64,000 nucleotides of DNA from Leisingera sp. ANG59 (GTDB taxonomy: Bacteria; Pseudomonadota; Alphaproteobacteria; Rhodobacterales; Rhodobacteraceae): NCBI RefSeq assembly GCF_013317235.1, contig NZ_WLCM01000002.1, positions 147,299 through 211,298 of the forward strand, read 5' to 3'. Positions within the stretch are counted from its first letter, which is position 1, and every line of letters starts with the position of its first letter. Below are positions 1 to 64,000 of the stretch, piece after piece. The notes under the pieces were generated by a model. That model saw nothing but the letters and a program-made list of their open reading frames with translations. It made no database searches and was not told where the DNA came from. The position numbers and the translations under genes are program-made.

Positions 1-10
1 CGCCCGGACC

Positions 11-1219
11 GTGTTCCGCGGCCTGCCGCGCGCCCGGCTGCTGGCGGTGCTGCCGCTGGCCGGTGTTCTGGCGGCCTGCCAGAGCCCGCTGGACTATGAC
101 CTGCGCGGCCAGATCGGCGGCTTCAACACCGCGAGCGCGGCGCAATCCGCCACCGCGAACCGCCCTGCCCCGGATTCCCGCGGCTTGATCTCCTACCCGT
201 CCTACCAGGTGGCGGTGGCCCAGCGCGGCGACACAGTGGCTGATGTGGCCGGCCGCATCGGCCTGCCGGCCGACGAGGTCGCCCGGTTCAACGGCATGGA
301 GTCTGGCGACAAGATGCGCCAGGGCGAGGTTCTGGCGCTTCCGCGCCGTGCCCCTGCCAGCCAGCCCGGCAGCGCCGCCCCCGGCTCTGTCGATATCGCC
401 ACCCTGGCGGGACAGGCAATCGACACGGCGCCGCTGACCTCGCCCAACGCGGGCTCGGTGACCACAACCGAAATCCAGCCCGCGCCCCAGCCGCAGCCCG
501 CCAAGGTGCAGGCCGGCCCGGAACCGGTCCGCCACAAGGTGAAGCGCGGCGAAACCGCCTATACCATTTCGCGGCTCTATCAGGTGCCGGTGAAGTCACT
601 GGCGGAATGGAACGGCCTGGGCAGCGATTTTGCAGTGCGCGAAGACCAGTACCTGCTGATCCCGCTGAAAGAGCAGCCCGCCGCCGAGGCAGCGCCTGCC
701 GCTGCAGCGGCCCCCGTGGTGGTGACAGAGCCGGGCGCCGGCTCCGAGACCCCGGTGCCGCCCAGCGCCAGCAAACCGCTGCCGCAAGAGAAGGTCGAAC
801 CCGCCGCGGTCAAACCCGCCGCGGAAACCCTGCCCAAGCCGGAACTGCCGGAACCGACCCGCAGCAGCGGCGCGGCGATGGCCTATCCGGTGCAAGGCAA
901 GATCATCAAGACCTATTCCAAGGGCCGCAATGACGGCATCGACATTGCCGGCACCGCCGGCGCGCCGGTGAACGCCGCCGAAGCCGGCACCGTGGCGGCA
1001 ATCACCAAGGATTCCAGCAATGTACCGATCGTGGTGATCCGCCACAGCCAGAAGCTGCTGACGGTCTACCAGAACGTCGGCAACATCACCGTGAAGAAGG
1101 GCGACAGCGTGGTCCGCGGCCAGCGCATCGCCTCGCTGCGCGGCGGTGACGATGCCTATGTGCATTTCGAAGTGCGCGACGGTTTCGAGAGCATCGACCC
1201 GCTGACCTACCTGAACTGA
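11..1219 (+). CDS. nlpD: NlpD-like LysM/M23 lipoprotein (degenerate LytM domain)
   Basis: Predicted outer-envelope lipoprotein of 402 aa that should bind peptidoglycan and activate an amidase rather than cut the wall itself. A short hydrophobic leader ends in an LAAC lipobox with Cys23. Two LysM modules lie at about residues 64-111 and 175-219, joined by Pro/Ala/Glu-rich linkers, and an M23/LytM domain fills about 290-402. The zinc-site residues are mostly gone: Asn precedes the GIDI motif where His is normal, VYQN stands where active enzymes have YxH, and YVHFE replaces the HxH motif. This is the NlpD/EnvC pattern. The start is a GTG close to the window edge, so an upstream start cannot be excluded. 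The gene ends just before a strong bidirectional hairpin. Confidence 0.9.
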   Translation: MFRGLPRARLLAVLPLAGVLAACQSPLDYDLRGQIGGFNTASAAQSATANRPAPDSRGLISYPSYQVAVAQRGDTVADVAGRIGLPADEVARFNGMESGDKMRQGEVLALPRRAPASQPGSAAPGSVDIATLAGQAIDTAPLTSPNAGSVTTTEIQPAPQPQPAKVQAGPEPVRHKVKRGETAYTISRLYQVPVKSLAEWNGLGSDFAVREDQYLLIPLKEQPAAEAAPAAAAAPVVVTEPGAGSETPVPPSASKPLPQEKVEPAAVKPAAETLPKPELPEPTRSSGAAMAYPVQGKIIKTYSKGRNDGIDIAGTAGAPVNAAEAGTVAAITKDSSNVPIVVIRHSQKLLTVYQNVGNITVKKGDSVVRGQRIASLRGGDDAYVHFEVRDGFESIDPLTYLN

Positions 1220-1244
1220 CGGTGGTAACAAACTGTTAACAAAG

Positions 1245-1272
1245 AAAAGCCCGGCTGATTGGCCGGGCTTTT
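1245..1272. terminator. Bidirectional intrinsic terminator
   Basis: An 11-bp perfect stem (AAAAGCCCGGC / GCCGGGCTTTT) with loop TGATTG lies between two convergent genes. It has a T tract on either strand, so it can end both the NlpD-like gene and the opposing DUF815 ATPase gene. Confidence 0.85.
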
Positions 1273-1294
1273 CTGTTTCCAGTTTTAAACTGCC

Positions 1295-2137
1295 TCAGCG
1301 CTGCGCCACCCCGTGCCGCCCGGCCAGATCGGTGAAGAACTGCCAGGCCACCCGGCCGGAGCGTGCGCCGCGGGTCGCCTGCCATTCAACCGCCTCGGCG
1401 CGCAGCTCTTCTGCATCCACAGTGACGCCATAGGCGGCGCAGTAGCCTTCGATCATTGCAAGGTATTCATCCTGATCACAGGGGTGGAAACCCAGCCATA
1501 ACCCGAACCGGTCCGACAAGGAGACCTTCTCCTCTACCGCTTCCGACGGGTTGATGGCGCTGGAGCGCTCGTTCTCGATCATGTCCCGCGGCATCAGGTG
1601 GCGGCGGTTGGAGGTGGCATAGAACACCACGTTCTCAGGCCGCCCCTCGATGCCACCGTCCAGCACCGCCTTAAGGCTCTTGTAGTGCTGGTCGTCATGG
1701 CTGAACGACAGGTCGTCGCAGAACAGGATGAAACGGTGCTCAGAGCCCCGCAGGTGCCCCAGCAGCCGCGCCACCGAGGGCAGGTCCTCGCGCTGCAGCT
1801 CCACCAGTTTCAATTCCGGGTGATCCCCCGCCAGCGCCCCGTGCACGGCTTTCACCAGGCTTGACTTGCCCATCCCCCGCGCGCCCCACAGCAGCGCATT
1901 GTTGGCAGCAAACCCCTGCGCAAACCGCCGGGTGTTCTCCAGCAAGGTATCGCGGGAGCGGTTGATGCCGACCAGCAGGTTCAGATCAACCCGGTTCACC
2001 GCCTCCACCGGCTCCAGCCGCTCCGGCCCCACATGCCAGACAAAGGCGCCGGCGGCGTTGAAATCAGGGGTTTCCAGCGGCGCGGGCGACATCCGCTCCA
2101 GCGCCTCGGCAATGCGGGTCAATGCGTTCTGGTCCAT
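1295..2137 (-). CDS. DUF815-family AAA+ ATPase
   Basis: A 280-aa P-loop ATPase of the DUF815 family, common next to cell-envelope genes in alphaproteobacteria; its cellular role is not established. The Walker A motif GARGMGKSS lies in the N-terminal third, about residues 85-93, and a Walker B-like strand FILFCDDLSF follows. After that come an arginine-rich segment (TSNRRHLMPRD) and a helical C-terminus. The ATG is preceded by a strong Shine-Dalgarno AAGGGAGG at 6-8 nt. It converges on the NlpD-like gene and is divergent from the adenylate cyclase gene. Family assignment is confident; the substrate is unknown. Confidence 0.88.
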   Translation of the reverse strand: MDQNALTRIAEALERMSPAPLETPDFNAAGAFVWHVGPERLEPVEAVNRVDLNLLVGINRSRDTLLENTRRFAQGFAANNALLWGARGMGKSSLVKAVHGALAGDHPELKLVELQREDLPSVARLLGHLRGSEHRFILFCDDLSFSHDDQHYKSLKAVLDGGIEGRPENVVFYATSNRRHLMPRDMIENERSSAINPSEAVEEKVSLSDRFGLWLGFHPCDQDEYLAMIEGYCAAYGVTVDAEELRAEAVEWQATRGARSGRVAWQFFTDLAGRHGVAQR

Positions 2138-2255
2138 GGGGTGCCTCCCTTCGTCATCGGGCCGTCTTTGCCGGGTTTCAAAGCATGTTCAGGGGCAAGC
2201 GGCAAGGGGGAGCCAGCACCTGTTCTGCTGCGAGCCTTAAGTATAACCTGTCCCC

Positions 2256-3428
2256 ATGGATGCCATAGACGATCTCTCCCGCTGGATGATGACCGAGGGA
2301 CGCTGCTGCGGCGATCCGGTCAAGGTTGTCTCGCACTTCTGCACAACGCTGATCGAGGCCGGCGTGCCGCTGTGGCGAGTCAACATCGGGCAGCGTTTTG
2401 CAAACCCGCTGCTGATTGCCTGGGGCGTTGTGTGGACACCGGAGAGCACAGAGAGCTACGACGTCACCCATGATGTGATGCTGACGGACAGCTACGTCGG
2501 CAGCTCTTTCGAATACATTCTGGCCCATCGCCGCCCGCTGCACAAAAACCTGCGCGGCCTCGACCCTGAGGCCGACCACATCTCCTATCATGAGTTCGCC
2601 GAGGCAGGCGGCACCGACTACTATGCCACGCTGCTGTATTACGGCGACGGATCACTGCACGGCTGCACCTTTGTCACCCAGTCGGACAGCGGCTTCACGG
2701 CGGAGAACCTGGAAATGATTGAGGCCTCCCTGCCCGGCCTTTCCTGCGCCCTGGAACCCGTCACCATGCGCAAATCGTCGCGCAGCCTGCTGCGGACCTA
2801 TCTGGGCGACGGCCCGTCAGACGCGGTCTGGAACGGCTCGATCAAGCGCGGCGAGCTTACGGCGCTGGACGCCGTTGTCATGTTCACGGACCTGCGCGGC
2901 TTTACCGCCCTGTCTGACAGCGCCAGCGAAGAGGACGTATTCGAGACCCTGAACACCTATTTCGACGTGGTGGTGCAGGCGGTTGAGGAAGCAGGCGGTG
3001 ACGTGCTGAAGTTTATGGGAGACGGCATTCTCTCTATCTTCAGTGGCGCTGGCGGACGCAGCCGCGCGGACCAGTGCCGCCAGGCTGCACAGGCAGCGCA
3101 AAAGGCGCTCGCCGGGCTGGCGGCTGTGAACGGCGCCCGCGCCGCAACAGGCCACCCGCCGCTTGCGATCGGCATTGGCATCAACGCGGGCCGCGTCAGC
3201 TATGGCAATATCGGCAGCCCTGGCAGGCTGGATTTCACGGTGCTCGGCGCCGCAGTGAACCTGGCGAGCCGGATCGAAGGCCTGACGAAATCCACCGGGC
3301 ATTCCGTTCTGGCATCCGCCTCTGTCGCCGCGGCTGCACCCGATCTGTTTGAAAGCTGCGGCCGCTACAATGTGCGCGGGGTTTCCACGCCGGTAGAAGT
3401 CTTTTTCCTGCGCGGTGACGCCACATAA
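2256..3428 (+). CDS. Class III adenylate/guanylate cyclase
   Basis: A soluble 390-aa protein predicted to make cAMP. About the first 195 residues form a GAF-like sensory region with no recognisable ligand motif. The catalytic domain spans about 200-385. Metal-binding Asp212 (in FTDLRGF) and Asp256 (in FMGDG) are present, as are the purine-specifying Lys252 and Thr328, and the transition-state residues Asn335 and Arg339 (VNLASR). All essential residues are therefore intact, and Lys plus Thr favours ATP over GTP. No signal peptide or membrane segment is visible. No clear Shine-Dalgarno precedes the ATG. It is the first of two class III cyclases in the window. Confidence 0.9.
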   Translation: MDAIDDLSRWMMTEGRCCGDPVKVVSHFCTTLIEAGVPLWRVNIGQRFANPLLIAWGVVWTPESTESYDVTHDVMLTDSYVGSSFEYILAHRRPLHKNLRGLDPEADHISYHEFAEAGGTDYYATLLYYGDGSLHGCTFVTQSDSGFTAENLEMIEASLPGLSCALEPVTMRKSSRSLLRTYLGDGPSDAVWNGSIKRGELTALDAVVMFTDLRGFTALSDSASEEDVFETLNTYFDVVVQAVEEAGGDVLKFMGDGILSIFSGAGGRSRADQCRQAAQAAQKALAGLAAVNGARAATGHPPLAIGIGINAGRVSYGNIGSPGRLDFTVLGAAVNLASRIEGLTKSTGHSVLASASVAAAAPDLFESCGRYNVRGVSTPVEVFFLRGDAT

Positions 3429-3453
3429 AAAGGCGCGCCGAAACCGGCACGCC
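3427..3453 (-). terminator. Intrinsic terminator of the secreted lectin-like gene
   Basis: Read on the minus strand, GGCGTGCC-GGTTTC-GGCGCGCC (one mismatch) is followed by TTTTT. It lies just past the stop codon of the minus-strand secreted-protein gene and touches the end of the convergent cyclase gene. Confidence 0.7.
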
Positions 3454-3495
3454 ATAGCGGTTGCAGAACTCTCCAGCCAGCCCGCCCTTGCCGCC

Positions 3496-4137
3496 TTAAT
3501 CCGCCGCGAAACAGTAGAAATAGCCGTTGCCGCCGGTTGAGCGCAGGTTGTCGGCGCTGCAGCCGCGGGAATTATGCGCCGCGTTCCACGACGTGTTGCC
3601 GCCGCCGTGGCGGTCGTGGTGGCCGACCGTGGCCGACCCTTCACCGTTGGAGGTCCAGTTCGAACAGGTCTTGTCGCCTTCCTGCCAGGGGAAATAGGCG
3701 GTGCCGTCCTCTTGGGTACCGGTCAGGATGTCATGCTCATTCGGATCGTCGCCGCGGCCCTTGATGCGGTTGCCGTTCTCATCCACCGCCGTCCGCAGGT
3801 ACAGGTTGGGCATGATATGCAGCTGGTCCAGATCCACCGCGATCAGCTCCCCGTTGGCATTGTACCAGGGCCCGGTGCCGATGCGTGAGCGGGCGGAGAT
3901 GCCGCGCTTGCCCTCTTCCTGGGTGCTGAGATAGGCGCGCCAGGTGCGGCCGGTGGATCCCGCGGCCTCCGCCAGGCTGGCGCAATGGGCGTCCGCCCCG
4001 TCCAGGCCGCCAAGATTGCCGCCGTCGCCAAGGCCGACCGAAGTCACAAAGAACCCCATCGGCGGGTCTTCGGCGGCGGACGCAGACGCCAGCGCGCAGG
4101 CCGCGGTACAGGTCAAAACTGCGAGAAACTTGTTCAT
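3496..4137 (-). CDS. Secreted lectin-like (endostatin/DUF1554-type) protein
   Basis: A 213-aa exported protein of unknown role. MNKFLAVLTCTAACALASASA is a typical signal peptide, with predicted cleavage before AEDPP. The mature part opens with FFVTSVGLGDGGNLGGLDGAD, then HC, WRAYLST and a C-terminal segment rich in Gly, His and Asn with paired cysteines. This pattern resembles the C-type-lectin/endostatin-like fold seen in DUF1554 proteins. The open frame extends upstream, but the ATG used here has an AGGGAGG Shine-Dalgarno about 5 nt away and begins the signal peptide. Family is inferred from motif pattern only; ligand unknown. Confidence 0.75.
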   Translation of the reverse strand: MNKFLAVLTCTAACALASASAAEDPPMGFFVTSVGLGDGGNLGGLDGADAHCASLAEAAGSTGRTWRAYLSTQEEGKRGISARSRIGTGPWYNANGELIAVDLDQLHIMPNLYLRTAVDENGNRIKGRGDDPNEHDILTGTQEDGTAYFPWQEGDKTCSNWTSNGEGSATVGHHDRHGGGNTSWNAAHNSRGCSADNLRSTGGNGYFYCFAAD

Positions 4138-4546
4138 GGAACCCTCCCTTTTTCCCGGAATGGCTGCAGGATGCCGCAGGGAAGTCGCGAAAGATATGCC
4201 GCCAGGAGGGGGTTCACGAAAGAGTGTTGTCGCCTTGGCCCGACGGATTTGCCTGGCTGCAAGACAAAAATCATCTGAACCAGCTGAAACTGTAAAGGGA
4301 AGCCCAGCGGCACAAACCTGCCCTTCGCCGAACATGCAGGCAGGAAGACCGAACTTGCCCGCTGTAGGCACAAATCGTCCCCTGCACACATCAGGCAGCG
4401 TCCCGTGAGCCCGCTTTGAGGCCGCCGCCAGTGTGATTCTGCAGCATGCTGAATGTCCGGGCAGACCGCTCAAAAAACCGGCGCCGGCACGGTATCTGAA
4501 AACCACGCCGTAGCCGGGACCTTTACAGCCTGCTGCGGCATCAAAC
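4138..4546. other. Intergenic region upstream of nasT
   Basis: 409 bases between divergently transcribed genes. It holds the Shine-Dalgarno of the secreted-protein gene at its left end and presumably the promoter of nasTS at its right. I found no sigma-54 -24/-12 element with correct GG-N10-GC spacing, no convincing gene and no RNA structure. Confidence 0.6.
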
Positions 4547-5143
4547 ATGCTCTGGCGCATGCCCGATGCCCTGTCCATAGTTGTCGTCGAAACCAACCGC
4601 GAACGCGCTTACATGATTGTGGACGGGCTGCGGGAGGCCGGGGAATTCGACATTCAGGTGATCTCGGAACCCTCGGGCCTGGCCCGCCAGATACAGATGC
4701 GCGACCCGGACGTTGTGCTGATCGATATCGCCAACCCCTCCCGCGATGTGCTGGAGGAGCTGACGCTGGCCTCCGGCCCCAAGGACCGTCCGGTGGCCAT
4801 TTTCGCCGACCGCAGCGAAGACGGGCTGTCCGCCGCCGCGGTGGAGGCCGGGGTGTCGGCCTATGTGGTCGACGGTCTGCAGCCCGCCCGGCTGAAACCG
4901 GTGCTGGATGCCGCCATCGCGCGGTTCCGGCTGTTCCAGCGGATGCGCACGGAGCTAGCCGAAGCCAAGCGCGCGCTGGAAGAGCGCAAGGTCATCGACC
5001 GCGCCAAGGGGATGGTGATGAAGGCCCGGGGCATTGGCGAGGACGAAGCCTATGCGCTGCTGCGCAAGGCCGCGATGGACCAGAACAAGCGCGTTGCCGA
5101 GGTGGCGCAGGCGCTGGTTACGGCGGCGGGGCTGCTGGCATGA
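4547..5143 (+). CDS. nasT: NasT, ANTAR-domain antiterminator of nitrate assimilation
   Basis: A 198-aa cytoplasmic regulator: a receiver-like domain (about 8-120), a helical linker, and a C-terminal ANTAR RNA-binding domain with the core RAKGMVMKARGIGEDEAY. ANTAR proteins bind paired hexaloop hairpins in leader RNA and prevent termination. The receiver keeps an Asp in VVLIDIA, but the usual acidic pair after the first strand is VVVETN, so it looks like a pseudo-receiver controlled by NasS rather than by phosphorylation. Its TGA overlaps the nasS ATG (ATGA), implying coupled translation. An alternative ATG lies four codons downstream. The target leader is probably the one before nrtA. Confidence 0.92.
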   Translation: MLWRMPDALSIVVVETNRERAYMIVDGLREAGEFDIQVISEPSGLARQIQMRDPDVVLIDIANPSRDVLEELTLASGPKDRPVAIFADRSEDGLSAAAVEAGVSAYVVDGLQPARLKPVLDAAIARFRLFQRMRTELAEAKRALEERKVIDRAKGMVMKARGIGEDEAYALLRKAAMDQNKRVAEVAQALVTAAGLLA

Positions 5144-6318
5144 CCGTGACGCGGATCCCGGCCGGCTATGTCCCGCTGACCGATGCGGCGCCGCTGATTG
5201 CGGCGCAGGAAATGGGTTTTGCCGCCGAAGAGAAGCTGACGCTGGAGCTGCACCGCGCGCCCTCGTGGTCGGCCCTGCGGGACATGCTGGCATTCGGCCA
5301 GGTGGACGCCGCCCAGATGCTGGCGCCGGTGCCGGTTGCTGCGGCGCTTGGCCTGGGCGGCGCCAGCGCGCCCCTGTCGGTGCTGTCGGTGCTGTCCGTC
5401 AACGGCACTGTGATCGGGGTCAGCAGCGGCCTGGCCCGCAGGCTGACCGATGCGGGACACGGGTTTTCCTTTGACGATGCCATATCCGCCGGCAAGGCGC
5501 TGATCACCGCAGCCGGCCCCGAGCTGCGGATCGGCGTCCCGTTTCCCTTCTCCATGCATGCTGAACTGCTGACTTACTGGCTGAAAGGGCTGGGGCCGGA
5601 CACGCCCCGGCACATCGGCATCCGCACGGTGCCGCCACCGCTGATGGCAGAGGCCATCCGCAGCGGTGAATTCGACGCTTTTTGCGTCGGCGAGCCCTGG
5701 GGGTCGATGGCGGTGGAGCAAGGGGCCGGCGCGCTGCTGCTGCCCGGGCAGGCGATCTGGTCCTGTGCGCCGGAAAAGGTGCTGGCCGTGCGCAGCGCCT
5801 GGGCAGACACGGAACCCGGCCTGTCCGGCCGCCTGATCCGGGCGCTGTGGCGCGCAGGCCGCTGGCTGGCCGACCCGGCCTCGCGCGGGCTGGCGGCGGA
5901 AATCCTGTCTGCGCGGCGCTACCTTGATCTGCCCGCCGAAATCATCGAGCGCGCGCTGTCGGGAAAGTTCACGGTGACGCCGCAGGGCCTGCAGCGTGAA
6001 GCGCCCGGCTTTATCGGCTTCCATGACGGTGCCGCGGGCTTTCCCTGGCGCAGCCAGGCGCAATGGATCGCCCTGCAGCTGGCCCGGCGGAACGGGTTGG
6101 ACCGGCAGAAGGCGCTGGACACAGCCGGGTCGGTATTCCGCAGCGATCTGTACCGCGCCGCCCTGCGCGGAACCGGTGCGGAACTGCCGGGCGCCTCCTC
6201 GAAACTGGAGGGCGCGGCCGACGCGCCGCTGCTGGCCGCCGGAGAATCGGAACCGGTCAGCCTGCTGCGGAACCGGTTTTTCGATGGCCGCGTTTTTGAT
6301 CCCCTGGCCGCAGACTGA
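5140..6318 (+). CDS. nasS: NasS, cytoplasmic nitrate/nitrite sensor
   Basis: A 392-aa protein of the NrtA/CmpA substrate-binding family that lacks a signal peptide: MTVTRIPAGYVPLTDAAPL runs straight into the binding fold. In Paracoccus and Azotobacter such NasS proteins bind nitrate or nitrite in the cytoplasm and release NasT when ligand is present. Family motifs shared with NrtA in this window include VPFPFSMHAELLTYWL and FDAFCVGEPWG. The open frame continues far upstream through nasT, but the start overlapping the nasT stop is the only one giving an NrtA-like N-terminus. Gene order nasT-nasS matches Paracoccus. Confidence 0.92.
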   Translation: MTVTRIPAGYVPLTDAAPLIAAQEMGFAAEEKLTLELHRAPSWSALRDMLAFGQVDAAQMLAPVPVAAALGLGGASAPLSVLSVLSVNGTVIGVSSGLARRLTDAGHGFSFDDAISAGKALITAAGPELRIGVPFPFSMHAELLTYWLKGLGPDTPRHIGIRTVPPPLMAEAIRSGEFDAFCVGEPWGSMAVEQGAGALLLPGQAIWSCAPEKVLAVRSAWADTEPGLSGRLIRALWRAGRWLADPASRGLAAEILSARRYLDLPAEIIERALSGKFTVTPQGLQREAPGFIGFHDGAAGFPWRSQAQWIALQLARRNGLDRQKALDTAGSVFRSDLYRAALRGTGAELPGASSKLEGAADAPLLAAGESEPVSLLRNRFFDGRVFDPLAAD

Positions 6319-6423
6319 TGAAAAAGCAGGCAGCTTGCTGCACTGCAGCGCTGCAACGCAGAATTTCTTGCTGCATGAGCAAAGAAAGCTTTGGCGCAGG
6401 CCGGTTCTTCCTGCAGTCTGAAT

Positions 6424-6449
6424 TCAGACAGGCAACGGAGCCTGACTGA
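6424..6449 (+). promoter_or_regulatory. ANTAR-target-type leader hairpin (P2-like)
   Basis: In the leader between nasS and nrtA, TCAG-A-CAGGC / GCCTG-A-CTGA forms a 4+5-bp stem with one A.A mismatch around the hexaloop AACGGA. A at loop position 1 and G at position 4 are the conserved bases of ANTAR RNA targets. A companion P1 hexaloop was not found; nearby hairpins (6396-6414 and around 6364-6388) have 9-nt and 5-nt loops. The terminator lies about 30 nt downstream, which fits NasT-dependent antitermination. Confidence 0.65.
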
Positions 6450-6480
6450 GAATTTTCCCGAAGACCGGGGTTCACGGAGC

Positions 6481-6535
6481 AAAGCCGCTCGACCCACCGC
6501 CACTCCTCCCGGCGGTGCGTGTCAGCGGCTTTTTT
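6481..6535 (+). terminator. Leader attenuator terminator upstream of nrtA
   Basis: Outer stem AAAGCCGCT / AGCGGCTTT encloses an inner stem CACCGCC / GGCGGTG with loop ACTCCTCCC; six T residues run through the end of the outer stem. It lies 47 nt upstream of the nrtA start, so it would block the whole nitrate operon unless antitermination occurs. Confidence 0.85.
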
Positions 6536-6582
6536 GTTCCGGCGCTCGCCGCCGGACGCAGCTAGGAAAAGGAACCAACCCG

Positions 6583-7950
6583 ATGAAAACACTCATCATG
6601 GCGCTTGCGGCCTCAACCGCACTTACCGGACCAGCCCTGGCCGGCACGCTGGAGCTGGAAAAGGACGTGCTGACCTTCGGCTTCATCAAGCTGACCGACA
6701 TGGCGCCGCTGGCGGTGGCCTATGAACAGGGCTTTTTCGATGATGAGGGGCTGTTTGTCACCCTCGAAGCGCAGGCGAACTGGAAGGTTCTGCTGGACGG
6801 CGTGATCGGCGGCACCCTGGACGGCGCCCACATGCTGGCAGGCCAGCCACTGGCTGCGACCATCGGCTATGGCACCGAGGCGCATATCGTCACGCCGTTT
6901 TCGATGGATCTGAACGGCAACGGCATCACCCTGTCCAACGAGGTCTGGGAGATGATGAAGCCGAACCTGCCCACGGACGCGGACGGCAGGATCGCGCATC
7001 CGATCTCGGCCTCCTACCTGAAGCCGGTGATCGAGGACTTCAACGCCAAGGGCAAGCCGTTCAACATGGGCATGGTGTTCCCGGTCTCCACCCACAATTA
7101 CGAGCTGCGCTACTGGCTGGCGGCGGGCGGCATCAACCCCGGCTATTACTCCCCCGAGAACGTGACCGGCCAGATCGGCGCCGAGGCCTTTCTGTCGGTG
7201 ACCCCGCCGCCGCAGATGCCCGCGACGCTGGAGGCAGGCACGATCTCCGGCTACTGCGTGGGGGAGCCGTGGAACCAGCAGGCGGTGTTCAAGGGCATCG
7301 GCGTGCCGGTGATCACCGATTACGAGCTGTGGAAGAACAACCCGGAAAAGGTGTTCGGCATCACCGCGGAATTTGCCGAGGAAAACCCGAACACCACGCT
7401 GGCGGTGGTCAAGGCGCTGATCCGCGCGGCCCAGTGGCTGGATGAAAACGAAAATGCCAACCGCCCGGAAGCGGTGGAGATCCTGTCGCGCCCCGAGTAC
7501 GTCGGCGCCGACTACGAGGTGATCGCCAATTCGATGACCGGCACCTTCGAATACGAGAAGGGCGACAAGCGCGACGTCCCGGATTTCAACGTGTTCTTCC
7601 GCTACAACGCCACCTATCCGTTCTATTCGGACGCGGTCTGGTACCTGACCCAGATGCGCCGCTGGGGGCAGATTGCCGAGCCCAAGCCGGACAGCTGGTA
7701 TGACGAGGTCGCCCGCTCTGTTTATAAGCCGGAGATCTACCTGGAAGCCGCAAAAATGTTGGTGGATGAGGGGCTTGCCAGCCCCGAGGACTTCCCCTGG
7801 GACAGTGATGGCTACAAGGCCCCGACCCCGGCGGAAGACATCATCGACGGCATCCCCTTCGATGGCAAAACGCCCAACGCCTATATCGACAGCCTGCCGA
7901 TCGGACTGAAGACCGGCCAGACCGTCGTTGGCAGCGCCATTCAGGGCTGA
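6583..7950 (+). CDS. nrtA: Nitrate ABC transporter substrate-binding protein
   Basis: A 455-aa periplasmic binding protein for nitrate/nitrite uptake. [20 protein letters not shown] is a signal peptide. The mature protein has NrtA-family motifs ([49 protein letters not shown]) also seen in the cytoplasmic NasS upstream. The open frame continues upstream into the leader, but the ATG used here has AGGAAAAGGA about 10 nt before it and begins the signal peptide. It is the first gene after the attenuator and is followed by nrtB after a 78-bp gap holding a stem-loop. Confidence 0.95.
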
Positions 7951-7958
7951 CCCCGGAC

Positions 7959-7996
7959 GGGAGGGCCGTGTCCCGGCAACGGCCGGCGCCGCTCCC
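7959..7996 (+). promoter_or_regulatory. Intercistronic stem-loop between nrtA and nrtB
   Basis: GGGAG pairs with CTCCC, and inside it GGCCGT pairs with ACGGCC around a 9-nt loop. There is no T run, so it is unlikely to terminate. In binding-protein transport operons, such structures often protect the 3' end of the binding-protein message; that role is inferred here. Confidence 0.5.
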
Positions 7997-8028
7997 CTCC
8001 CTCCCCGCATTACCCAGAGGACGACACC

Positions 8029-9102
8029 ATGACGATCGCCGACCCCGACACGCTGAGCACCGAGGCCCGCCGCGCCCGGCTGTTCACCCGGATCAATAAG
8101 ATGGACGCCTGGTTCCAGGTCTTTGGCCTGGCCTGGGTCACCCCGGTTCTGAAAGCCGCCGCCGGGGACAATCCCAGGGCGCAGATCAAGGAAATCTGGC
8201 GGCTGCTGGCGGTTCCCGTCATCGCCATTGCCGCGTTCCTGATGCTGTGGGCCGTGCTGGCGCCCAAGGTGCAGACTTCGCTGGGCGCCATCCCCGGCCC
8301 GGGTGCGGTGTGGACCGAAGCGGTGAACCTGCATCAGGATGCGCAGGCCAAGGCCGCCAAGGAGCGGGCCCATTACGAGAAGGTGGAGGCCCGCAACCAG
8401 CGGTTCATCGACCGCGGCCAGCCGGAGCAGGTGAAGGATATCCCCTATACCGGCGCGCCGTCCTACTACCAGCAGATCCGGACCTCGATCCTGACCGTCT
8501 TCTTCGGCTTCCTGATCGCCGCCGCCGTGGCGATCCCGCTGGGCATCCTGGCGGGCCTGTCGCCGGCCGCGAACGCGGCCATCAACCCGCTGGTGCAGAT
8601 CTTCAAGCCGGTGTCGCCGCTGGCCTGGCTGCCGATCGTGACCATGGTGGTTTCGGCGCTTTATGCCACCAACGACGGGCTGTTCTCCAAGTCGTTCCTG
8701 GTCTCTGCCATCACCGTCACGCTGTGTTCGCTGTGGCCTGCGCTGATCAATACCGCGCTGGGGGTGGCCTCCATCGACAAGGACCTGGTGAATGTCTCCA
8801 AGGTTCTGAAAATGAACACCTGGACCAAGATCACCAAGCTGGTTCTGCCGTCGGCGCTGCCGCTGATTTTCACCGGGCTGCGGCTGTCGCTGGGGGTCGG
8901 CTGGATGGTGCTGATCGCGGCTGAGATGCTGGCGCAGAACCCGGGCCTCGGCAAATTCGTCTGGGACGAATTCCAGAACGGCTCCAGCCAGTCGCTGGCC
9001 CGGATTATCGTTGCGGTGCTGACCATCGGCGTCATCGGCTTCCTGCTGGACCGGGTGATGTACGCGCTGCAGTCGCTGTTTACCTTCACGAACAACCGGT
9101 GA
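8029..9102 (+). CDS. nrtB: Nitrate ABC transporter permease
   Basis: A 357-aa inner-membrane permease. A cytoplasmic N-terminus of about 60 residues leads into a first membrane segment (AVPVIAIAAFLMLWAVLAPK, shifted slightly). Next comes the charged loop rich in Ala/Lys/Glu found in NrtB, then a BPD-type permease domain with five or so further helices. The EAA-type loop that contacts the ATPase is in the stretch IDKDLVNVSKVLKMNTWTKI. It shares the operon with nrtA and lies 6 nt before the fused ATPase gene, so the three form one importer. Confidence 0.94.
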   Translation: MTIADPDTLSTEARRARLFTRINKMDAWFQVFGLAWVTPVLKAAAGDNPRAQIKEIWRLLAVPVIAIAAFLMLWAVLAPKVQTSLGAIPGPGAVWTEAVNLHQDAQAKAAKERAHYEKVEARNQRFIDRGQPEQVKDIPYTGAPSYYQQIRTSILTVFFGFLIAAAVAIPLGILAGLSPAANAAINPLVQIFKPVSPLAWLPIVTMVVSALYATNDGLFSKSFLVSAITVTLCSLWPALINTALGVASIDKDLVNVSKVLKMNTWTKITKLVLPSALPLIFTGLRLSLGVGWMVLIAAEMLAQNPGLGKFVWDEFQNGSSQSLARIIVAVLTIGVIGFLLDRVMYALQSLFTFTNNR

Positions 9103-9108
9103 GCCGTC

Positions 9109-10791
9109 ATGAGTGTTCTTGAGTTAAAAAACGTCTCCAAGAGCTTTGGTGAAGGCACCGCCCGCACTGACGTTCTGAAAAACATCAACCTGCAGGTTCA
9201 GGAGGGCGAGTTCCTGGTGCTGCTGGGCTTTTCCGGCACCGGCAAGACAACCCTGATCAACCTGATGGCCGGGCTGGAGAGGCCGGCGGAAGGGGTGGTT
9301 ACGTACCGGGACAGGGCCATCACCGGCCCCGGTCCCGAGCGCGGCGTGATCTTCCAGAGCTATTCGCTGATGCCCTGGCTGACGGTGAACGGCAATGTCG
9401 CCCTTGCGGTGGACACGGTCTTTCCCGGGCTGTCCAAGGCGGGGAAACAGGCAAAGGTGGACCATTATGTAAAAATGGTCGGCCTCAGCCACGCCGCGAA
9501 CCGCCGCCCCGCGGAACTGTCCGGCGGGATGCGCCAGCGGGTCAACGTGGCGCGGGCGCTGGCGATGGACCCCGAGGTGCTGCTGCTCGATGAGCCGCTG
9601 TCGGCGCTGGACGCGCTGACCCGGGCCAATCTGGCGGATGAAATCGAGGCGATCTGGGAGGCGGACAAGAAGACCTGCGTGCTGATCACCAACGACGTGG
9701 ACGAGGCCATTCTGCTGGCTGACCGCATCATCGTACTGAACCCGGATGGCAGCCTGGGGGAGGAGTTCACCGTCGCCATTCCCCGCCCGCGCGACCGCTC
9801 CGCGATGAACACGGACGAGAGTTTCAAGCGCCTGCGGGCGGCGGTCACCTCCTGCCTGATGGACGTGGGCATCAAGGCGCGGGCCGAAGGCACGAAGACC
9901 CTGCCGGATGTCACGCCGATCCACGGGCTGCCGGCGGCCGTGGCCGAGGCCGCGAAGTCGATCACCGAGGAGCGGTTTCTGGATTTCTCGCAGCTGCACA
10001 AGATCTATCCCACCCCCAAGGGGCCGCTGACGGTGGTCGAGGATTTCAACCTCAAGATCAACAAGGGCGAATTCATCTCGCTGATCGGCCACTCGGGCTG
10101 CGGCAAGTCCACCGTGCTGACCATGGCCGCCGGGCTGAACGCGATTTCCAAGGGCGCGATCAAGCTGGACCGCCGCCACGTGGAGGGCGCCGACCCCGAG
10201 CGCGCGGTGGTTTTCCAGTCGCCCAACCTCTTCCCCTGGCTCACCGCGCGGGAGAACTGCGCCATCGGCGTCGACAAGGTCTACCCCAAGGCGTCCCAGG
10301 CGGAGCGGCAGGACGTGGTCGAATATTACCTGGAGCGCGTCGGCCTGGCGGACGCGATGGACAAGCCCGCAAACGCCATGTCGAACGGCATGCAGCAGCG
10401 CGTCGGCATCGCCCGCGCCTTTGCCCTATCGCCCAAGCTGCTCTTGCTTGATGAACCCTTCGGCATGCTCGACAGCCTGACCCGCTGGGAGCTGCAGGAG
10501 GTGCTGATGGAGGTCTGGTCCCGCACCAAGGTGACCGCGATCTGCGTCACCCATGATGTCGATGAGGCGATCCTGCTGGCCGACCGGGTGGTGATGATGA
10601 CCAACGGGCCGCAGGCCACGATTGGTAAGATCACCGAAGTAGACCTGCCCCGCCCCCGCACCCGCAAGGCGCTCTTGGAGCACCCGGATTACTACACCTA
10701 CCGGCAGGAGGTGCTCGATTTCCTCGAGGAATACGAACACGGGGCAACACCCAAGCCCAAAGCAGCCGCCAACCAGATTGCAGCGGAGTGA
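9109..10791 (+). CDS. nrtD: Fused two-domain nitrate transporter ATPase (NrtC/NrtD type)
   Basis: A 560-aa protein with two complete ABC ATPase domains in tandem; most nitrate transporters use separate polypeptides. NBD1 (about 1-250) has Walker A GFSGTGKT (40-47), signature LSGGM (137-141) and Glu162. NBD2 (about 290-535) has Walker A GHSGCGKS (327-334), signature MSNGM (424-428), Glu449 and switch His482. NBD1 carries Asn195 at the switch-His position. The Asn of NBD1 and the altered signature of NBD2 would meet in the same ATP site, while the other site is canonical. There is no NrtC-type binding-protein domain. The stop lies 4 nt before nirB. Confidence 0.93.
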   Translation: MSVLELKNVSKSFGEGTARTDVLKNINLQVQEGEFLVLLGFSGTGKTTLINLMAGLERPAEGVVTYRDRAITGPGPERGVIFQSYSLMPWLTVNGNVALAVDTVFPGLSKAGKQAKVDHYVKMVGLSHAANRRPAELSGGMRQRVNVARALAMDPEVLLLDEPLSALDALTRANLADEIEAIWEADKKTCVLITNDVDEAILLADRIIVLNPDGSLGEEFTVAIPRPRDRSAMNTDESFKRLRAAVTSCLMDVGIKARAEGTKTLPDVTPIHGLPAAVAEAAKSITEERFLDFSQLHKIYPTPKGPLTVVEDFNLKINKGEFISLIGHSGCGKSTVLTMAAGLNAISKGAIKLDRRHVEGADPERAVVFQSPNLFPWLTARENCAIGVDKVYPKASQAERQDVVEYYLERVGLADAMDKPANAMSNGMQQRVGIARAFALSPKLLLLDEPFGMLDSLTRWELQEVLMEVWSRTKVTAICVTHDVDEAILLADRVVMMTNGPQATIGKITEVDLPRPRTRKALLEHPDYYTYRQEVLDFLEEYEHGATPKPKAAANQIAAE

Positions 10792-10795
10792 GACC

Positions 10796-13237
10796 ATGAC
10801 CCAGAAACTCGTCATCATCGGGGCCGGCATGGCCTCTGGCCGGGTGATCGAGCATCTGCTCGACGCGGACCCGAACGCCTACGATATCACCCTTTTCAAC
10901 GCCGAGCCGCGCGGCAACTACAACCGCATCATGCTCAGCCCGGTGCTGTCGGGCGAGAAGACCTACGAGGACATCGTCACCCATTCAGACGAATGGTACG
11001 CCGAGCACGGCATCACCTGCCGCTTCGGCGAGCATGTGGTGAAGATCGATCCCGAGATGAAGGTGGTCGAGGGCGAGAACGGCCATGTGCCCTACGACAA
11101 GCTGGTGATCGCCACCGGCTCCGCCCCCTTCACTATCCCGGTACCGGGCCACGACCTGCCGGGGGTGATCTCCTACCGCGATCTGGACGACACCAACGCG
11201 ATGATCACCGCCGCTGCCAAGGGCGGCAAGGCAGTGGTGATCGGCGGCGGGCTCCTGGGGCTGGAAGCCGCCGCGGGCCTCAAGGAGCGCGGCATGGACG
11301 TGACCGTGCTGCACCTGATGGGCCACCTGATGGAACGCCAGCTCGACGAGGCCGCGGGCTACCTCTTGCGCAAGGACCTGGAGGCGCGCGGCATCACCGT
11401 GAAGACCCAGGCCTCCACCAAGGCAATCCTGGGCGAGGACCGCGCTCAGGCGGTGCATCTGGAAAGCGGCGAGACGCTGGGCGCCGATCTGGTGGTGATG
11501 GCGGTGGGCATCCGTCCGGAAACCCGGCTCGCCACCGACGCGCATCTGGACGTAGCGCGCGGGATCGAGGTGAACGCGCAGATGCAGACCTCCGACCCCG
11601 ACATTTATGCGGTCGGCGAATGCGTGGAGTTCGGCGGCCATCTGTTTGGCCTCGTCGCGCCGCTTTACGATCAGGCGAAAGTGCTGGCGGACAGCCTCCT
11701 GGGCCAGCCGAATGCCTTCGTGGTCAAGGAACTGGCGACCAAGCTCAAGGTCACCGGCTGCGACCTGTTCAGCGCCGGGGATTTTGCCGAGGGCGAAGGG
11801 CGCGAGGACATCGTCTTCCGCGACCCCTCCCGCGGGGTTTACAAGCGGCTGGTGATCGAGGACGACCGGCTCGTCGGCGCGGTGATGTATGGCGACACCG
11901 CCGATGGCAGCTGGTTCTTCGGCCTGATCAAGGACGCCACCGATATCGAGGAGATGCGCGAGACGCTGATTTTCGGCCCGGCCTTCCAGGGGGGCGCTTC
12001 CGCGGACCCTCTGTCAGCCGTTGCAGCCTTGCCGCCTGAGGCGGAGATCTGCGGCTGCAACGGCGTCTGCAAGGGACAGATCACCAGCGCCATCGACGGC
12101 GGCGCAACCGACCTCGGCGCGATCCGCTCTGAAACCAAGGCCAGCGCCTCCTGCGGCACATGCACCGGGCTGGTGGAGCAGCTTCTGCAAGTGACGCTGG
12201 GCGACGACTTCCAGATGCCGCAGGCGCAGCCGGTCTGCGGCTGCACCGATCTCAGCCACGAGGACGTGCGCCGCCTGATCAAAAGCCAGGAGCTGAAAAG
12301 CCAGGCCGCGGTCTGGCAAGAGCTTGGCTGGACAACCCCGAACGGCTGCCATGTCTGCCGCCCGGCAGTGAACTACTACCTGCTGGCCGACTGGCCGCTG
12401 GAATACTGCGACGACCCGCAAAGCCGCTTTGTGAACGAGCGCAAGCACGCCAACATCCAGAAGGACGGCACATTTTCCGTGGTGCCGCGCATGTGGGGCG
12501 GCATCACCACGCCCGACGAACTGCGCGCCATCGCCGATGCCGCCGACAAATACGACGTGCCGACGGTCAAGGTCACCGGCGGCCAGCGCATCGACCTGCT
12601 GGGCGTGAAGGGCGAGGATCTGCCCGCGATGTGGGCAGATCTGAACCGCGCCGGGCTGGTCTCGGGCCACGCCTATTCCAAAGGGCTGCGCACGGTGAAG
12701 ACCTGCGTCGGCACTGACCACTGCCGCTTTGGCACCCAGGACTCGACCGGGCTGGGCATCAAGCTGGAGAAACACCTCTGGGGCTCCTGGACCCCGCACA
12801 AGCTGAAGCTCGCGGTCTCCGGCTGCCCGCGCAACTGCGCCGAGGCGACCTGCAAGGACATCGGCGTGGTCTGCGTCGACAGCGGCTATGAAATCCACGT
12901 CGGCGGCGCCGCCGGCATGGAGATCAAGGGCACCGAGATCTTGTGCAAGGTGGCAACCGAAGAAGACGCGATCGAGGTGATTTCGGCCATGACCCAGATC
13001 TACCGCGAGAACGCCAAGTACCTGGACCGGATCTACAAATGGCTCGCCAAGGTGGGGCTGGACTGGGTCAAGGCGCAGATCGTCGAGGACATCGAAAACC
13101 GCAAGGCGCTCGCCGCCCGGTTCGAGCTCTCGCAATCCGTCTACCGCAAGGACCCCTGGGCCGAACACGCGCAGGACAGCACCACCCGGGCGCAATACGC
13201 GCCGCTTGCCAATCTCACACTGGAGGCCGCGGAATGA
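10796..13237 (+). CDS. nirB: Assimilatory NAD(P)H nitrite reductase large subunit
   Basis: An 813-aa enzyme reducing nitrite to ammonium. The order is FAD domain (IIGAGMASG near residue 8), NADH-binding domain (VVIGGGLLGLEAA near 147), and two BFD-like [2Fe-2S] modules (CGC...C with CGTC near 419-455, then CGC...CHVC). A siroheme/[4Fe-4S] reductase core follows, with ligands CVGTDHC near 637-643 and CPRNC near 677-681. All cofactor cysteines are visible. An upstream in-frame ATG adds six residues inside the ATPase gene; the start used here begins exactly at the Rossmann strand. Its TGA overlaps the nirD ATG. It corresponds to NasB of Paracoccus. Confidence 0.96.
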   Translation: MTQKLVIIGAGMASGRVIEHLLDADPNAYDITLFNAEPRGNYNRIMLSPVLSGEKTYEDIVTHSDEWYAEHGITCRFGEHVVKIDPEMKVVEGENGHVPYDKLVIATGSAPFTIPVPGHDLPGVISYRDLDDTNAMITAAAKGGKAVVIGGGLLGLEAAAGLKERGMDVTVLHLMGHLMERQLDEAAGYLLRKDLEARGITVKTQASTKAILGEDRAQAVHLESGETLGADLVVMAVGIRPETRLATDAHLDVARGIEVNAQMQTSDPDIYAVGECVEFGGHLFGLVAPLYDQAKVLADSLLGQPNAFVVKELATKLKVTGCDLFSAGDFAEGEGREDIVFRDPSRGVYKRLVIEDDRLVGAVMYGDTADGSWFFGLIKDATDIEEMRETLIFGPAFQGGASADPLSAVAALPPEAEICGCNGVCKGQITSAIDGGATDLGAIRSETKASASCGTCTGLVEQLLQVTLGDDFQMPQAQPVCGCTDLSHEDVRRLIKSQELKSQAAVWQELGWTTPNGCHVCRPAVNYYLLADWPLEYCDDPQSRFVNERKHANIQKDGTFSVVPRMWGGITTPDELRAIADAADKYDVPTVKVTGGQRIDLLGVKGEDLPAMWADLNRAGLVSGHAYSKGLRTVKTCVGTDHCRFGTQDSTGLGIKLEKHLWGSWTPHKLKLAVSGCPRNCAEATCKDIGVVCVDSGYEIHVGGAAGMEIKGTEILCKVATEEDAIEVISAMTQIYRENAKYLDRIYKWLAKVGLDWVKAQIVEDIENRKALAARFELSQSVYRKDPWAEHAQDSTTRAQYAPLANLTLEAAE

Positions 13238-13566
13238 GCTGGATCGACATTGGCCATATCGAAGACATCCCGCTGCACGGCGCCCGGGTGGTGAAGACGC
13301 CCGTGGGCTGCGTCGGCCTGTTCCGCACTGGCCCGGCGGAGGTCTTTGCCGCCTCCGACCGCTGCCCGCACAAGGGCGGCCCGCTGTCGGAAGGCATCGT
13401 GCACGGGCAAAGCGTGACCTGCCCGCTGCACAACTGGGTCTTTGACCTCAACACCGGCGAGGCGCAGGGCGCCGACGCGGGCCGGATCGAGACCTATCCG
13501 CTGCGCGTGGAGGCCGGCCGCCTGCTGATCGACGGCGCCGCCGTCGGCAAGCGGAGTGCGGCGTGA
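13234..13566 (+). CDS. nirD: Rieske-type nitrite reductase small subunit
   Basis: A 110-aa Rieske [2Fe-2S] protein. The ligands Cys44/His46 (CPHKGG) and Cys63/His66 (CPLHNW) are all present, unlike enteric NirD, which lacks a cluster. This is the arrangement of Paracoccus NasG, where the protein carries electrons from the NADH-oxidising NasB to both nitrite and nitrate reductases. Start and stop both overlap neighbours (ATGA with nirB, TGATG with nasA), so the three proteins are probably made in fixed ratio. Confidence 0.95.
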   Translation: MSWIDIGHIEDIPLHGARVVKTPVGCVGLFRTGPAEVFAASDRCPHKGGPLSEGIVHGQSVTCPLHNWVFDLNTGEAQGADAGRIETYPLRVEAGRLLIDGAAVGKRSAA

Positions 13567-16196
13567 TGGCGGGCGGCTCTCCGGCAGAGGTGCGCTCCGC
13601 ATGTCCCTATTGCGGCACCGGCTGCGGCGTGCTCCTGCGCCGGGATGGCGCGGGCGGGCTGGAGGTGCGCGGCGACCCGGACCACCCGGCCAACCGCGGG
13701 CGGCTCTGCTCCAAGGGGCTGGCGCTGGGGGAGACGCTGGGGCTGGAGGGCCGCCTGCTGGCCCCGCAGGTGAACGGGCAGGAAACGGATTGGGACAGCG
13801 CGCTGGACCTGGTCGCCGCCAAGTTCCGGCAGGCGGTGGAGGAGCACGGCCCGGGCAGTGTCGGCTTCTACCTGTCGGGGCAGATGCTGACCGAGGACTA
13901 TTACGTCGCCAACAAACTGATGAAGGGATTTCTCGGCTCCGCCAATATCGACACCAACTCCCGCCTCTGCATGGCCTCCACCGTTGCAGGACACAAACGC
14001 GCCTTCGGCACTGATACAGTGCCCGGCACCTATGAGGATCTGGATCAGGCCGATTTGATCGTTCTGGCGGGCTCCAACCTGGCCTGGTGCCACCCGGTTC
14101 TGTACCAGCGCATTCTGGCGGCGCGCGAGGCCCGCGGCACCCGGCTGGTGGTGATCGACCCCCGCCGCACCGCCAGCTGCGATCAGGCGGACATGCATCT
14201 GAAGCTGCGGGCGGGCAGCGACGTGGCGCTGTTCAACCACCTGCTGGCGGCGCTCCATGAGGGCGGCGCGCTGGATGCGGAGTTTCTGCAGCATGTGCAT
14301 GGACTGGGTGAGGCGCTGGACGCGGCCAATGCCGCCGATGCCGCAGTGACCGGGCTGGAGGAGGCCGAAATCGCGGCGTTCTGCAATCTGTGGATGCGCA
14401 CCGAAAAGGTGGTGACCGTCTTCAGCCAGGGGGTGAACCAGTCCACTTCCGGCGCCGACAAGGTGAACGCGATCCTGAATTGCCACCTGGCAACGGGGCG
14501 GATCGGCAAGCCCGGCTGCGGGCCATTCTCAGTCACCGGCCAGCCCAACGCCATGGGCGGGCGCGAGGTGGGCGGGCTGGCCAACATGCTGGCCTGCCAT
14601 ATGGATCTGGAAAACCCGCAGCACCGGGCCGCGGTACAGGCGTTCTGGGGCGCCCCGGCGATGCCGGAGCGGGCGGGCCTGAAGGCGGTCGACCTGTTCC
14701 GCGCCGCGGGCAACGAACGGCTCAAGGCGCTATGGATCATCCACACCAACCCGGCCGTCACCATGCCGGAGGCCGATGCCGTTGCCGCCGCCATCAAGGC
14801 CTGCGATTTCACCGTGGTCAGCGACATCACCGCCGCAACCGATACCGCGCGGCTGGCGGATGTGCTGCTGCCCGCCGCCGCCTGGGCGGAAAAGGACGGC
14901 ACCGTTACCAATTCGGACCGCACCATCAGCCGCCAGCGCGCGGTTCTGCCGCCGCCCGGCCAGGCCCGTGCCGATTGGGACATTCTGGCCGATGCGGGCC
15001 GGCGCATGGGCTGGGGCGCGGCGTTTGATTATCAGTCTCCGGCGCAGATCTTCCGCGAGCATGCTGCGCTGTCGGGGATTGCCGGCAGTTTCGGGCTGGA
15101 CTTTGACATCTCCCGCCTCAGCACCCTGTCCGATACTGACTACGAAGGGCTGGCCCCGGTGCGCTGGCCGGTCAGCCGCAGCCGCCAGGGCGGGCGGTTC
15201 TTTGCGGACGGGCGGTTCTTTCACCCGGACGGCAAGGCCCGGATGCTGCCGGTCCGCTGGCGCCCGCCGGCTGCTGCGCAGGACCGCCGCTACCCGTTCC
15301 GCCTGAACACCGGCCGCATCCGGGACCAGTGGCACACGATGACCCGCACCGCGCGGGCGCCGCGGCTGTCGGGGCATCTGGCGGAACCCTTTGCCGATAT
15401 CCACCCGGAAGACGCGCGGCGGCTGGGCTTGCGGCCCGCGGAGCTGCTGCGCCTCAGCAGTCCGGAGGGGCAGGCGATCCTGCGGGCGCGGATCACCGCG
15501 GATGTGCAGCCCGGCGACCTGTTCGTGCCGATCCACTGGACCGGGGAAACCGCCCCTTCGGCGCGCATCGACACCCTCGTCGCCGCCGCTACCGACCCAG
15601 TTTCGGGGCAGCCCGAAAGCAAGGGGGCCGTTGTTGCGGCGGAACGCTGGCAGCCTGCCTGGTACGGGTTTGCCGTCTCCTGCCGCCCGATGGCGCCGCG
15701 GACGGAGTACTGGGCGGTGGCACGGACCGGCGCCGGGTACCGGGCGGAACTGGCCGGGCTGGCCCCGCTGGCGGACCTTGAGGCGGTTGCCCGGGATCTG
15801 TTCGCGCTGCCGCAGGCCGACGTTCAGGTGATGACGGACCGCCGCAAGGGTATTGCCCGGCTGGCCTTGCACCAGGATGGCAAGGTCATGGCCGCCCTGT
15901 TCACCGCGCAGGAGCCGGTGGCGGTCCGCCGGGATTACCTGGCGGGGCTGCCGGGCACCTGTGCCGCAGCTGTCCTGACCGGCGTTCCGGCGACGGGCCA
16001 GCCCGATCCCGGCCCGGTGGTCTGCGCCTGTTTCAGCGTCGGGGCCAACACCATTCTGCAAGCCATCGAAAGCGGCGGGCTGATGAGCGTGGCAGACGTC
16101 GGCGCCGCCTTGCAGGCGGGCACAAACTGCGGCTCCTGCCGGCCCGACATCGCCGGGCTGCTGGCGCGCCGCCCGTTCAGGCAGGCCGCGGAATAG
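13566..16196 (+). CDS. nasA: Assimilatory nitrate reductase catalytic subunit
   Basis: An 876-aa cytoplasmic molybdenum enzyme (bis-MGD) reducing nitrate to nitrite. The N-terminal [4Fe-4S] site is Cys13, Cys16, Cys20 and Cys48 (CPYCGTGC...LCSKG). It is followed by the molybdopterin oxidoreductase body and the dinucleotide-binding domain from about residue 570. A C-terminal BFD-like [2Fe-2S] module has CAC near 819-821 and CGSC near 854-857. No signal peptide is present, which fits the assimilatory type. There is no dedicated NAD(P)H subunit nearby, so electrons probably come through NirB/NirD. A GTG one codon upstream is an alternative start. Confidence 0.95.
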   Translation: MAGGSPAEVRSACPYCGTGCGVLLRRDGAGGLEVRGDPDHPANRGRLCSKGLALGETLGLEGRLLAPQVNGQETDWDSALDLVAAKFRQAVEEHGPGSVGFYLSGQMLTEDYYVANKLMKGFLGSANIDTNSRLCMASTVAGHKRAFGTDTVPGTYEDLDQADLIVLAGSNLAWCHPVLYQRILAAREARGTRLVVIDPRRTASCDQADMHLKLRAGSDVALFNHLLAALHEGGALDAEFLQHVHGLGEALDAANAADAAVTGLEEAEIAAFCNLWMRTEKVVTVFSQGVNQSTSGADKVNAILNCHLATGRIGKPGCGPFSVTGQPNAMGGREVGGLANMLACHMDLENPQHRAAVQAFWGAPAMPERAGLKAVDLFRAAGNERLKALWIIHTNPAVTMPEADAVAAAIKACDFTVVSDITAATDTARLADVLLPAAAWAEKDGTVTNSDRTISRQRAVLPPPGQARADWDILADAGRRMGWGAAFDYQSPAQIFREHAALSGIAGSFGLDFDISRLSTLSDTDYEGLAPVRWPVSRSRQGGRFFADGRFFHPDGKARMLPVRWRPPAAAQDRRYPFRLNTGRIRDQWHTMTRTARAPRLSGHLAEPFADIHPEDARRLGLRPAELLRLSSPEGQAILRARITADVQPGDLFVPIHWTGETAPSARIDTLVAAATDPVSGQPESKGAVVAAERWQPAWYGFAVSCRPMAPRTEYWAVARTGAGYRAELAGLAPLADLEAVARDLFALPQADVQVMTDRRKGIARLALHQDGKVMAALFTAQEPVAVRRDYLAGLPGTCAAAVLTGVPATGQPDPGPVVCACFSVGANTILQAIESGGLMSVADVGAALQAGTNCGSCRPDIAGLLARRPFRQAAE

Positions 16197-16207
16197 GACG
16201 GATTCAG

Positions 16208-17011
16208 ATGACGTGTTCCCCGGCAAAACCGAAGGCGGCAGGCTCTCTGGCTCTGGTGGGTGCCGGCCCCGGCGCCCGCGACCTGCTGACGCTGCGCGCG
16301 GTGCAAAGGCTGCAGCAGGCTGATACGGTTTTTTATGACCGCCTGGTCGAGGAAGAGGTTCTTAACCTGGCACCGCCTGCAGCCAAGCGGGTCTTTGTAG
16401 GCAAACATGTCGGTGCCCACAGCTGGCCTCAGGACAGGATCAACGCGGCCGTCGTGGCAGAGGCCTTGAAGGGCCGCCGGGTCGTGCGCCTGAAATCGGG
16501 GGACCCCAGTATCTTCGGGCGTGCTGCGGAAGAACTGGCCGCCGCCCGCGCAGCAGGCATCGATGCGGAAATCGTACCCGGGATCACCGCCGCATCTGCC
16601 GCCGCTGCGCAAACCGGCACTCCTCTGACCGAACGCGGCGTGTCCGACACGCTTGTGCTGACCACAGCCAGATGCAAGGCCGGAGACCCTCTGCCGGACT
16701 GCGTCCGGCACGCGAAGCCGGGAACCACAATTGTCTTTTACATGTCGGTGGGGCAGGCATCCAGGGTACGCGACGGGCTGCTCCGCCAGGGCATGTCCCC
16801 CTCCGCTCCGGTCACGATAGCTGCGGATGTGTCCAAGCCGGCTGAACGGACTGTCACTTGCGGTCTCAGCGTGCTCCCGGAAACGCTGGAATTGCTTGGG
16901 ATCTCAGGTTGTGCAGCCATAATCATCACATTTCCAAAGCCCGGGTCCGGTCAGCTTCCCCTCCAGGCAACCCCGCTGTGCCAGGAAATGGCGCAGATAG
17001 GGGCGGGTTGA
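16208..17011 (+). CDS. cobA: Uroporphyrinogen-III C-methyltransferase (SUMT)
   Basis: A 267-aa SAM-dependent methyltransferase making precorrin-2, the first step from uroporphyrinogen III to siroheme, the prosthetic group of NirB. It has the family motifs LVGAGPGARDLLTLRA, YDRLV, VRLKSGDPSIFGR and VPGITAASAAA. Only the methyltransferase domain is present; the dehydrogenase/chelatase half found in CysG is absent and must be supplied elsewhere. It lies 11 nt after nasA as the last gene of the nitrate operon. The C-terminal 25 residues after the fold are unconserved in appearance. Confidence 0.93.
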   Translation: MTCSPAKPKAAGSLALVGAGPGARDLLTLRAVQRLQQADTVFYDRLVEEEVLNLAPPAAKRVFVGKHVGAHSWPQDRINAAVVAEALKGRRVVRLKSGDPSIFGRAAEELAAARAAGIDAEIVPGITAASAAAAQTGTPLTERGVSDTLVLTTARCKAGDPLPDCVRHAKPGTTIVFYMSVGQASRVRDGLLRQGMSPSAPVTIAADVSKPAERTVTCGLSVLPETLELLGISGCAAIIITFPKPGSGQLPLQATPLCQEMAQIGAG

Positions 17012-17345
17012 TGCGGCTTCGGCGTCGCCCGGAGCGCTCCCGTCTGCCCTGCTGCCGACGGTTGCGGTTTCGAGGCCATTCTGGAGGTTGTGACAGCATT
17101 TCAGCCAGCTTTCGAAGCGAGCACAGAAAACGGCAAGCAAGGATGCATTCTTCAGCGCTCACGCATGGAAGGTCACGGTGCGTATCCGCCGCGGATCGAT
17201 CATTTTGCCCCGTATTCCTTATGCCGCACAGGCGAAGGCTGTCATATTGACTAAAGACCGATGAGGGCTCAGAGCGGCCCAAAACTTCCATTGCAAAAAA
17301 GGCGCGCCATTCCTGACGCGCCCTTCTTTTCACACAGTCGTTGGC
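17012..17345. other. Intergenic region between cobA and tatC
   Basis: 334 bases between convergent genes. Apart from the tatC terminator at its right end I see nothing supportable: no gene with a Shine-Dalgarno, no tRNA, and no clear terminator for the nitrate operon on the plus strand. Confidence 0.6.
17295..17323 (-). terminator. Intrinsic terminator of tatABC
   Basis: On the minus strand, GGCGCG and CGCGCC form a stem followed by TTTTTT, starting about 20 nt after the tatC stop codon. Confidence 0.8.
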
Positions 17346-18239
17346 CTATTTGCGTTTGCCGTCCTCGGCCTCGGCCACTACCGGATCATCCGGATGCGCC
17401 TCCATTTCCTCGTCGTCATAGTAGCCCTCCGCGCGCAGCTTCGCCTCGCGCTTGGCCTCTACCCGGCCGACCAGGAAGATCGAGATCTCGTATAGCCCGT
17501 AAACCACTACGAACAGGATGATCTGGGTGATCACATCCGGCGGCGTCACAAGGGCTGCCAGCACCAGGATCGCCACCACCGCATATTTGCGGACCGAGCC
17601 CAGCCCTTCGGCGCTGACCAGACCGGCCTTGCCCATCAGCGTCAGCAGAACCGGCAGCTGGAAGCACAGGCCAAAGGCCACGATGAACTTGATCGTCAGG
17701 TTTAGGTACTCCTGGGCGGAGCCCTGGAACACCACGCTGAGGCCCTGGTTCACTTCCTCGCTGGTCACAGCCTCGCCGCCGGAGCCAAACTGCTGGAAGC
17801 CCAGGAAGAAGTCATAGGCCAGCGGGGTGACGACGTAGAAGGCAAAGCTGGCGCCCAGCAGGAACATGAAGGGCGAAGCGATCAGGAAGGGCAGGAAGGC
17901 CCCCTTCTCGCTCTTGTACAGCCCCGGCGCCACGAACCGCCACATCTGGAACCCGATATACGGGAACGCCAGGATGAAACCGCCCAGGAAGGAGATTTTG
18001 ATCGCAACAAAGAAACCTTCCTGCGGGCTGATGAAGATCAGCGCGCAGTCCTGGCCGCTCTCAGCCAGCACCTCGCACAGCGGGGCGGTCAGGAAGTTGA
18101 ACACCGGCGTTGCCACGGTGAAACAGATCACCATGCCGACGATGAAAGCCAGCACCGAATGGATGAGCCGCGTGCGCAGCTCGGCCAGGTGTTCGATCAG
18201 CGGCGCGGTTGAGTCGTCGATCTCCTCCGTCTTGCTCAT
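17346..18239 (-). CDS. tatC: Sec-independent protein translocase TatC
   Basis: A 297-aa inner-membrane protein, the signal-peptide receptor of the Tat pathway that exports folded proteins. The cytoplasmic N-terminus [12 protein letters not shown] is the conserved twin-arginine binding region. Six hydrophobic helices follow, with [21 protein letters not shown] in the first conserved loop. After the last helix there is an unusual charged tail of about 45 residues rich in Glu, Asp and Lys. The start overlaps the tatB stop by 4 nt. It belongs to an operon with tatA and tatB. Confidence 0.96.
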
Positions 18240-18712
18240 GACTTGGCCTCTTCTTCATTTGATGCCGCAGGCTTCAGCGCCGCCTCAGCCGCTTCCGCCT
18301 TGGCCAGCGCCTCCTCCGCCTCGCGCGCCTTGCGCTCGGCAGCGGCACGGGCGGTCGATGCCTGGATCTTCTTGGCATCCTCGGCGCGCTCAGCCGCCAG
18401 CTTGCCGGTCTCGCTGTTGGGGTCGTATTTGGTCGGGTCGATCGACGATGCCATCTCCTGCGCAGCCTGCTTGACCCCGTCCATGGCAGTGCTCATCGGA
18501 TTCGACGCAGCCTTCAGCCCCTTGGCGACCTCATTGACCCCGGCCTCATCCGCCGCGTCATGCATCGCCCGGCTGAACTCGCGCGCCATCCCCTTGGCCT
18601 TGCCCACGAACCGCCCGATGTTACGGAACAGCACCGGCAGGTCCTTGGGGCCGACCACGATCAGCGCGACAACGCCGATGACCAGCAGTTCGGTCCACCC
18701 AAGATCGAACAT
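18236..18712 (-). CDS. tatB: Sec-independent protein translocase TatB
   Basis: A 158-aa membrane-anchored Tat component. [22 protein letters not shown] is the classic TatB transmembrane start with its conserved Glu and Gly-Pro hinge. An amphipathic helix ([22 protein letters not shown]) and a long Ala/Glu/Lys-rich cytoplasmic tail likely to be coiled coil follow. TatB with TatC forms the substrate-receptor complex. It is 6 nt after tatA and overlaps tatC. Confidence 0.95.
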
Positions 18713-18718
18713 GGCCGC

Positions 18719-18934
18719 TTAGGCCTTGTCTTTTTCGGTCTCGGGGGTGACGTCCTTGGCCACGTCCGCGGCGTCCTGCTCCAGCTCCTTGCTGCCTTCG
18801 TTGATGCCCTTCTTGAACGAGGTGATGCCCTTGCCGACCTCGCCCATCAGCGAGGAAATCTTGCCGCGGCCGAACAGGACCAGAACCACGACGGCGATGA
18901 GCAGAAGGCCAGGCAGGCCGATATTGTTGAGCAT
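18719..18934 (-). CDS. tatA: Sec-independent protein translocase TatA
   Basis: A 71-aa pore-forming Tat subunit: one membrane helix ([17 protein letters not shown]) ending in the FGRGK hinge, an amphipathic helix, and an acidic tail. The open frame extends upstream, but the ATG giving MLNNIGLPG fits all TatA proteins and has a GGAGAG Shine-Dalgarno. It is the first gene of tatABC; its promoter must lie in the 226-bp gap before the next gene. Confidence 0.95.
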
Positions 18935-19160
18935 GTGAGTCTCTCCTTGCTTGATCCGGCGCGGATTGGCGGCGCCGGTGGAATTATTCGCTACGGGTTT
19001 AGCGCGGACGCGGCTTTGAGCGAAAGCAACTCCGCACGCAGAAAGCGCCTGCAAGCGCGGGAATCCGAAGTTTTTGCCGCCCGCCCGCATACAACTGACA
19101 GGTTTATGTCAGTTGAAAGGCGGTAAATCCAGCCCATCACATGAACAAAGGAGAAACGTG

Positions 19161-19469
19161 ATGAGCAAACATGTCGCCGAAATCGTGACCTTCAAACTGG
19201 CCGAAGGCGTGAGTCCCGCGGATTTCACCGCTCTGATGCAGCGCACCGAAGGCTTCGTGCGCGCCCAGGACGGCTTTGTCACCCGCCAGCTGAGCCAGGG
19301 TGAAGACGGCAAATGGACCGACTATGTGGTCTGGAAGGACATGGCGACGGCCAAGAAGGTGGCGCAGACTTTCATGCAGCAGGACTTCGCCCCCGAAGTT
19401 GTTGCGGCGCTGGCGCCGGACAGCGCCAGCATGCGCCATGAAGAGGTGCTGTGGCAGATGGCGCCCTAA
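19161..19469 (+). CDS. Small dimeric alpha/beta-barrel-like protein
   Basis: A 102-aa soluble protein. Its pattern (VAEIVTFKLAEGVSPADF, a helix, then GFVTRQLSQGEDGKWTDYVVWKDMATAKK) resembles antibiotic-biosynthesis-monooxygenase/ferredoxin-like-fold dimers, but I cannot assign a reaction. A good Shine-Dalgarno (AAAGGAG) precedes the ATG. The WYL-type regulator lies 72 bp downstream in the same direction and may control it. Confidence 0.75.
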   Translation: MSKHVAEIVTFKLAEGVSPADFTALMQRTEGFVRAQDGFVTRQLSQGEDGKWTDYVVWKDMATAKKVAQTFMQQDFAPEVVAALAPDSASMRHEEVLWQMAP

Positions 19470-19541
19470 GCGTGCCGGGCTGCGCCTGTGGACCAGGCGC
19501 AGCCCTTGACCTCCTGACGCCACCGCGCAAAGGCTAGCCCC

Positions 19542-20216
19542 ATGCGCCGCACCGACCGCCTCTTTGAAATCATCCAGATCCTGCGCGACGGGAAACTGCA
19601 CCGCGCCCGGGACATTGCCGAGCGGCTGGAGGTCTCCACCCGCACCATCTACCGCGACATGGACACGCTGGTGGCCTCCGGCGTGCCGGTGGAGGGGGAG
19701 CGCGGCGTCGGCTATATGGTGCGCGAGCAGATCAGCCTGCCGCCGCTGACCCTGACTCCGGAAGAGCTGGAGGCACTGAACCTCGGCATGGCGATCGTGG
19801 CCGAGGCTGCCGACCCGGACCTGAAGGCCGCTGCCCTGTCGCTGGCGGCTAAGGTTGATGCGGTGCTGCCGGAGCAGACCATTGCCGAGGCCGATGCCTG
19901 GAAGTTCGCGGTCTACCCTTTTTCGGATGCGGCGCGTGCCCTTGCCCACATGCCCGCGCTGCGGGCCGCCATCAAGGCGCGGCAAAAACTGCAGCTCAGC
20001 TACCGCCGCATCGACGGCACCCTGACAGAGCGGAAGATCCGCCCTTTGCACATGGAATACTGGGGCCGGGTCTGGACCCTGACCGCCTGGTGCGAAACCC
20101 GCGAGGCCTTCCGGGTGTTCCGGGTCGACCTTATCGAGGATGCCGCTGCCCTGCCCGAACTGTTCGTCGATGAACCCGGCAAGCGGCTGCAGGACTACGA
20201 TCCTTACGGAAGCTGA
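19542..20216 (+). CDS. YafY-type HTH/WYL transcriptional regulator
   Basis: A 224-aa DNA-binding regulator. Residues 1-60 form a winged helix-turn-helix of the DeoR/HTH_11 type (RDIAERLEVSTRTIYRDMDTL). A linker follows, and about 140-205 is a WYL domain (LQLSYRRIDG, IRPLHMEYWGRVWTLTAWCE), the class proposed to sense nucleotides or other small ligands. A short C-terminal tail follows. It is co-directional with the small dimeric-barrel gene upstream. Its target is unknown; local autoregulation or control of that gene is plausible. Confidence 0.88.
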   Translation: MRRTDRLFEIIQILRDGKLHRARDIAERLEVSTRTIYRDMDTLVASGVPVEGERGVGYMVREQISLPPLTLTPEELEALNLGMAIVAEAADPDLKAAALSLAAKVDAVLPEQTIAEADAWKFAVYPFSDAARALAHMPALRAAIKARQKLQLSYRRIDGTLTERKIRPLHMEYWGRVWTLTAWCETREAFRVFRVDLIEDAAALPELFVDEPGKRLQDYDPYGS

Positions 20217-20228
20217 ACCGCTCTTCTT

Positions 20229-20280
20229 CTTTGCCAAAATACTCCGGGGGAGCTGCCGCAGGCGGCAGGGGCAGCGCCCC
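20229..20280. repeat. Dispersed intergenic repeat, copy 1
   Basis: The sequence CTTTGCCAAAATACTC followed by a GC-rich inverted repeat (CTGCCG / CGGCAG, then GGGGC / GCCCC) lies between convergent genes. A second relative sits at 63465-63520. Both share the TTTnCCAAAAATACTC core and end in a GC hairpin, as expected of a short REP-like family in this genome. Confidence 0.5.
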
Positions 20281-21131
20281 TATCCGAGCTCGAAACTGGT
20301 GACACCGAAAATCAGATCCGTCTCCAGCTGCGGCGCAGGCCCGCGGTACATCCGGGCGGTCTCAAACACCGGTTCCAGCCCCAGTCCGCGCGCCAGATCC
20401 GCCGCCGCGGCATGGGGCTCCGGCACATCCAGAAAAACTTCCTGCCCTGCCGGTACTTCCTGCAGCAGCCGCGCCAGCACCGCCTCCGCCGCCGGGCGGG
20501 ACACGGCAACAAGCGGCCCGATCTTACAGCCGCTGCCGCAGGGGCGCAGGGTTCCGAAACCACTCAGCCTGCCATCCTGATGCGCAGCGAATGAGATATG
20601 CCCCTCTGCCCCCAGCCACTGCTGCCAGAAGCCACGGCGCGGCGCCGGAAAGACGCGGGTGTCCAAGACCTCCAGCTCCGCCGCGGGGGCAGACAGCGCT
20701 GTCAGCTCATAGTCCTCAGAAGCCTCCAGCCCGCCGGACGGCACCCCGCCAAAACGGATATTGCGGTAGGCCAGTTCAAAGCCGGAGCGGCGGTAGTTGT
20801 CCTGCTGGTCCACCACCCCGTCAAGGCCGACAACCCGTCCCCCGGCATGCTCCAGCGCTTTTTGCCAAAGGGCATACCCATAACCCTGCCCGCGAAACTC
20901 CGGCGCCACGATGTAGAAGCCGAGGAAGGCGAACGCCTCGCCGTAGTTCACCACCGAGATGCAGGCAATCATCTGCCCGCCCAGATACCCGCCCCAGAAG
21001 CCCTGCGGGTCCACGCTCGCGAAACAGGCGGCATCCTGCGGGCCGGGATTCCAGCCTTCCCGCGCGGCCCAATCCACCGCGGTCCGGATTTCCGCGCTTT
21101 CCAGCGGCCTGATCTGATAGCTGTCCTGCAT
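20280..21131 (-). CDS. GNAT-family N-acetyltransferase
   Basis: A 283-aa protein with an N-terminal GNAT domain (about 5-140). It contains the acetyl-CoA-binding motif FRGQGYGYALW after strand FLGFYIVAPE. A second, GNAT-like C-terminal half (about 150-280) has the AxxGFGTLRPCGSG-type strand seen in two-domain acetyltransferases. Substrate unknown. The first in-frame codon is a GTG, but the ATG two codons later has GGGAGG 5 nt upstream and is preferred. The gene ends inside the dispersed repeat. Confidence 0.85.
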   Translation of the reverse strand: MQDSYQIRPLESAEIRTAVDWAAREGWNPGPQDAACFASVDPQGFWGGYLGGQMIACISVVNYGEAFAFLGFYIVAPEFRGQGYGYALWQKALEHAGGRVVGLDGVVDQQDNYRRSGFELAYRNIRFGGVPSGGLEASEDYELTALSAPAAELEVLDTRVFPAPRRGFWQQWLGAEGHISFAAHQDGRLSGFGTLRPCGSGCKIGPLVAVSRPAAEAVLARLLQEVPAGQEVFLDVPEPHAAAADLARGLGLEPVFETARMYRGPAPQLETDLIFGVTSFELG

Positions 21132-21173
21132 CTGCACCTCCCGTTTCCTTAGGCGCAGAATGCCCGCTAAAGG

Positions 21174-22276
<1,103 letters not shown>

Positions 22277-22280
<4 letters not shown>

Positions 22281-22477
22281 GGGGCCTCGGGCTGTTTCCG
22301 ATAAAAACGCTTGGGGTCCCGACGGGATAGCAACCCAGCGGCAGCGCCGCAAGCGGTCAGGAATACGCCGATCAAGAACCACCGCCCGGCCGATAGGCCG
22401 GGCAGCGTCCGTCCCGCCCCCCACGGGGCGGGCGCTTCACGCCCTCCCCGCCGGAACGGACGCCGCCCTTTGCACAC
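22277..22477 (-). CDS. Possible small membrane protein coupled to the ABC ATPase
   Basis: A 66-codon frame starting at GTG, with a basic N-terminus and one hydrophobic segment (WFLIGVFLTACGAAAGLL), then a basic end RRDPKRFYRKQ. Its TGA overlaps the ABC ATPase ATG. The single helix and positive-inside tail look protein-like, but the N-terminal third is arginine-rich as in spurious high-GC frames, so the true start may lie further in. I do not recognise a family. Confidence 0.4.
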
Positions 22478-22508
22478 TTTTCACAAGTGCCGGTTTCCGG
22501 GGCTGTAC

Positions 22509-23558
22509 CTAACAGCACCCCGGCACCGCACCGTCCTGCTCCAGCCCGTTGAAGGGCGAATTGCCGCCGCAGCCTTCGAATATCCCATAGTGGGTTTCAA
22601 AGTTGCCAATAAACTCGAAGTGCGGCGCAAACCGGCTGTCCTGCAGCATCATCCAGGTGTTGCCGCAGACCGGGAACACCTTGCCCGCCTCGATCACGTG
22701 ATGATCATCCAGCGCGAACACATGCGGCGCGTGGTCTATGGTGCCCTTGTAGATCACCGCCTGGCCGTAATCCTCACAGGCGGGCTCCAGCGCAGGCAAT
22801 TTGAACAGCCGGTAGGTGGCCGACAGGAACTTCAGCGGCTGCACTCGCTTCTCCAGCACCGGGTTTTCAATGGTCAGGAGGCGTGAGGTCACCATCCGCG
22901 GGTCCTTGAACCCCGCTTCCTTGGCGATTGACAGAAAATCGTTCCAATACAGCGCGCCGGACAGGCATTCACCATAAAGCACCTCATCCTCCGCCATCTC
23001 CTGCGGCACCCGCCGGTCGGCGTAAACGTCAGAGAAATACATCTCCCCGCCCTCTTTCAGCAGATGATGCGCGCCGCGCAGCACCGCCCCCTTGTCGGTG
23101 GCCAGGTTGATCACACAGTTTGAGACGATGATGTCAAAGGACCCGGGCTCCAGGTCCAGCTCCTCCAGCGTCTCGATATAGCCATGGTGGAACTCCACGT
23201 TGGAATTGGCATAGCCAAAGGCCGTGGTGTGGTGGTCCTGATGGCGCCGCGCTACCTCCAGCTGGGCCTGTGTCATGTCGACGCCCACCACCTTGCCGTG
23301 TTCGCCCACCAGTGCCGACAGCGCATAGACATCACGGCCCGCACCGCATCCCAGGTCGAGGATGCGCGCTCCTTCCAGCGCCTCCGGCGCGATCAGGCCG
23401 CAGCCGTAGTAGCGGGTCAGCACCTCGTCATGGATTTTCGAAAGCACCGCCTTCACATGATCCGGCATGTCGTCCGGCGTGCAGCAGGCGTTGGTCTGGA
23501 GGTCGTCGCTGCCCTGCAGCACCTCGCCGTAATAGGTCTGCACGTTTTCATGTTTCAT
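22509..23558 (-). CDS. arsM: ArsM-family arsenite S-adenosylmethyltransferase
   Basis: A 349-aa methyltransferase predicted to methylate As(III). The SAM site is ILDLGCGAGRDVYAL (motif I, about 66-80). The three cysteines that bind arsenite in characterised ArsM are matched by Cys53 (YYGCGL), Cys148 (SNCVINL) and Cys198 (GECLSGALYW), with the expected 50-residue spacing between the last two. Extra cysteines occur at 25-26 (NACC) and at the C-terminus (GCC). No arsR, arsC or arsenite pump is adjacent, so it is a stand-alone detoxification or arsenosugar-pathway gene. A hairpin overlaps its leader. Confidence 0.88.
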   Translation of the reverse strand: MKHENVQTYYGEVLQGSDDLQTNACCTPDDMPDHVKAVLSKIHDEVLTRYYGCGLIAPEALEGARILDLGCGAGRDVYALSALVGEHGKVVGVDMTQAQLEVARRHQDHHTTAFGYANSNVEFHHGYIETLEELDLEPGSFDIIVSNCVINLATDKGAVLRGAHHLLKEGGEMYFSDVYADRRVPQEMAEDEVLYGECLSGALYWNDFLSIAKEAGFKDPRMVTSRLLTIENPVLEKRVQPLKFLSATYRLFKLPALEPACEDYGQAVIYKGTIDHAPHVFALDDHHVIEAGKVFPVCGNTWMMLQDSRFAPHFEFIGNFETHYGIFEGCGGNSPFNGLEQDGAVPGCC

Positions 23559-23570
23559 GGGGGCGCCTTT

Positions 23571-23593
23571 CCTGATGGTTCCGGACCATCGGG
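23571..23593 (-). promoter_or_regulatory. Hairpin/palindrome in the arsM leader
   Basis: GATGGT and ACCATC pair around TCCGG, extended by three more pairs (one G.U). It ends about 13 nt before the arsM start, next to the purine-rich AGGAAAGG. It could be an operator or a structure affecting ribosome access; no T run follows, so it is not a terminator for arsM. Confidence 0.4.
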
Positions 23594-23637
23594 ATAGCGC
23601 CCCTCAGGCACTCCGGCAACCGGGCCGGCAGGAGGCT

Positions 23638-23653
23638 TGACGCAACTGTGATG
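23638..23653 (-). promoter_or_regulatory. Shared upstream 16-mer (arsM copy)
   Basis: TGACGCAACTGTGATG (plus strand) lies 80 bp upstream of the arsM start codon. A copy differing at two adjacent positions lies 81 bp upstream of the SDR gene at 25694-25709. The same distance and orientation suggest a shared promoter or operator element. It overlaps no gene. Confidence 0.45.
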
Positions 23654-23693
23654 GAGCGTGGCCGCCTCCATGCCGGGCGTAACGGATTTGGCT

Positions 23694-24818
23694 CTAGCTC
23701 TCCGGCAGCAGCTCAAACGCCGCCTCGGCCCGCACCCTGCCGTTCACCATCAGCTCAATCCGGTGCGCCCCCGGCACCAGCTTGAACGTCGTGGCGTTGC
23801 CCTTCAGCTTGTGACGCTTGTCCAATTGCAACAATTTGCCTGAAATTTTCGATTGCTTCAGCTTGAACACCTTGGCGGACACCTTGCCGCCAGGACGCTG
23901 GAAATGCAGGATATAATCCACCAGAACCGGCGACCCCGCCTGCCCCTCCAGTTGCGCGGAGAATTCCAGCGCATCACCGATCCGAACATTTTGCGACTTC
24001 AGCACGACTTCGGCGCCAAGCTCCAGATCCGGATCGAACCCCAGCATCTTCATCGCCCGCGGGTGCCCCGCCTTGACCAGCCCGCGCAGCGCATGGGAGG
24101 TCATCCAATCCAGCTCCTTGGCCGCTTGCGCCCCGGCTGCCTGCCAGTGCTCAAGCCGGTCCATCACCAGATCCGGGTCCTTCTTGGCAATGTCGTTCAG
24201 GTGGTTGGCCACCGAGCGGGTGACATAGCGGGTCGGGTCGGAATGCAAGCGGTCCAGCAAGGGCAGCGGCTGATCCAGTGCCAGCCCCACCGCCTCGCCC
24301 CAGGGCAGCCGCGGCCGCGTGCCTTCGCTCACCAGGCGGCGGACGTGATAGCTGGAGTGGCTGGCCCACTCCAGCATCCTCTCCAGGACTTCGGCTGGCC
24401 AGCGGTTCAGGAAGGGGCGGATTGCCCATTCCATCGAAAACCGCTGGGTGATCTCCGCCAGCAGGTCCAGCGACAGCTCCGGGTGCGCCTCAACGCCCCT
24501 GGCCACCACATACTCACCCAAGGGGGCAAAGATGAAATCGCCGAAGTCATCGTCGGTCTTGGACGGATCCAGCGGCGGCGGCAGCGCCTTCAGAAGCACG
24601 GGTGCAGCCTCCGGCAGATCCTCCGGCAGGTGATCCGACAGCACATCCGCAATCAGCGTCATCCGCTGCTTCAGCTCCAGCGCCGGCAAGTCCGCCATCA
24701 CCCGGGCTTCAAACCCTTCAGCATCAAACCCCGCGTCCGCGGCTGCGAACAGGCCCGCCAGATAGCGGACCTTATCCCGGTTAAACAACTGGTCCTTCAG
24801 GGAAAACCCGCCATCCAT
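23694..24818 (-). CDS. alkC: AlkC-type DNA alkylation repair glycosylase
   Basis: A 374-aa protein of the AlkC/AlkD HEAT-repeat DNA glycosylase family, which excises N3- and N7-alkylated purines without base flipping. Residues 1 to about 262 are helical repeats including FSMEWAIRPFLNRWPAE and YHVRRLVSEGTRPRLPWG, the AlkC core. From about 265 to the end is a beta-rich Ig-like domain (VVLKSQNVRIGDALEFSAQL), as described for some AlkC proteins. It starts 15 nt after the SDR gene, so the two are probably cotranscribed. Confidence 0.85.
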   Translation of the reverse strand: MDGGFSLKDQLFNRDKVRYLAGLFAAADAGFDAEGFEARVMADLPALELKQRMTLIADVLSDHLPEDLPEAAPVLLKALPPPLDPSKTDDDFGDFIFAPLGEYVVARGVEAHPELSLDLLAEITQRFSMEWAIRPFLNRWPAEVLERMLEWASHSSYHVRRLVSEGTRPRLPWGEAVGLALDQPLPLLDRLHSDPTRYVTRSVANHLNDIAKKDPDLVMDRLEHWQAAGAQAAKELDWMTSHALRGLVKAGHPRAMKMLGFDPDLELGAEVVLKSQNVRIGDALEFSAQLEGQAGSPVLVDYILHFQRPGGKVSAKVFKLKQSKISGKLLQLDKRHKLKGNATTFKLVPGAHRIELMVNGRVRAEAAFELLPES

Positions 24819-24833
24819 CTGCGCCGCCCCTGC

Positions 24834-25613
24834 TCACATCGTGGTGTTGGTGGCGCCGCCGTCCAGCAGGATGTTCTGCCCGACGATGAAGCCCGCATGC
24901 TGCGAGCACAGGAAGGCGCAGGCGGCACCGAATTCCTGGCGGGTGCCGTAGCGGCCCGCGGGAATGGTGGCGAACCGCTGCTTCTGCGCTTCCTCCGGCG
25001 TGATCCCCTGCGCCTTGGCCGCGCCGCCGTCCAGCGCCACGGCGCGGTCGGTGGCGTGGATGCCCGGCTGCAGGTTGTTGATGGTGACGCCGTGGCCCGC
25101 CACCTGCCGCGAGGTGCCCGCGACATAGCCGGTCAGGCCCGCACGGGCCGAATTCGACAGCCCCAGCACCGGGATCGGCGATTTGACCGAGACCGAGGTG
25201 ATGTTGACCACCCGCCCCCAGCCGCGCTCCATCATCCCCGGCAGCAGCGCCTTCATCAGCGCAATCGGCGCCAGCATGTTGGCATCCAGCGCCTTTATGA
25301 AATCCTCGCGGTCCCAGTCGGTCCACATGCCCGGCGGCGGCCCGCCGGCGTTGGTGACCAGGATATCGACGCCCTGAGCGGCATCCAGCACCTGTTTCTG
25401 GCCTTCCGGCGTGGCCACATCAGCGGCCACCGTCACCACATCGACGCCATGCCGGTCGCGGATGGCCTGCGCGGAGGCCTCCAGCGCCTCAGCGCCGCGG
25501 GCGTTCATCACCAGATTGACGCCGGCTTCCGCCAGCGCCTCGGCGCAGCCCAAGCCCAGCCCCTTGCTGCTGGCGCAGACCAGCGCGCGCTTGCCCGAAA
25601 TACCCAGATCCAT
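24834..25613 (-). CDS. Atypical SDR-family protein (BKR-like)
   Basis: A 259-aa short-chain dehydrogenase/reductase fold. The coenzyme motif is altered (CASSKGLGLG in place of TGxxxGxG), and the catalytic YxxxK is replaced by SNSAR, with only Ser of ITSVSV retained. Such changes characterise a 3-oxoacyl-ACP-reductase-like SDR subgroup of unknown activity. The remaining fold (DILVTNAGGPP, PGIHATDR) is intact, so this is not a decaying gene. The open frame runs far upstream, but the ATG here starts the fold. It is followed by alkC after 15 nt. Confidence 0.85.
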   Translation of the reverse strand: MDLGISGKRALVCASSKGLGLGCAEALAEAGVNLVMNARGAEALEASAQAIRDRHGVDVVTVAADVATPEGQKQVLDAAQGVDILVTNAGGPPPGMWTDWDREDFIKALDANMLAPIALMKALLPGMMERGWGRVVNITSVSVKSPIPVLGLSNSARAGLTGYVAGTSRQVAGHGVTINNLQPGIHATDRAVALDGGAAKAQGITPEEAQKQRFATIPAGRYGTRQEFGAACAFLCSQHAGFIVGQNILLDGGATNTTM

Positions 25614-25693
25614 TGTTGTCCTCCCTCGGGAATCTTCACCGTTTGCCGGAGCTTGCACCGCCCGCCTGGCAAAGGCCAGACCCGCCCGTTGCC

Positions 25694-25709
25694 TGACGCA
25701 ATCGTGATG
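25694..25709 (-). promoter_or_regulatory. Shared upstream 16-mer (SDR-alkC copy)
   Basis: TGACGCAATCGTGATG, matching 14 of 16 bases of the element upstream of arsM, lies 81 bp before the SDR start codon in the divergent region shared with the Hint-domain gene. Confidence 0.45.
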
Positions 25710-25817
25710 CTGCCGGAAAATCTGCCCCGTTCCACCGCCATTGTGCCACATTCCGCAGGCATTTCTGTTGGACAGCGCCCCGCGCTCGCCCACATATGGA
25801 CCAAGACAAACCCGCAG

Positions 25818-26831
25818 ATGGGACAGACAGTGACCGCCAGCCTCTCTTCCGTTCAGGCCTACCCGGCCGAGCGTTTCCGCGTGGAATACGGTGCCAATGC
25901 GGGCGACCCCCTTGGCGTGCTCGAGGATCTGGTGCTGGACGACATCTATCTGCTGGACAGCCCGGCCCCGCCGCAGCGCCTGGCCATCGCCGCCCATCAC
26001 GATGGCAGTTTCACCGTTGCGGACGACAGCGCCATCGGCACACCCGGCGCGGTGCTGCATCTGGACGGCCTCGTGACCCTGATGCCCGACCGCGGCCCCA
26101 ACACCGAGATCCTGGTGATGGTGGAGGCCGACGGCGAGGGCTATATCGCCGCCATCTACCTGGTGCCGCTGGCGCCCTTGCAGCCGCAGATGCCCTACAC
26201 ACTGGTCAAGGCCGAGCGCGAGCAGGCCCGGCGCAAGCTGGCGCAATCGGCCTGCGTCTCCTTTACCCGCGGCACCCGCATCACCCTGTCCACCGGCGAG
26301 CAGCGCGCGATCGAGGACATGCGCACCGGCGACCGGGTGCTGACCCGCGACGACGGCATCCAGGAGGTGCGCTGGGTCGGCCAGTCCACCCTGCGCGCGG
26401 TAGGCGACCTGGCCCCGATCCTGATCCGCAAAGGCGCCCTGAACAACTCCAACGACCTGATCGTCAGCCCCGGCCACCGGCTGATGGTCTACCAGCGCCG
26501 CGACGAGATCGGCGCCGGCGCGCCGGAACTGCTGGTCCGCGCCCGCGATCTGGTGAACGGCGGCAGCGTGGTGGTGCTGGACGGCGGCTTCACCGATTAC
26601 TTCCAGATCCTGTTCGACCAGCACCACATCATCTACGCCGAGGGGATCGCGGCCGAGAGCACCTTCCTCGATCCGGTCACCCGGCAGGTGCTGCCCGAGG
26701 ATTTCTGGACCGCCCGCCCCGGCACCCTGCCCGCCACGCACACGCGCGGCGCCCACGGGCTGGACGTGAGCCGGTCGCTGCTGGACCGGCCGGACGCGGT
26801 GCGGCTGCTGAAACGGGCCTCGCTGCGCTGA
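25818..26831 (+). CDS. Hint-domain protein
   Basis: A 337-aa protein. About the first 145 residues form a beta-rich domain of unknown function. A Hint (hedgehog/intein-like) module follows from Cys in ACVSFTRGTRITLSTGEQRAIEDMRTGD (shown in part), through VSPGHRLMVYQRR, to HHIIYAEGIAAEST. Proteins of this type are abundant in Rhodobacteraceae, often in exported or adhesin-like contexts, and may autoprocess. No signal peptide is visible, and there is no intein C-terminal Asn junction. The open frame continues far upstream with no coding sense; the ATG used begins MGQTVTASL. Confidence 0.82.
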   Translation: MGQTVTASLSSVQAYPAERFRVEYGANAGDPLGVLEDLVLDDIYLLDSPAPPQRLAIAAHHDGSFTVADDSAIGTPGAVLHLDGLVTLMPDRGPNTEILVMVEADGEGYIAAIYLVPLAPLQPQMPYTLVKAEREQARRKLAQSACVSFTRGTRITLSTGEQRAIEDMRTGDRVLTRDDGIQEVRWVGQSTLRAVGDLAPILIRKGALNNSNDLIVSPGHRLMVYQRRDEIGAGAPELLVRARDLVNGGSVVVLDGGFTDYFQILFDQHHIIYAEGIAAESTFLDPVTRQVLPEDFWTARPGTLPATHTRGAHGLDVSRSLLDRPDAVRLLKRASLR

Positions 26832-26981
26832 GCCGCGCCCGCGGGCAATACCGTTTCCCTTTAACCTCAACCGGTTGCTGGGATACGGGCAATTTGCTGC
26901 CAATTGCACCTGTATTTAGTGGTTTCAAACTGACTCTCACACCAGATCCTGCTATCCTGCTGCCAACAAAAAGAGAGCAGT

Positions 26982-27821
26982 ATGATCAGGCACATCTTCC
27001 TCACCCTGGGGGTCATGCTGTTGGCATGGCCGGTTGCAGCGCAGAAGGCAGGCGTCGGCGCATGGGAAAACTCCAGCCACAGCATCCTCAGCTGGATCGA
27101 GGACACCCCTGGCCTCGGCTGGTACTACAACTGGCGCCCGGATCAGATGTACCACAAGGGCCGCCAGAGCCGCTCTGTCGAATTCGTGCCGATGATCCAC
27201 AACGCGCGCGACGTGAACAAGCGCATCCGCTCGGACCAAAAGGTCACTGCGCTTCTGGGCTTCAATGAACCCGACGGGCGCAGCGGCGGCCACCAGGCCG
27301 GGATGAGCGTGCAGCAGGCCGTGAAGCTGTGGCCGAAGCTGGAGCGCCACGGGCTGCGCCTGGGCAGCCCGGCCACCACCCAATCGGGCACATTGGGGGC
27401 CAACTCCTGGCTGCGCCGCTTCATGGATCAGGCCGACGCCAAGGGCCTGCGCGTCGATTTCATGGCTGTGCACTACTATTCCGCGGACGGCAACGTGAAG
27501 GACTTTGAACGCTGGCTGCGCGCCGTCCACCGCGAGTACCGCCGCCCCGTCTGGGTGACGGAATTCGCCCATATCGACTGGGGCCGCCCGGCGGCCGCCA
27601 GCCACGCGCAGAACGCGGCCTTTGCCCGCAAGGCGATTGCGATGATGGAGCGCCTGCCGTTTGTCGAGCGCCACGCCTGGTTCGCCGCCAACCCCTATCC
27701 CTGGCAGGGCCGCGCGCCGCAGATCAATCTGCTGCGCGACGACCTGACCCCGACCCCCGCGGGCGACGCCTTTGCCCGCGCCGTCAGCCGGGCTGCCGGG
27801 CTGCAGGTGGCCAGCAACTGA
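26982..27821 (+). CDS. Secreted GH128-type beta-1,3-glucanase
   Basis: A 279-aa exported glycoside hydrolase. MIRHIFLTLGVMLLAWPVAA is a signal peptide. The catalytic fold matches the GH128/Asl1-like (glyco_hydro_cc) family: FVPMIHN, Glu96 in LLGFNEPD as likely acid/base, HYYS, and Glu194 in VWVTEFAHIDWG as likely nucleophile. GH128 enzymes cut beta-1,3-glucans, which for a marine bacterium suggests laminarin or callose. There are no carbohydrate-binding module and no nearby polysaccharide-uptake genes. A purine-rich AAAGAGAGCAG precedes the ATG. Confidence 0.83.
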   Translation: MIRHIFLTLGVMLLAWPVAAQKAGVGAWENSSHSILSWIEDTPGLGWYYNWRPDQMYHKGRQSRSVEFVPMIHNARDVNKRIRSDQKVTALLGFNEPDGRSGGHQAGMSVQQAVKLWPKLERHGLRLGSPATTQSGTLGANSWLRRFMDQADAKGLRVDFMAVHYYSADGNVKDFERWLRAVHREYRRPVWVTEFAHIDWGRPAAASHAQNAAFARKAIAMMERLPFVERHAWFAANPYPWQGRAPQINLLRDDLTPTPAGDAFARAVSRAAGLQVASN

Positions 27822-27903
27822 ACCGGCGCAGCCCTCAATGTTGGGCTTTGCGGGCTCCGCACTACCATCTGAGGCACCGATGACCCTTGCAGGGAGGCCG
27901 CGG

Positions 27904-29286
27904 ATGCCCCGTCTCAGATCTCAGCCCGATGATATTTTCTTTGACATTGATCCCGGGGAAACCCTGCTGGAGGCGGCCCTGAGGGCCGGGCTGCCGATGA
28001 CCCATGTCTGCGGCGGCCATGCCAAATGCTCCACCTGCCGGGTCTGGGTGCTGGAGGGGCTGGAAAACTGTCCGGAACGCACCGGCGCCGAGGCGGAAAT
28101 GGCCGCCCGGCTTGGCCTGCACCCCGGCATCCGGCTGGCTTGCCAGATGCGCCCCAAAGGCGGCCTGACCTTCCGCAGGCTGGTGCTGGACGAGACCGAC
28201 CTGGCACTGACCAGCCAGCTCCACCGCCGCCAGCCCGCCAAGGTTGGCGAGCTACAGGACGTCGCAGTGTTTTTTTCCGACATCCAAGGGTTCACCAGCT
28301 TTTCCGAAGCGCTGATGCCCTATGACGTGATGTACCTGCTGAACCGCTACTTCGCCCAGATGGGAGAGGTGATAGAGAGGAACGGCGGCTATATCGACAA
28401 GTTCATCGGCGACGGGATGATGGCGCTGTTCGGGCTGGACGGGGACGCGGCTGCACCGCTGCGGGCGGTGAACGCGGGGCTGCAGTGCCTGACGGTCATT
28501 GACCGGATCAAACCGTTCTTCAAGACCATGTATGATATCGATTTCGAAGTCCGCATCGGCCTGCACTGGGGCGAGGCCGTGATCGGCACGCTTGGCGCGC
28601 CGGGCCATGAGCGGCTGACTGCCATCGGCGATGCGGTCAATGTGGCCAGCCGCGCCGAGCAGGCGAACAAGGCCGCTGGCACCCGTTTCCTGGTCACCGA
28701 GTCCCTGTTCGAACAGGTGAAGGATCAGGTCGAGGCGTCGGATTTCATCCGGGTCCGGCTGCCCGGCACCACCGCACGCCAGACGCTGTACGAAATCGCG
28801 CGGCTGCTGCCAGCGGCCTCGGCGGCTCTCACCGGTCAAGACAACCGCGAGACCAAACGCTATGCCGGGCGCGACTGGTCCCGGCTGATGGCAGAGGACA
28901 CACTGCCGGACGGCGGCCAGCAAATCTTTGAATTCGCAGACTGCGATGTCGCAGTGCTGCGCCGGGACGGCCAGCTGTTCGCCTTCAACAACGCCTGCCC
29001 GCATGTGCATCTTCCGTTCTTCAACCGCCGGGAAAACCTGGACGACCCCGGCCAGCTGCGCCCTGATGAAAGCCGTGCCAGCAGCGGCGAACTGGTCTGC
29101 CGCTGGCACAACAGCCGCTTTGACCTGGCCACAGGCGAGGTGATCAGCTGGTGCGAGCTGCTGCAACCCGACGGCACTTCGGAAGGGATGGAGTTCCTCG
29201 GCGACATCTCCAAGAACAAGGGCCCGCTCCGCCTTTACCCGCTGCATGTTGCGGATGGCTGGGTCTGGATTGCGTTCGACCGCTGA
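27904..29286 (+). CDS. Ferredoxin-adenylate cyclase-Rieske fusion
   Basis: A 460-aa cytoplasmic protein with three modules. Residues 1-95 are an adrenodoxin-like [2Fe-2S] ferredoxin with Cys36, Cys42, Cys45 and Cys80 (C-X5-C-X2-C...C). Residues about 115-300 are a class III cyclase with metal ligands Asp126 and Asp170, Lys166 and Thr239 for adenine, and Asn246/Arg250, all intact. Residues about 320-460 are a Rieske domain with Cys365/His367 and Cys399/His402, the two halves separated by 31 residues. It could couple iron-sulfur or redox state to cAMP synthesis; that is inference. The start chosen has AGGGAGG 6 nt upstream; ATGs at 27838 and 27880 are alternatives. Confidence 0.9.
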   Translation: MPRLRSQPDDIFFDIDPGETLLEAALRAGLPMTHVCGGHAKCSTCRVWVLEGLENCPERTGAEAEMAARLGLHPGIRLACQMRPKGGLTFRRLVLDETDLALTSQLHRRQPAKVGELQDVAVFFSDIQGFTSFSEALMPYDVMYLLNRYFAQMGEVIERNGGYIDKFIGDGMMALFGLDGDAAAPLRAVNAGLQCLTVIDRIKPFFKTMYDIDFEVRIGLHWGEAVIGTLGAPGHERLTAIGDAVNVASRAEQANKAAGTRFLVTESLFEQVKDQVEASDFIRVRLPGTTARQTLYEIARLLPAASAALTGQDNRETKRYAGRDWSRLMAEDTLPDGGQQIFEFADCDVAVLRRDGQLFAFNNACPHVHLPFFNRRENLDDPGQLRPDESRASSGELVCRWHNSRFDLATGEVISWCELLQPDGTSEGMEFLGDISKNKGPLRLYPLHVADGWVWIAFDR

Positions 29287-29349
29287 ACCGTGCCTGCAAG
29301 GACCCCTGAACGGCTGCATCGTGCAGCCGGGTTCTGCCGCCGGCCGGGA

Positions 29350-30804
29350 TCAGCGGAACTGCACCTCGCTGATCGCGGTATCCCGGTACTTGGTGCCGTA
29401 ATAGACGCCGCTCAGCGTGAGGGTGATCCAGGTGACCTGCCCCAGCGGCGGCAGGCGCAGCTCCTGCAGCCCGTCCCGGTCTTCCAGCACCGCCTCTGCC
29501 CGGTAGCCCGCCGAGGTCTGAACGATCAGCGACCGCACCCGGCCGTTCTTCAGAAAGATGTCGCGGCTCTTGCCATAGCCGTTGGCGATCAGCACCCGGC
29601 TCACCTGCTGCGGCCCGTCAAAGGCAAAGCGCAGCACCTCCCCCGCGCCGTCATCCGCCCGCCCCTCGACCCAGGCGGTGCGGGCGCTGCCGTCCGACAG
29701 CATCTCCCCCGAATAGGCATTGCGCCCCAGCGGCGCCAGATGGGAGGACACGCACAGCTCAGCCGGAACCGCCCCGAACCGCCCCCGGTGGCAGGCATAG
29801 GCCGGCGTTGCCGGCAGCGGCAGATGCCGCGGCGGCTGCGGCGCCGGCGCCTCCAGCCCCGCCAGCGCCTCCAGCGCCAGCAGCACATAGAAATCCTCCG
29901 GCCGGTCCCGGTGGGCATCTACAAAGGCCTGCCAGGCCGCCCGGGTGCCGATCCGCTCCGCCAGCCGGTACTTCCGGGCGATATCATCCGCCGGCGCCGC
30001 AGGCACGGCCGCAGGCTGCGCCGCCGCCGCGGGCCGGCTGTGGAAATAGAAATCCCCGGTGATCGAGCTGGTCTCCCACGGCACCTGCCGCTCCTGGGTC
30101 ACCGCCAGCACCTCGCTGCGGGCCGCCTTGAACACCGCCTCGATGGTGCGCCCGCCGCCGGCGGAGATCACCCCGGCCAGCGCCCTGGTATAGGGCGAGT
30201 TGGCGCCGCTGCCGTCCAGCGCCACGTCGCCCGGCGCGGTGGCATAAGCAATCAGGGTGCCGCGCGGCGCGTCCACCGGCGCCAGCCCCCGCGCCGCCGA
30301 CCGGGCAGAGGCGGCAAAGGGATTGTTGCGGCAGGCATCCAGAATGACGATGTTGATGCTGGCATTCGATGAATTCATCACCCGCAGGAAGCTGTTCACA
30401 TTGACCGCTTCCAAGTCGATCTCATCCTCGCTGGCGATGGCGGCGCTGACCGGCACCAGGTAGTTCTCGCCGTCCACCTGCACCCCGTGCCCGGCATAAT
30501 AGAACAGCCCGGCCTCCACCCCCTCGCCGCGCAGCCGCCGCCCGAACCGCAACAGCGCCTGCTTCATGCCGCCCAGATCCGCATCCAGCAGCGTGGTCAC
30601 CTCGAACCCCGCCCCCTCCAGCGCCGCGGCCATAACCCGCGCATCATTGCCGGGATTGGCCAGCGGCGCGGTATGGGCATAGTTCGAATTGCCCACCACC
30701 AGCGCAATCCGCTCCCCCGCCCGGGCCGGAGCAATGGCGAGCGTCAGGAGCGCCAGCACCACCCCCGCCGCCGCGGTCCGGATCAGCCAAATTCGATGCA
30801 GCAT
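29350..30804 (-). CDS. Secreted caspase-like (C14) protease
   Basis: A 484-aa protein. A signal peptide (WLIRTAAAGVVLALLTLAIA) is cleaved near ARA29. A caspase-family p20-like domain has catalytic His106 (YYAGHGVQ) and Cys158 (LDACRNNPF), followed by the RGTLIAYATAPG and SPYTRAL motifs of bacterial orthocaspases. An Ala/Pro linker leads to a C-terminal beta-sandwich (about 370-484) of discoidin/NADase-type glycan-binding character (SGEMLSDGSARTAWVEG). It is therefore a periplasmic or secreted Arg/Lys-specific protease with a possible glycan-binding tail. The ATG chosen has GAAAGAGGCGGG upstream; the frame extends 17 codons further. Confidence 0.87.
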   Translation of the reverse strand: MLHRIWLIRTAAAGVVLALLTLAIAPARAGERIALVVGNSNYAHTAPLANPGNDARVMAAALEGAGFEVTTLLDADLGGMKQALLRFGRRLRGEGVEAGLFYYAGHGVQVDGENYLVPVSAAIASEDEIDLEAVNVNSFLRVMNSSNASINIVILDACRNNPFAASARSAARGLAPVDAPRGTLIAYATAPGDVALDGSGANSPYTRALAGVISAGGGRTIEAVFKAARSEVLAVTQERQVPWETSSITGDFYFHSRPAAAAQPAAVPAAPADDIARKYRLAERIGTRAAWQAFVDAHRDRPEDFYVLLALEALAGLEAPAPQPPRHLPLPATPAYACHRGRFGAVPAELCVSSHLAPLGRNAYSGEMLSDGSARTAWVEGRADDGAGEVLRFAFDGPQQVSRVLIANGYGKSRDIFLKNGRVRSLIVQTSAGYRAEAVLEDRDGLQELRLPPLGQVTWITLTLSGVYYGTKYRDTAISEVQFR

Positions 30805-31161
30805 CCCGCCTCTTTCCCGTGGTTTGCAATCAAGGGCTTGCGGGTATCTAGGCAAAGGCGGCGGAAAAAATCAATTGGGGGCTGGCTTGAGTTGGCCCCA
30901 GCAAGACAGGCCGCATGCGGCAGGGCTGCAGAAGCGGGAGTCTTTGGGGTAAGTTGTCTTGTCAGCAAGGTGTCCGTTTCGAGCCCGAAATTGCGTTACC
31001 CTGGTCGGAACTCTTGGCTGCGGCAGCATGCTGGCTGGGAACGCCCTGCAGACATCTGTGCCGCACGTTCCTGATGTAAAAGCTGCCCTTCCAGGAATTA
31101 TCAAGGAAGGGCCGCTTCAGCTTCAGAGGTCACTTGGTCCGGGAAGAGATAGCAGAACCTG
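30805..31161. other. Intergenic region between caspase-like and amidohydrolase genes
   Basis: 357 bases containing the leader of the caspase-like gene and, at its right side, the terminator of the amidohydrolase gene. The middle is less GC-rich than neighbouring sequence. I see no gene or RNA that I can support. Confidence 0.6.
31078..31117 (-). terminator. Terminator of the amidohydrolase gene
   Basis: On the minus strand, AAGC-G-GCCCTTCC and GGAAGGGC-A-GCTT pair (one internal mismatch) around a 12-nt loop and end in TTTT, about 45 nt after the stop codon. Confidence 0.65.
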
Positions 31162-32514
31162 TCACTCTATGTCGTTCTTGAAAATCTTGCCGTCCTTCAT
31201 AATCAGGTCAAAGTTTTCGTGCGGGTCAGCAACGAGGTTGAGGTCTTCGAGCGGGTTGCCATCGACCAGGATCAGGTCCGCGTAAGCACCTTTTTCAATC
31301 ACCCCAAGCGCGCCGACCTGATAGGGGTGCCGGGGGCCGGAAAGTTCAAGCAGCTCCGCGTTGACCGATGTGGCCATCTTCATCACTTCGTAAGGCGTGA
31401 ACCAGCGCTGAAGTTTCGCCAGGAAGGCCCCTTGCCGCTCCGCCAGGGCCGGATCGAACAGGATGTCGGTGCCGAAGGCGATCTTTACCCCGACTTCCTT
31501 GGCCTTGGTGTAGATCGTGTCCGTGCCATCGGTCACGGTGATCCATTTCTGCTGACTGCCCGGATCGTCGAAGGAAAACCCGTCCTCGTCGTCCAGCAGC
31601 GGCTGAATGCTGAGCCAGACATCGTTCTCCTTCATCATCTGAAGGGTTTCTTCGCTCATCAGAAAGCCATGTTCGATGGACTTTATACCGGCTTTGATGG
31701 CCAGCTGAGCAGCCTCGTCAGTGAAAATGTGCGAAGCGACATAAGTGTTGTAAGTGTCCGCCACTTCAACGAAGGCTTCGAGCTCCTCCATGGTGTACTG
31801 GCGCACATCCAGCGGGTCGTAGACCGAGGAAACACCGCCCCCGCCCGAGATCTTGATCTGCGAGGCGCCCATCCGCATGACTTCCCTGGTGCGCTTGATG
31901 ACCTCATCCACGCCATCGGCCATCGCCATCAGGCCGACACTGTACCAGTACCATTGGGAATCTGCCGGGTTCGTTGGCACTGCCTGGTAGGGGCGGTAGT
32001 CGAAATGCCCGCCGGTTTGGCCAATCGGCGGCCCGGACGGCAAAATCCGGGGGCCGGGAATTTCGCCCGCATCGATCATTTTCTTCGTGGCGAACGGGTT
32101 GCCACCCACGTCGCGCACGGTTGTGAAGCCGCGCATCAGCGTTGCCTCCGCCCCGATCGCGCCGCGGATTGCCACCTCCAGGATGTCGCCGGTGACCACA
32201 GTGCTTTGCGCGGCGCAGCAATAGGAGGTATGCCAATGCGCGTCGATCAGGCCGGGGATCATGGTGCGCCCGCCGCCATCGATGACATGCCCGCCAGCTA
32301 CAGTAAGCGGTTCGGTGGAAATCTCGGTAATCAGGTTACCGGCCACCACCACATTGGCGTTTTCAATCAGCGCTTCGTTTACGCCGTCAAAAATATTCAC
32401 ATTGGTAAAAAGGGTCGGAGTGCCGTCCTGAGATAGCGCGGGGGAAGACACAATAGCCAGAGTTAATGCGGCTAAAGACGCACGCAGTTGAAGTGACATC
32501 TCGAAAAGTCCCAT
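31162..32514 (-). CDS. Exported amidohydrolase (imidazolonepropionase/prolidase-like)
   Basis: A 450-aa metal-dependent hydrolase. A signal peptide spans about 6-28 (ASLAALTLAIVSSPALS). The binuclear site is visible: HxH at His93/His95 (DAHWHT), Lys in IKISGGGG, His in SHIFTD, His in SIEHGF and Asp in FGTDILF. This class includes Xaa-Pro dipeptidases and related peptide or lactone hydrolases; the substrate is not predictable. Codon choice looks less GC-rich than in the neighbours, which may mean later acquisition. Start uncertain: ATG at 32499 or 32538 are alternatives, none with a strong Shine-Dalgarno. A perfect 16-bp palindrome lies about 46 bp upstream. Confidence 0.87.
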   Translation of the reverse strand: MGLFEMSLQLRASLAALTLAIVSSPALSQDGTPTLFTNVNIFDGVNEALIENANVVVAGNLITEISTEPLTVAGGHVIDGGGRTMIPGLIDAHWHTSYCCAAQSTVVTGDILEVAIRGAIGAEATLMRGFTTVRDVGGNPFATKKMIDAGEIPGPRILPSGPPIGQTGGHFDYRPYQAVPTNPADSQWYWYSVGLMAMADGVDEVIKRTREVMRMGASQIKISGGGGVSSVYDPLDVRQYTMEELEAFVEVADTYNTYVASHIFTDEAAQLAIKAGIKSIEHGFLMSEETLQMMKENDVWLSIQPLLDDEDGFSFDDPGSQQKWITVTDGTDTIYTKAKEVGVKIAFGTDILFDPALAERQGAFLAKLQRWFTPYEVMKMATSVNAELLELSGPRHPYQVGALGVIEKGAYADLILVDGNPLEDLNLVADPHENFDLIMKDGKIFKNDIE

Positions 32515-32559
32515 GAATCTATTAAACACCTTAAGCATCGCAGAGGGTACGCAGCCAAT

Positions 32560-32575
32560 CAACTCAGTTGAGTTG
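32560..32575. promoter_or_regulatory. Operator-like palindrome upstream of the amidohydrolase
   Basis: CAACTCAGTTGAGTTG is a perfect palindrome over its whole length, about 46 bp before the amidohydrolase start codon. Its size and position suit a dimeric repressor or activator site. There is no adjacent regulator gene except the RHH-type BrnA-like protein on the far side. Confidence 0.45.
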
Positions 32576-32687
32576 TTAGCAGCTTGGCAAATACTCTCAC
32601 GACACCACGCAGGGAACCAGCCCACGGCAGCATTGAAATCTGCCGCCGCACTTCAATTAGCTTTCTGCGACTTACTGCCTCGGCCCC

Positions 32688-33050
32688 TTACTCCCCTACC
32701 CTGCGCCGCTGCAGGTCCTGCTGCAGTTCACGGGCGCGCAGGCCAATGCGCAGGATGGTGTTGTCCTTGTCATGGGCCTGAATATGCCCCGCCAGCAGTG
32801 CCAGCCAGTAGATCCGCAGCACGGAGTTGATGCGGCGGCTGTAGTTCGGGCCCAGTTTACGAAACCATTTCACCATGTCCTCATCCAGCCGGATCGTCAC
32901 CCGGGTCTTCGGCTTGTCGATCCGCTCCCAGCTCAGGATGCCGTCCCAGTCGTCCGGCAGGCTCTTGTCCAGCCAGTCGCGGCGCAAGTTCTGCTGCAAC
33001 TCATCAAGTTCCAGCTGCATTTCATTGTCATAGTATCGCTTGCTGGGCAT
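32688..33050 (-). CDS. Orphan BrnA-like ribbon-helix-helix protein
   Basis: A 120-aa protein. The middle (about residues 50-80, RVTIRLDEDMVKWFRKLGP then SRRINSVLRIYW) is the BrnA antitoxin-type ribbon-helix-helix motif. A helical C-terminus follows. BrnA normally pairs with the toxin BrnT immediately upstream, but no BrnT-like frame exists on either side, so it may act as a free transcription regulator. The ATG has a GGGAGAG Shine-Dalgarno; the upstream part of the frame is a Pro/Arg-rich spurious extension. Confidence 0.78.
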   Translation of the reverse strand: MPSKRYYDNEMQLELDELQQNLRRDWLDKSLPDDWDGILSWERIDKPKTRVTIRLDEDMVKWFRKLGPNYSRRINSVLRIYWLALLAGHIQAHDKDNTILRIGLRARELQQDLQRRRVGE

Positions 33051-33254
33051 CGGTCTCTCCCGTGGCGGCGGCGGTTTGCGGCGCGGGGCGGCACTCCCGC
33101 GCTGATCCCCACCCTGCCCCGATCCGGTTAATTCCGTGCCAGCGGTGCGTACGGTGCTTGCGCAACACCCGCGGCAGGCCTCTGCCCCCGCCATCCGGCA
33201 TCAGGGGGTGCACAAGGGGTGTACAGGGGGTGCACGCCTGGCACCCACGCTTTT

Positions 33255-34868
33255 TCAGGCCTGTTTTCCCTGCCGCAGGATCCGGGCCAGCAGCTCATTC
33301 TTGCGGAAGGGCTTGGACAGGAAATCATTCATCCCGGCCGCCAGGCAGGCCTCGACATCGCTGGGCTGGGCATTGGCGGTCAGCGCGACGATGGGGCATT
33401 CCGGCAGCCCGGCCTCCCGTTCATGCGTGCGGATCCGGCGGGTGGCGTCCAGCCCGCCCAGAACCGGCATCGACAGGTCCATCAGGATCAGGTCCGCGCC
33501 CTCGGACTCGAACAGCTCCACCGCGATCTGGCCGGTTCCGGCAAACCGCAAATCGGCGCCGGTGGACTTCAGCATTTTCCGGACCAGCAGCTGGTTGGTC
33601 CGGTTGTCTTCGGCAACCAGGATGCGCATGCCCTTGAGCGCCTCCGGCGGCAGCTCCGGCCCCGGCAGGCCGGGTGCTGTGCTCACCGCCTGCCGGCTGC
33701 CCAGGACCTCCGGCGTGTCCCCGCCGCCCGGGCCGGCCTCCCCCGGTTGCGGCAGGTTCAGGCCGACGGTGAACACCGATCCTTCGCCGGGAACAGAGGC
33801 GGCCGTGACCGTGCCCCCCATCCGCTCCGCCAGCGCCCGGGTGATTGCCAGGCCCAGGCCCGTGCCCTCGATCACGCGGGCCGTCTTGCGGTCAACCTGT
33901 TCAAAAGCCGAGAAAATCCAGTCCATCTGCGAGGGCTCGATCCCGATGCCGGAATCGGCAACCTGAATGCGCAGAGGCAGTTTCGCGGCCCCGGGGTCAT
34001 AGGCGGCCCGGATGGTCACATGGCCGGCCTCCGTGAACTTGATCGCGTTGCCCAGCAGGTTCATCAGGATCTGGCGGATCTTGCTGGCGTCGCCCACGAA
34101 TTCATGCGGCACGTCTTCGGGGTAGTCGATGCGCAGGTCGATCCCCTTGTAGGCGGCCCTGGCCCACAGCAGGGTTCCCACGTCCTGAACCACGTCCCGC
34201 AACGAAAACGGCGCATCGTGCAAGGCGATCTTGTCGGCCTGGATCCTGGAGAAATCGAGCACATCGTTGATAACCGTCAGCAAGGCGGTTGCAGAGTTGA
34301 AGATCGTGTCGGCAAACACCTGCTGCTGTTCGTCCAGATCCGTTTCCTTCAGCAACTCGCACATGCCGATGATGCCATTCATCGGCGTCCTGATTTCATG
34401 GCTCATATTGGCCAGGAACCGCTCCTTGGCCTGGCTGGCCTCCTCGGCCTTGTCCAGCGCCATCCGGGTGAGCTCCAGCGCCTCGTCGCGTTCCCGTTCC
34501 GAGGTGATGTCAGCGGAAGAGCCGACGAGATAGGCCAGGCGCCCGCCCGAGTCGAACACGGGCCGGAGCGTGGTGCTGAGGTATTTCGCCTTGTGCTCTG
34601 TGGGCAGAACGATGTCATAGGTCGCTTCTTTGCCGCTGCTGATAACGCCCAGGTGGTGGTTCAAAGCGCGGCGGCCAATTGTTCCGCCGTAGAGCTCAAG
34701 CGCCGTCTTGCCGGCATAATCGCTGTGCTCGAACTCAGTGGCTTCCCGCGCCTTGGTGTTCATGGCGACATAGCGCGGCTGCCCGTCGTCGCCTACCTTC
34801 AGAACGATCACGGCGAGCTCGACGGCGTCAAGGATGCCAAAATGATCTGAGAATTCATCCTGCTGCAC
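33255..34868 (-). CDS. Hybrid sensor histidine kinase/response regulator
   Basis: A 537-aa cytoplasmic kinase. It contains a PAS domain (about 10-122), a short coiled coil (ERERDEALELTRMALDKAEE) and a HisKA domain with His157 in NMSHEIRTPMNG. The HATPase domain has the N box (LMNLLGNAIKFTEAG), DSGIGIE and GTGLGLAI. A receiver domain has Asp464 (ILMDLSMP) and Lys519. There is no membrane segment, so the input is internal, probably through the PAS pocket. The start is a GTG with AGGAA about 7 nt upstream. No separate output regulator is adjacent. It is divergent from prfC across a long inverted repeat. Confidence 0.93.
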   Translation of the reverse strand: MQQDEFSDHFGILDAVELAVIVLKVGDDGQPRYVAMNTKAREATEFEHSDYAGKTALELYGGTIGRRALNHHLGVISSGKEATYDIVLPTEHKAKYLSTTLRPVFDSGGRLAYLVGSSADITSERERDEALELTRMALDKAEEASQAKERFLANMSHEIRTPMNGIIGMCELLKETDLDEQQQVFADTIFNSATALLTVINDVLDFSRIQADKIALHDAPFSLRDVVQDVGTLLWARAAYKGIDLRIDYPEDVPHEFVGDASKIRQILMNLLGNAIKFTEAGHVTIRAAYDPGAAKLPLRIQVADSGIGIEPSQMDWIFSAFEQVDRKTARVIEGTGLGLAITRALAERMGGTVTAASVPGEGSVFTVGLNLPQPGEAGPGGGDTPEVLGSRQAVSTAPGLPGPELPPEALKGMRILVAEDNRTNQLLVRKMLKSTGADLRFAGTGQIAVELFESEGADLILMDLSMPVLGGLDATRRIRTHEREAGLPECPIVALTANAQPSDVEACLAAGMNDFLSKPFRKNELLARILRQGKQA

Positions 34869-34901
34869 GTATCGTTCCTGAAAACGGGAGAGACCTTGAA
34901 A

Positions 34902-34938
34902 TCCTGTAACACAGAGTTGCCGCGCAAGTGTTACAGGA
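34902..34938. promoter_or_regulatory. Long inverted repeat between hybrid kinase and prfC
   Basis: TCCTGTAACAC and GTGTTACAGGA are perfect 11-bp arms separated by 15 nt, with a smaller inner palindrome TTGC-CGC-GCAA. It lies 34 bp upstream of the kinase GTG in the divergent region. No T run follows on either strand, which favours an operator or paired half-sites over a terminator. Confidence 0.5.
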
Positions 34939-35056
34939 AAAGCGTTGGCGAATTATAGGCAAAAAATTCTATGCCTTTGCGGAGTGCCCTTGCAATGCAG
35001 GCCCCGGCGCTCCGTTTTCCTTGCCTCTGCCGCGGTTTGTGGCTACAGCCTCCGGC

Positions 35057-36664
35057 ATGTTGGACACCGCTGCAAACCGCCCCGAACTGCCTGCCGAAAT
35101 CGCGCGGCGCCGGACTTTTGCGATCATCTCGCACCCGGACGCCGGCAAGACCACGCTGACTGAAAAGTTCCTGCTATACGGCGGTGCTATTCAGATGGCC
35201 GGACAGGTGCGCGCCAAGGGCGAGGCGCGGCGCACGCGGTCGGACTTCATGCAGATGGAGAAGGACCGCGGCATCTCTGTCTCGGCCTCCGCAATGTCTT
35301 TTGATTTCAGCGGCTTCCGATTCAATCTGGTGGACACGCCCGGCCACTCGGACTTTTCCGAGGACACCTACCGCACGCTGACGGCGGTGGATGCGGCGGT
35401 GATGGTGATCGACGGCGCAAAGGGTGTGGAAAGCCAGACCCAGAAGCTGTTCGAGGTCTGCCGTCTGCGCGACCTGCCGATCCTGACCTTCTGTAACAAG
35501 ATGGACCGCGAGAGCCGGGACACCTTCGAGATCATCGACGAAATCCAGGAGATGCTGGCGATCGACGTGACCCCGGCCAGCTGGCCCATCGGCGTCGGCC
35601 GCGACTTCATCGGCTGCTATGACATGCTGCGCGACCGGCTGGAACTGATGGACCGCGCGGACCGCAACAAAGTGGCGGAAAGCATCGCGATCGAGGGTTT
35701 GGACGACCCCAAGCTGGCCGAGCACGTGCCTGCGCATCTGCTGGACAAGCTGCTGGAAGAGGTCGAGATGGCGCGCGAGCTGCTGCCCAGCTTGGACCCG
35801 CAGTCGGTGCTCGAAGGCCACATGACCCCGATCTGGTTCGGCTCCGCCATCAACTCCTTCGGCGTCAAGGAGCTTATGGACGGCATCGGCAGCTACGGCC
35901 CCGAGCCGCAGCCTCAGTCGGCCGAGCCGCGCCAGGTGAGCCCGGACGAGAAGAAGGTTGCGGGCTTTGTGTTCAAGGTTCAGGCCAACATGGACCCCAA
36001 GCACCGCGACCGGGTGGCATTCGTGCGGATGGCATCGGGCCACTTCAAGCGCGGCATGAAGCTGACCCATGTGCGCACCAAGAAGCCGATGGCGGTGTCG
36101 AACCCGGTGCTGTTCCTGGCCTCAGACCGGGAACTGGCCGAAGAAGCCTGGGCCGGCGATATCATCGGCATCCCGAACCATGGCCAGCTGCGCATCGGCG
36201 ACACGCTGACCGAGGGCGAGGCGATCCGGGTGACCGGCATCCCGTCCTTTGCGCCGGAACTTTTGCAGGGTGTGCGCGCGGGCGACCCGATGAAGGCCAA
36301 GCACCTGGAAAAGGCGCTGATGCAGTTTGCCGAGGAAGGCGCCGCCAAGGTGTTCAAACCCTCGATCGGCTCCGGCTTCATCGTCGGCGTGGTCGGTCAG
36401 CTGCAATTCGAAGTGCTCGCCAGCCGCATCGAGATGGAATACGGCCTGCCGGTGCGGTTCGAGGCAAGCCAGTTCACCTCGGCCCGCTGGGTCAGCGGTG
36501 ACAAGGCAGCGGTGGACAAGTTCATCAACGCCAACAAGCAGCACATCGCCCATGACCACGACGGCGACATCGTATATCTGACCCGCCTGCAATGGGACAT
36601 CGACCGGGTGGTGCGCGATTATCCGGACTTGAATCTGACCGCGACCAAGGAAATGATGGTTTGA
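35057..36664 (+). CDS. prfC: Peptide chain release factor 3
   Basis: A 535-aa translational GTPase that recycles release factors 1 and 2 from the ribosome. It has the G1 motif SHPDAGKTT (25-33), the RF3 signature RARRTRSDFM-like stretch (GEARRTRSDFMQMEKDRGIS), G3 DTPGHSDFSEDTYR, G4 NKMDRESRD, and the RF3-specific C-terminal domains. Length matches the family (about 530). The frame extends upstream without coding character; the chosen ATG gives MLDTAANRPELP, which leads into the RF3 N-terminus. No strong Shine-Dalgarno is visible. A terminator follows at once. Confidence 0.95.
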   Translation: MLDTAANRPELPAEIARRRTFAIISHPDAGKTTLTEKFLLYGGAIQMAGQVRAKGEARRTRSDFMQMEKDRGISVSASAMSFDFSGFRFNLVDTPGHSDFSEDTYRTLTAVDAAVMVIDGAKGVESQTQKLFEVCRLRDLPILTFCNKMDRESRDTFEIIDEIQEMLAIDVTPASWPIGVGRDFIGCYDMLRDRLELMDRADRNKVAESIAIEGLDDPKLAEHVPAHLLDKLLEEVEMARELLPSLDPQSVLEGHMTPIWFGSAINSFGVKELMDGIGSYGPEPQPQSAEPRQVSPDEKKVAGFVFKVQANMDPKHRDRVAFVRMASGHFKRGMKLTHVRTKKPMAVSNPVLFLASDRELAEEAWAGDIIGIPNHGQLRIGDTLTEGEAIRVTGIPSFAPELLQGVRAGDPMKAKHLEKALMQFAEEGAAKVFKPSIGSGFIVGVVGQLQFEVLASRIEMEYGLPVRFEASQFTSARWVSGDKAAVDKFINANKQHIAHDHDGDIVYLTRLQWDIDRVVRDYPDLNLTATKEMMV

Positions 36665-36666
36665 AG

Positions 36667-36693
36667 AAACGCCCGGTCCGACCGGGCGTTTTT
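36667..36693 (+). terminator. Intrinsic terminator of prfC
   Basis: AAACGCCCGGT-CCG-ACCGGGCGTTT: an 11-bp perfect stem with T-rich tail, beginning 3 nt after the prfC stop codon. Confidence 0.92.
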
Positions 36694-36763
36694 CTTTGCG
36701 GGGCTTGCACTTTACCCTGCCCGCGGAAAGGGTTGTGAAAAACAGCAGGGTAAGAGGCAGGCA

Positions 36764-37705
36764 ATGGCGGATCAGGGCGTCAAATGGGGCATCGTCAGCA
36801 GCATAAAGGCGGACGCCGAAACGATTTTGAACTTTGCCGCGTACCATCTGGACCTGGGCGCACACCGGCTGCACATCTACCTGGATGAACCGAATGCCGA
36901 AGCCTATGCGCAGCTGAAGCAGCACCCCAAAGTGCGGGTCACGGTGTGCGACGGCAGCTATTGGCAGAAACGCTGCGGCTACCGGCCAGCCAAACACCAA
37001 ATACGCCAGATACAGAATTCCGCCCATGCCTATCAGCGGATCCAGACCGATTGGATCGCCCATATCGATGTGGACGAGTTTCTCTGGCCCGCTAAGGACC
37101 TAGGGCAAATGCTCGCCACCCTGCCCTCCAGCTCTTTGGGCGCCAAGATACGCCCGATTGAAGCGCTGGCGGGACATGACGGCCAATTCAAGGCGATGAT
37201 TCCAAGGGGGCCGGACCGTGAGACAGAGGTGCGCACCGTCTACCCGGCATTCGGAGGGTTCTTGAGGGGCGGTTTCCTCAGCCACACAGCCGGCAAGATC
37301 ATTGCCAGGACGGGCGTGCCGCAGGCGGAGGTGCGCATTCACAGTATGTATTTGGCAGGCAAAAGGATCAAAGTGTCCACCGCTCTGGAGGAAGTTGACC
37401 TTTGCCATTGCCATGCTCTGAGCTGGGAACAGTGGCAAACCACCTACCAGTACCGGTTGCAGCACGGCTCGTACCGGCCGGGATTGAAGCCTGGGTATTC
37501 GCGGCTGTTCGGCGGATTGAACTCACATGAGCTTCTGTCGCTGATCGAAGAGGAGCACGGACAAGACGGTCTGCGCAGCTTCTTTGATGAGGTCAGCGCC
37601 CGGGACCCGGCGGTCTACCGTAAGCTGCAGGAGCGCGGGCTGGTGCGGAATCGCCCTCTCGGCCTGGAGGAGAAACGGCAAAAACACTTCCCCGGTTTCG
37701 GCTGA
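36764..37705 (+). CDS. Glycosyltransferase family 2-like protein
   Basis: A 313-aa cytoplasmic protein of the GT2/GT92-like (glyco_tranf_2_4) type. Features are an N-terminal Rossmann-like strand (WGIVSSIKADAETILNFAAYHLDLGAHRLHIYLD, shown shortened by motif) and the metal-binding DVDEFLW motif. A CHCH segment follows, then a helical C-terminus. Such enzymes often decorate surface polysaccharide, but no other polysaccharide gene is near, so the acceptor is unknown. It is a single-gene unit between the prfC terminator and the helicase promoter. Confidence 0.8.
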   Translation: MADQGVKWGIVSSIKADAETILNFAAYHLDLGAHRLHIYLDEPNAEAYAQLKQHPKVRVTVCDGSYWQKRCGYRPAKHQIRQIQNSAHAYQRIQTDWIAHIDVDEFLWPAKDLGQMLATLPSSSLGAKIRPIEALAGHDGQFKAMIPRGPDRETEVRTVYPAFGGFLRGGFLSHTAGKIIARTGVPQAEVRIHSMYLAGKRIKVSTALEEVDLCHCHALSWEQWQTTYQYRLQHGSYRPGLKPGYSRLFGGLNSHELLSLIEEEHGQDGLRSFFDEVSARDPAVYRKLQERGLVRNRPLGLEEKRQKHFPGFG

Positions 37706-37760
37706 TTTGTTTCCATTTTGCCGATCCCGGCGATGAAAACCCTGCAAAATCCAGCATTAA

Positions 37761-37789
37761 TTGACCTGCGCATGGGATTTTGCTATGCC
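37761..37789 (+). promoter_or_regulatory. Candidate promoter of the DEAD-box helicase
   Basis: TTGACC, a 17-nt spacer, then TATGCC resemble -35/-10 elements. The start codon lies about 100 nt downstream, leaving a long leader of the sort often seen for cold-responsive RNA helicases. Confidence 0.4.
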
Positions 37790-37888
37790 CCGCGACGAGC
37801 CGGCAGCTGCCACACCGCATGACCTTTTGCGGAGCCGGCTGCAACACACACGCGCGGGCCAGGTCAGTGTCCGCAATGACGGATGCAT

Positions 37889-39283
37889 ATGACAAAATTC
37901 ACCGATCTGAACCTTAATCCCAAGGTCCTCAAAGCTATTGAGGAAGCCGGGTACGAAACCCCCACCCCGATTCAGGCGGGGGCCATCCCGCCGGCGCTGG
38001 AAGGGCGCGATGTTCTGGGAATCGCCCAGACCGGCACCGGCAAGACCGCGTCGTTCACGCTGCCGATGATCACGCTTCTGGCCCGCGGCCGCGCCCGCGC
38101 CCGGATGCCGCGCAGTCTGGTGCTGTGCCCCACCCGCGAACTGGCTGCCCAGGTGGCGGAAAACTTCGACACCTATGCCAAGCATGTGAAGCTGACGAAG
38201 GCGCTACTGATCGGCGGCGTGTCCTTCAAGGAGCAGGACGCGCTGATCGACAAGGGCGTCGACGTGCTGATCGCCACCCCGGGCCGCCTGCTGGACCATT
38301 TCGAGCGCGGCAAGCTGCTGCTGACCGGCGTGCAGATCATGGTGGTGGACGAGGCCGACCGGATGCTGGACATGGGTTTTATTCCGGACATCGAGCGCAT
38401 CTTCTCGCTGACGCCGTTCACCCGACAGACCCTGTTCTTCTCGGCCACCATGGCGCCGGAGATCGAACGGATCACCAACACCTTCCTGTCGGGTCCGGCC
38501 CGTATCGAAGTGGCCCGTCAGGCCACGGCGTCGGAGACAATCGAACAGTCCGTTGTGCAGTTCAAGGCGTCGCGCCGCGATCGCGAGGGCAGCGAGAAGC
38601 GCAAGGTCCTGCGCGCATTGATCGATGCCGAGGGCGACAAGCTGACCAACGGCATTATCTTCTGCAACCGCAAGACGGATGTGGATATCTGCGCGAAATC
38701 GCTGAAGAAATACGGCTATGACGCGGCTGCCATCCATGGCGACCTGGACCAGAGCCAGCGGACCAAGACCTTGGACGCCTTCCGCGAAGGGTCCTTGCGG
38801 ATCCTGGTGGCCTCGGATGTGGCCGCACGCGGCCTGGACGTTCCCAGCGTCAGCCATGTGTTCAACTTTGATGTGCCCGGCCATGCAGAGGATTACGTTC
38901 ACCGCATCGGCCGCACCGGCCGTGCGGGCCGCGAGGGCAAGGCGATCACCATCTGCATCCCGCGCGACGACAAGGCACTGGCGGCAGTGGAAGGCCTGAT
39001 CCAGAAGGAAATTCCGCGGCTGGAGAACCCGGTCAAGCCGGAACCCAAGACGGAGAAGCCTGCCCGTGCTGCAAAGGCAGACAAGGCAGACGCGGATACC
39101 CGTGAAAGCCGCAAGGACGAGGGCCGTGATCGCCGCAGGGATGAAAAGCCCACGCAGAAGCCGGAGCGTTCTTCTGGCCGCGGCGGCAAACACGGCAAGC
39201 GCGACGACAAGGTTGTGGTCGGCATGGGCGACCACCTGCCGAGCTTTATCGCGCTCAGCTTTGCCGAGCGCCGCGCCAGCTGA
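37889..39283 (+). CDS. rhlE: DEAD-box ATP-dependent RNA helicase (RhlE-like)
   Basis: A 464-aa RNA helicase for ribosome assembly or RNA turnover. It has the Q motif (GYETPTPIQ), motif I AQTGTGKT (about 47-54), motif II DEAD, motif III SAT, and C-terminal motifs IV-VI ending HRIGRTGRAGREG. After about residue 375 comes a basic, low-complexity tail rich in Lys, Arg, Asp and Glu that should bind RNA non-specifically. An ATG two codons upstream (37883) is an equal alternative. The gene is monocistronic, bounded by a terminator. Confidence 0.93.
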   Translation: MTKFTDLNLNPKVLKAIEEAGYETPTPIQAGAIPPALEGRDVLGIAQTGTGKTASFTLPMITLLARGRARARMPRSLVLCPTRELAAQVAENFDTYAKHVKLTKALLIGGVSFKEQDALIDKGVDVLIATPGRLLDHFERGKLLLTGVQIMVVDEADRMLDMGFIPDIERIFSLTPFTRQTLFFSATMAPEIERITNTFLSGPARIEVARQATASETIEQSVVQFKASRRDREGSEKRKVLRALIDAEGDKLTNGIIFCNRKTDVDICAKSLKKYGYDAAAIHGDLDQSQRTKTLDAFREGSLRILVASDVAARGLDVPSVSHVFNFDVPGHAEDYVHRIGRTGRAGREGKAITICIPRDDKALAAVEGLIQKEIPRLENPVKPEPKTEKPARAAKADKADADTRESRKDEGRDRRRDEKPTQKPERSSGRGGKHGKRDDKVVVGMGDHLPSFIALSFAERRAS

Positions 39284-39304
39284 TCCGACACATTCTGATT
39301 ATTG

Positions 39305-39332
39305 AGGCCGCCCTCCCCGGGGCGGCCTTTTT
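39305..39332 (+). terminator. Intrinsic terminator of the RNA helicase gene
   Basis: AGGCCGCCC and GGGCGGCCT pair around TCCCCG, followed by TTTTT, 21 nt past the stop codon. Confidence 0.9.
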
Positions 39333-39484
39333 AGTGCCCCCAGGGCAATTCATCATGCTGCAAGCGCATGGACACCTTTGCACTTGCAGCATAGCGGGTC
39401 TTCGATCTTGTGTGGCGTCAAGCCGCGCAAACCGGCGTATTGCTTCCATCAACAAGAAACGCGCCATTGATGATGGGCCACGCC

Positions 39485-39664
39485 ATGAATACCAACGACA
39501 CCAAAACCCTGACCATTTCCCAGTTCCAGGCCATTGAGGCCCGCGCCCACGAGCTGCGCGCCGAGGCCTTTGCCTCGATGATGCGCCGCCTGTTCAGCGC
39601 CCTGTTCAGCGCCCCGCGCAAGGTGGTCTCCTGCCCCAGCTGCGCCCGCCCGCTGCACGGCTGA
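39485..39664 (+). CDS. Small basic protein with C-terminal CPxC
   Basis: A 59-aa protein: a polar N-terminus, an amphipathic helix (FQAIEARAHELRAEAFASMM), a basic hydrophobic stretch (RRLFSALFSAPRK), and a C-terminal CPSC. The helix resembles the short DUF1127/RSP_7527-type proteins common in Rhodobacteraceae, though the CPSC end is not part of those as I know them. The frame extends upstream, but the ATG here gives a compact protein, and a clear terminator follows 37 nt after its stop, which supports a real transcript. Confidence 0.65.
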   Translation: MNTNDTKTLTISQFQAIEARAHELRAEAFASMMRRLFSALFSAPRKVVSCPSCARPLHG

Positions 39665-39701
39665 GGCTGCCGCGGCTCCCTCTGGAGCAGCACAGTATTG
39701 A

Positions 39702-39733
39702 AAACGCCGCGTGCCCCAGGGGCCGCGGCGTTT
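39702..39733 (+). terminator. Intrinsic terminator of the small CPxC gene
   Basis: AAACGCCGCG and CGCGGCGTTT form a 10-bp stem around a loop that itself contains GCCCC-A-GGGGC. The T tail is short (TTTC), so efficiency is uncertain. The stem can act on either strand between convergent genes. Confidence 0.7.
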
Positions 39734-39751
39734 CTGTTTCCAAAGCCCACG

Positions 39752-40516
39752 TCACTGATCCCGGGGCAGGAAACCAGAGGGATTGAAGACATCTGCGTAG
39801 GTCCCTTCATCCGCGTACCAGCCCTCGAAGAAATCCTCAGGTCTTGCCATCTGGAGCGCTTTGCTTGTCATGGCAATAATGGCCTCCGTGCCATCCAGGC
39901 TCCAGGTCATCAACACGCCCGCGTCGGGGAGGTGCACCCCCCATACGGCCGGACTTGTGATGCTTTGCGGTAGTAGGTAGCAAGGCTCAGCTTTTCTGAA
40001 GACCGAGGGCGTCACCGTGTTGCTGTGGTGCCTGAACTCATCCCAGGCTGTCACCTGCGCACATCCGAAACAGGAGAGAAATTCCTGCACAACGGGTTCC
40101 AGTATGGTGGTCAACCCGTCGTCCTCCGGCAAGTAGAGCCGGTTTTCCTTGCAGTAGGCGGTCAGCCGCTTCTGCAGGTCTATGCCGGCACGGTCCTGAT
40201 AGCCGATGCAAGCCAGCACCCAGATCGCCAGGTAAACCTCACCCCTGGGCAGGTCCGGTGCGACCGCCTGGTGAACCGCCGCCCAGGAGACCGCTTCTCC
40301 GCGTGACTTTATCATGTCACCGAAATTCTCCGGCCGGTCATCGTAAGTAAGAACATCTTCATAGATTTCTTTGCCAGCGAAAGAGGCCAAAGTCTCCGCT
40401 TTGCGGATCCGGTAAAAGGGATGCAGCGCAACAAACACATGGTCATAAATGCCTTCCCACCAGGTCAGCATGGGCACTTTGGAACCGGGATGCTGGATTG
40501 CCCGATCGGCTGTCAT
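39752..40516 (-). CDS. Uncharacterised protein
   Basis: A 254-aa soluble protein that I do not recognise. It has no signal peptide or membrane segment, four scattered cysteines in the middle (YCKEN, SCFGC, EPCYLL), and an aromatic-rich C-terminus (EDFFEGWYADEGTYADVF). The composition is less arginine/alanine-heavy than the surroundings. It is a single gene between a terminator and the rnj unit. An ATG starts the frame; the Shine-Dalgarno is weak. Confidence 0.75.
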   Translation of the reverse strand: MTADRAIQHPGSKVPMLTWWEGIYDHVFVALHPFYRIRKAETLASFAGKEIYEDVLTYDDRPENFGDMIKSRGEAVSWAAVHQAVAPDLPRGEVYLAIWVLACIGYQDRAGIDLQKRLTAYCKENRLYLPEDDGLTTILEPVVQEFLSCFGCAQVTAWDEFRHHSNTVTPSVFRKAEPCYLLPQSITSPAVWGVHLPDAGVLMTWSLDGTEAIIAMTSKALQMARPEDFFEGWYADEGTYADVFNPSGFLPRDQ

Positions 40517-40680
40517 GAAATCTGCACCTCGAAAACGCCCCCTGAAACAGTTCTAAACGGCCCGCCGCCAGGCACAACATCGCCGCGGCCCCGTCAGGGG
40601 GCGCGGCGCCTGGCCAAACGGGGCCTGCTGCATCGGTGATGCGGCTTGGCCGGGCGGGAGCACCGCCCTGCCCCGGAGCA

Positions 40681-42348
40681 TCAGCGCATGCGGCTGACCA
40701 CCACTGTCACCTCGGGCTTCTTGCCGATCTCGGCTTGCGCGGTCTGGCGGGCGATGCGGCGCAATTCCTGCTCCAGCCTGTCGTCATCGCGCAGGGTCTT
40801 GGCGCCGGCGCGCATCAGGAACTGGTTCAGGTCCTCCTCCAGAACCTCCACCAGAGCGGCACTGGAGGTCCCGGTTTCCGGCAGGCCCTTGAGGTCGCAC
40901 CAGGGCTCTCCCAGCGGCTCGTCTTCCTCGTCGAGGATCACCGTCACCAGCACATGGCCGTTCAGCGCCATACGGATACGGTCGCGCACGATGCCGTCCA
41001 GCGCGCCGTATTTGACGGTGCCATCCAGATAGGTCCGGCCGGTCTCGATCCACTCGGTCACAGACGGCGCGTCGCCGGTCAGGTCCATCATCATGCCGTT
41101 CACCACCACGGCGCTGGCGATACCCTTTTCCTCGCCCAGGCGGGCGTGCTGGCGCAGGTGGCGGTGCTCGCCGTGCATCGGAATCAGCATCTTGGGCTTT
41201 AACAGCTTGTGGACCGCCTCCAGATCCGGGCGGTTGGCGTGGCCGGAGACGTGGTACAGGCCGGAGCTGTCATCAACCACATCCACGCCCATTTCAGAGA
41301 ACTGGTTGATGATGCGGATGACGCCCTTCTCATTGCCCGGAATGGTCTTGGAGGAGAACAGGAACAGATCGCCCTCCTTCAGCTCCAGCCCGCGGTACTT
41401 GCCGCGCGCCAGCTGTGCCGTCGCTGCGCGGCGTTCGCCCTGGCTGCCGGTGGTGATCAGCATCAGGTTGTCGCGCGGCACGTTGGCGGCGTCCTCCGGG
41501 CTGATCACCTTGGGGAAATCCACCAGCACGCCGGTCTCCACCGCCGCCTCGATCATGCGGCGCATAGCGCGGCCCAGAAGGACCACGGAGCGGCCCGCCT
41601 TAACGCCCGCCTCGGCCAGGGTTTTCACCCGCGCCACGTTGGAGGCGAATGTGGTGGCAGCGACCAGCCCCTTCGCCTCGGAAAACAGCTTGGTGATCTC
41701 CTCCGGAAGTTCGGATTCCGAGCGGCCCGGGTGCTGCGAGAACACATTGGTGGAATCGCAGACCAGTGCCTGAATGCCGTTCCCTGCGATTTCCGCCCAC
41801 ATCTCCGGATCAAAGGGTTCGCCGACCAGCGGGTTCGCGTCCAGTTTGAAGTCGCCGGTGTGCACCACCCGCCCTGCCGGGCTGTCGATCACGAGCCCGC
41901 CGCTTTCGGGGATCGAGTGGCTCATCGGCGCAACGCCGATGGTGAAGGGGCCAAGCTTTGTCACTTCGGGCCAGGCCTGCACGGTGTGCACATTGGCCGG
42001 GTCGTGGCCTGCCTCTTCCATCTTGCGGCGTGCCAGGTTGGCGGTGAAGGCGCGGGCGTAGATGGGCACGTTCAGATGCGCGTAGAGATGGGCAATCGCG
42101 CCGATGTGGTCCTCATGCCCGTGGGTGATGAAGATGCCTTCCAGCCGGTCGGCGCGCTCCTTCAACCAGGTGATGTCGGGCATGATCAGGTCCACGCCCG
42201 GGGTGGTGTCCATGTCCGGGAAAGTCACGCCCAGATCCACCAGGACCAGCCGTTCCTTGCCCTGCGGCCCATAGCCGTAGACATAGGCGTTCATGCCAAT
42301 TTCACCCGCCCCGCCGAGGGGCAGGTAGATCAATCTATCACTGCTCAT
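40681..42348 (-). CDS. rnj: Ribonuclease J
   Basis: A 555-aa metallo-beta-lactamase-fold ribonuclease with endo- and 5'-3' exonuclease activity, used for rRNA and mRNA processing. The zinc motif HGHEDH is at 76-81. Further motifs include SHSIPES, HTGDFKLD, the beta-CASP segment (TTFASNVARV, TTGSQGE) and HVSGHANRPDL, with a C-terminal dimerisation domain from about 450. Its ATG overlaps the coaX stop (ATGA), placing it last in birA-coaX-rnj, a conserved alphaproteobacterial order after nuoN. Confidence 0.95.
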   Translation of the reverse strand: MSSDRLIYLPLGGAGEIGMNAYVYGYGPQGKERLVLVDLGVTFPDMDTTPGVDLIMPDITWLKERADRLEGIFITHGHEDHIGAIAHLYAHLNVPIYARAFTANLARRKMEEAGHDPANVHTVQAWPEVTKLGPFTIGVAPMSHSIPESGGLVIDSPAGRVVHTGDFKLDANPLVGEPFDPEMWAEIAGNGIQALVCDSTNVFSQHPGRSESELPEEITKLFSEAKGLVAATTFASNVARVKTLAEAGVKAGRSVVLLGRAMRRMIEAAVETGVLVDFPKVISPEDAANVPRDNLMLITTGSQGERRAATAQLARGKYRGLELKEGDLFLFSSKTIPGNEKGVIRIINQFSEMGVDVVDDSSGLYHVSGHANRPDLEAVHKLLKPKMLIPMHGEHRHLRQHARLGEEKGIASAVVVNGMMMDLTGDAPSVTEWIETGRTYLDGTVKYGALDGIVRDRIRMALNGHVLVTVILDEEDEPLGEPWCDLKGLPETGTSSAALVEVLEEDLNQFLMRAGAKTLRDDDRLEQELRRIARQTAQAEIGKKPEVTVVVSRMR

Positions 42349-43127
42349 GCGTCAGTACCGTTTTCCTTGTTGTATTTATGGATGATCTGCAGCCCATGCA
42401 TGGTGAGATCATCCTCATATGCGTCGAACAGATCGGCAGATTGCTGGAACAATGGCGCCAGCCCGCCGGTTGAGATTACTTTCATCGGCACCGCGCGCTC
42501 GGCCTTGATACGGGCGCAGATCTCGCGCACGAGGCCGACATAGCCCCAGAACACGCCGGATTGCATGCAGGCGACGGTGTTGGTGCCAATCACGTTCTGC
42601 GGTTTGGAAATGTCCACATGGGGCAGCGCGGCGGCAGCCTGGTGCAGCGCCTCCAGGCTCAGGTTCACACCGGGTGCAATCACCCCGCCGACATAAGCGC
42701 CGTCCTCGGCCACCACGTCGAATGTGGTCGCAGTGCCGAAATCCACCACGATCAGATTGCCGCCGTAGGTGTCAAAGCCGGAAACCGTGTTGACCAGCCG
42801 GTCGGGGCCGACGGCGGTGCCTTCGTCCACCCGCACCGCAACCGGCAGCAGGCATTCGGGTTTGCCCACCACCAAGGGACGCGTGTTGAAGTAGCGGTCC
42901 GCCAGCACACGCAGGTTGAACACCACCCGCGGCACAGTGGAGGAGATGATCATGTCGGTGATATCCGCCTCGATCCCCTGCAGCCGCATCAGCGTGTTGA
43001 GCCAGACATAATACTGGTCGGCAGTGCGCTGCCAGTCGGTGGCGGTGCGCCACATGCCGATGAACTTCTCCCCGTCATAGATCGAGAAGACGGTATTGGT
43101 ATTGCCGCAATCAACTGCCAGAAGCAT
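42345..43127 (-). CDS. coaX: Type III pantothenate kinase
   Basis: A 260-aa kinase catalysing the first step of coenzyme A synthesis. The ASKHA-fold phosphate loop is AVDCGNTNTVFSIYD at the N-terminus; GPDRLVNTVSGF and VDFGTATTFDVVAEDG carry the catalytic and pantothenate-binding residues. Length fits type III enzymes, which do not respond to CoA feedback. It sits 12 nt after birA and overlaps rnj. Confidence 0.95.
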   Translation of the reverse strand: MLLAVDCGNTNTVFSIYDGEKFIGMWRTATDWQRTADQYYVWLNTLMRLQGIEADITDMIISSTVPRVVFNLRVLADRYFNTRPLVVGKPECLLPVAVRVDEGTAVGPDRLVNTVSGFDTYGGNLIVVDFGTATTFDVVAEDGAYVGGVIAPGVNLSLEALHQAAAALPHVDISKPQNVIGTNTVACMQSGVFWGYVGLVREICARIKAERAVPMKVISTGGLAPLFQQSADLFDAYEDDLTMHGLQIIHKYNKENGTDA

Positions 43128-43139
43128 TGCTGCCCCTTC

Positions 43140-43886
43140 CTAGAAATAGATGTCGGCCGCGGGAATGCTGACGCGGCCCTTGGCGGTGTTTAGGACAAGG
43201 TTGCCGCTGGCGTCCACCGTTTCAAAGGTGCCTTCGGTTTCAGACGACGCGGTTTTGGCAGTGATCACCTCGCCCAGCTTGGCCGCGCGGGCCAGCCATT
43301 CGGTGCGGATTGGTTCGAACCCGTAGGTTGCGAACTGCTGCTCGTAACGGGCAAAAGCCTCGGCCACGGCTTCCAGGAATTCCTCCGGTGTGACCTGCAC
43401 GCCGGTTTCCGACAACAGCGACACCGGCCAGACCGCGCCGGGCTCCAGCCATTCCTTCATCGGGGTTTCTACAAGGTTGACGCCGATGCCGACAAACAGA
43501 TGGTTGCCCCCCTGTCCGTTGCCAGCGCTTTCCAAGAGGATGCCCGCCAGCTTGCCGCCCTTCAGCAGCACGTCGTTGGGCCACTTCAGCGTCAGGCCTT
43601 CGCTGCGGCCGGTGACCGCGACGCAGGCATCATAGACCGCCAGCGCCGCCACGAAGCTGCGCAGCGCCGCCTGATCCGCGGCGCCCTCGGGGCGCATCAC
43701 CAGAGTGGCGGCGAAGTTGCCCTTGGGGTCCTTCCAGTCACGGCCGCGGCGGCCCCTGCCCTGGGTCTGCCGCAGGGCCAGGATCCATTCTGGCCCCGCC
43801 AGCTCCCCCGCGATGCGGGCTGCCTCATTCAGGGTGCTGTCCACCTCGGCGAGCACCCGTTTTCCGTATCCAGCTGGCCAGCTCAT
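43140..43886 (-). CDS. birA: Biotin-[acetyl-CoA carboxylase] ligase
   Basis: A 248-aa biotin protein ligase. The biotin/ATP-binding loop is QTQGRGRRGRDW; LTLKWPNDVLLKGGKLAGILLE is the catalytic lysine region, followed by GIGVNL. There is no N-terminal helix-turn-helix, so it is a ligase only, without repressor function. A likely client is the biotinylated carboxylase subunit at the right end of the window. It begins a three-gene unit after the nuo terminator. Confidence 0.94.
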   Translation of the reverse strand: MSWPAGYGKRVLAEVDSTLNEAARIAGELAGPEWILALRQTQGRGRRGRDWKDPKGNFAATLVMRPEGAADQAALRSFVAALAVYDACVAVTGRSEGLTLKWPNDVLLKGGKLAGILLESAGNGQGGNHLFVGIGVNLVETPMKEWLEPGAVWPVSLLSETGVQVTPEEFLEAVAEAFARYEQQFATYGFEPIRTEWLARAAKLGEVITAKTASSETEGTFETVDASGNLVLNTAKGRVSIPAADIYF

Positions 43887-43907
43887 CTGCGTTCCTCAAA
43901 AAGTGCG

Positions 43908-43933
43908 AAAAGGCCCGGTCGCGTGACCGGGCC
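43908..43933 (-). terminator. Terminator of the nuo operon
   Basis: Minus-strand GGCCCGGTC-ACGC-GACCGGGCC, a perfect 9-bp stem, is followed by TTTT. It lies between nuoN and birA and separates the complex I operon from birA-coaX-rnj, although read-through remains possible. Confidence 0.88.
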
Positions 43934-43957
43934 CTGTCAGCCTGCCTGAAAAGCAGA

Positions 43958-45397
43958 TCAATTTACAAGGGTTGCTGCCGCGGCCGCAGCGGCGCCGTCG
44001 ATGCCGAACTGGTAAACCACGCCCACCAGCATCATTGCGGCAGAGGCCATCAGCGCCACACCCAGCACCGGAGAGCCCTTGGCTTCGACATCGTCCTCGC
44101 CAGTGCCGAAGTACATGTAGAAGACGATGCGGATGTAATAGAACGCACCGATGACGGAGGCCACGGCGGAAGCGATGACCAGCCCCATCAGGCCGGCGTC
44201 CACGCCCGCCTGCCACACGCCCAGCTTGGCAAAGAAGCCCAGCATCGGCGGCACGCCCGCCAGCGAGAACATCAGGATCAGCACCGCCAGCGCCTTGCCC
44301 GGCTCGCGCGCGGCGAACTGGTTCAGGGCCAGGATGTCGGTCACCGGCTTACCGTCCTTCTCCAGCATCAGGATGAAGGAGAAGGTGCCGATGTTCATGG
44401 TGACGTAGATCGCCAGGTAGACCAGCATCGCGGTGATGCCCTGTTCGGTGCCCGCGGCCAGGCCGATCATCGCATAGCCCATATGGGCGATGGAGGAGAA
44501 CGCCATCAGCCGCTTGATGTCGCGCTGGCCGATCGCCGCGATGGCGCCCAGGAACATCGACAGCACCGACAGCACCACGATGATCTGCTGCCAGTCAGCG
44601 ATTGCACCGCCAAAGGCGTCAAACAGCACCCGGGCAAACAGCCCCATGGCCGCGACCTTGGGCGCGGTGGCAAAGAAGGCGGTGACCGGGGTCGGCGAGC
44701 CTTCGTAGACGTCCGGTGTCCACATGTGGAACGGAACCGCCGAAACCTTGAACGCCATGCCGGAGATCATGAAGACCAGGCCGAACAGCATGCCGATGGA
44801 CATATGGCCCTGTTCCGCCACCTGGACGATGCCCGCGAACTGGGTGGTGCCGGCAAAGCCGTAGACCAGCGAGGCGCCATAGAGCAGCAGGCCCGACGAC
44901 AGCGCGCCCAGCACGAAGTACTTGAGGCCCGCCTCGGTCGACTTGACGCTGTCGCGGCGCATGGCGGCCACCACGTAAAGCGACAGCGACTGCAGTTCCA
45001 GCCCCATGTAGAGGGACATCAGGTCGCCGGCGGAGACCATCATCATCATGCCGACCGCGGCCAGCGCCACCAGGACCGGATATTCGAACCGCAGGATACC
45101 GCGGCGCGCCATGTACTCCTGGCTGATCAGCAGCACGGCAGACGCGCCCAGCAGCAGCGCCACCTTGGCAAAACGGGAGAAGCCGTCGTCGATGAACATG
45201 CCGCCAAATGCGGTCTGGGTGCCGGCCGGGCTGGAGGCGATCCAGAACGCGACCAGCGCCAGCAGCGCTGCCGTGCTCCAGACCAGCGGCACCGCCAGCT
45301 TGTCCTTGCCGGTGTAAACGGCGCCGATCAGCGCCGCCATGGCGTAAAGCGCCAGAACGATCTCTGGCAGGATTACAGTAAGATCAGCTTGGATCAT
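43958..45397 (-). CDS. nuoN: NADH-quinone oxidoreductase subunit N
   Basis: A 479-aa antiporter-like membrane subunit of complex I with about 14 helices. It contributes to proton pumping; conserved membrane motifs include [14 protein letters not shown] and [21 protein letters not shown]. It is the last nuo gene, 15 nt after nuoM, and is followed by a strong terminator. Confidence 0.97.
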
Positions 45398-45412
45398 CTG
45401 CCTGATGCTCCC

Positions 45413-46963
45413 TTAGTGCGAAGCAATCTGGGTGGCTGCGGGCGCAGTGTCCGCAGCAGCCAGAGACTGGTTGAAGTTTGCGATCAGCGCCTCGGTCGAC
45501 GGCGCGATGATGTCGGTGACCAGCGCCGGGTAGACCCCCAGCAGCAGGGTCATGGCGACCAGCGGCGCGAAGACGAAACGCTCGCGCGGGGACATGTCGC
45601 GGATGCCCATCAGGCTGCCTTTGATCAGGTCGCCGAACACCACGCGCCGGTAGAGCCACAGCGCATAAGCCGCCGAGAAGATCACGCCGGTTGCTGCCAC
45701 AGCAGTCACCCAGGTATTCTTCTGGAAGGCGCCCATCAGGGTCAGGAATTCACCGACAAAGCCCGAAGTGCCCGGCAGGCCGACGTTGCCCATGGTGAAG
45801 AACATGAATACCAGCGCATAAGCCGGCATGCGGATCACCAGGCCGCCATAGGCGTCGATGTCGCGGGTGTGCATGCGGTCATAAATCACGCCGACGCAAA
45901 GGAAGAGCGCGGCGGAGATGAAGCCGTGCGACAGCATCTGGAAAATGGCGCCGTCGATGCCCTGCTGGTTGGCGGCAAAGATGCCCATGGTGACAAAGCC
46001 CATGTGCGCAACAGAGGAATAGGCGATCAGCTTTTTCATGTCCTCCTGCACCATCGCCACCAGCGAGGTGTAGACCACCGCGATCGCAGACATCCACAGG
46101 ACCACATCGGTCATCACATCCGCCCCCACCGGGAACATCGGCAGCGAGAAGCGCAGGAAGCCGTAGCCGCCCATTTTCAGCAGGATCGCCGCCAGCACCA
46201 CGGAACCCGCGGTCGGCGCCTGCACGTGCGCATCCGGCAGCCAGGTGTGCACCGGCCACATCGGCATTTTCACCGCGAAGGAGGCAAAGAAGGCCAGGAA
46301 CATCAGCGTCTGGGCGCCGCCCAGCACATGGATGCCCAGGACGTCAAAGGACGCCGCCGAGAAGCTGTGGGTCAGCAGGGTCTCGATGTCGGTGGTGCCG
46401 GCATCCACATACATGAAGACCATCGCCACCAGCATCAGCACCGAGCCGAAGAAGGTATAGAGGAAGAACTTGAAGGAAGCGTAGATCCGCTCCTTGCCGC
46501 CCCAGATGCCGATGATCAGGAACATCGGAATGAGGCCTGCCTCGAAGAACAGGTAGAACAGCACCAGGTCGAGCGCCATGAAGACGCCCAGCATCAGGGT
46601 CTCCAGCAGCAGGAAGGCGATCATGTATTCCTTGACCCGGTCGGTGACCGACCAGCTGGCCAGGATGGTCAGCGGCATGATGAAGGTGGTCAGCATCACA
46701 AACAGCACCGAGATGCCGTCCACGCCCATCTTGTACTTCAGGCCGAAGATCCACTGGGCCTCTTCCACGAACTGGAAGCCGGTGTTGGCCGGGTCGAACT
46801 GGGAATAGATGCCCAGGCTCACCAGGAAGGTGATCGTGGTGGCAAAGAGCGCAACAAACTTGGCGTTGCGCTGCGCCGCCTTATCCTCGCCGCGCAGGAA
46901 CAGGGCCAGGATGGCCGCCGCGAGCGCCGGGATGAAGGTGACAATAGAAAGGAGATTGTCCAT
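45413..46963 (-). CDS. nuoM: NADH-quinone oxidoreductase subunit M
   Basis: A 516-aa antiporter-like proton-pumping subunit of complex I. It has the family motifs [21 protein letters not shown] (in part) and [20 protein letters not shown] with the conserved lysines and glutamate. The ATG shares one base with the nuoL stop codon (TGATG). Length and helix count fit the family. Confidence 0.97.
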
Positions 46964-49077
46964 CAGTGCGCTCCTCCGCCGATCGACATCCAGGTGACCA
47001 GGGCGGCAATGCCCAGCACCATCCAGAAGGCATAAGTGAAGATGTAACCGGACTGCGCCCGGCCCGCGAGGCGGGTGAAGAAGGGCACAACGCCCATAGC
47101 CAGGCCATTCAGGAAGCCGTCGATGGTGCTGCCATCGCCGCGTTTCCAGAAGAAGCGGCCAATGGCCACGGCCGGCTTGACGAAGATCAAGTCATAGATC
47201 TCGTCAAAGTACCACTTGTTCAGCAGGAACAGGTACAGCGGGCGCTGCTGCTTCGCCAAACGCGCGGGCAGCGACGGGTTCCAGATGTAGAACCACAGTG
47301 CCAGCACCAGGCCGCCCAGCATTGCCATGAACGGGGACAGTTTCACCCATTTCGGCGCCGCATGGGCATCTTCCAGGATGTGGTTGTCCGGCGCGATGTA
47401 CAGCGCGCCCTCGCCCGGCTTGCCGGCAAACACATAGTGATGCTCGCCGCCATGTGCGGCTTCTTCACCGTGCGCGGCGTCCTCGCCGTGCGCAGCCTCT
47501 TCACCGCGGCCGGCCTCTTCGCCATGCGCCGCGGCGGACGCTTCCGCCACCGGGATGCCGTAGAACTTGCCAACCTGGTCAGCGTGGCCGAAGAAGCTGC
47601 TGTACCAGATCATGCCAGCCGTAACCGAACCCACCGCCAGCACGCCCAGCGGCACCAGCATGGTCCAGGGACTTTCATGTGCATGTTCGTGGGTGTGCTT
47701 GTCGCCGCGCGCTTCGCCGTAGAAGGTCATGAAGATCAGGCGCCAGGAGTAGAAGGAGGTCATGAAGGCCGCGATCACCAGCGCCCAGAAGCCGAACATC
47801 GAGCCGCCCGCATAGGCGCTTTCGATGATCGCGTCCTTGGAGACGAAACCGGCAAAGCCAACCCAGCCGCTGAGCGGGATACCGACGCCGGTGATGGCCA
47901 GGGTGCCGATCATCATCGCCCAGAAGGTATAGGGGATCTTCTTGCGAAGCGCGCCGTAGTTCCGCATGTCCTGCTCGTGGTGCATGGCGTGGATCACCGA
48001 ACCGGCGCCAAGGAACAGCATCGCCTTGAAGAAGGCGTGAGTGAACAAGTGGAACATGGCTGCGGAATACATTCCAACGCCGGCGGCCACGAACATGTAG
48101 CCCAGCTGCGAGCAGGTCGAATAGGCGATCACGCGCTTGATGTCGTTCTGCACCAGGCCGACAGTTGCCGCGAAGAAGGCAGTGGCAGCCCCCAGCACGG
48201 TGATGAAGGCCGCGGCCTCAGGCGCGAACTCGATCAGCGGCGACATGCGGCAGACCAGGAACACGCCCGCGGTCACCATGGTCGCGGCGTGGATCAGCGC
48301 TGAAACCGGGGTCGGGCCTTCCATCGCGTCCGGCAGCCAGGTGTGCAGGATCAGCTGTGCCGATTTGCCCATCGCGCCGACAAAAAGCAGGAAGGCCAGC
48401 AGGTTCGCCGCGTTCCACTCGGTCCACAGGAAGGAGACCTGGGTTTCCGCCAGCGTCGGGGCGGCTGCAAAGATGTCCGCCAGGTTGATGCTGTCGGTCA
48501 GGAAGAACAGGCCGAAGATCCCCAGCGCAAAGCCGAAGTCGCCGACGCGGTTGACGATGAACGCCTTGATCGCCGCCGCATTCGCGGAAGGCTTGCGGTA
48601 GTAGAAGCCGATCAGCAGGTAGGAGGCAACGCCCACGCCTTCCCAGCCGAAAAACATCTGCACCAGGTTGTCGGAGGTCACCAGCATCAGCATCGCGAAG
48701 GTGAAGAACGACAGATAGGCAAAGAAGCGCGGCTTGTAGCTTTCGCCCTCTTTCCACTGCGGGTCATGGTCCATGTAACCGAAGGAATAGAGGTGCACGA
48801 GCGACGACACGGTGGTGATCACGATCAGCATGATCGCGGTCAGCCGGTCCAGCCGGATCGCCCAGGAGGTCGACAGCGAGCCGCTTTCGATCCAGCGGAA
48901 GATCTCGATGTTCTGGGTCACCCCGTCAAACGCGAGGAAGGTGATCCAGCTGAGCAGCGCCGACAGGAACAGCAGCGCCGTGGCGGTCACGGTGGCGGCT
49001 TTCTCGCCGATCATCTTGTGGCCGAAGCCGCAGATCACCGCCCCCACAAGCGGGGCAAAGAGGAGGATGGTTTCCAT
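46963..49077 (-). CDS. nuoL: NADH-quinone oxidoreductase subunit L
   Basis: A 704-aa antiporter-like complex I subunit carrying the long lateral helix. Conserved parts include [19 protein letters not shown] and the [26 protein letters not shown] stretch (shown by its core). Between the antiporter core and the C-terminal lateral helix is a variable loop with five imperfect copies of AAHGEE, rich in His and Glu. The gene follows nuoK by 6 nt. Confidence 0.97.
47440..47532 (-). repeat. In-frame 18-bp tandem repeat in nuoL
   Basis: Five imperfect units encode [24 protein letters not shown] and AAHGGE, ending in HHY. Repetition is visible both at the DNA level (runs of TTCTTCACCGTGCGC-like sequence on the plus strand) and in the protein. 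A His/Glu cluster in an exposed loop could bind metal ions. Confidence 0.7.
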
Positions 49078-49083
49078 GGTTCT

Positions 49084-49389
49084 TTAGCCCTTCATCACGT
49101 TGACGTCTTCCACGGCGATGGTGCCGCGGTTGCGGAAGAAGCAGACCAGGATCGCCAGGCCGATGGCGGCCTCGGCGGCGGCCACGGTCAGCACGAACAG
49201 GGTAAAGACCTGCCCCACCAGATCACCCAGGAAGGAAGAGAAGGCAACCAGGTTGATGTTCACCGCCAGGAGCATCAGTTCGATGCTCATCAAGAGGATG
49301 ATCACGTTCTTGCGGTTCAGGAAGAGCCCGAAGATGCCGATGACGAACAGCGTCGCCGCGACGGTCAGATAATGTTCAAGTCCGATCAT
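49084..49389 (-). CDS. nuoK: NADH-quinone oxidoreductase subunit K
   Basis: A 101-aa, three-helix membrane subunit of complex I (MrpC-like). The conserved glutamates needed for proton transfer are in [11 protein letters not shown] and [11 protein letters not shown]. It lies 4 nt after nuoJ. Confidence 0.97.
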
Positions 49390-49393
49390 GTGC

Positions 49394-49996
49394 TCACAGC
49401 CCCTGCCCCGGTTTCACGTCCTTGAGCTCCATCGCGGCGGCCGGGTCGCGCATCATCTGGGCAACCACGTCCTGGCGCTTGACGTCGGTGCGGTGGCGCA
49501 GCGTCAGCACGATCGCGCCGATCATCGCCACCAGCAGGATCAGGCCCGCCAGCTGGAACAGAAGGAAATATTGATCATAGATGATGAGGCCGAGCGCCTC
49601 GGTGTTGTGGCGGTCGGCAGGCACTGGATTGGCCAGCAGCTCAGGCGCCTTGTGGGCAGTTTCCCAGGCGCCGAAGGCCATCACGAACTGCATCAGGATG
49701 ACCAGGCCGATCAGCAGAGCGAGCGGCATGTATTTCGCCATCTCCGCCTTCAGCTCTGCAAAGTCGACGTCGATCATCATCACCACAAACAGGAACAGCA
49801 CCGCGACCGCGCCCACGTAGACGATGACCAGCAGCATGGCGACAAACTCCGCCCCCAGCAGCACAAACAGCCCGGCCGAGGAAAGGAAGGCCAGGATCAG
49901 CCACAGTACCGAATGCACCGGCTGACGGCTGATCACGGTGAACAGCCCGCCGGTGATGGCGCTGATGGCGAAGAGGTAGAAGGCAAATACGCTCAT
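49394..49996 (-). CDS. nuoJ: NADH-quinone oxidoreductase subunit J
   Basis: A 200-aa five-helix membrane subunit of complex I. The conserved stretch [28 protein letters not shown] (core [14 protein letters not shown]) contains the pi-bulge helix region. Its ATG overlaps the stop of the second CMD-family gene (ATGA), so translation passes directly from that accessory gene to nuoJ. Confidence 0.97.
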
Positions 49997-50424
49997 GTCT
50001 CATCGTCCCTTTTGTCGTCCATGACCGCCTGCGCCAGATCCAGCGCTCTGTTCATGGCCGGAATGCCGGCAAACACCGACATCTGTCCGATCGTTTCCAC
50101 GATCTCTTGTTTCTTGGCGCCGGCCGCGAGGGCGTGGCGCACGGTCTGGCGCACGGCTGAGTCAGCCTGCGCGCCCTGCATTGTCAGCCCGGCCAGTGTC
50201 AGCAGCAGCCGGGTCTTGGCATCCAGCCCGTCCTTGTTGACGGTGTTGCCGAACATCATTTCCATGACCTCTTTGGGCATGGTGGGCCACAGCGCCTCAA
50301 ACTCCTTGAAAGCCTCGGAGGGCGAGAAGCTCTCCAGCGCCGGGTTGAACGCCTTAGCCATCTGCTGGGCCTGGGCCTGCATCTGCTCCATCATGGATTC
50401 AAACGGGTTCTTAGAGTCAGACAT
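49993..50424 (-). CDS. Cysteine-free CMD-family protein, second copy
   Basis: A 143-aa alpha-helical protein of the carboxymuconolactone-decarboxylase/AhpD superfamily ([22 protein letters not shown], then [29 protein letters not shown], cited by core motifs). It has no cysteine at all, so the CxxC peroxidase centre of AhpD is absent. The N-terminal 40 residues are Gln/Met-rich and amphipathic. It overlaps the first CMD gene by 8 nt and nuoJ by 4 nt. A role in complex I assembly or a heteromer with its neighbour is inference. Confidence 0.85.
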
Positions 50425-50821
50425 CCGCGACCTCCTCCGCTTCGAAGACTTCAATTGCGGCGTTCAGCGCGTTGATCATCGACGGCAGCCCGCCATAGAG
50501 CGCCATCTGAAAGATGATCTCGGAGATCTCCTCGCGGCTGGCCCCCACGGCACGTGCGCTGGCGACATTGACCTTCAGCTGCGGACGGGTCTGGCCGCCA
50601 AGCGCTGCCAGCGCCGCGACGGTGGCCAGCAGGCGGGTTTTCTCATCCACCGTGCCGCGTGTGTAGAACTGCCCGTAGGCCACGTCCACAATGGTACGCG
50701 ACAGCCCAGGCACCAGAGCGTCGTAGCGGGCTTGCAAAGCCTCCTCCATGCCGGGATTGACCTGTTCGGACAAGGCCTTGCCGCGGGCATAGGTATCGGT
50801 ATGGAGCGTTTCAGGGGTCAT
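50417..50821 (-). CDS. Cysteine-free CMD-family protein, first copy
   Basis: A 134-aa protein of the carboxymuconolactone-decarboxylase/AhpD superfamily, recognisable by [18 protein letters not shown] and [20 protein letters not shown]. It contains no cysteine, so AhpD-type chemistry is impossible. The start codon overlaps the nuoI stop (ATGA), and its end overlaps the second CMD gene. The two copies have the same fold but differ in the N-terminal part, suggesting a heteromeric pair. Confidence 0.87.
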
Positions 50822-51312
50822 CGGTACGGCGCGTCGATTTCCAGGTTGCGGGCGATCTCGGCTTCCCAGCGCTCCCCGTTCGAAAGCAGCTTCTCCTTGT
50901 CGTAAAACAGCTCCTCGCGGGTCTCGGTGGCGAACTCGAAGTTCGGGCCTTCGACAATCGCATCCACCGGACAGGCTTCCTGGCAGAAACCGCAGTAGAT
51001 GCATTTGGTCATGTCGATGTCATAGCGCGTGGTGCGGCGGCTGCCGTCCTCGCGCGGTTCCGCGTCGATAGTGATCGCCTGGGCCGGGCAGACCGCCTCG
51101 CAAAGCTTGCAGGCAATGCAGCGCTCCTCGCCGTTCGGATAGCGGCGCAGCGCGTGCTCGCCGCGGAAGCGTGGCGACAGCGGGCCCTTCTCGTGCGGGT
51201 AGTTCAGCGTTGCCTTGGGCGCAAAGAAGTACTTCAGCCCCAGTTTGAAGCCGACCCAGAAATCCTGCAGCAGGAAGTATTTGGCGGCGCGGGTGTAGTC
51301 GATGTTCGCCAT
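50818..51312 (-). CDS. nuoI: NADH-quinone oxidoreductase subunit I
   Basis: A 164-aa peripheral complex I subunit carrying two [4Fe-4S] clusters (N6a and N6b). Ligands are [12 protein letters not shown] and [12 protein letters not shown], each followed further on by the proline that completes the ferredoxin pattern. It follows nuoH by 3 nt and overlaps the first CMD gene. Confidence 0.97.
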
Positions 51313-51315
51313 CAG

Positions 51316-52353
51316 TTAGCCTCCCACGGTCCAGCGGGCGAAGATGCCCCAGAACCAGTCAAATTTTGCAGCAAAGGACACGAAGACCACCCAGGCCAGC
51401 GAGAACGGCAGGAACACTTTCCAGCCCAGGCGCATCAGCTGGTCGTAGCGGTAGCGCGGGGTGATCGCCTTCACCATTGCGAAGAGGAAGAAGAAGAACG
51501 CCATCTTGCCGACCATCCACAGCACGCCGTCCGGCAGACCCGGGATCGGCGACAGCCAGCCGCCGAAGAACAGCAGCGAGGTCAGCGCGCACATCAGGAA
51601 GATGGCGATGTATTCACCGGCCATGAACAAGAGGAACGGGGTGGCCGAGTATTCCACCTGGTAGCCCGCCACCAGTTCCGATTCCGCTTCCGGCAGGTCG
51701 AAGGGCGGCCGGTTGGTTTCCGCCAGCGCCGAGATGAAGAACAGGAAGACCATCGGGAAATGCGGGATCCAGTACCAGTTCAAGAGGCCCAGATCGCCGT
51801 CCTGCGCGCGCACGATGTCGCCGAAGTTCATCGACCCGGTGGAGATGATCACGCCGATGATGATCAGGCCGATAGAGACCTCATAGGAAATCATCTGTGC
51901 CGCGGAGCGCAAGCTGCCGAGGAACGGGTATTTCGAGTTCGAGGCCCAGCCGCCCATAATGACGCCGTAGACTTCCAGCGAGGACACCGCGAAAACGTAC
52001 AGGATGGCGACGTTGATGTCCGAGAGCACCCAACCGTCGTTGAACGGGATCACCGCCCAAGCGATCATTGCCAGCACGAAGCTGGTCATCGGTGCCAGGA
52101 TGAAAACGGTGCGGTCGGCGCCCGCGGGGATCACCACCTCTTTTACCACGTATTTTAGCGCGTCGGCCACCGATTGCAGCAGGCCAAAGACGCCCACCAC
52201 GTTCGGCCCCCGGCGCATCTGGACCGCGGCCCAGATCTTGCGGTCCCCGTAGACGAGGAACAGGAGCGAGATCATCACAAAGGCAACAACTGCAAGCACT
52301 TGCGCCAGGATCAGAACAGCGATGCCGCCTGGAGTGTTAAAGAAATCAGCCAT
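51316..52353 (-). CDS. nuoH: NADH-quinone oxidoreductase subunit H
   Basis: A 345-aa membrane subunit of complex I that forms the quinone site with NuoB and NuoD. Conserved segments are [36 protein letters not shown] and the C-terminal [13 protein letters not shown]. Eight or so membrane helices are visible. It is preceded after 6 nt by a small lipoprotein gene inserted in the operon. Confidence 0.97.
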
Positions 52354-52359
52354 AGGTCC

Positions 52360-52746
52360 TCACACCGTGGGTATTCCGTTTGCCGCGCAATCCGCAACCG
52401 CGACATCAGCGTCGATGGTGCGCAGCCCGCGCGGCAGAGAGGGCGAAATCAGATAGACCGCATCAGCGGTCCGGCTGCCCCCTGCCTGTTTCGTTGTCGT
52501 GCGCACATGGCGCGCAAATCCGTAACCCCGGATCAGCGCATATTGCGCGGCGGCGCATTCCGCATAATTGTCTAGGTCTCCCGGCACGGACGCGCCGCGC
52601 ATGGAGACATGAAATTGCACCAAATCGCCCTCCAGCAGGCTGGTTTCCACCCCTTCGTACACTGGGGCGGGCCGCTCTCCTTCGCTGCCGGGCGCCATGG
52701 CGCAGGCGGCCAGCAGGAAGGGGGTTATGAGGGCGAGACGGTTCAT
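52360..52746 (-). CDS. Small lipoprotein embedded in the nuo operon
   Basis: A 128-aa predicted lipoprotein: [15 protein letters not shown] has a lipobox with Cys15. The mature part contains a paired-cysteine pattern ([20 protein letters not shown] and VADCAANG) that could form a disulfide. I recognise no characterised family. Its start overlaps the nuoG stop and it ends 6 nt before nuoH, so it is fully within the complex I transcript although its product should sit in the periplasm. Confidence 0.8.
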
Positions 52747-54767
52747 TCGGCGGCCATTGCCTCGTTTCTGCGGGTCTTCACACCCGCCGACAGCTCTGCC
52801 ATCAGCTGGGATGCGCGGGCAATCGGGTTGGTCAGGTAGAAGTCCTTGATAGCGGGCAGGAAATCGGCATTGCCGAGCTTATCCTGCTCCAGCGGCGCGC
52901 CTTCCTTTTCAGTGACTTCGTCGATCCGGGCCAGATGCGGAACCTCTGCGACCAAATCCTGGCGCAGCTGCGCCAGCGAGTCATAGCCCAGCTTGGCCCC
53001 CGCCTCGGCGCTGAGCGCGCGCAGGATAGCCCAGTTCTCCTTGGCCTCACCCGGCGCGAACGCAGCGCGCATTGCCAGCTGCGGGCGGCCTTCGGTATTC
53101 ACGAACAGGCCGTTTTCCTCGGTGTAGGCAGCGCCCGGCAGGATCACATCGGCGCGGTGAGCGCCTCGGTCGCCGTGGCTGCCCTGGTAGATCACAAAGG
53201 CGCCAGCTTCGATTTCGACCTCATCAGCGCCGAGGTTGTAGATCACCTCTGCCCCGTCGATGGCAGCCGCCATGCCGCCTTCGGTCACCGCGCCGATGTC
53301 CATGGCCCCGACGCGGGAGGCGGCGGTGTGCAGCACCATCAGCTTGGAGCCGGACAGCTCCGCCATCTTCTGGGCCGCTGCCATCACCGCCAGGCCGTCG
53401 GCCTCGCGCAGGGCGCCCTGCCCGACGATGATCACGGTCTTCTTGTTGTCACGGGTCTCTTCCGAGACGCCCTTGGCGATCATGTCGCTGAGCGCGTCGC
53501 GGCCGGTGCCTGCATGGTAGTACTCATAGGTCAGATCTGCCGCCGGACCGATCAGCGCCACCTCGGCACCCTTGGCCCAGGCCTTGCGGATACGGGCATT
53601 CAGCACCGGCGCCTCATCGCGCGGGTTGGTGCCGATCAGTAGGATCATCTCAGCCTCATCGAGGTCTGCGATGGTGGCGGTGCCGGCATAGCCGGCGCGG
53701 TTCCCGATCGGCAGGCGGGCGTTGTCGGTGCGGCATTCAACGTTACCGCCAAGCCCCTCGATCAGCTGTTTCAGCGCAAAGGCCGCCTCGACCGGGGCCA
53801 GATCACCGATCAGGCCCGCAACCTTCTTGCCTTTCATGGCGGTGGCAGCGGCGGACAGCGCCTCCGCCCAGGTGGCGGGCTTCAGCTTGCCATCGACGCG
53901 CACGTAAGGACGGTCCAGGCGCTGGCGGCGCAGGCCGTCCCAGACAAAGCGGGTCTTGTCGCTGATCCATTCCTCGTTCACGCCGTCATGGTTGCGCGGC
54001 AGGATCCGCATCACTTCGCGGCCCTTGGTATCCACGCGGATGTTCGAGCCAAGCGCATCCATCACGTCGATGGTTTCGGTTTTGGTCAGCTCCCACGGGC
54101 GGGCGGTGAACGCATAAGGCTTCGACGTCAGTGCGCCCACCGGGCACAAGTCGATGATGTTGCCCTGCAGATTCGATTGCAGCGTTTGGTTCAGGTAGGA
54201 AGTGATCTCCGCATCCTCGCCGCGCCCGGTCTGGCCCATCTGGGTGATGCCCGCGACCTCGGTGGTGAAGCGGACGCAGCGGGTGCAGCTGATGCAGCGG
54301 GTCATGGTTGTGGCAACCAGCGGGCCGAGGTCCAGATCGTCCACCGCGCGCTTGGCTTCCTTGAAGCGGCTGCCCGACAGGCCATAGGCCATCGCCTGAT
54401 CCTGCAGATCGCATTCGCCGCCCTGATCGCAGATCGGGCAATCCAGCGGGTGGTTGATCAGCATGAATTCCATCACCCCTTCGCGGGCCTTCTTGACCAT
54501 CGGCGAGTTGGTTTTCACCTGCGGCGCCTGGCCTTCGGGACCGGGGCGCAGGTCGCGCACCTGCATGGCGCAGGAGGCGGCGGGTTTCGGCGGGCCGCCT
54601 ACGACCTCAACCAGGCACATGCGGCAGTTGCCGGCAATCGACAGCCGCTCGTGGTAGCAGAAGCGCGGGATCTCGACGCCGGCCTCCTCACAGGCCTGGA
54701 TCAGGGTCATTGCCCCATCCACCTCGATCTCGGTTCCGTCAATGTTGATCTTGCGGAGGTCAGACAT
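52743..54767 (-). CDS. nuoG: NADH-quinone oxidoreductase subunit G
   Basis: A 674-aa peripheral subunit of complex I. N-terminal [2Fe-2S] ferredoxin-like ligands are [15 protein letters not shown]. The His/Cys [4Fe-4S] region has [18 protein letters not shown], and another cluster is CISCTRC. A molybdopterin-oxidoreductase-like domain without cofactor chemistry fills the rest. Length fits the alphaproteobacterial/mitochondrial type rather than the longer enteric form. The start is 3 nt after the DUF5333 gene. Confidence 0.97.
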
Positions 54768-54770
54768 GGT

Positions 54771-55175
54771 CTATTTCGCCCTCAGTAACACGCCGATCGC
54801 GCTATTTTTCTCAATCTCTGCACGGCCATAGGTGCAGAATGTTTCGGGTTCGCCGTAGTCAACGCCGTTCTGCGCCAGGAGTTGTTCTCCCTTGGTCCGC
54901 ATCCGGGCCTTTTCGGCGTCAGATTCGATGTAGCTGCGGATTTCCGCGTCCGAGTAGCCCAGCTCATTTGCCCGAGCTTTGAGCCGGCGCAACTCGCCCA
55001 GCCCTTTCAGGTAGCGCGGGGAGATCTCGTCACAGTAATCCGAGACTTCCTTGGCCACGGCGACGGCAAACAGCGGGTCTTCGATTTCCTGCACATCGCG
55101 CAGCGACGGTTTGGCCAGCGCCGACGCAGGCAGTGCCACTACGGCGGAAAGTACAGCGGCAATCAGGGCACGCAT
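54771..55175 (-). CDS. DUF5333-family exported protein in the nuo operon
   Basis: A 134-aa protein with a signal peptide (MRALIAAVLSAVVALPASALA). The mature part matches the Rhodobacteraceae family DUF5333: LRDVQEIEDPLFAVAVAKEVSDYC, a helix, and a C-terminal FCTYGRAEIEKNSAIGVLLR (cited by core). Two cysteines could pair. The function is unknown, but position before nuoG is typical of the family as I know it. AAGGAG lies 9 nt before the ATG; the upstream frame extension is not credible. Confidence 0.82.
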   Translation of the reverse strand: MRALIAAVLSAVVALPASALAKPSLRDVQEIEDPLFAVAVAKEVSDYCDEISPRYLKGLGELRRLKARANELGYSDAEIRSYIESDAEKARMRTKGEQLLAQNGVDYGEPETFCTYGRAEIEKNSAIGVLLRAK

Positions 55176-55276
55176 GGCATAGGACTCCTTCAGTTTCGAA
55201 GCCCCCATGCGCAGGCGCGCGCTGCTGCTATGCAATAGCAGCCGGGCCGCAGGGCCCTGATATGCCGGAAATCCGC

Positions 55277-55636
55277 TCACGGGGTGCAGGTCCCCTGAAA
55301 CACGGCGCGGCCATCGGTGATGGTCAGCGGGGTTTCTTTGTCACGCGGGTCGTTGGCCCATTCGATTTTTGAGGACCCGTAGGTGGTCACGCAGTATTTT
55401 GTGCCGCTGTGGGCCGCCGCTTCGCGCGCGCCCTTGACCGAACGTTCAGCGCCCTTGATTTCGATCCGGAACACTGCGGGATCGGTTTTCTTGTCGATGG
55501 GCTTGGCCTTTGCCTTGAAGGCTACGCCGTCATACAACTCGCGGTTCTTGTTGGTCGTGGAGGTGCCGCAGGCCGAAACCAGCGCCAGAGCCGCCAGGCA
55601 GGCCGCGGGAACGGCCATCCGGTATGTCTTCATCAT
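55277..55636 (-). CDS. Second small lipoprotein in the nuo operon
   Basis: A 119-aa predicted lipoprotein: basic start MMKTYRMAVPA, hydrophobic core, and lipobox VSAC followed by GTST. The mature region is basic (FKAKAKPIDKK) with two cysteines (KYCVTTYG and FQGTC near the end). No family recognised. The MAPEG gene ends 2 nt before it; a 101-bp gap separates it from the DUF5333 gene, the largest gap inside the operon. The ATG one codon in is an alternative start. Confidence 0.75.
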   Translation of the reverse strand: MMKTYRMAVPAACLAALALVSACGTSTTNKNRELYDGVAFKAKAKPIDKKTDPAVFRIEIKGAERSVKGAREAAAHSGTKYCVTTYGSSKIEWANDPRDKETPLTITDGRAVFQGTCTP

Positions 55637-55638
55637 GC

Positions 55639-56055
55639 TCAAAATACTGCCGCCAATGCCAGGATCGCCAGACCCACCATGCAAGCCCAGCCGAGAACGT
55701 AGAAAACAGAGCGCGGGCCGCTGTGCGGTTTGCCGATGCCCTGCAGGTGAATGAAAATCATGATGACACGGGACACCACCGCCACAGAGGCCAGCAGGTT
55801 CACCCAGAACGGCGCCGCGCCCGACAGAATTGCCACCAATGTCACAGTCAGGAAGGCAGGCAGCGTCTCGCAGCCGTTCAGATAGGCCCGGTTCAGCCGG
55901 TAGGCCTTGCTCGCATAGTCCTGCTCAGGCGTGGCGCCTGGTGCAAGGCCCGCTTTCTGCTTGGCCAGCGCCGAGAAAGGCGACAGCGCCAGGGTGATCA
56001 GGGAAAAGATCACCAAGGCGGCTAGGGCGTGAGTATATGCGGCGAAGGCGTCCAT
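55639..56055 (-). CDS. MAPEG-family membrane protein
   Basis: A 138-aa protein with four hydrophobic helices of the MAPEG (eicosanoid/glutathione metabolism membrane protein) family. It contains the YRLNRAYLNGCETLPAF motif typical of the bacterial subgroup (Arg, Asn and Glu of the family core). The substrate is unknown; a membrane glutathione transferase or peroxidase activity is possible. It sits 3 nt after nuoF within the complex I operon. Confidence 0.85.
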   Translation of the reverse strand: MDAFAAYTHALAALVIFSLITLALSPFSALAKQKAGLAPGATPEQDYASKAYRLNRAYLNGCETLPAFLTVTLVAILSGAAPFWVNLLASVAVVSRVIMIFIHLQGIGKPHSGPRSVFYVLGWACMVGLAILALAAVF

Positions 56056-56058
56056 CAG

Positions 56059-57357
56059 TTATTCCGCCGCCATCGCGCCCATGCGGCCCGTCTTCTGGGC
56101 CTTGATGCGGTCTTCGATCTCCTCGCGGAAGTTCTTGATCAGGCCCTGAATCGGCCAGGCCGCCGCGTCGCCAAGGGCGCAGATGGTGTGGCCTTCGACC
56201 TGCTTGGTCACATCCCACAGCATGTCAATTTCTTCCAGCTCGGCCTCGCCCTTCACCAGGCGGTCCATGACGCGCATCATCCAGCCGGTGCCTTCGCGGC
56301 AGGGGGTGCACTGGCCGCAGCTTTCGTGCTTGTAGAACTTGGACAGGCGCCAGATCGCCTTGATGATGTCGGTCTGCTTGTCCATCACGATCACTGCCGC
56401 GGTGCCGAGGCCGGAGCCCAGCTCGCCGCGCAGGTAGTCGAAGTCCATGATCGCATCGCGCATGTTCTCGCCGCGCACGCAGGGCACCGAGGAGCCGCCG
56501 GGGATCACCGCCAGCAGGTTGTCCCAGCCGCCGCGGATGCCACCGCAATGCTTCTCGATCAGCTCCTCGAACCCGATCGACATCGCCTCTTCAACCACGC
56601 AAGGGTTGTTGACGTGGCCGGAGATCGCAAACAGTTTGGTGCCTGCGTTGTTCTGGCGGCCGAAACCGGCGAACCAGTCGGCGCCGCGGCGCAGGATGGT
56701 GGGCACAACAGCGATGGATTCCACGTTGTTCACGGTGGTCGGGCAGCCGTAAAGGCCCGCGCCTGCCGGGAACGGCGGCTTCATCCGGGGCATGCCCTTC
56801 TTGCCTTCCAGGCTTTCGATCAGGGCGGTTTCCTCACCGCAGATATAGGCCCCTGCCCCGTGATGCAGGAAGACGTCGAAGTCCCAGCCGGAGCCAGCGG
56901 CGTTCCGGCCCAGCAGACCCTTGTCGTAGCATTCGTCAATCGCCGCCTGCAGCGCCTCGCGCTCGCGGATGTATTCGCCGCGCAGGTAGATGTAGCAGGT
57001 ATGCGCGTTCATCGCGAAGGAGGCGATCAGCGCGCCTTCGATCAGCGTGTGCGGATCGTGGCGCATGATTTCCCGGTCCTTGCAGGTGCCCGGCTCAGAT
57101 TCATCCGCGTTCACCACCAGATAGGCGGGTCGGCCGTCGCTTTCCTTGGGCATGAAGGACCATTTCAGCCCCGTTGGGAAGCCCGCGCCGCCGCGGCCGC
57201 GCAGGCCGGAATCCTTCATGGTCTGAATGATCCAGTCGCGGCCCTTTTCGATGATGCCCGCGGTGCCGTCCCAATGGCCGCGCGCCTTGGCGCCCGCCAG
57301 GTTGCGGTCGTGCATCCCGTAAAGGTTGGTAAAGATCCGGTCCTGATCCTTCAGCAT
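56059..57357 (-). CDS. nuoF: NADH-quinone oxidoreductase subunit F
   Basis: A 432-aa NADH-oxidising subunit. It has the NADH/FMN-binding loops [19 protein letters not shown] and [19 protein letters not shown], and the N3 [4Fe-4S] ligands [13 protein letters not shown] with a later Cys in HTICALGD. It follows the DUF5337 gene by 6 nt. Confidence 0.97.
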
Positions 57358-57363
57358 GTGTGC

Positions 57364-57591
57364 CTACCTTTGGCTGTCCCGGCGCATGCGCCAGAGTTGA
57401 AATATGTTGACCAGGGCATAGATCATGCCCGCCAGCGCGGCGAAATCGAACAGCAGCGCATAGCGCCCCGGCAGCCCCAGCACGGGGCCGATGAACAGCG
57501 ACACCGCGACCCACAGCGAAATCGTCCCGGCAATCACCAATGCGATGTGCCGGCCCTTTGCTGCAATGGCCTGGTCCTGTTCCTTGCTCAT
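57364..57591 (-). CDS. DUF5337-family small membrane protein
   Basis: A 75-aa protein with two hydrophobic segments (IALVIAGTISLWVAVSLFIG and YALLFDFAALAGMIYALVNI) and a basic C-terminus FQLWRMRRD. It matches the Rhodobacteraceae family DUF5337, found between nuoE and nuoF. The function is unknown; its position suggests an accessory or assembly role for complex I. Confidence 0.82.
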   Translation of the reverse strand: MSKEQDQAIAAKGRHIALVIAGTISLWVAVSLFIGPVLGLPGRYALLFDFAALAGMIYALVNIFQLWRMRRDSQR

Positions 57592-57636
57592 CTGTTTCCC
57601 GTCACCTGAGCCGCGGCCCCATCAGGCCGCCGCCCG

Positions 57637-58818
57637 TCATTCGTCGTCTTCGTAGATGCCTTCGGCCTTGGCGCGTCTGGCAAATTCGGTCACGTCACCG
57701 ACCTGCAGGCGCTTGGCCTGCTCAATCCAGCCGTCCCGCTCGATCCGGCCTTTGAACTTGAGCCGTGCATCGACCCAGGCGACCTCGGCCTCGGTCCATT
57801 CGGCGATCTGCTCGAAGTGGAAAATGCCCAGCCCGTTGAGCTTCTCTTCCAGCTTCGGTCCAACGCCCTTCAGCAGCTTCAGATCATCCGGCAGGCCGCC
57901 CAGGGCCTCTTTCAGAACCATCGGCTGGCTTTCTTCAGCCGCGGCCTCATCAGGCTTTGCCGCGGCCCCCTCCGGCGACGCCGGCTCAGCCGCGTCCGCT
58001 TTCTTCGGCGCGGCCTTGGCTGCTTCCTCTGCCTGTTTCACGGCAGGCTTGGGCGCTTCCGGAGCCTTCGGCGGCGCATCCGCCGCAGCGCGGCCCGCAA
58101 CCATGCCGTCCTTGCCGACCCAAGGGGTCAGCAGCGGCACTTCATCACCCTGGATGCGCTTGACGCCGTCCTTAATGTCCATCGCCAACTGCACAGATGC
58201 ATTGTACTGCGTCTTGCCGCTGTCGAAGTCGGTCAGCGAGGTGAGGCCGGATTTCGGCTCCGCCGCGTAACGGCCGTTCTGAGGGCCGGGCACCACGGGC
58301 TTGCCCGCGGCCAGATCGTCCAGCAGCCTGGTGAAGCTTTCGACGGTCAGATCCTCGTAGTAGTCCTTGCCGATCTGCGCCATCGGGGCGTTGGTGCAGG
58401 CGCCCAGGCACTCGACCTCTTCCCAGGTGAACTTGCCGTCCGCCGACAGCGTGTGCGGCTTCTCGGCAATCTTTTCCTTGCAGACCGCAACTAGGTCCTC
58501 GGCGCCGCAGATCATGCAGGAGGTGGTGCCGCAGATCTGGATATTGGCAACGGAACCGGTCGGTTGCAGCTGGAACATGAAGTAGAAGGATGCAACCTCC
58601 AGAACCCGGATATAGGCCATGCCAAGCATATCGGCGATGGCTTCGATCGCGGGCTTTGTGACCCAGCCTTCCTGCTCCTGCGCGCGCCACAAAAGCGGAA
58701 TGACCGCGGAGGCCTGACGGCCTTCAGGATATTTGGTGATTTGCGCCTCCGCCCAGGCCTGGTTGGCCGGGGTGAAGGCAAAGCTGTCGGGTTGTTCGGA
58801 ATGCAGACGGCGAAGCAT
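57637..58818 (-). CDS. nuoE: NADH-quinone oxidoreductase subunit E with HhH extension
   Basis: A 393-aa protein; ordinary NuoE is about 160-220 aa. The N-terminal thioredoxin-like domain has the N1a [2Fe-2S] ligands Cys96, Cys101, Cys137 and Cys141. After about residue 225 comes an Ala/Pro/Lys/Glu linker. The last 65 residues form a helix-hairpin-helix module ([18 protein letters not shown], then [16 protein letters not shown]) like those in DUF4332/flap-endonuclease-like extensions. Its start shares a base with the nuoD stop (TAATG). Confidence 0.95.
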
Positions 58819-60044
58819 TAGCGGTCAATCTCTCCAAATACGACGTCCATGGTGCCGATGATGGCGGCGACGTCGGCCAGCTGGTGGCCCTTGGCAACGT
58901 GGTCCATCGCCTGCAGGTGCAGGAACCCGGGCGCGCGGATCTTGGAGCGGTAGGGTTTGTTGGACCCGTCCGCCACCAGATAGACGCCGAACTCGCCCTT
59001 GGGCGCTTCGACGGCAGCGTAGACCTCGCCTGCGGGCACGTGGAAGCCTTCGGTGTACAGCTTGAAATGGTGGATCAGGCTTTCCATCGAGGTTTTCATA
59101 TCGCCGCGCTTGGGCGGGGACAGCTTGCCGCGGGCCATCACGTCGCCGGTGGCTTCGCGCAACTTGGCAATCGCCTGGCGGATGATCGAGGTCGACTGGC
59201 GCATCTCTTCCATCCGGCAGAGATAGCGGTCGTAGCAATCGCCGTTCTTGCCGACGGGCACCTGGAACTCGAACTCGTCATAGCATTCATAGGGCTGCGC
59301 GCGGCGCAGGTCCCATGCAAGGCCGGAACCGCGTACCATGACGCCGGAGAAGCCGTATTCCTGGATGTCCTTCTCGGTCACCACACCGATGTCGCAGTTG
59401 CGCTGCTTGAAGATGCGGTTTTCGGTCAAGAGGCCGTCGATGTCGTCCAGCACCTTGGGGAATTCCATCGCCCAAAAGTCGATATCATCAAGCAGCTCGT
59501 CCGGCAGGTCCTGATGCACGCCGCCGGGGCGGAAATAGGCCGCGTGCAGGCGCGCACCGCATGCCCGCTCGTAGAAGATCATCAGCTTTTCGCGCTCTTC
59601 GAAGCCCCAGAGCGGCGGGGTCAGCGCGCCAACGTCCATTGCCTGCGTGGTGACGTTCAAGAGGTGGTTCAGCACCCGGCCGATTTCCGAATACAACACC
59701 CGGATCAGCTGACCGCGGCGCGGCACCTCGGTGCCGGTAAGCTTTTCGATAGCCAAGCACCAGGCGTGTTCCTGGTTCATCGGCGCCACGTAGTCGAGAC
59801 GGTCGAAATACGGCAGGTTCTGCAGGTAGGTGCGGCTTTCCATCAGTTTTTCGGTGCCGCGGTGGAGCAGGCCGATATGCGGGTCGCAGCGCTCGACGAT
59901 CTCGCCGTCGAGTTCCAGCACCAGACGCAAAACCCCGTGCGCCGCAGGGTGCTGCGGGCCGAAGTTGATGTTGAAGTTACGGATCTTCTGCTCGCCGCTC
60001 AGCGCATCGACGCTGCCGTCGTCAAATTTGGAGCCGTCCATCAT
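58818..60044 (-). CDS. nuoD: NADH-quinone oxidoreductase subunit D
   Basis: A 408-aa subunit related to NiFe-hydrogenase large subunits, forming the quinone-reduction site. Conserved segments are [22 protein letters not shown] (core GPQHPAAHG), [12 protein letters not shown] and the C-terminal [23 protein letters not shown]. The nickel-binding cysteines of hydrogenases are absent, as expected. The start overlaps the nuoC stop (ATGA). Confidence 0.97.
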
Positions 60045-60646
60045 TGCGCCCCCTCCTTCTCGTCGCCGGGCAGGATGTACTCGGCACCTTCCCACGGGGA
60101 CATGAAATCAAACTGACGGTACTCCTGCACCAGCTTCACCGGTTCGTAGACCACGCGCTTCTGCGCCTCGTCATAGCGGACCTCGGTGTAGCCGGTGGTG
60201 GGGAAGTCCTTGCGCAGCGGATAGCCTCGGAAGCCGTAGTCGGTCAGGATCCGGCGCAGGTCCGGGTGGCTGGAGAACAGGATGCCGAACATGTCGTAGA
60301 CTTCCCGCTCGAACCAGTTGGCCGAGGGATGCACGTCCACGATCGAGGGCACCATCTCATCCTCGCGCACGGCAGCGCGCAGGCGGATACGCTGGTTCCG
60401 GTACATCGACAGGAAGTGGTAGACCACGTCGAACCGCTTGGCGCGGTCGGGGTAGTCCACCGCGGTGATGTCCACCAGGGTCGAAAACTTGCAGTTGGCA
60501 TCTACTCTCAGGAACTCCACCAGACCGGCGATGTTCGAGGGAGTCACGTCGATGTTCAGCTCATCAAAGGACACATCCCAGGCCACCACGCAGTCGGGGC
60601 GTTTGGCTTCGATCTGGGCGCCCAGTTCTTTCAGTGCTTCGCTCAT
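60041..60646 (-). CDS. nuoC: NADH-quinone oxidoreductase subunit C
   Basis: A 201-aa peripheral-arm subunit without cofactor. The 30-kDa-subunit signature is [27 protein letters not shown] (core [10 protein letters not shown]), followed by GYPLRKDFP. NuoC and NuoD are separate here, not fused as in enterics. It is followed by nuoD with a 4-nt overlap and preceded by nuoB after 18 nt. Confidence 0.97.
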
Positions 60647-60664
60647 GTTGTCTCCGCCCCTTCC

Positions 60665-61198
60665 TTAGCGCACCAGGGTGCCGGTGCGGCGGATCTTGCG
60701 CTGCAACTGCATCAGGCCATAGAGCAGCGCCTCAGCCGTCGGCGGGCAGCCGGGCACGTAGACGTCGACCGGCACAACCCGGTCGCAGCCGCGCACCACG
60801 GAATAGCTGTAGTGGTAATAGCCGCCGCCATTGGCGCAGGAGCCCATCGAGATCACGTAGCGCGGCTCGGGCATCTGGTCGTAGACCTTGCGCAGGGCCG
60901 GCGCCATCTTGTTGGTCAGGGTGCCCGCGACGATCATCACGTCCGACTGGCGCGGCGAAGCGCGCGGCGCGATGCCGAAACGCTCGGCGTCATAACGCGG
61001 CATAGAGGTGTGCATCATCTCCACCGCGCAGCAGGCCAGGCCAAAGGTCATCCAGTGCAGCGAGCCGGTGCGCGCCCAGTTGATGATGTCCTCCGCCGAG
61101 GTCAGCAGGAAGCCCTTGTCCTGCAGCTCGGCATTGATGGCCCGGGTGACAACTTCCTTGTCGACACCGGCGGTGTTGGGTCCGGTCATCACTGCCAT
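60665..61198 (-). CDS. nuoB: NADH-quinone oxidoreductase subunit B
   Basis: A 177-aa subunit holding cluster N2, the last redox centre before quinone. Ligands are the adjacent cysteines in [10 protein letters not shown], plus GSCANGGGY and [13 protein letters not shown]. Two starts are possible: the ATG used here has AAGGGGCC upstream and overlaps nuoA by 10 nt; the ATG three codons later overlaps the nuoA stop as TGATG. Confidence 0.97.
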
Positions 61199-61554
61199 TC
61201 CAGGGCCCCTTTCTTCCACTCATAGGCAAAGCCGATGGTCAGCACGCCCAGGAACACCATCATCGACCAGAAGCCGAGGTCGCTGATGTCCTTGAAACCG
61301 ACGGCCCAGGGAAACAGGAAGGCGATTTCCAGGTCGAAAATGATGAAGAGAATCGAGACCAGGTAGAACCGGACATCGAATTTCATGCGGGCATCGTCAA
61401 AGGCGTTGAAACCGCATTCATAGGCGCTGACCTTTTCCGGGTCCGGATTGCGGACCGCCAGTACGACGGCTGCCAGGATAAGGACAATCCCCAGACCTGC
61501 CGCGACGGCCAGGAAGACCAGGATCGGCAGGTATTCCCTCAACATCTCTTCCAA
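61189..61554 (-). CDS. nuoA: NADH-quinone oxidoreductase subunit A (TTG start)
   Basis: A 121-aa three-helix membrane subunit of complex I and first gene of the operon. Conserved core: [34 protein letters not shown] (cited by YECGF and FDVRFYLV). The initiator appears to be TTG: AAAGGAG lies 6 nt before it, whereas the first ATG is three codons inside the frame at non-ideal spacing. A candidate promoter lies about 65-90 bp upstream. Confidence 0.96.
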
Positions 61555-61616
61555 GAGCAGCTCCTTTCCCCGGGCGGATTTCCGCGCGGCGTCAATTGGC
61601 GTGTTGATTTGGACTG

Positions 61617-61645
61617 TGCATACCCCCGCGCCCGGGGAGCGTCAA
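61617..61645 (-). promoter_or_regulatory. Candidate nuo operon promoter
   Basis: Minus-strand TTGACG, a 17-nt spacer and TATGCA match -35/-10 elements with ideal spacing, the only good pair in the 170 bp before nuoA. The -10 match is moderate. Confidence 0.5.
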
Positions 61646-61726
61646 CTAAAGCGACGTTAATCCACAAGGGTTTGGACAGAAAAAGCACGGCTGCCGGACG
61701 GGGTTAATTCCCTAGTGTTTTCATAA

Positions 61727-61757
61727 GAAAAGCGGCCGCGGAGGGAACCGCGGCCGC
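61727..61757 (-). terminator. Terminator of the leucine-degradation operon
   Basis: A perfect 10-bp stem GCGGCCGCGG / CCGCGGCCGC with a 6-nt loop is followed on the minus strand by TTTTCTT, about 30 nt after the enoyl-CoA hydratase stop. It insulates the nuo promoter from read-through. Confidence 0.88.
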
Positions 61758-61787
61758 CGTGAAAACGTGAGTCAGATATGCCGCTTT

Positions 61788-62570
61788 TCAGCTTTGCCAT
61801 GCCGGTTTGCGTTTTTCAAAGAACGCCGCGATGCCCTCGCCTGCTTCCGGCCCCTCCCAGCGCTCCACAAGCGCCTTGATTGTATGGTCAATCACGCTGC
61901 CGTCCAGCCGCGGCCCCAGATCGCGGGCCAGTTTCTTGGCCGCCGCCACCGCACCGGGGGCGCAGTTGAGGTAAGGGACGACCTCCGCTTCGACCGCCTC
62001 TGCCAGCTGATCCGCGGGCACGGCCTTGGCCAGCAATCCGAGTTCCACCGCTTCCGCTGCGCCGAACAGGCGGGCCGACATGAACACGCGGCGCGCCTTG
62101 GCTTCGCCCATGCGGGCGATGACATACGGGCCGATGGTGGCGGGAATCAGTCCCAGCTTGGTCTCGGTCAGCCCCATCTTCAGATGATCCGCACCAATGG
62201 CCACGTCGCAAACCGACGCCATTCCGACACCGCCACCGAATGCGTTGCCCTGCACCGCGCCGATCACCGGCTTCGGCAGGGTGTTGAGCGCCATCAGCAT
62301 TTCCGCCAGAACCCGCGCCTCGCGCGCCCGTGTTTCGGCATCGGCATCCATCTGCGCCCGCATCCAGCCCAGGTCGCCGCCTGCGCAAAAACTCTTGCCG
62401 GCACCGGTCAGCACCACAACACGGATGGTTTCGTCCTCAGCCAGCTGTTTCGCCGCCTGGGTCAGCTCCTGCAGCATCTGGCCGGACATGGCGTTGTGCT
62501 TCTCGGCCCGGTTCAGGGTCAAGGTGCAGACGCCGCGGGCGTCGGTGTCCAGGGTGATTGTCTCGAACAT
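61788..62570 (-). CDS. liuC: Enoyl-CoA hydratase (probable methylglutaconyl-CoA hydratase)
   Basis: A 260-aa crotonase-fold enzyme. Oxyanion-hole and acid/base regions are GKSFCAGGDLGWM and GNAFGGGVGMASVCDVAIGA with Glu in LTETKLGLIP. By family alone it is an enoyl-CoA hydratase; its position after HMG-CoA lyase and a biotin carboxylase subunit points to 3-methylglutaconyl-CoA hydration in leucine degradation. It is the last gene of its operon. Confidence 0.9.
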   Translation of the reverse strand: MFETITLDTDARGVCTLTLNRAEKHNAMSGQMLQELTQAAKQLAEDETIRVVVLTGAGKSFCAGGDLGWMRAQMDADAETRAREARVLAEMLMALNTLPKPVIGAVQGNAFGGGVGMASVCDVAIGADHLKMGLTETKLGLIPATIGPYVIARMGEAKARRVFMSARLFGAAEAVELGLLAKAVPADQLAEAVEAEVVPYLNCAPGAVAAAKKLARDLGPRLDGSVIDHTIKALVERWEGPEAGEGIAAFFEKRKPAWQS

Positions 62571-62590
62571 CTTGTGTCTCCGCTCAAATC

Positions 62591-63448
62591 TTATTGCAGG
62601 CCGCGCATGGAGCGGGCCAGCGCCGCGGCTTCTTCCAGCACCTCCGCATCCAGGCCGGTGCCGTAGCCCAGTTCGGTCAGGCGCTTGTGCACCGCTTCCG
62701 TTGCCACATTGCCCGCCGCCCCCGGCGCATAGGGGCAGCCGCCCAAGCCGCCGACAGCCGCATCGAACACCCGCACGCCCTGCGCCAGCGAGGCCTCGAT
62801 ATTGTCAAGCGCCCGGCCCGCGGTGTCGTGGTAATGGCCCGCCAGTTGCGCGGCAGGCACCCGCGCCGTGACTTCCTTGAGCATGGCGGTAATGGCCTCC
62901 GGGGTCCCCTGCCCGATGGTGTCGCCCAGCGAGATCTCGTAGCAGCCGAGCGAGAACAGCCGCTCAGCCACCTCCGCCACCTTTTCAGGCGGCGTGGCCC
63001 CGTCATAGGGGCAGTCGGTCACGCAGGAGACATAGCCCCGGACCGGCAGCCCGATCCCCTTGGCTGCCTCCAGAATGGGCAGGAAGCGGGTGATGCTTTC
63101 CTCGATGGTGGCGTTGATATTGGCCTTGGAGAACCCTTCGGAGGCCGAGGCAAACACCGCGATCTCATCAGCCTTGGCGGCCACCGCATCCTCGTAGCCG
63201 CGCATGTTGGGCGTGAGCGCCGCGTAGCGGACGCCGGGGGCGCGGGTGATGCCTGCCAGCACCTCCGCGCTGCCCGCCATCTGCGGCACCCATTTGGGCG
63301 AGACGAAGCTTGCCACTTCGATGCGCTTGAATCCGGCGCGGCTCAGGCAATCGGTCAGCGCCACCTTTTCCGCAACCGGGATCTCCCGCTTTTCGTTCTG
63401 CAGCCCGTCGCGCGGGCCGACCTCGAAGATTTCGGCAAATTCACCCAT
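62591..63448 (-). CDS. mvaB: Hydroxymethylglutaryl-CoA lyase
   Basis: A 285-aa TIM-barrel lyase splitting HMG-CoA to acetyl-CoA and acetoacetate, the last step of leucine catabolism. Motifs: VGPRDGLQNEK (metal and substrate Arg/Asp), SFVSPKWVPQM, HYHDTAGRALDN with metal-binding histidines, and the active-site loop GGCPYAPGAAGNVATE with catalytic Cys. GGAGGG lies 6 nt before the ATG. It is separated from the upstream carboxylase gene by the dispersed repeat. Confidence 0.95.
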   Translation of the reverse strand: MGEFAEIFEVGPRDGLQNEKREIPVAEKVALTDCLSRAGFKRIEVASFVSPKWVPQMAGSAEVLAGITRAPGVRYAALTPNMRGYEDAVAAKADEIAVFASASEGFSKANINATIEESITRFLPILEAAKGIGLPVRGYVSCVTDCPYDGATPPEKVAEVAERLFSLGCYEISLGDTIGQGTPEAITAMLKEVTARVPAAQLAGHYHDTAGRALDNIEASLAQGVRVFDAAVGGLGGCPYAPGAAGNVATEAVHKRLTELGYGTGLDAEVLEEAAALARSMRGLQ

Positions 63449-63464
63449 GGAATGCCCTCCGGCT

Positions 63465-63520
63465 TCATCTTTCCAAAAATACTCAATCCGCAGCGGGGGC
63501 GGCAGGTGCGCCGCCCCGAC
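63465..63520. repeat. Dispersed intergenic repeat, copy 2
   Basis: TCATCTTTCCAAAAATACTC followed by GGGGCGGC-AGGTGC-GCCGCCCC, a perfect 8-bp GC hairpin. It shares the TTTnCCAAAAATACTC-like core with the copy at 20229-20280 and lies between two genes of the same operon. Confidence 0.5.
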
Positions 63521-63525
63521 CCGGA

Positions 63526-64000
63526 TCAGCCGTCTTCTTCTTCCAGCCGCACCAGCGCTGCGCCGGCCTCAACCTGGTCGCCGGCAGCGGCCAGCACCTC
63601 CGCCACCACGCCGTCGCGAGCCGCCAGCAGGGAATGCTCCATCTTCATCGCTTCCAGAATGGCGAGACGGTCGCCCTCCTTCACCGCCTGGCCGGCTTCG
63701 GCAAAGACCGCCTTGACCAAACCGGGCATAGGCGCCTCGATCACATTGCTGTCGCCACCCGCCGCCGCATCGCGGTCCAGCGGGTCAATCGCGGTGAACT
63801 CCAGGCCGTAGGCATCATGAACGGTGATTAACGTTCCGGACTGAGACACCGCAGGCATCCGGCGCTCATCAATGCGCCACTGGCCCTGGCTGCGTTCGGC
63901 CACGACAGTTTCGCCCTCAATGGTCCAAAGCTGCCGGTCCGGCCCGTCCACCTGCACGTCCGCCGTGAACTCCTCGCCCGCATGGGACAGGGTGACGGCC
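63526..64000 (-). CDS. liuD: Methylcrotonyl-CoA carboxylase biotin subunit (C-terminal part)
   Basis: The 3' part of a gene whose start lies beyond the window; about 157 residues are visible. The C-terminal biotinyl domain has the biotinylation site EAMKMEHS, preceded by a linker and part of the BT domain. The sequence is common to acetyl-, propionyl- and methylcrotonyl-CoA carboxylase alpha subunits; neighbouring HMG-CoA lyase and enoyl-CoA hydratase favour methylcrotonyl-CoA carboxylase. The biotin would be attached by the BirA encoded in this window. Confidence 0.85.
   Translation of the reverse strand, partial: AVTLSHAGEEFTADVQVDGPDRQLWTIEGETVVAERSQGQWRIDERRMPAVSQSGTLITVHDAYGLEFTAIDPLDRDAAAGGDSNVIEAPMPGLVKAVFAEAGQAVKEGDRLAILEAMKMEHSLLAARDGVVAEVLAAAGDQVEAGAALVRLEEEDG

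Follow-up and report, generated by a model that had tools for sequence, protein, structure and literature searches.

A rare class III cyclase flanked by ferredoxin and Rieske domains in Leisingera and scattered other bacteria, with a possible role in coupling Fe-S state to cAMP

Introduction

CyaC of Sinorhizobium meliloti is a membrane adenylate cyclase reported to be redox-regulated, and its membrane anchor is described as a hexahelical diheme-B domain (PMC10463352). The CyaC-type proteins of other genomes carry a Fer2 ferredoxin domain directly before the cyclase (in all three of those scanned), and ahead of this core the ten proteins examined have between two and six hydrophobic segments. 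In 2019 Wissig et al. reportedly found a binuclear Fe-S cluster in CyaC itself. Soluble relatives with only two domains, Fer2 and then cyclase, occur in cyanobacteria (L083, L084 and L086), in Hymenobacter (L085) and in KSB1 (L087), with L104 as a further example; L083 to L087 are 40-46% identical to the protein described here.

This protein is encoded by the marine bacterium Leisingera sp. ANG59 within the window, by which we mean the whole stretch of 64,000 nucleotides that was analysed. Like the CyaC-type proteins, it has Fer2 directly before the cyclase. Unlike CyaC, it has a C-terminal Rieske domain, lacks the hexahelical membrane anchor that characterizes CyaC and has no hemes, through which the reported control of CyaC runs. 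The two-domain proteins, whose Fer2-cyclase make-up Pfam confirmed for L083 and L104, also differ from it in having no Rieske domain. The novelty is the combination, since each of the three domains, and the concept of a cyclase under redox control, was already known. Among the open-access PMC full-text matches listed, a set that mostly leaves subscription journals outside, no paper was recognized by its title or the start of its abstract as describing a Fer2-cyclase-Rieske protein.

Domain architecture

A single open frame encodes the 460 residues, and its start at 27904 is backed by relatives beginning at the same place. The features are as follows.

27904..29286, + strand: Fer2-class III cyclase-Rieske protein, 460 residues (translation, Pfam, residue check, genome scan)
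27922..28158, + strand: ISC/adrenodoxin-type [2Fe-2S] ferredoxin domain, residues 7-85 (Pfam Fer2; Cys36, 42, 45, 80)
28174..28248, + strand: ferredoxin-cyclase linker, residues 91-115 (conserved R91, R92, L93, D96, D99, Q105, G115)
28249..28767, + strand: class III cyclase catalytic domain, residues 116-288 (metal Asp126/Asp170, purine Lys166/Asp243, Asn246/Arg250)
28876..29283, + strand: Rieske domain, residues 325-460 (Pfam 325-415; Cys365, His367, Cys399, His402; domain model)

The earlier note had read three complete modules in one protein, and Pfam finds all three, each beyond its curated cut-off: Guanylate_cyc at residues 116-288 (E=1.1e-21), Fer2 at 7-85 (E=7.5e-12) and Rieske at 325-415 (E=1.7e-10). 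Every residue that it named (Cys36, 42, 45 and 80, Asp126, Lys166, Asp170, Asn246, Arg250, Cys365, His367, Cys399 and His402) lies where it had been placed. Asp243, the second purine-selecting residue and partner of Lys166, had gone unnamed and is present too. The 460 residues contain no hydrophobic segment (the highest 19-residue mean is 1.02), and the protein is therefore expected to be soluble. The whole-protein model has a pTM of 0.57 and its relative domain placement is unreliable, so it was not used for domain arrangement; the structural matches listed for it (VIA; 50 Foldseek rows) are cyclases throughout.

Distribution of the family

The family was sought in 84,980 species' genomes (one genome per species) with an alignment of six full-length relatives as the query, and the best 80 of 124 relatives were kept. 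Among these, at least 62 loci match through the Rieske domain (L022-L082 and L088), a lower bound from a scan that required exact short-peptide matches. The other 18 comprise five soluble two-domain proteins (L083-L087) and 13 longer CyaC-type proteins (L089-L101). Among the genera with the three-domain form are Leisingera, Ruegeria, Mesorhizobium, Ensifer, Rhizobium, Phyllobacterium and Stappia, and it is also found in draft genomes labelled Gammaproteobacteria, Gemmatimonadetes and Bacteriovoracales.

In narrower samples, which partly overlap and all include the window's own genome, the genomes with a full three-domain match number 4 of 198 for the family (all from different genera), 2 of 385 for the class, 2 of 398 for the phylum and 2 of 21 for the genus. 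At E <= 1e-60, matches of some extent occur in 94 of the 385 class genomes, but all except the two full-length ones end at or before profile position 319, and Fer2-cyclases without Rieske are commoner in this sample than the three-domain form. The suggestion that the architecture is uncommon is thus borne out by its frequency in the class, although it recurs at no fewer than 62 loci, rhizobia included: it is rare, but it is not a one-off.

One could suppose that the gene arose by chance fusion, is a misassembly or is decaying. Two of the 62 loci, L074 and L079, do have broken frames, and L038 lacks Cys36. However, the other 60 are intact, come from several phyla and keep the same domain order, and the Leisingera aquimarina copy is intact at 82% identity. 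These relatives refute the idea, to which we attach next to no credence. The gene is also not a phage system, as none of the nine matching phage-collection records covers 80% of the query, nor a plasmid system, as only two of 614 matching plasmid-collection records cover at least 80%, both of them rhizobial replicons of over 2 Mb.

On a tree of 49 rows, in which several long branches meet and the deep branching is uncertain, a starred branch (100/100) separates the soluble proteins from the CyaC-type rows, and the L. aquimarina protein is the sister of the one in the window (100/98). One change in the presence of Rieske suffices on a quick 39-row tree, in which 34 rows have the domain and five lack it; this tree kept the trait's own columns and so favours low change counts. 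For the conservation counts below, L074 and L079 were removed beforehand and clustering of the 64 three-domain sequences at 90% identity left 29 non-redundant members.

The ferredoxin domain and the linker

The Fer2 domain has the ligand pattern C-x5-C-x2-C ... C. Its top NCBIfam match is fdx_isc (E=3.4e-11), at 43.3 bits against an equivalog cut-off of 132.1, which makes it a related domain rather than that protein; in the PDB it matches the ferredoxin 1i7h (E=4.5e-12). Cys42, Cys45 and Cys80 are kept in all 29 non-redundant members and Cys36 in 28, L038 being the retained locus without it.

Between ferredoxin and cyclase, R91, R92, L93, D96, D99, Q105 and G115 are each identical in at least 28 of the 29. 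Such conservation makes the linker a candidate transducer between the two domains; its residues 101-113 have low confidence in the structural model. The RRL-D-D motif is common to several of the two-domain soluble proteins L083-L087 and is absent from the three CyaC-type rows compared.

The cyclase domain and its substrate

The PF00211 match and the metal-binding residues Asp126 and Asp170 place the central domain among the class III cyclases, and the corresponding part of the model superposes on CyaB (3r5g_A) with Z 26.8 and rmsd 1.9 over 191 aligned residues. In these enzymes a Lys/Asp pair is responsible for ATP and an Asn/Arg pair for the transition state. The window copy has the canonical Lys166/Asp243 pair as well as Asn246 and Arg250, a complete ATP-type set.

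The family is less uniform in its purine-selecting residues than in the others. Asp126, Asp170, Asn246 and Arg250 are identical in 29 of 29 members. Position 166 is Lys in 17, Asn in seven and Ser, Arg, Leu or Asp in five, while position 243 is Asp in 26 and another residue in three. Five further near-identical rhizobial copies, from R. etli, R. gallicum, R. mongolense (two) and P. brassicacearum, have Asn at both positions, and fall outside the 29 through merging with others in the clustering. The loci with Asn/Asn in place of the pair are L020, L021, L064, L066 and L070, and two Stappiaceae (L069 and L073) have Leu/Pro. The presence of Lys166 needs five changes on the 39-row tree. Because these two positions vary, some family members may form a product other than cAMP or be inactive; copies without Lys166/Asp243 possibly have a changed substrate or no activity. 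In Rv1900c, an active cyclase, Asn stands in place of this Lys.

Such variation beside fixed Fe-S ligands, which suggests a stricter constraint on the Fe-S part than on substrate choice in some members, is what might be expected if the Fe-S domains were not regulatory at all, but a redox module fused to the cyclase that is structural or serves another electron-transfer partner. Against this stand the four invariant catalytic residues and the conserved linker, and we consider it a quite improbable explanation.

The window's genome also encodes a CyaC-type protein, L002, with Gly where its relatives have the purine-selecting Asp; one unread base lies nearby, and the Gly could be an assembly error.

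The Rieske domain

The C-terminal domain combines the C-x-H ... C-x2-H ligands with a predicted Rieske fold. Modelled alone it reaches a mean pLDDT of 88, and its closest structural match is the Rieske ferredoxin of naphthalene dioxygenase (2qpz; Z 13.8, rmsd 1.7, 102 aligned). The predicted fold and the ligand pattern are those of the naphthalene (2qpz) and toluene (3dqy) dioxygenase ferredoxins. Those ferredoxins are separate electron carriers, whereas this domain is fused to a cyclase, and it differs from them in an inserted loop and a DGT...GDISKN segment that most of the 33 aligned members retain. In Rieske proteins of the cytochrome bc1 type, two extra cysteines form a disulphide. The corresponding positions are Leu370 and Trp401 in the window protein, the best structural matches are dioxygenase ferredoxins, and a bc1-type assignment is rejected.

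A recount confirms 31 residues between the two ligand pairs, but the earlier note's description of this gap as unusually long does not survive comparison. The gap is 27-39 in 57 of the 62 family members and 17-18 in the other five, so that 31 is ordinary for three-domain proteins and no special feature. It is 32 in the small Rieske proteins L140 and L146, the latter from the window's genome.

Although the Rieske region is the least conserved part of the protein (mean identity to the window copy 0.457, versus 0.643 for the cyclase), its four ligands (Cys365, His367, Cys399 and His402) do not vary in any of the 29 members. This invariance, with the near-invariance of the Fer2 cysteines, favours the reading in which the state of the clusters, most likely redox, sets cyclase activity.

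Two other kinds of Rieske protein were seen. The window has, at 13216-13560 (+), a short one of 115 residues with a ligand-pair gap of 16, judged by eye to be probably the nitrite reductase small subunit NirD. L144 and L145 are open frames of 535 and 546 residues in which a Rieske domain near the start is followed by a long part.

Position in the genome

The gene lies between two genes of other kinds, and a block that includes it is shared with L. aquimarina.

26982-27821, + strand: glycosyl hydrolase core protein, upstream flank
27839..29286, + strand: block common to the window and the L. aquimarina copy (80.9% DNA identity, unrelated flanks)
29350-30855, - strand: caspase-domain protein with a C-terminal NADase_transloc F5/8-type domain, downstream flank

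A Hint-domain protein at 25701-26831 (+) adjoins the glycosyl hydrolase core protein. Among the stretches compared, that of L. aquimarina shares only 27839-29286 with the window, ending at the stop codon. In three congeners, DNA homology to the window stops at 27829 (G940), 27824 (G951) and 27825 (G938), just past the glycosyl hydrolase gene that lies upstream, and picks up again at 32738, 29348 and 29341, respectively. In that interval all three (L157-L159) carry a histidine kinase of 601-604 residues with an adjoining response regulator of 140 residues, the G951 pair being CHASE-HisKA-HATPase and Response_reg by Pfam and the G940 and G938 pairs being assigned by eye from similarity. A search of the window's genome for this kinase (E <= 1e-30) gave only a 36% match elsewhere. 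The limits of the block and the other genes that congeners carry at this place make the cyclase gene a discrete unit at a variable spot. The block is apparently a unit that moves, and the simplest reading of these comparisons is that the gene was gained by transfer.

Neighbouring genes

Clustering covered the open reading frames of the window and 64 loci (65 stretches), with mechanical picking of frames and with redundant contexts within single lineages. No neighbour family is common to most of the loci. The largest clusters, in 16 and 12 loci, consist of short-chain dehydrogenases and LysR regulators, both very large superfamilies, found at scattered distances and on both sides, so a conserved operon partner is rejected; a third cluster, in 11 loci, gave no Pfam identification. 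Families shared within 1.5 kb are mostly limited to one lineage. As there is no fixed operon partner, the protein is expected to signal by way of diffusible cAMP. PF00211 matches number 19 in the window's genome, one with internal stops, and there are ten cNMP_binding matches, which are possible receivers of the signal.

In eight rhizobial loci (L037, L042, L049, L052, L055, L056, L060 and L076) a second class III cyclase gene of differing architecture lies within 1.5 kb, and cyclase genes seem to cluster there. Four of these neighbours were scanned and are of DUF5939-cyclase, zinc-ribbon-cyclase-AAA-TPR, SAM-cyclase-AAA-TPR and CHASE2-cyclase types. The window holds a second class III cyclase at 2256-3428 (+), of 390 residues, whose cyclase match covers 2844-3377 and whose N-terminal part differs.

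The window protein belongs to a clade of five, and each of the other four members has, within about 1.5 kb, a gene for Fe-S assembly: FeS_assembly_P in L023, L024 and L025, with Fe-S_biosyn slightly further off in the last two, and a NifU/Nfu gene upstream in L022. These genes suit a protein that senses Fe-S supply no less than they suit a redox switch. The protein could then be a labile-cluster sensor of Fe-S supply, oxygen, NO or reactive oxygen, in which loss of or damage to the cluster, and not its redox state, sets activity. The window gene itself, however, has no Fe-S assembly neighbour, and a tblastn search of 64 loci (L020-L082 and L088) with the two genes of L025 found them in no other locus. 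The other neighbours examined are unrelated (TatC, seryl-tRNA synthetase, glutamate-cysteine ligase, MFS and PALP enzymes, among others). On this evidence the Fe-S assembly genes, like the rhizobial cyclase neighbours, are leads and not partners. They shift confidence slightly towards cluster occupancy as the signal, and we regard a labile-cluster sensor as rather unlikely but deserving of attention.

A model for the function

Our preferred reading, in which we place only slightly more belief than doubt, is that the protein is a soluble, cAMP-forming cyclase set by the state, most likely redox, of two [2Fe-2S] centres in the same chain. A homodimer of the class III cyclase would make cAMP from ATP. 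The ISC-type ferredoxin directly before the catalytic domain would act on the catalytic dimer via the linker R91-R92-L93...D96...D99...G115. The dioxygenase-ferredoxin-type Rieske domain after the cyclase would provide a second, cytosolic input in place of the membrane anchor of CyaC. Both clusters would thus feed the cyclase dimer, with Rieske as the added input. The sequence and model data establish the domains and their ligands, the conservation, the predicted fold, the distribution and the shifting genomic position; we infer that the clusters assemble and that the protein dimerizes, forms cAMP and is gated by redox, as well as which way the switch works and any passage of electrons from one cluster to the other.

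That redox or Fe-S status might be an input to cAMP output, as the earlier note proposed, is plausible given the near-invariant ligands and the Fer2-cyclase core held in common with the redox-regulated CyaC type. The canonical cyclase set, this shared core and the lack of a hydrophobic segment all favour the redox-set reading. It is weakened by the loss of Lys166 in 12 of 29 members and of Asp243 in three, and by the reported control of CyaC being exerted through hemes.

A bolder form of the model, which we think unlikely, is a single-chain redox comparator. Electrons would pass between Rieske and ferredoxin within the dimer, each cluster would dock one of two electron pools, and cAMP would report the balance of the two; the lineages with changed Lys166/Asp243 would have been retuned to another cyclic nucleotide.

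If the redox-set reading is correct, this family would offer a soluble, easily purified system in which Fe-S state directly sets the level of a second messenger and which needs neither the membrane nor the hemes of CyaC. The natural variants at Lys166 and Asp243, together with the fixed Fe-S ligands, would make regulation and substrate choice separable. It would also help to explain how bacteria with many cyclases assign one of them to cytosolic redox or Fe-S status.
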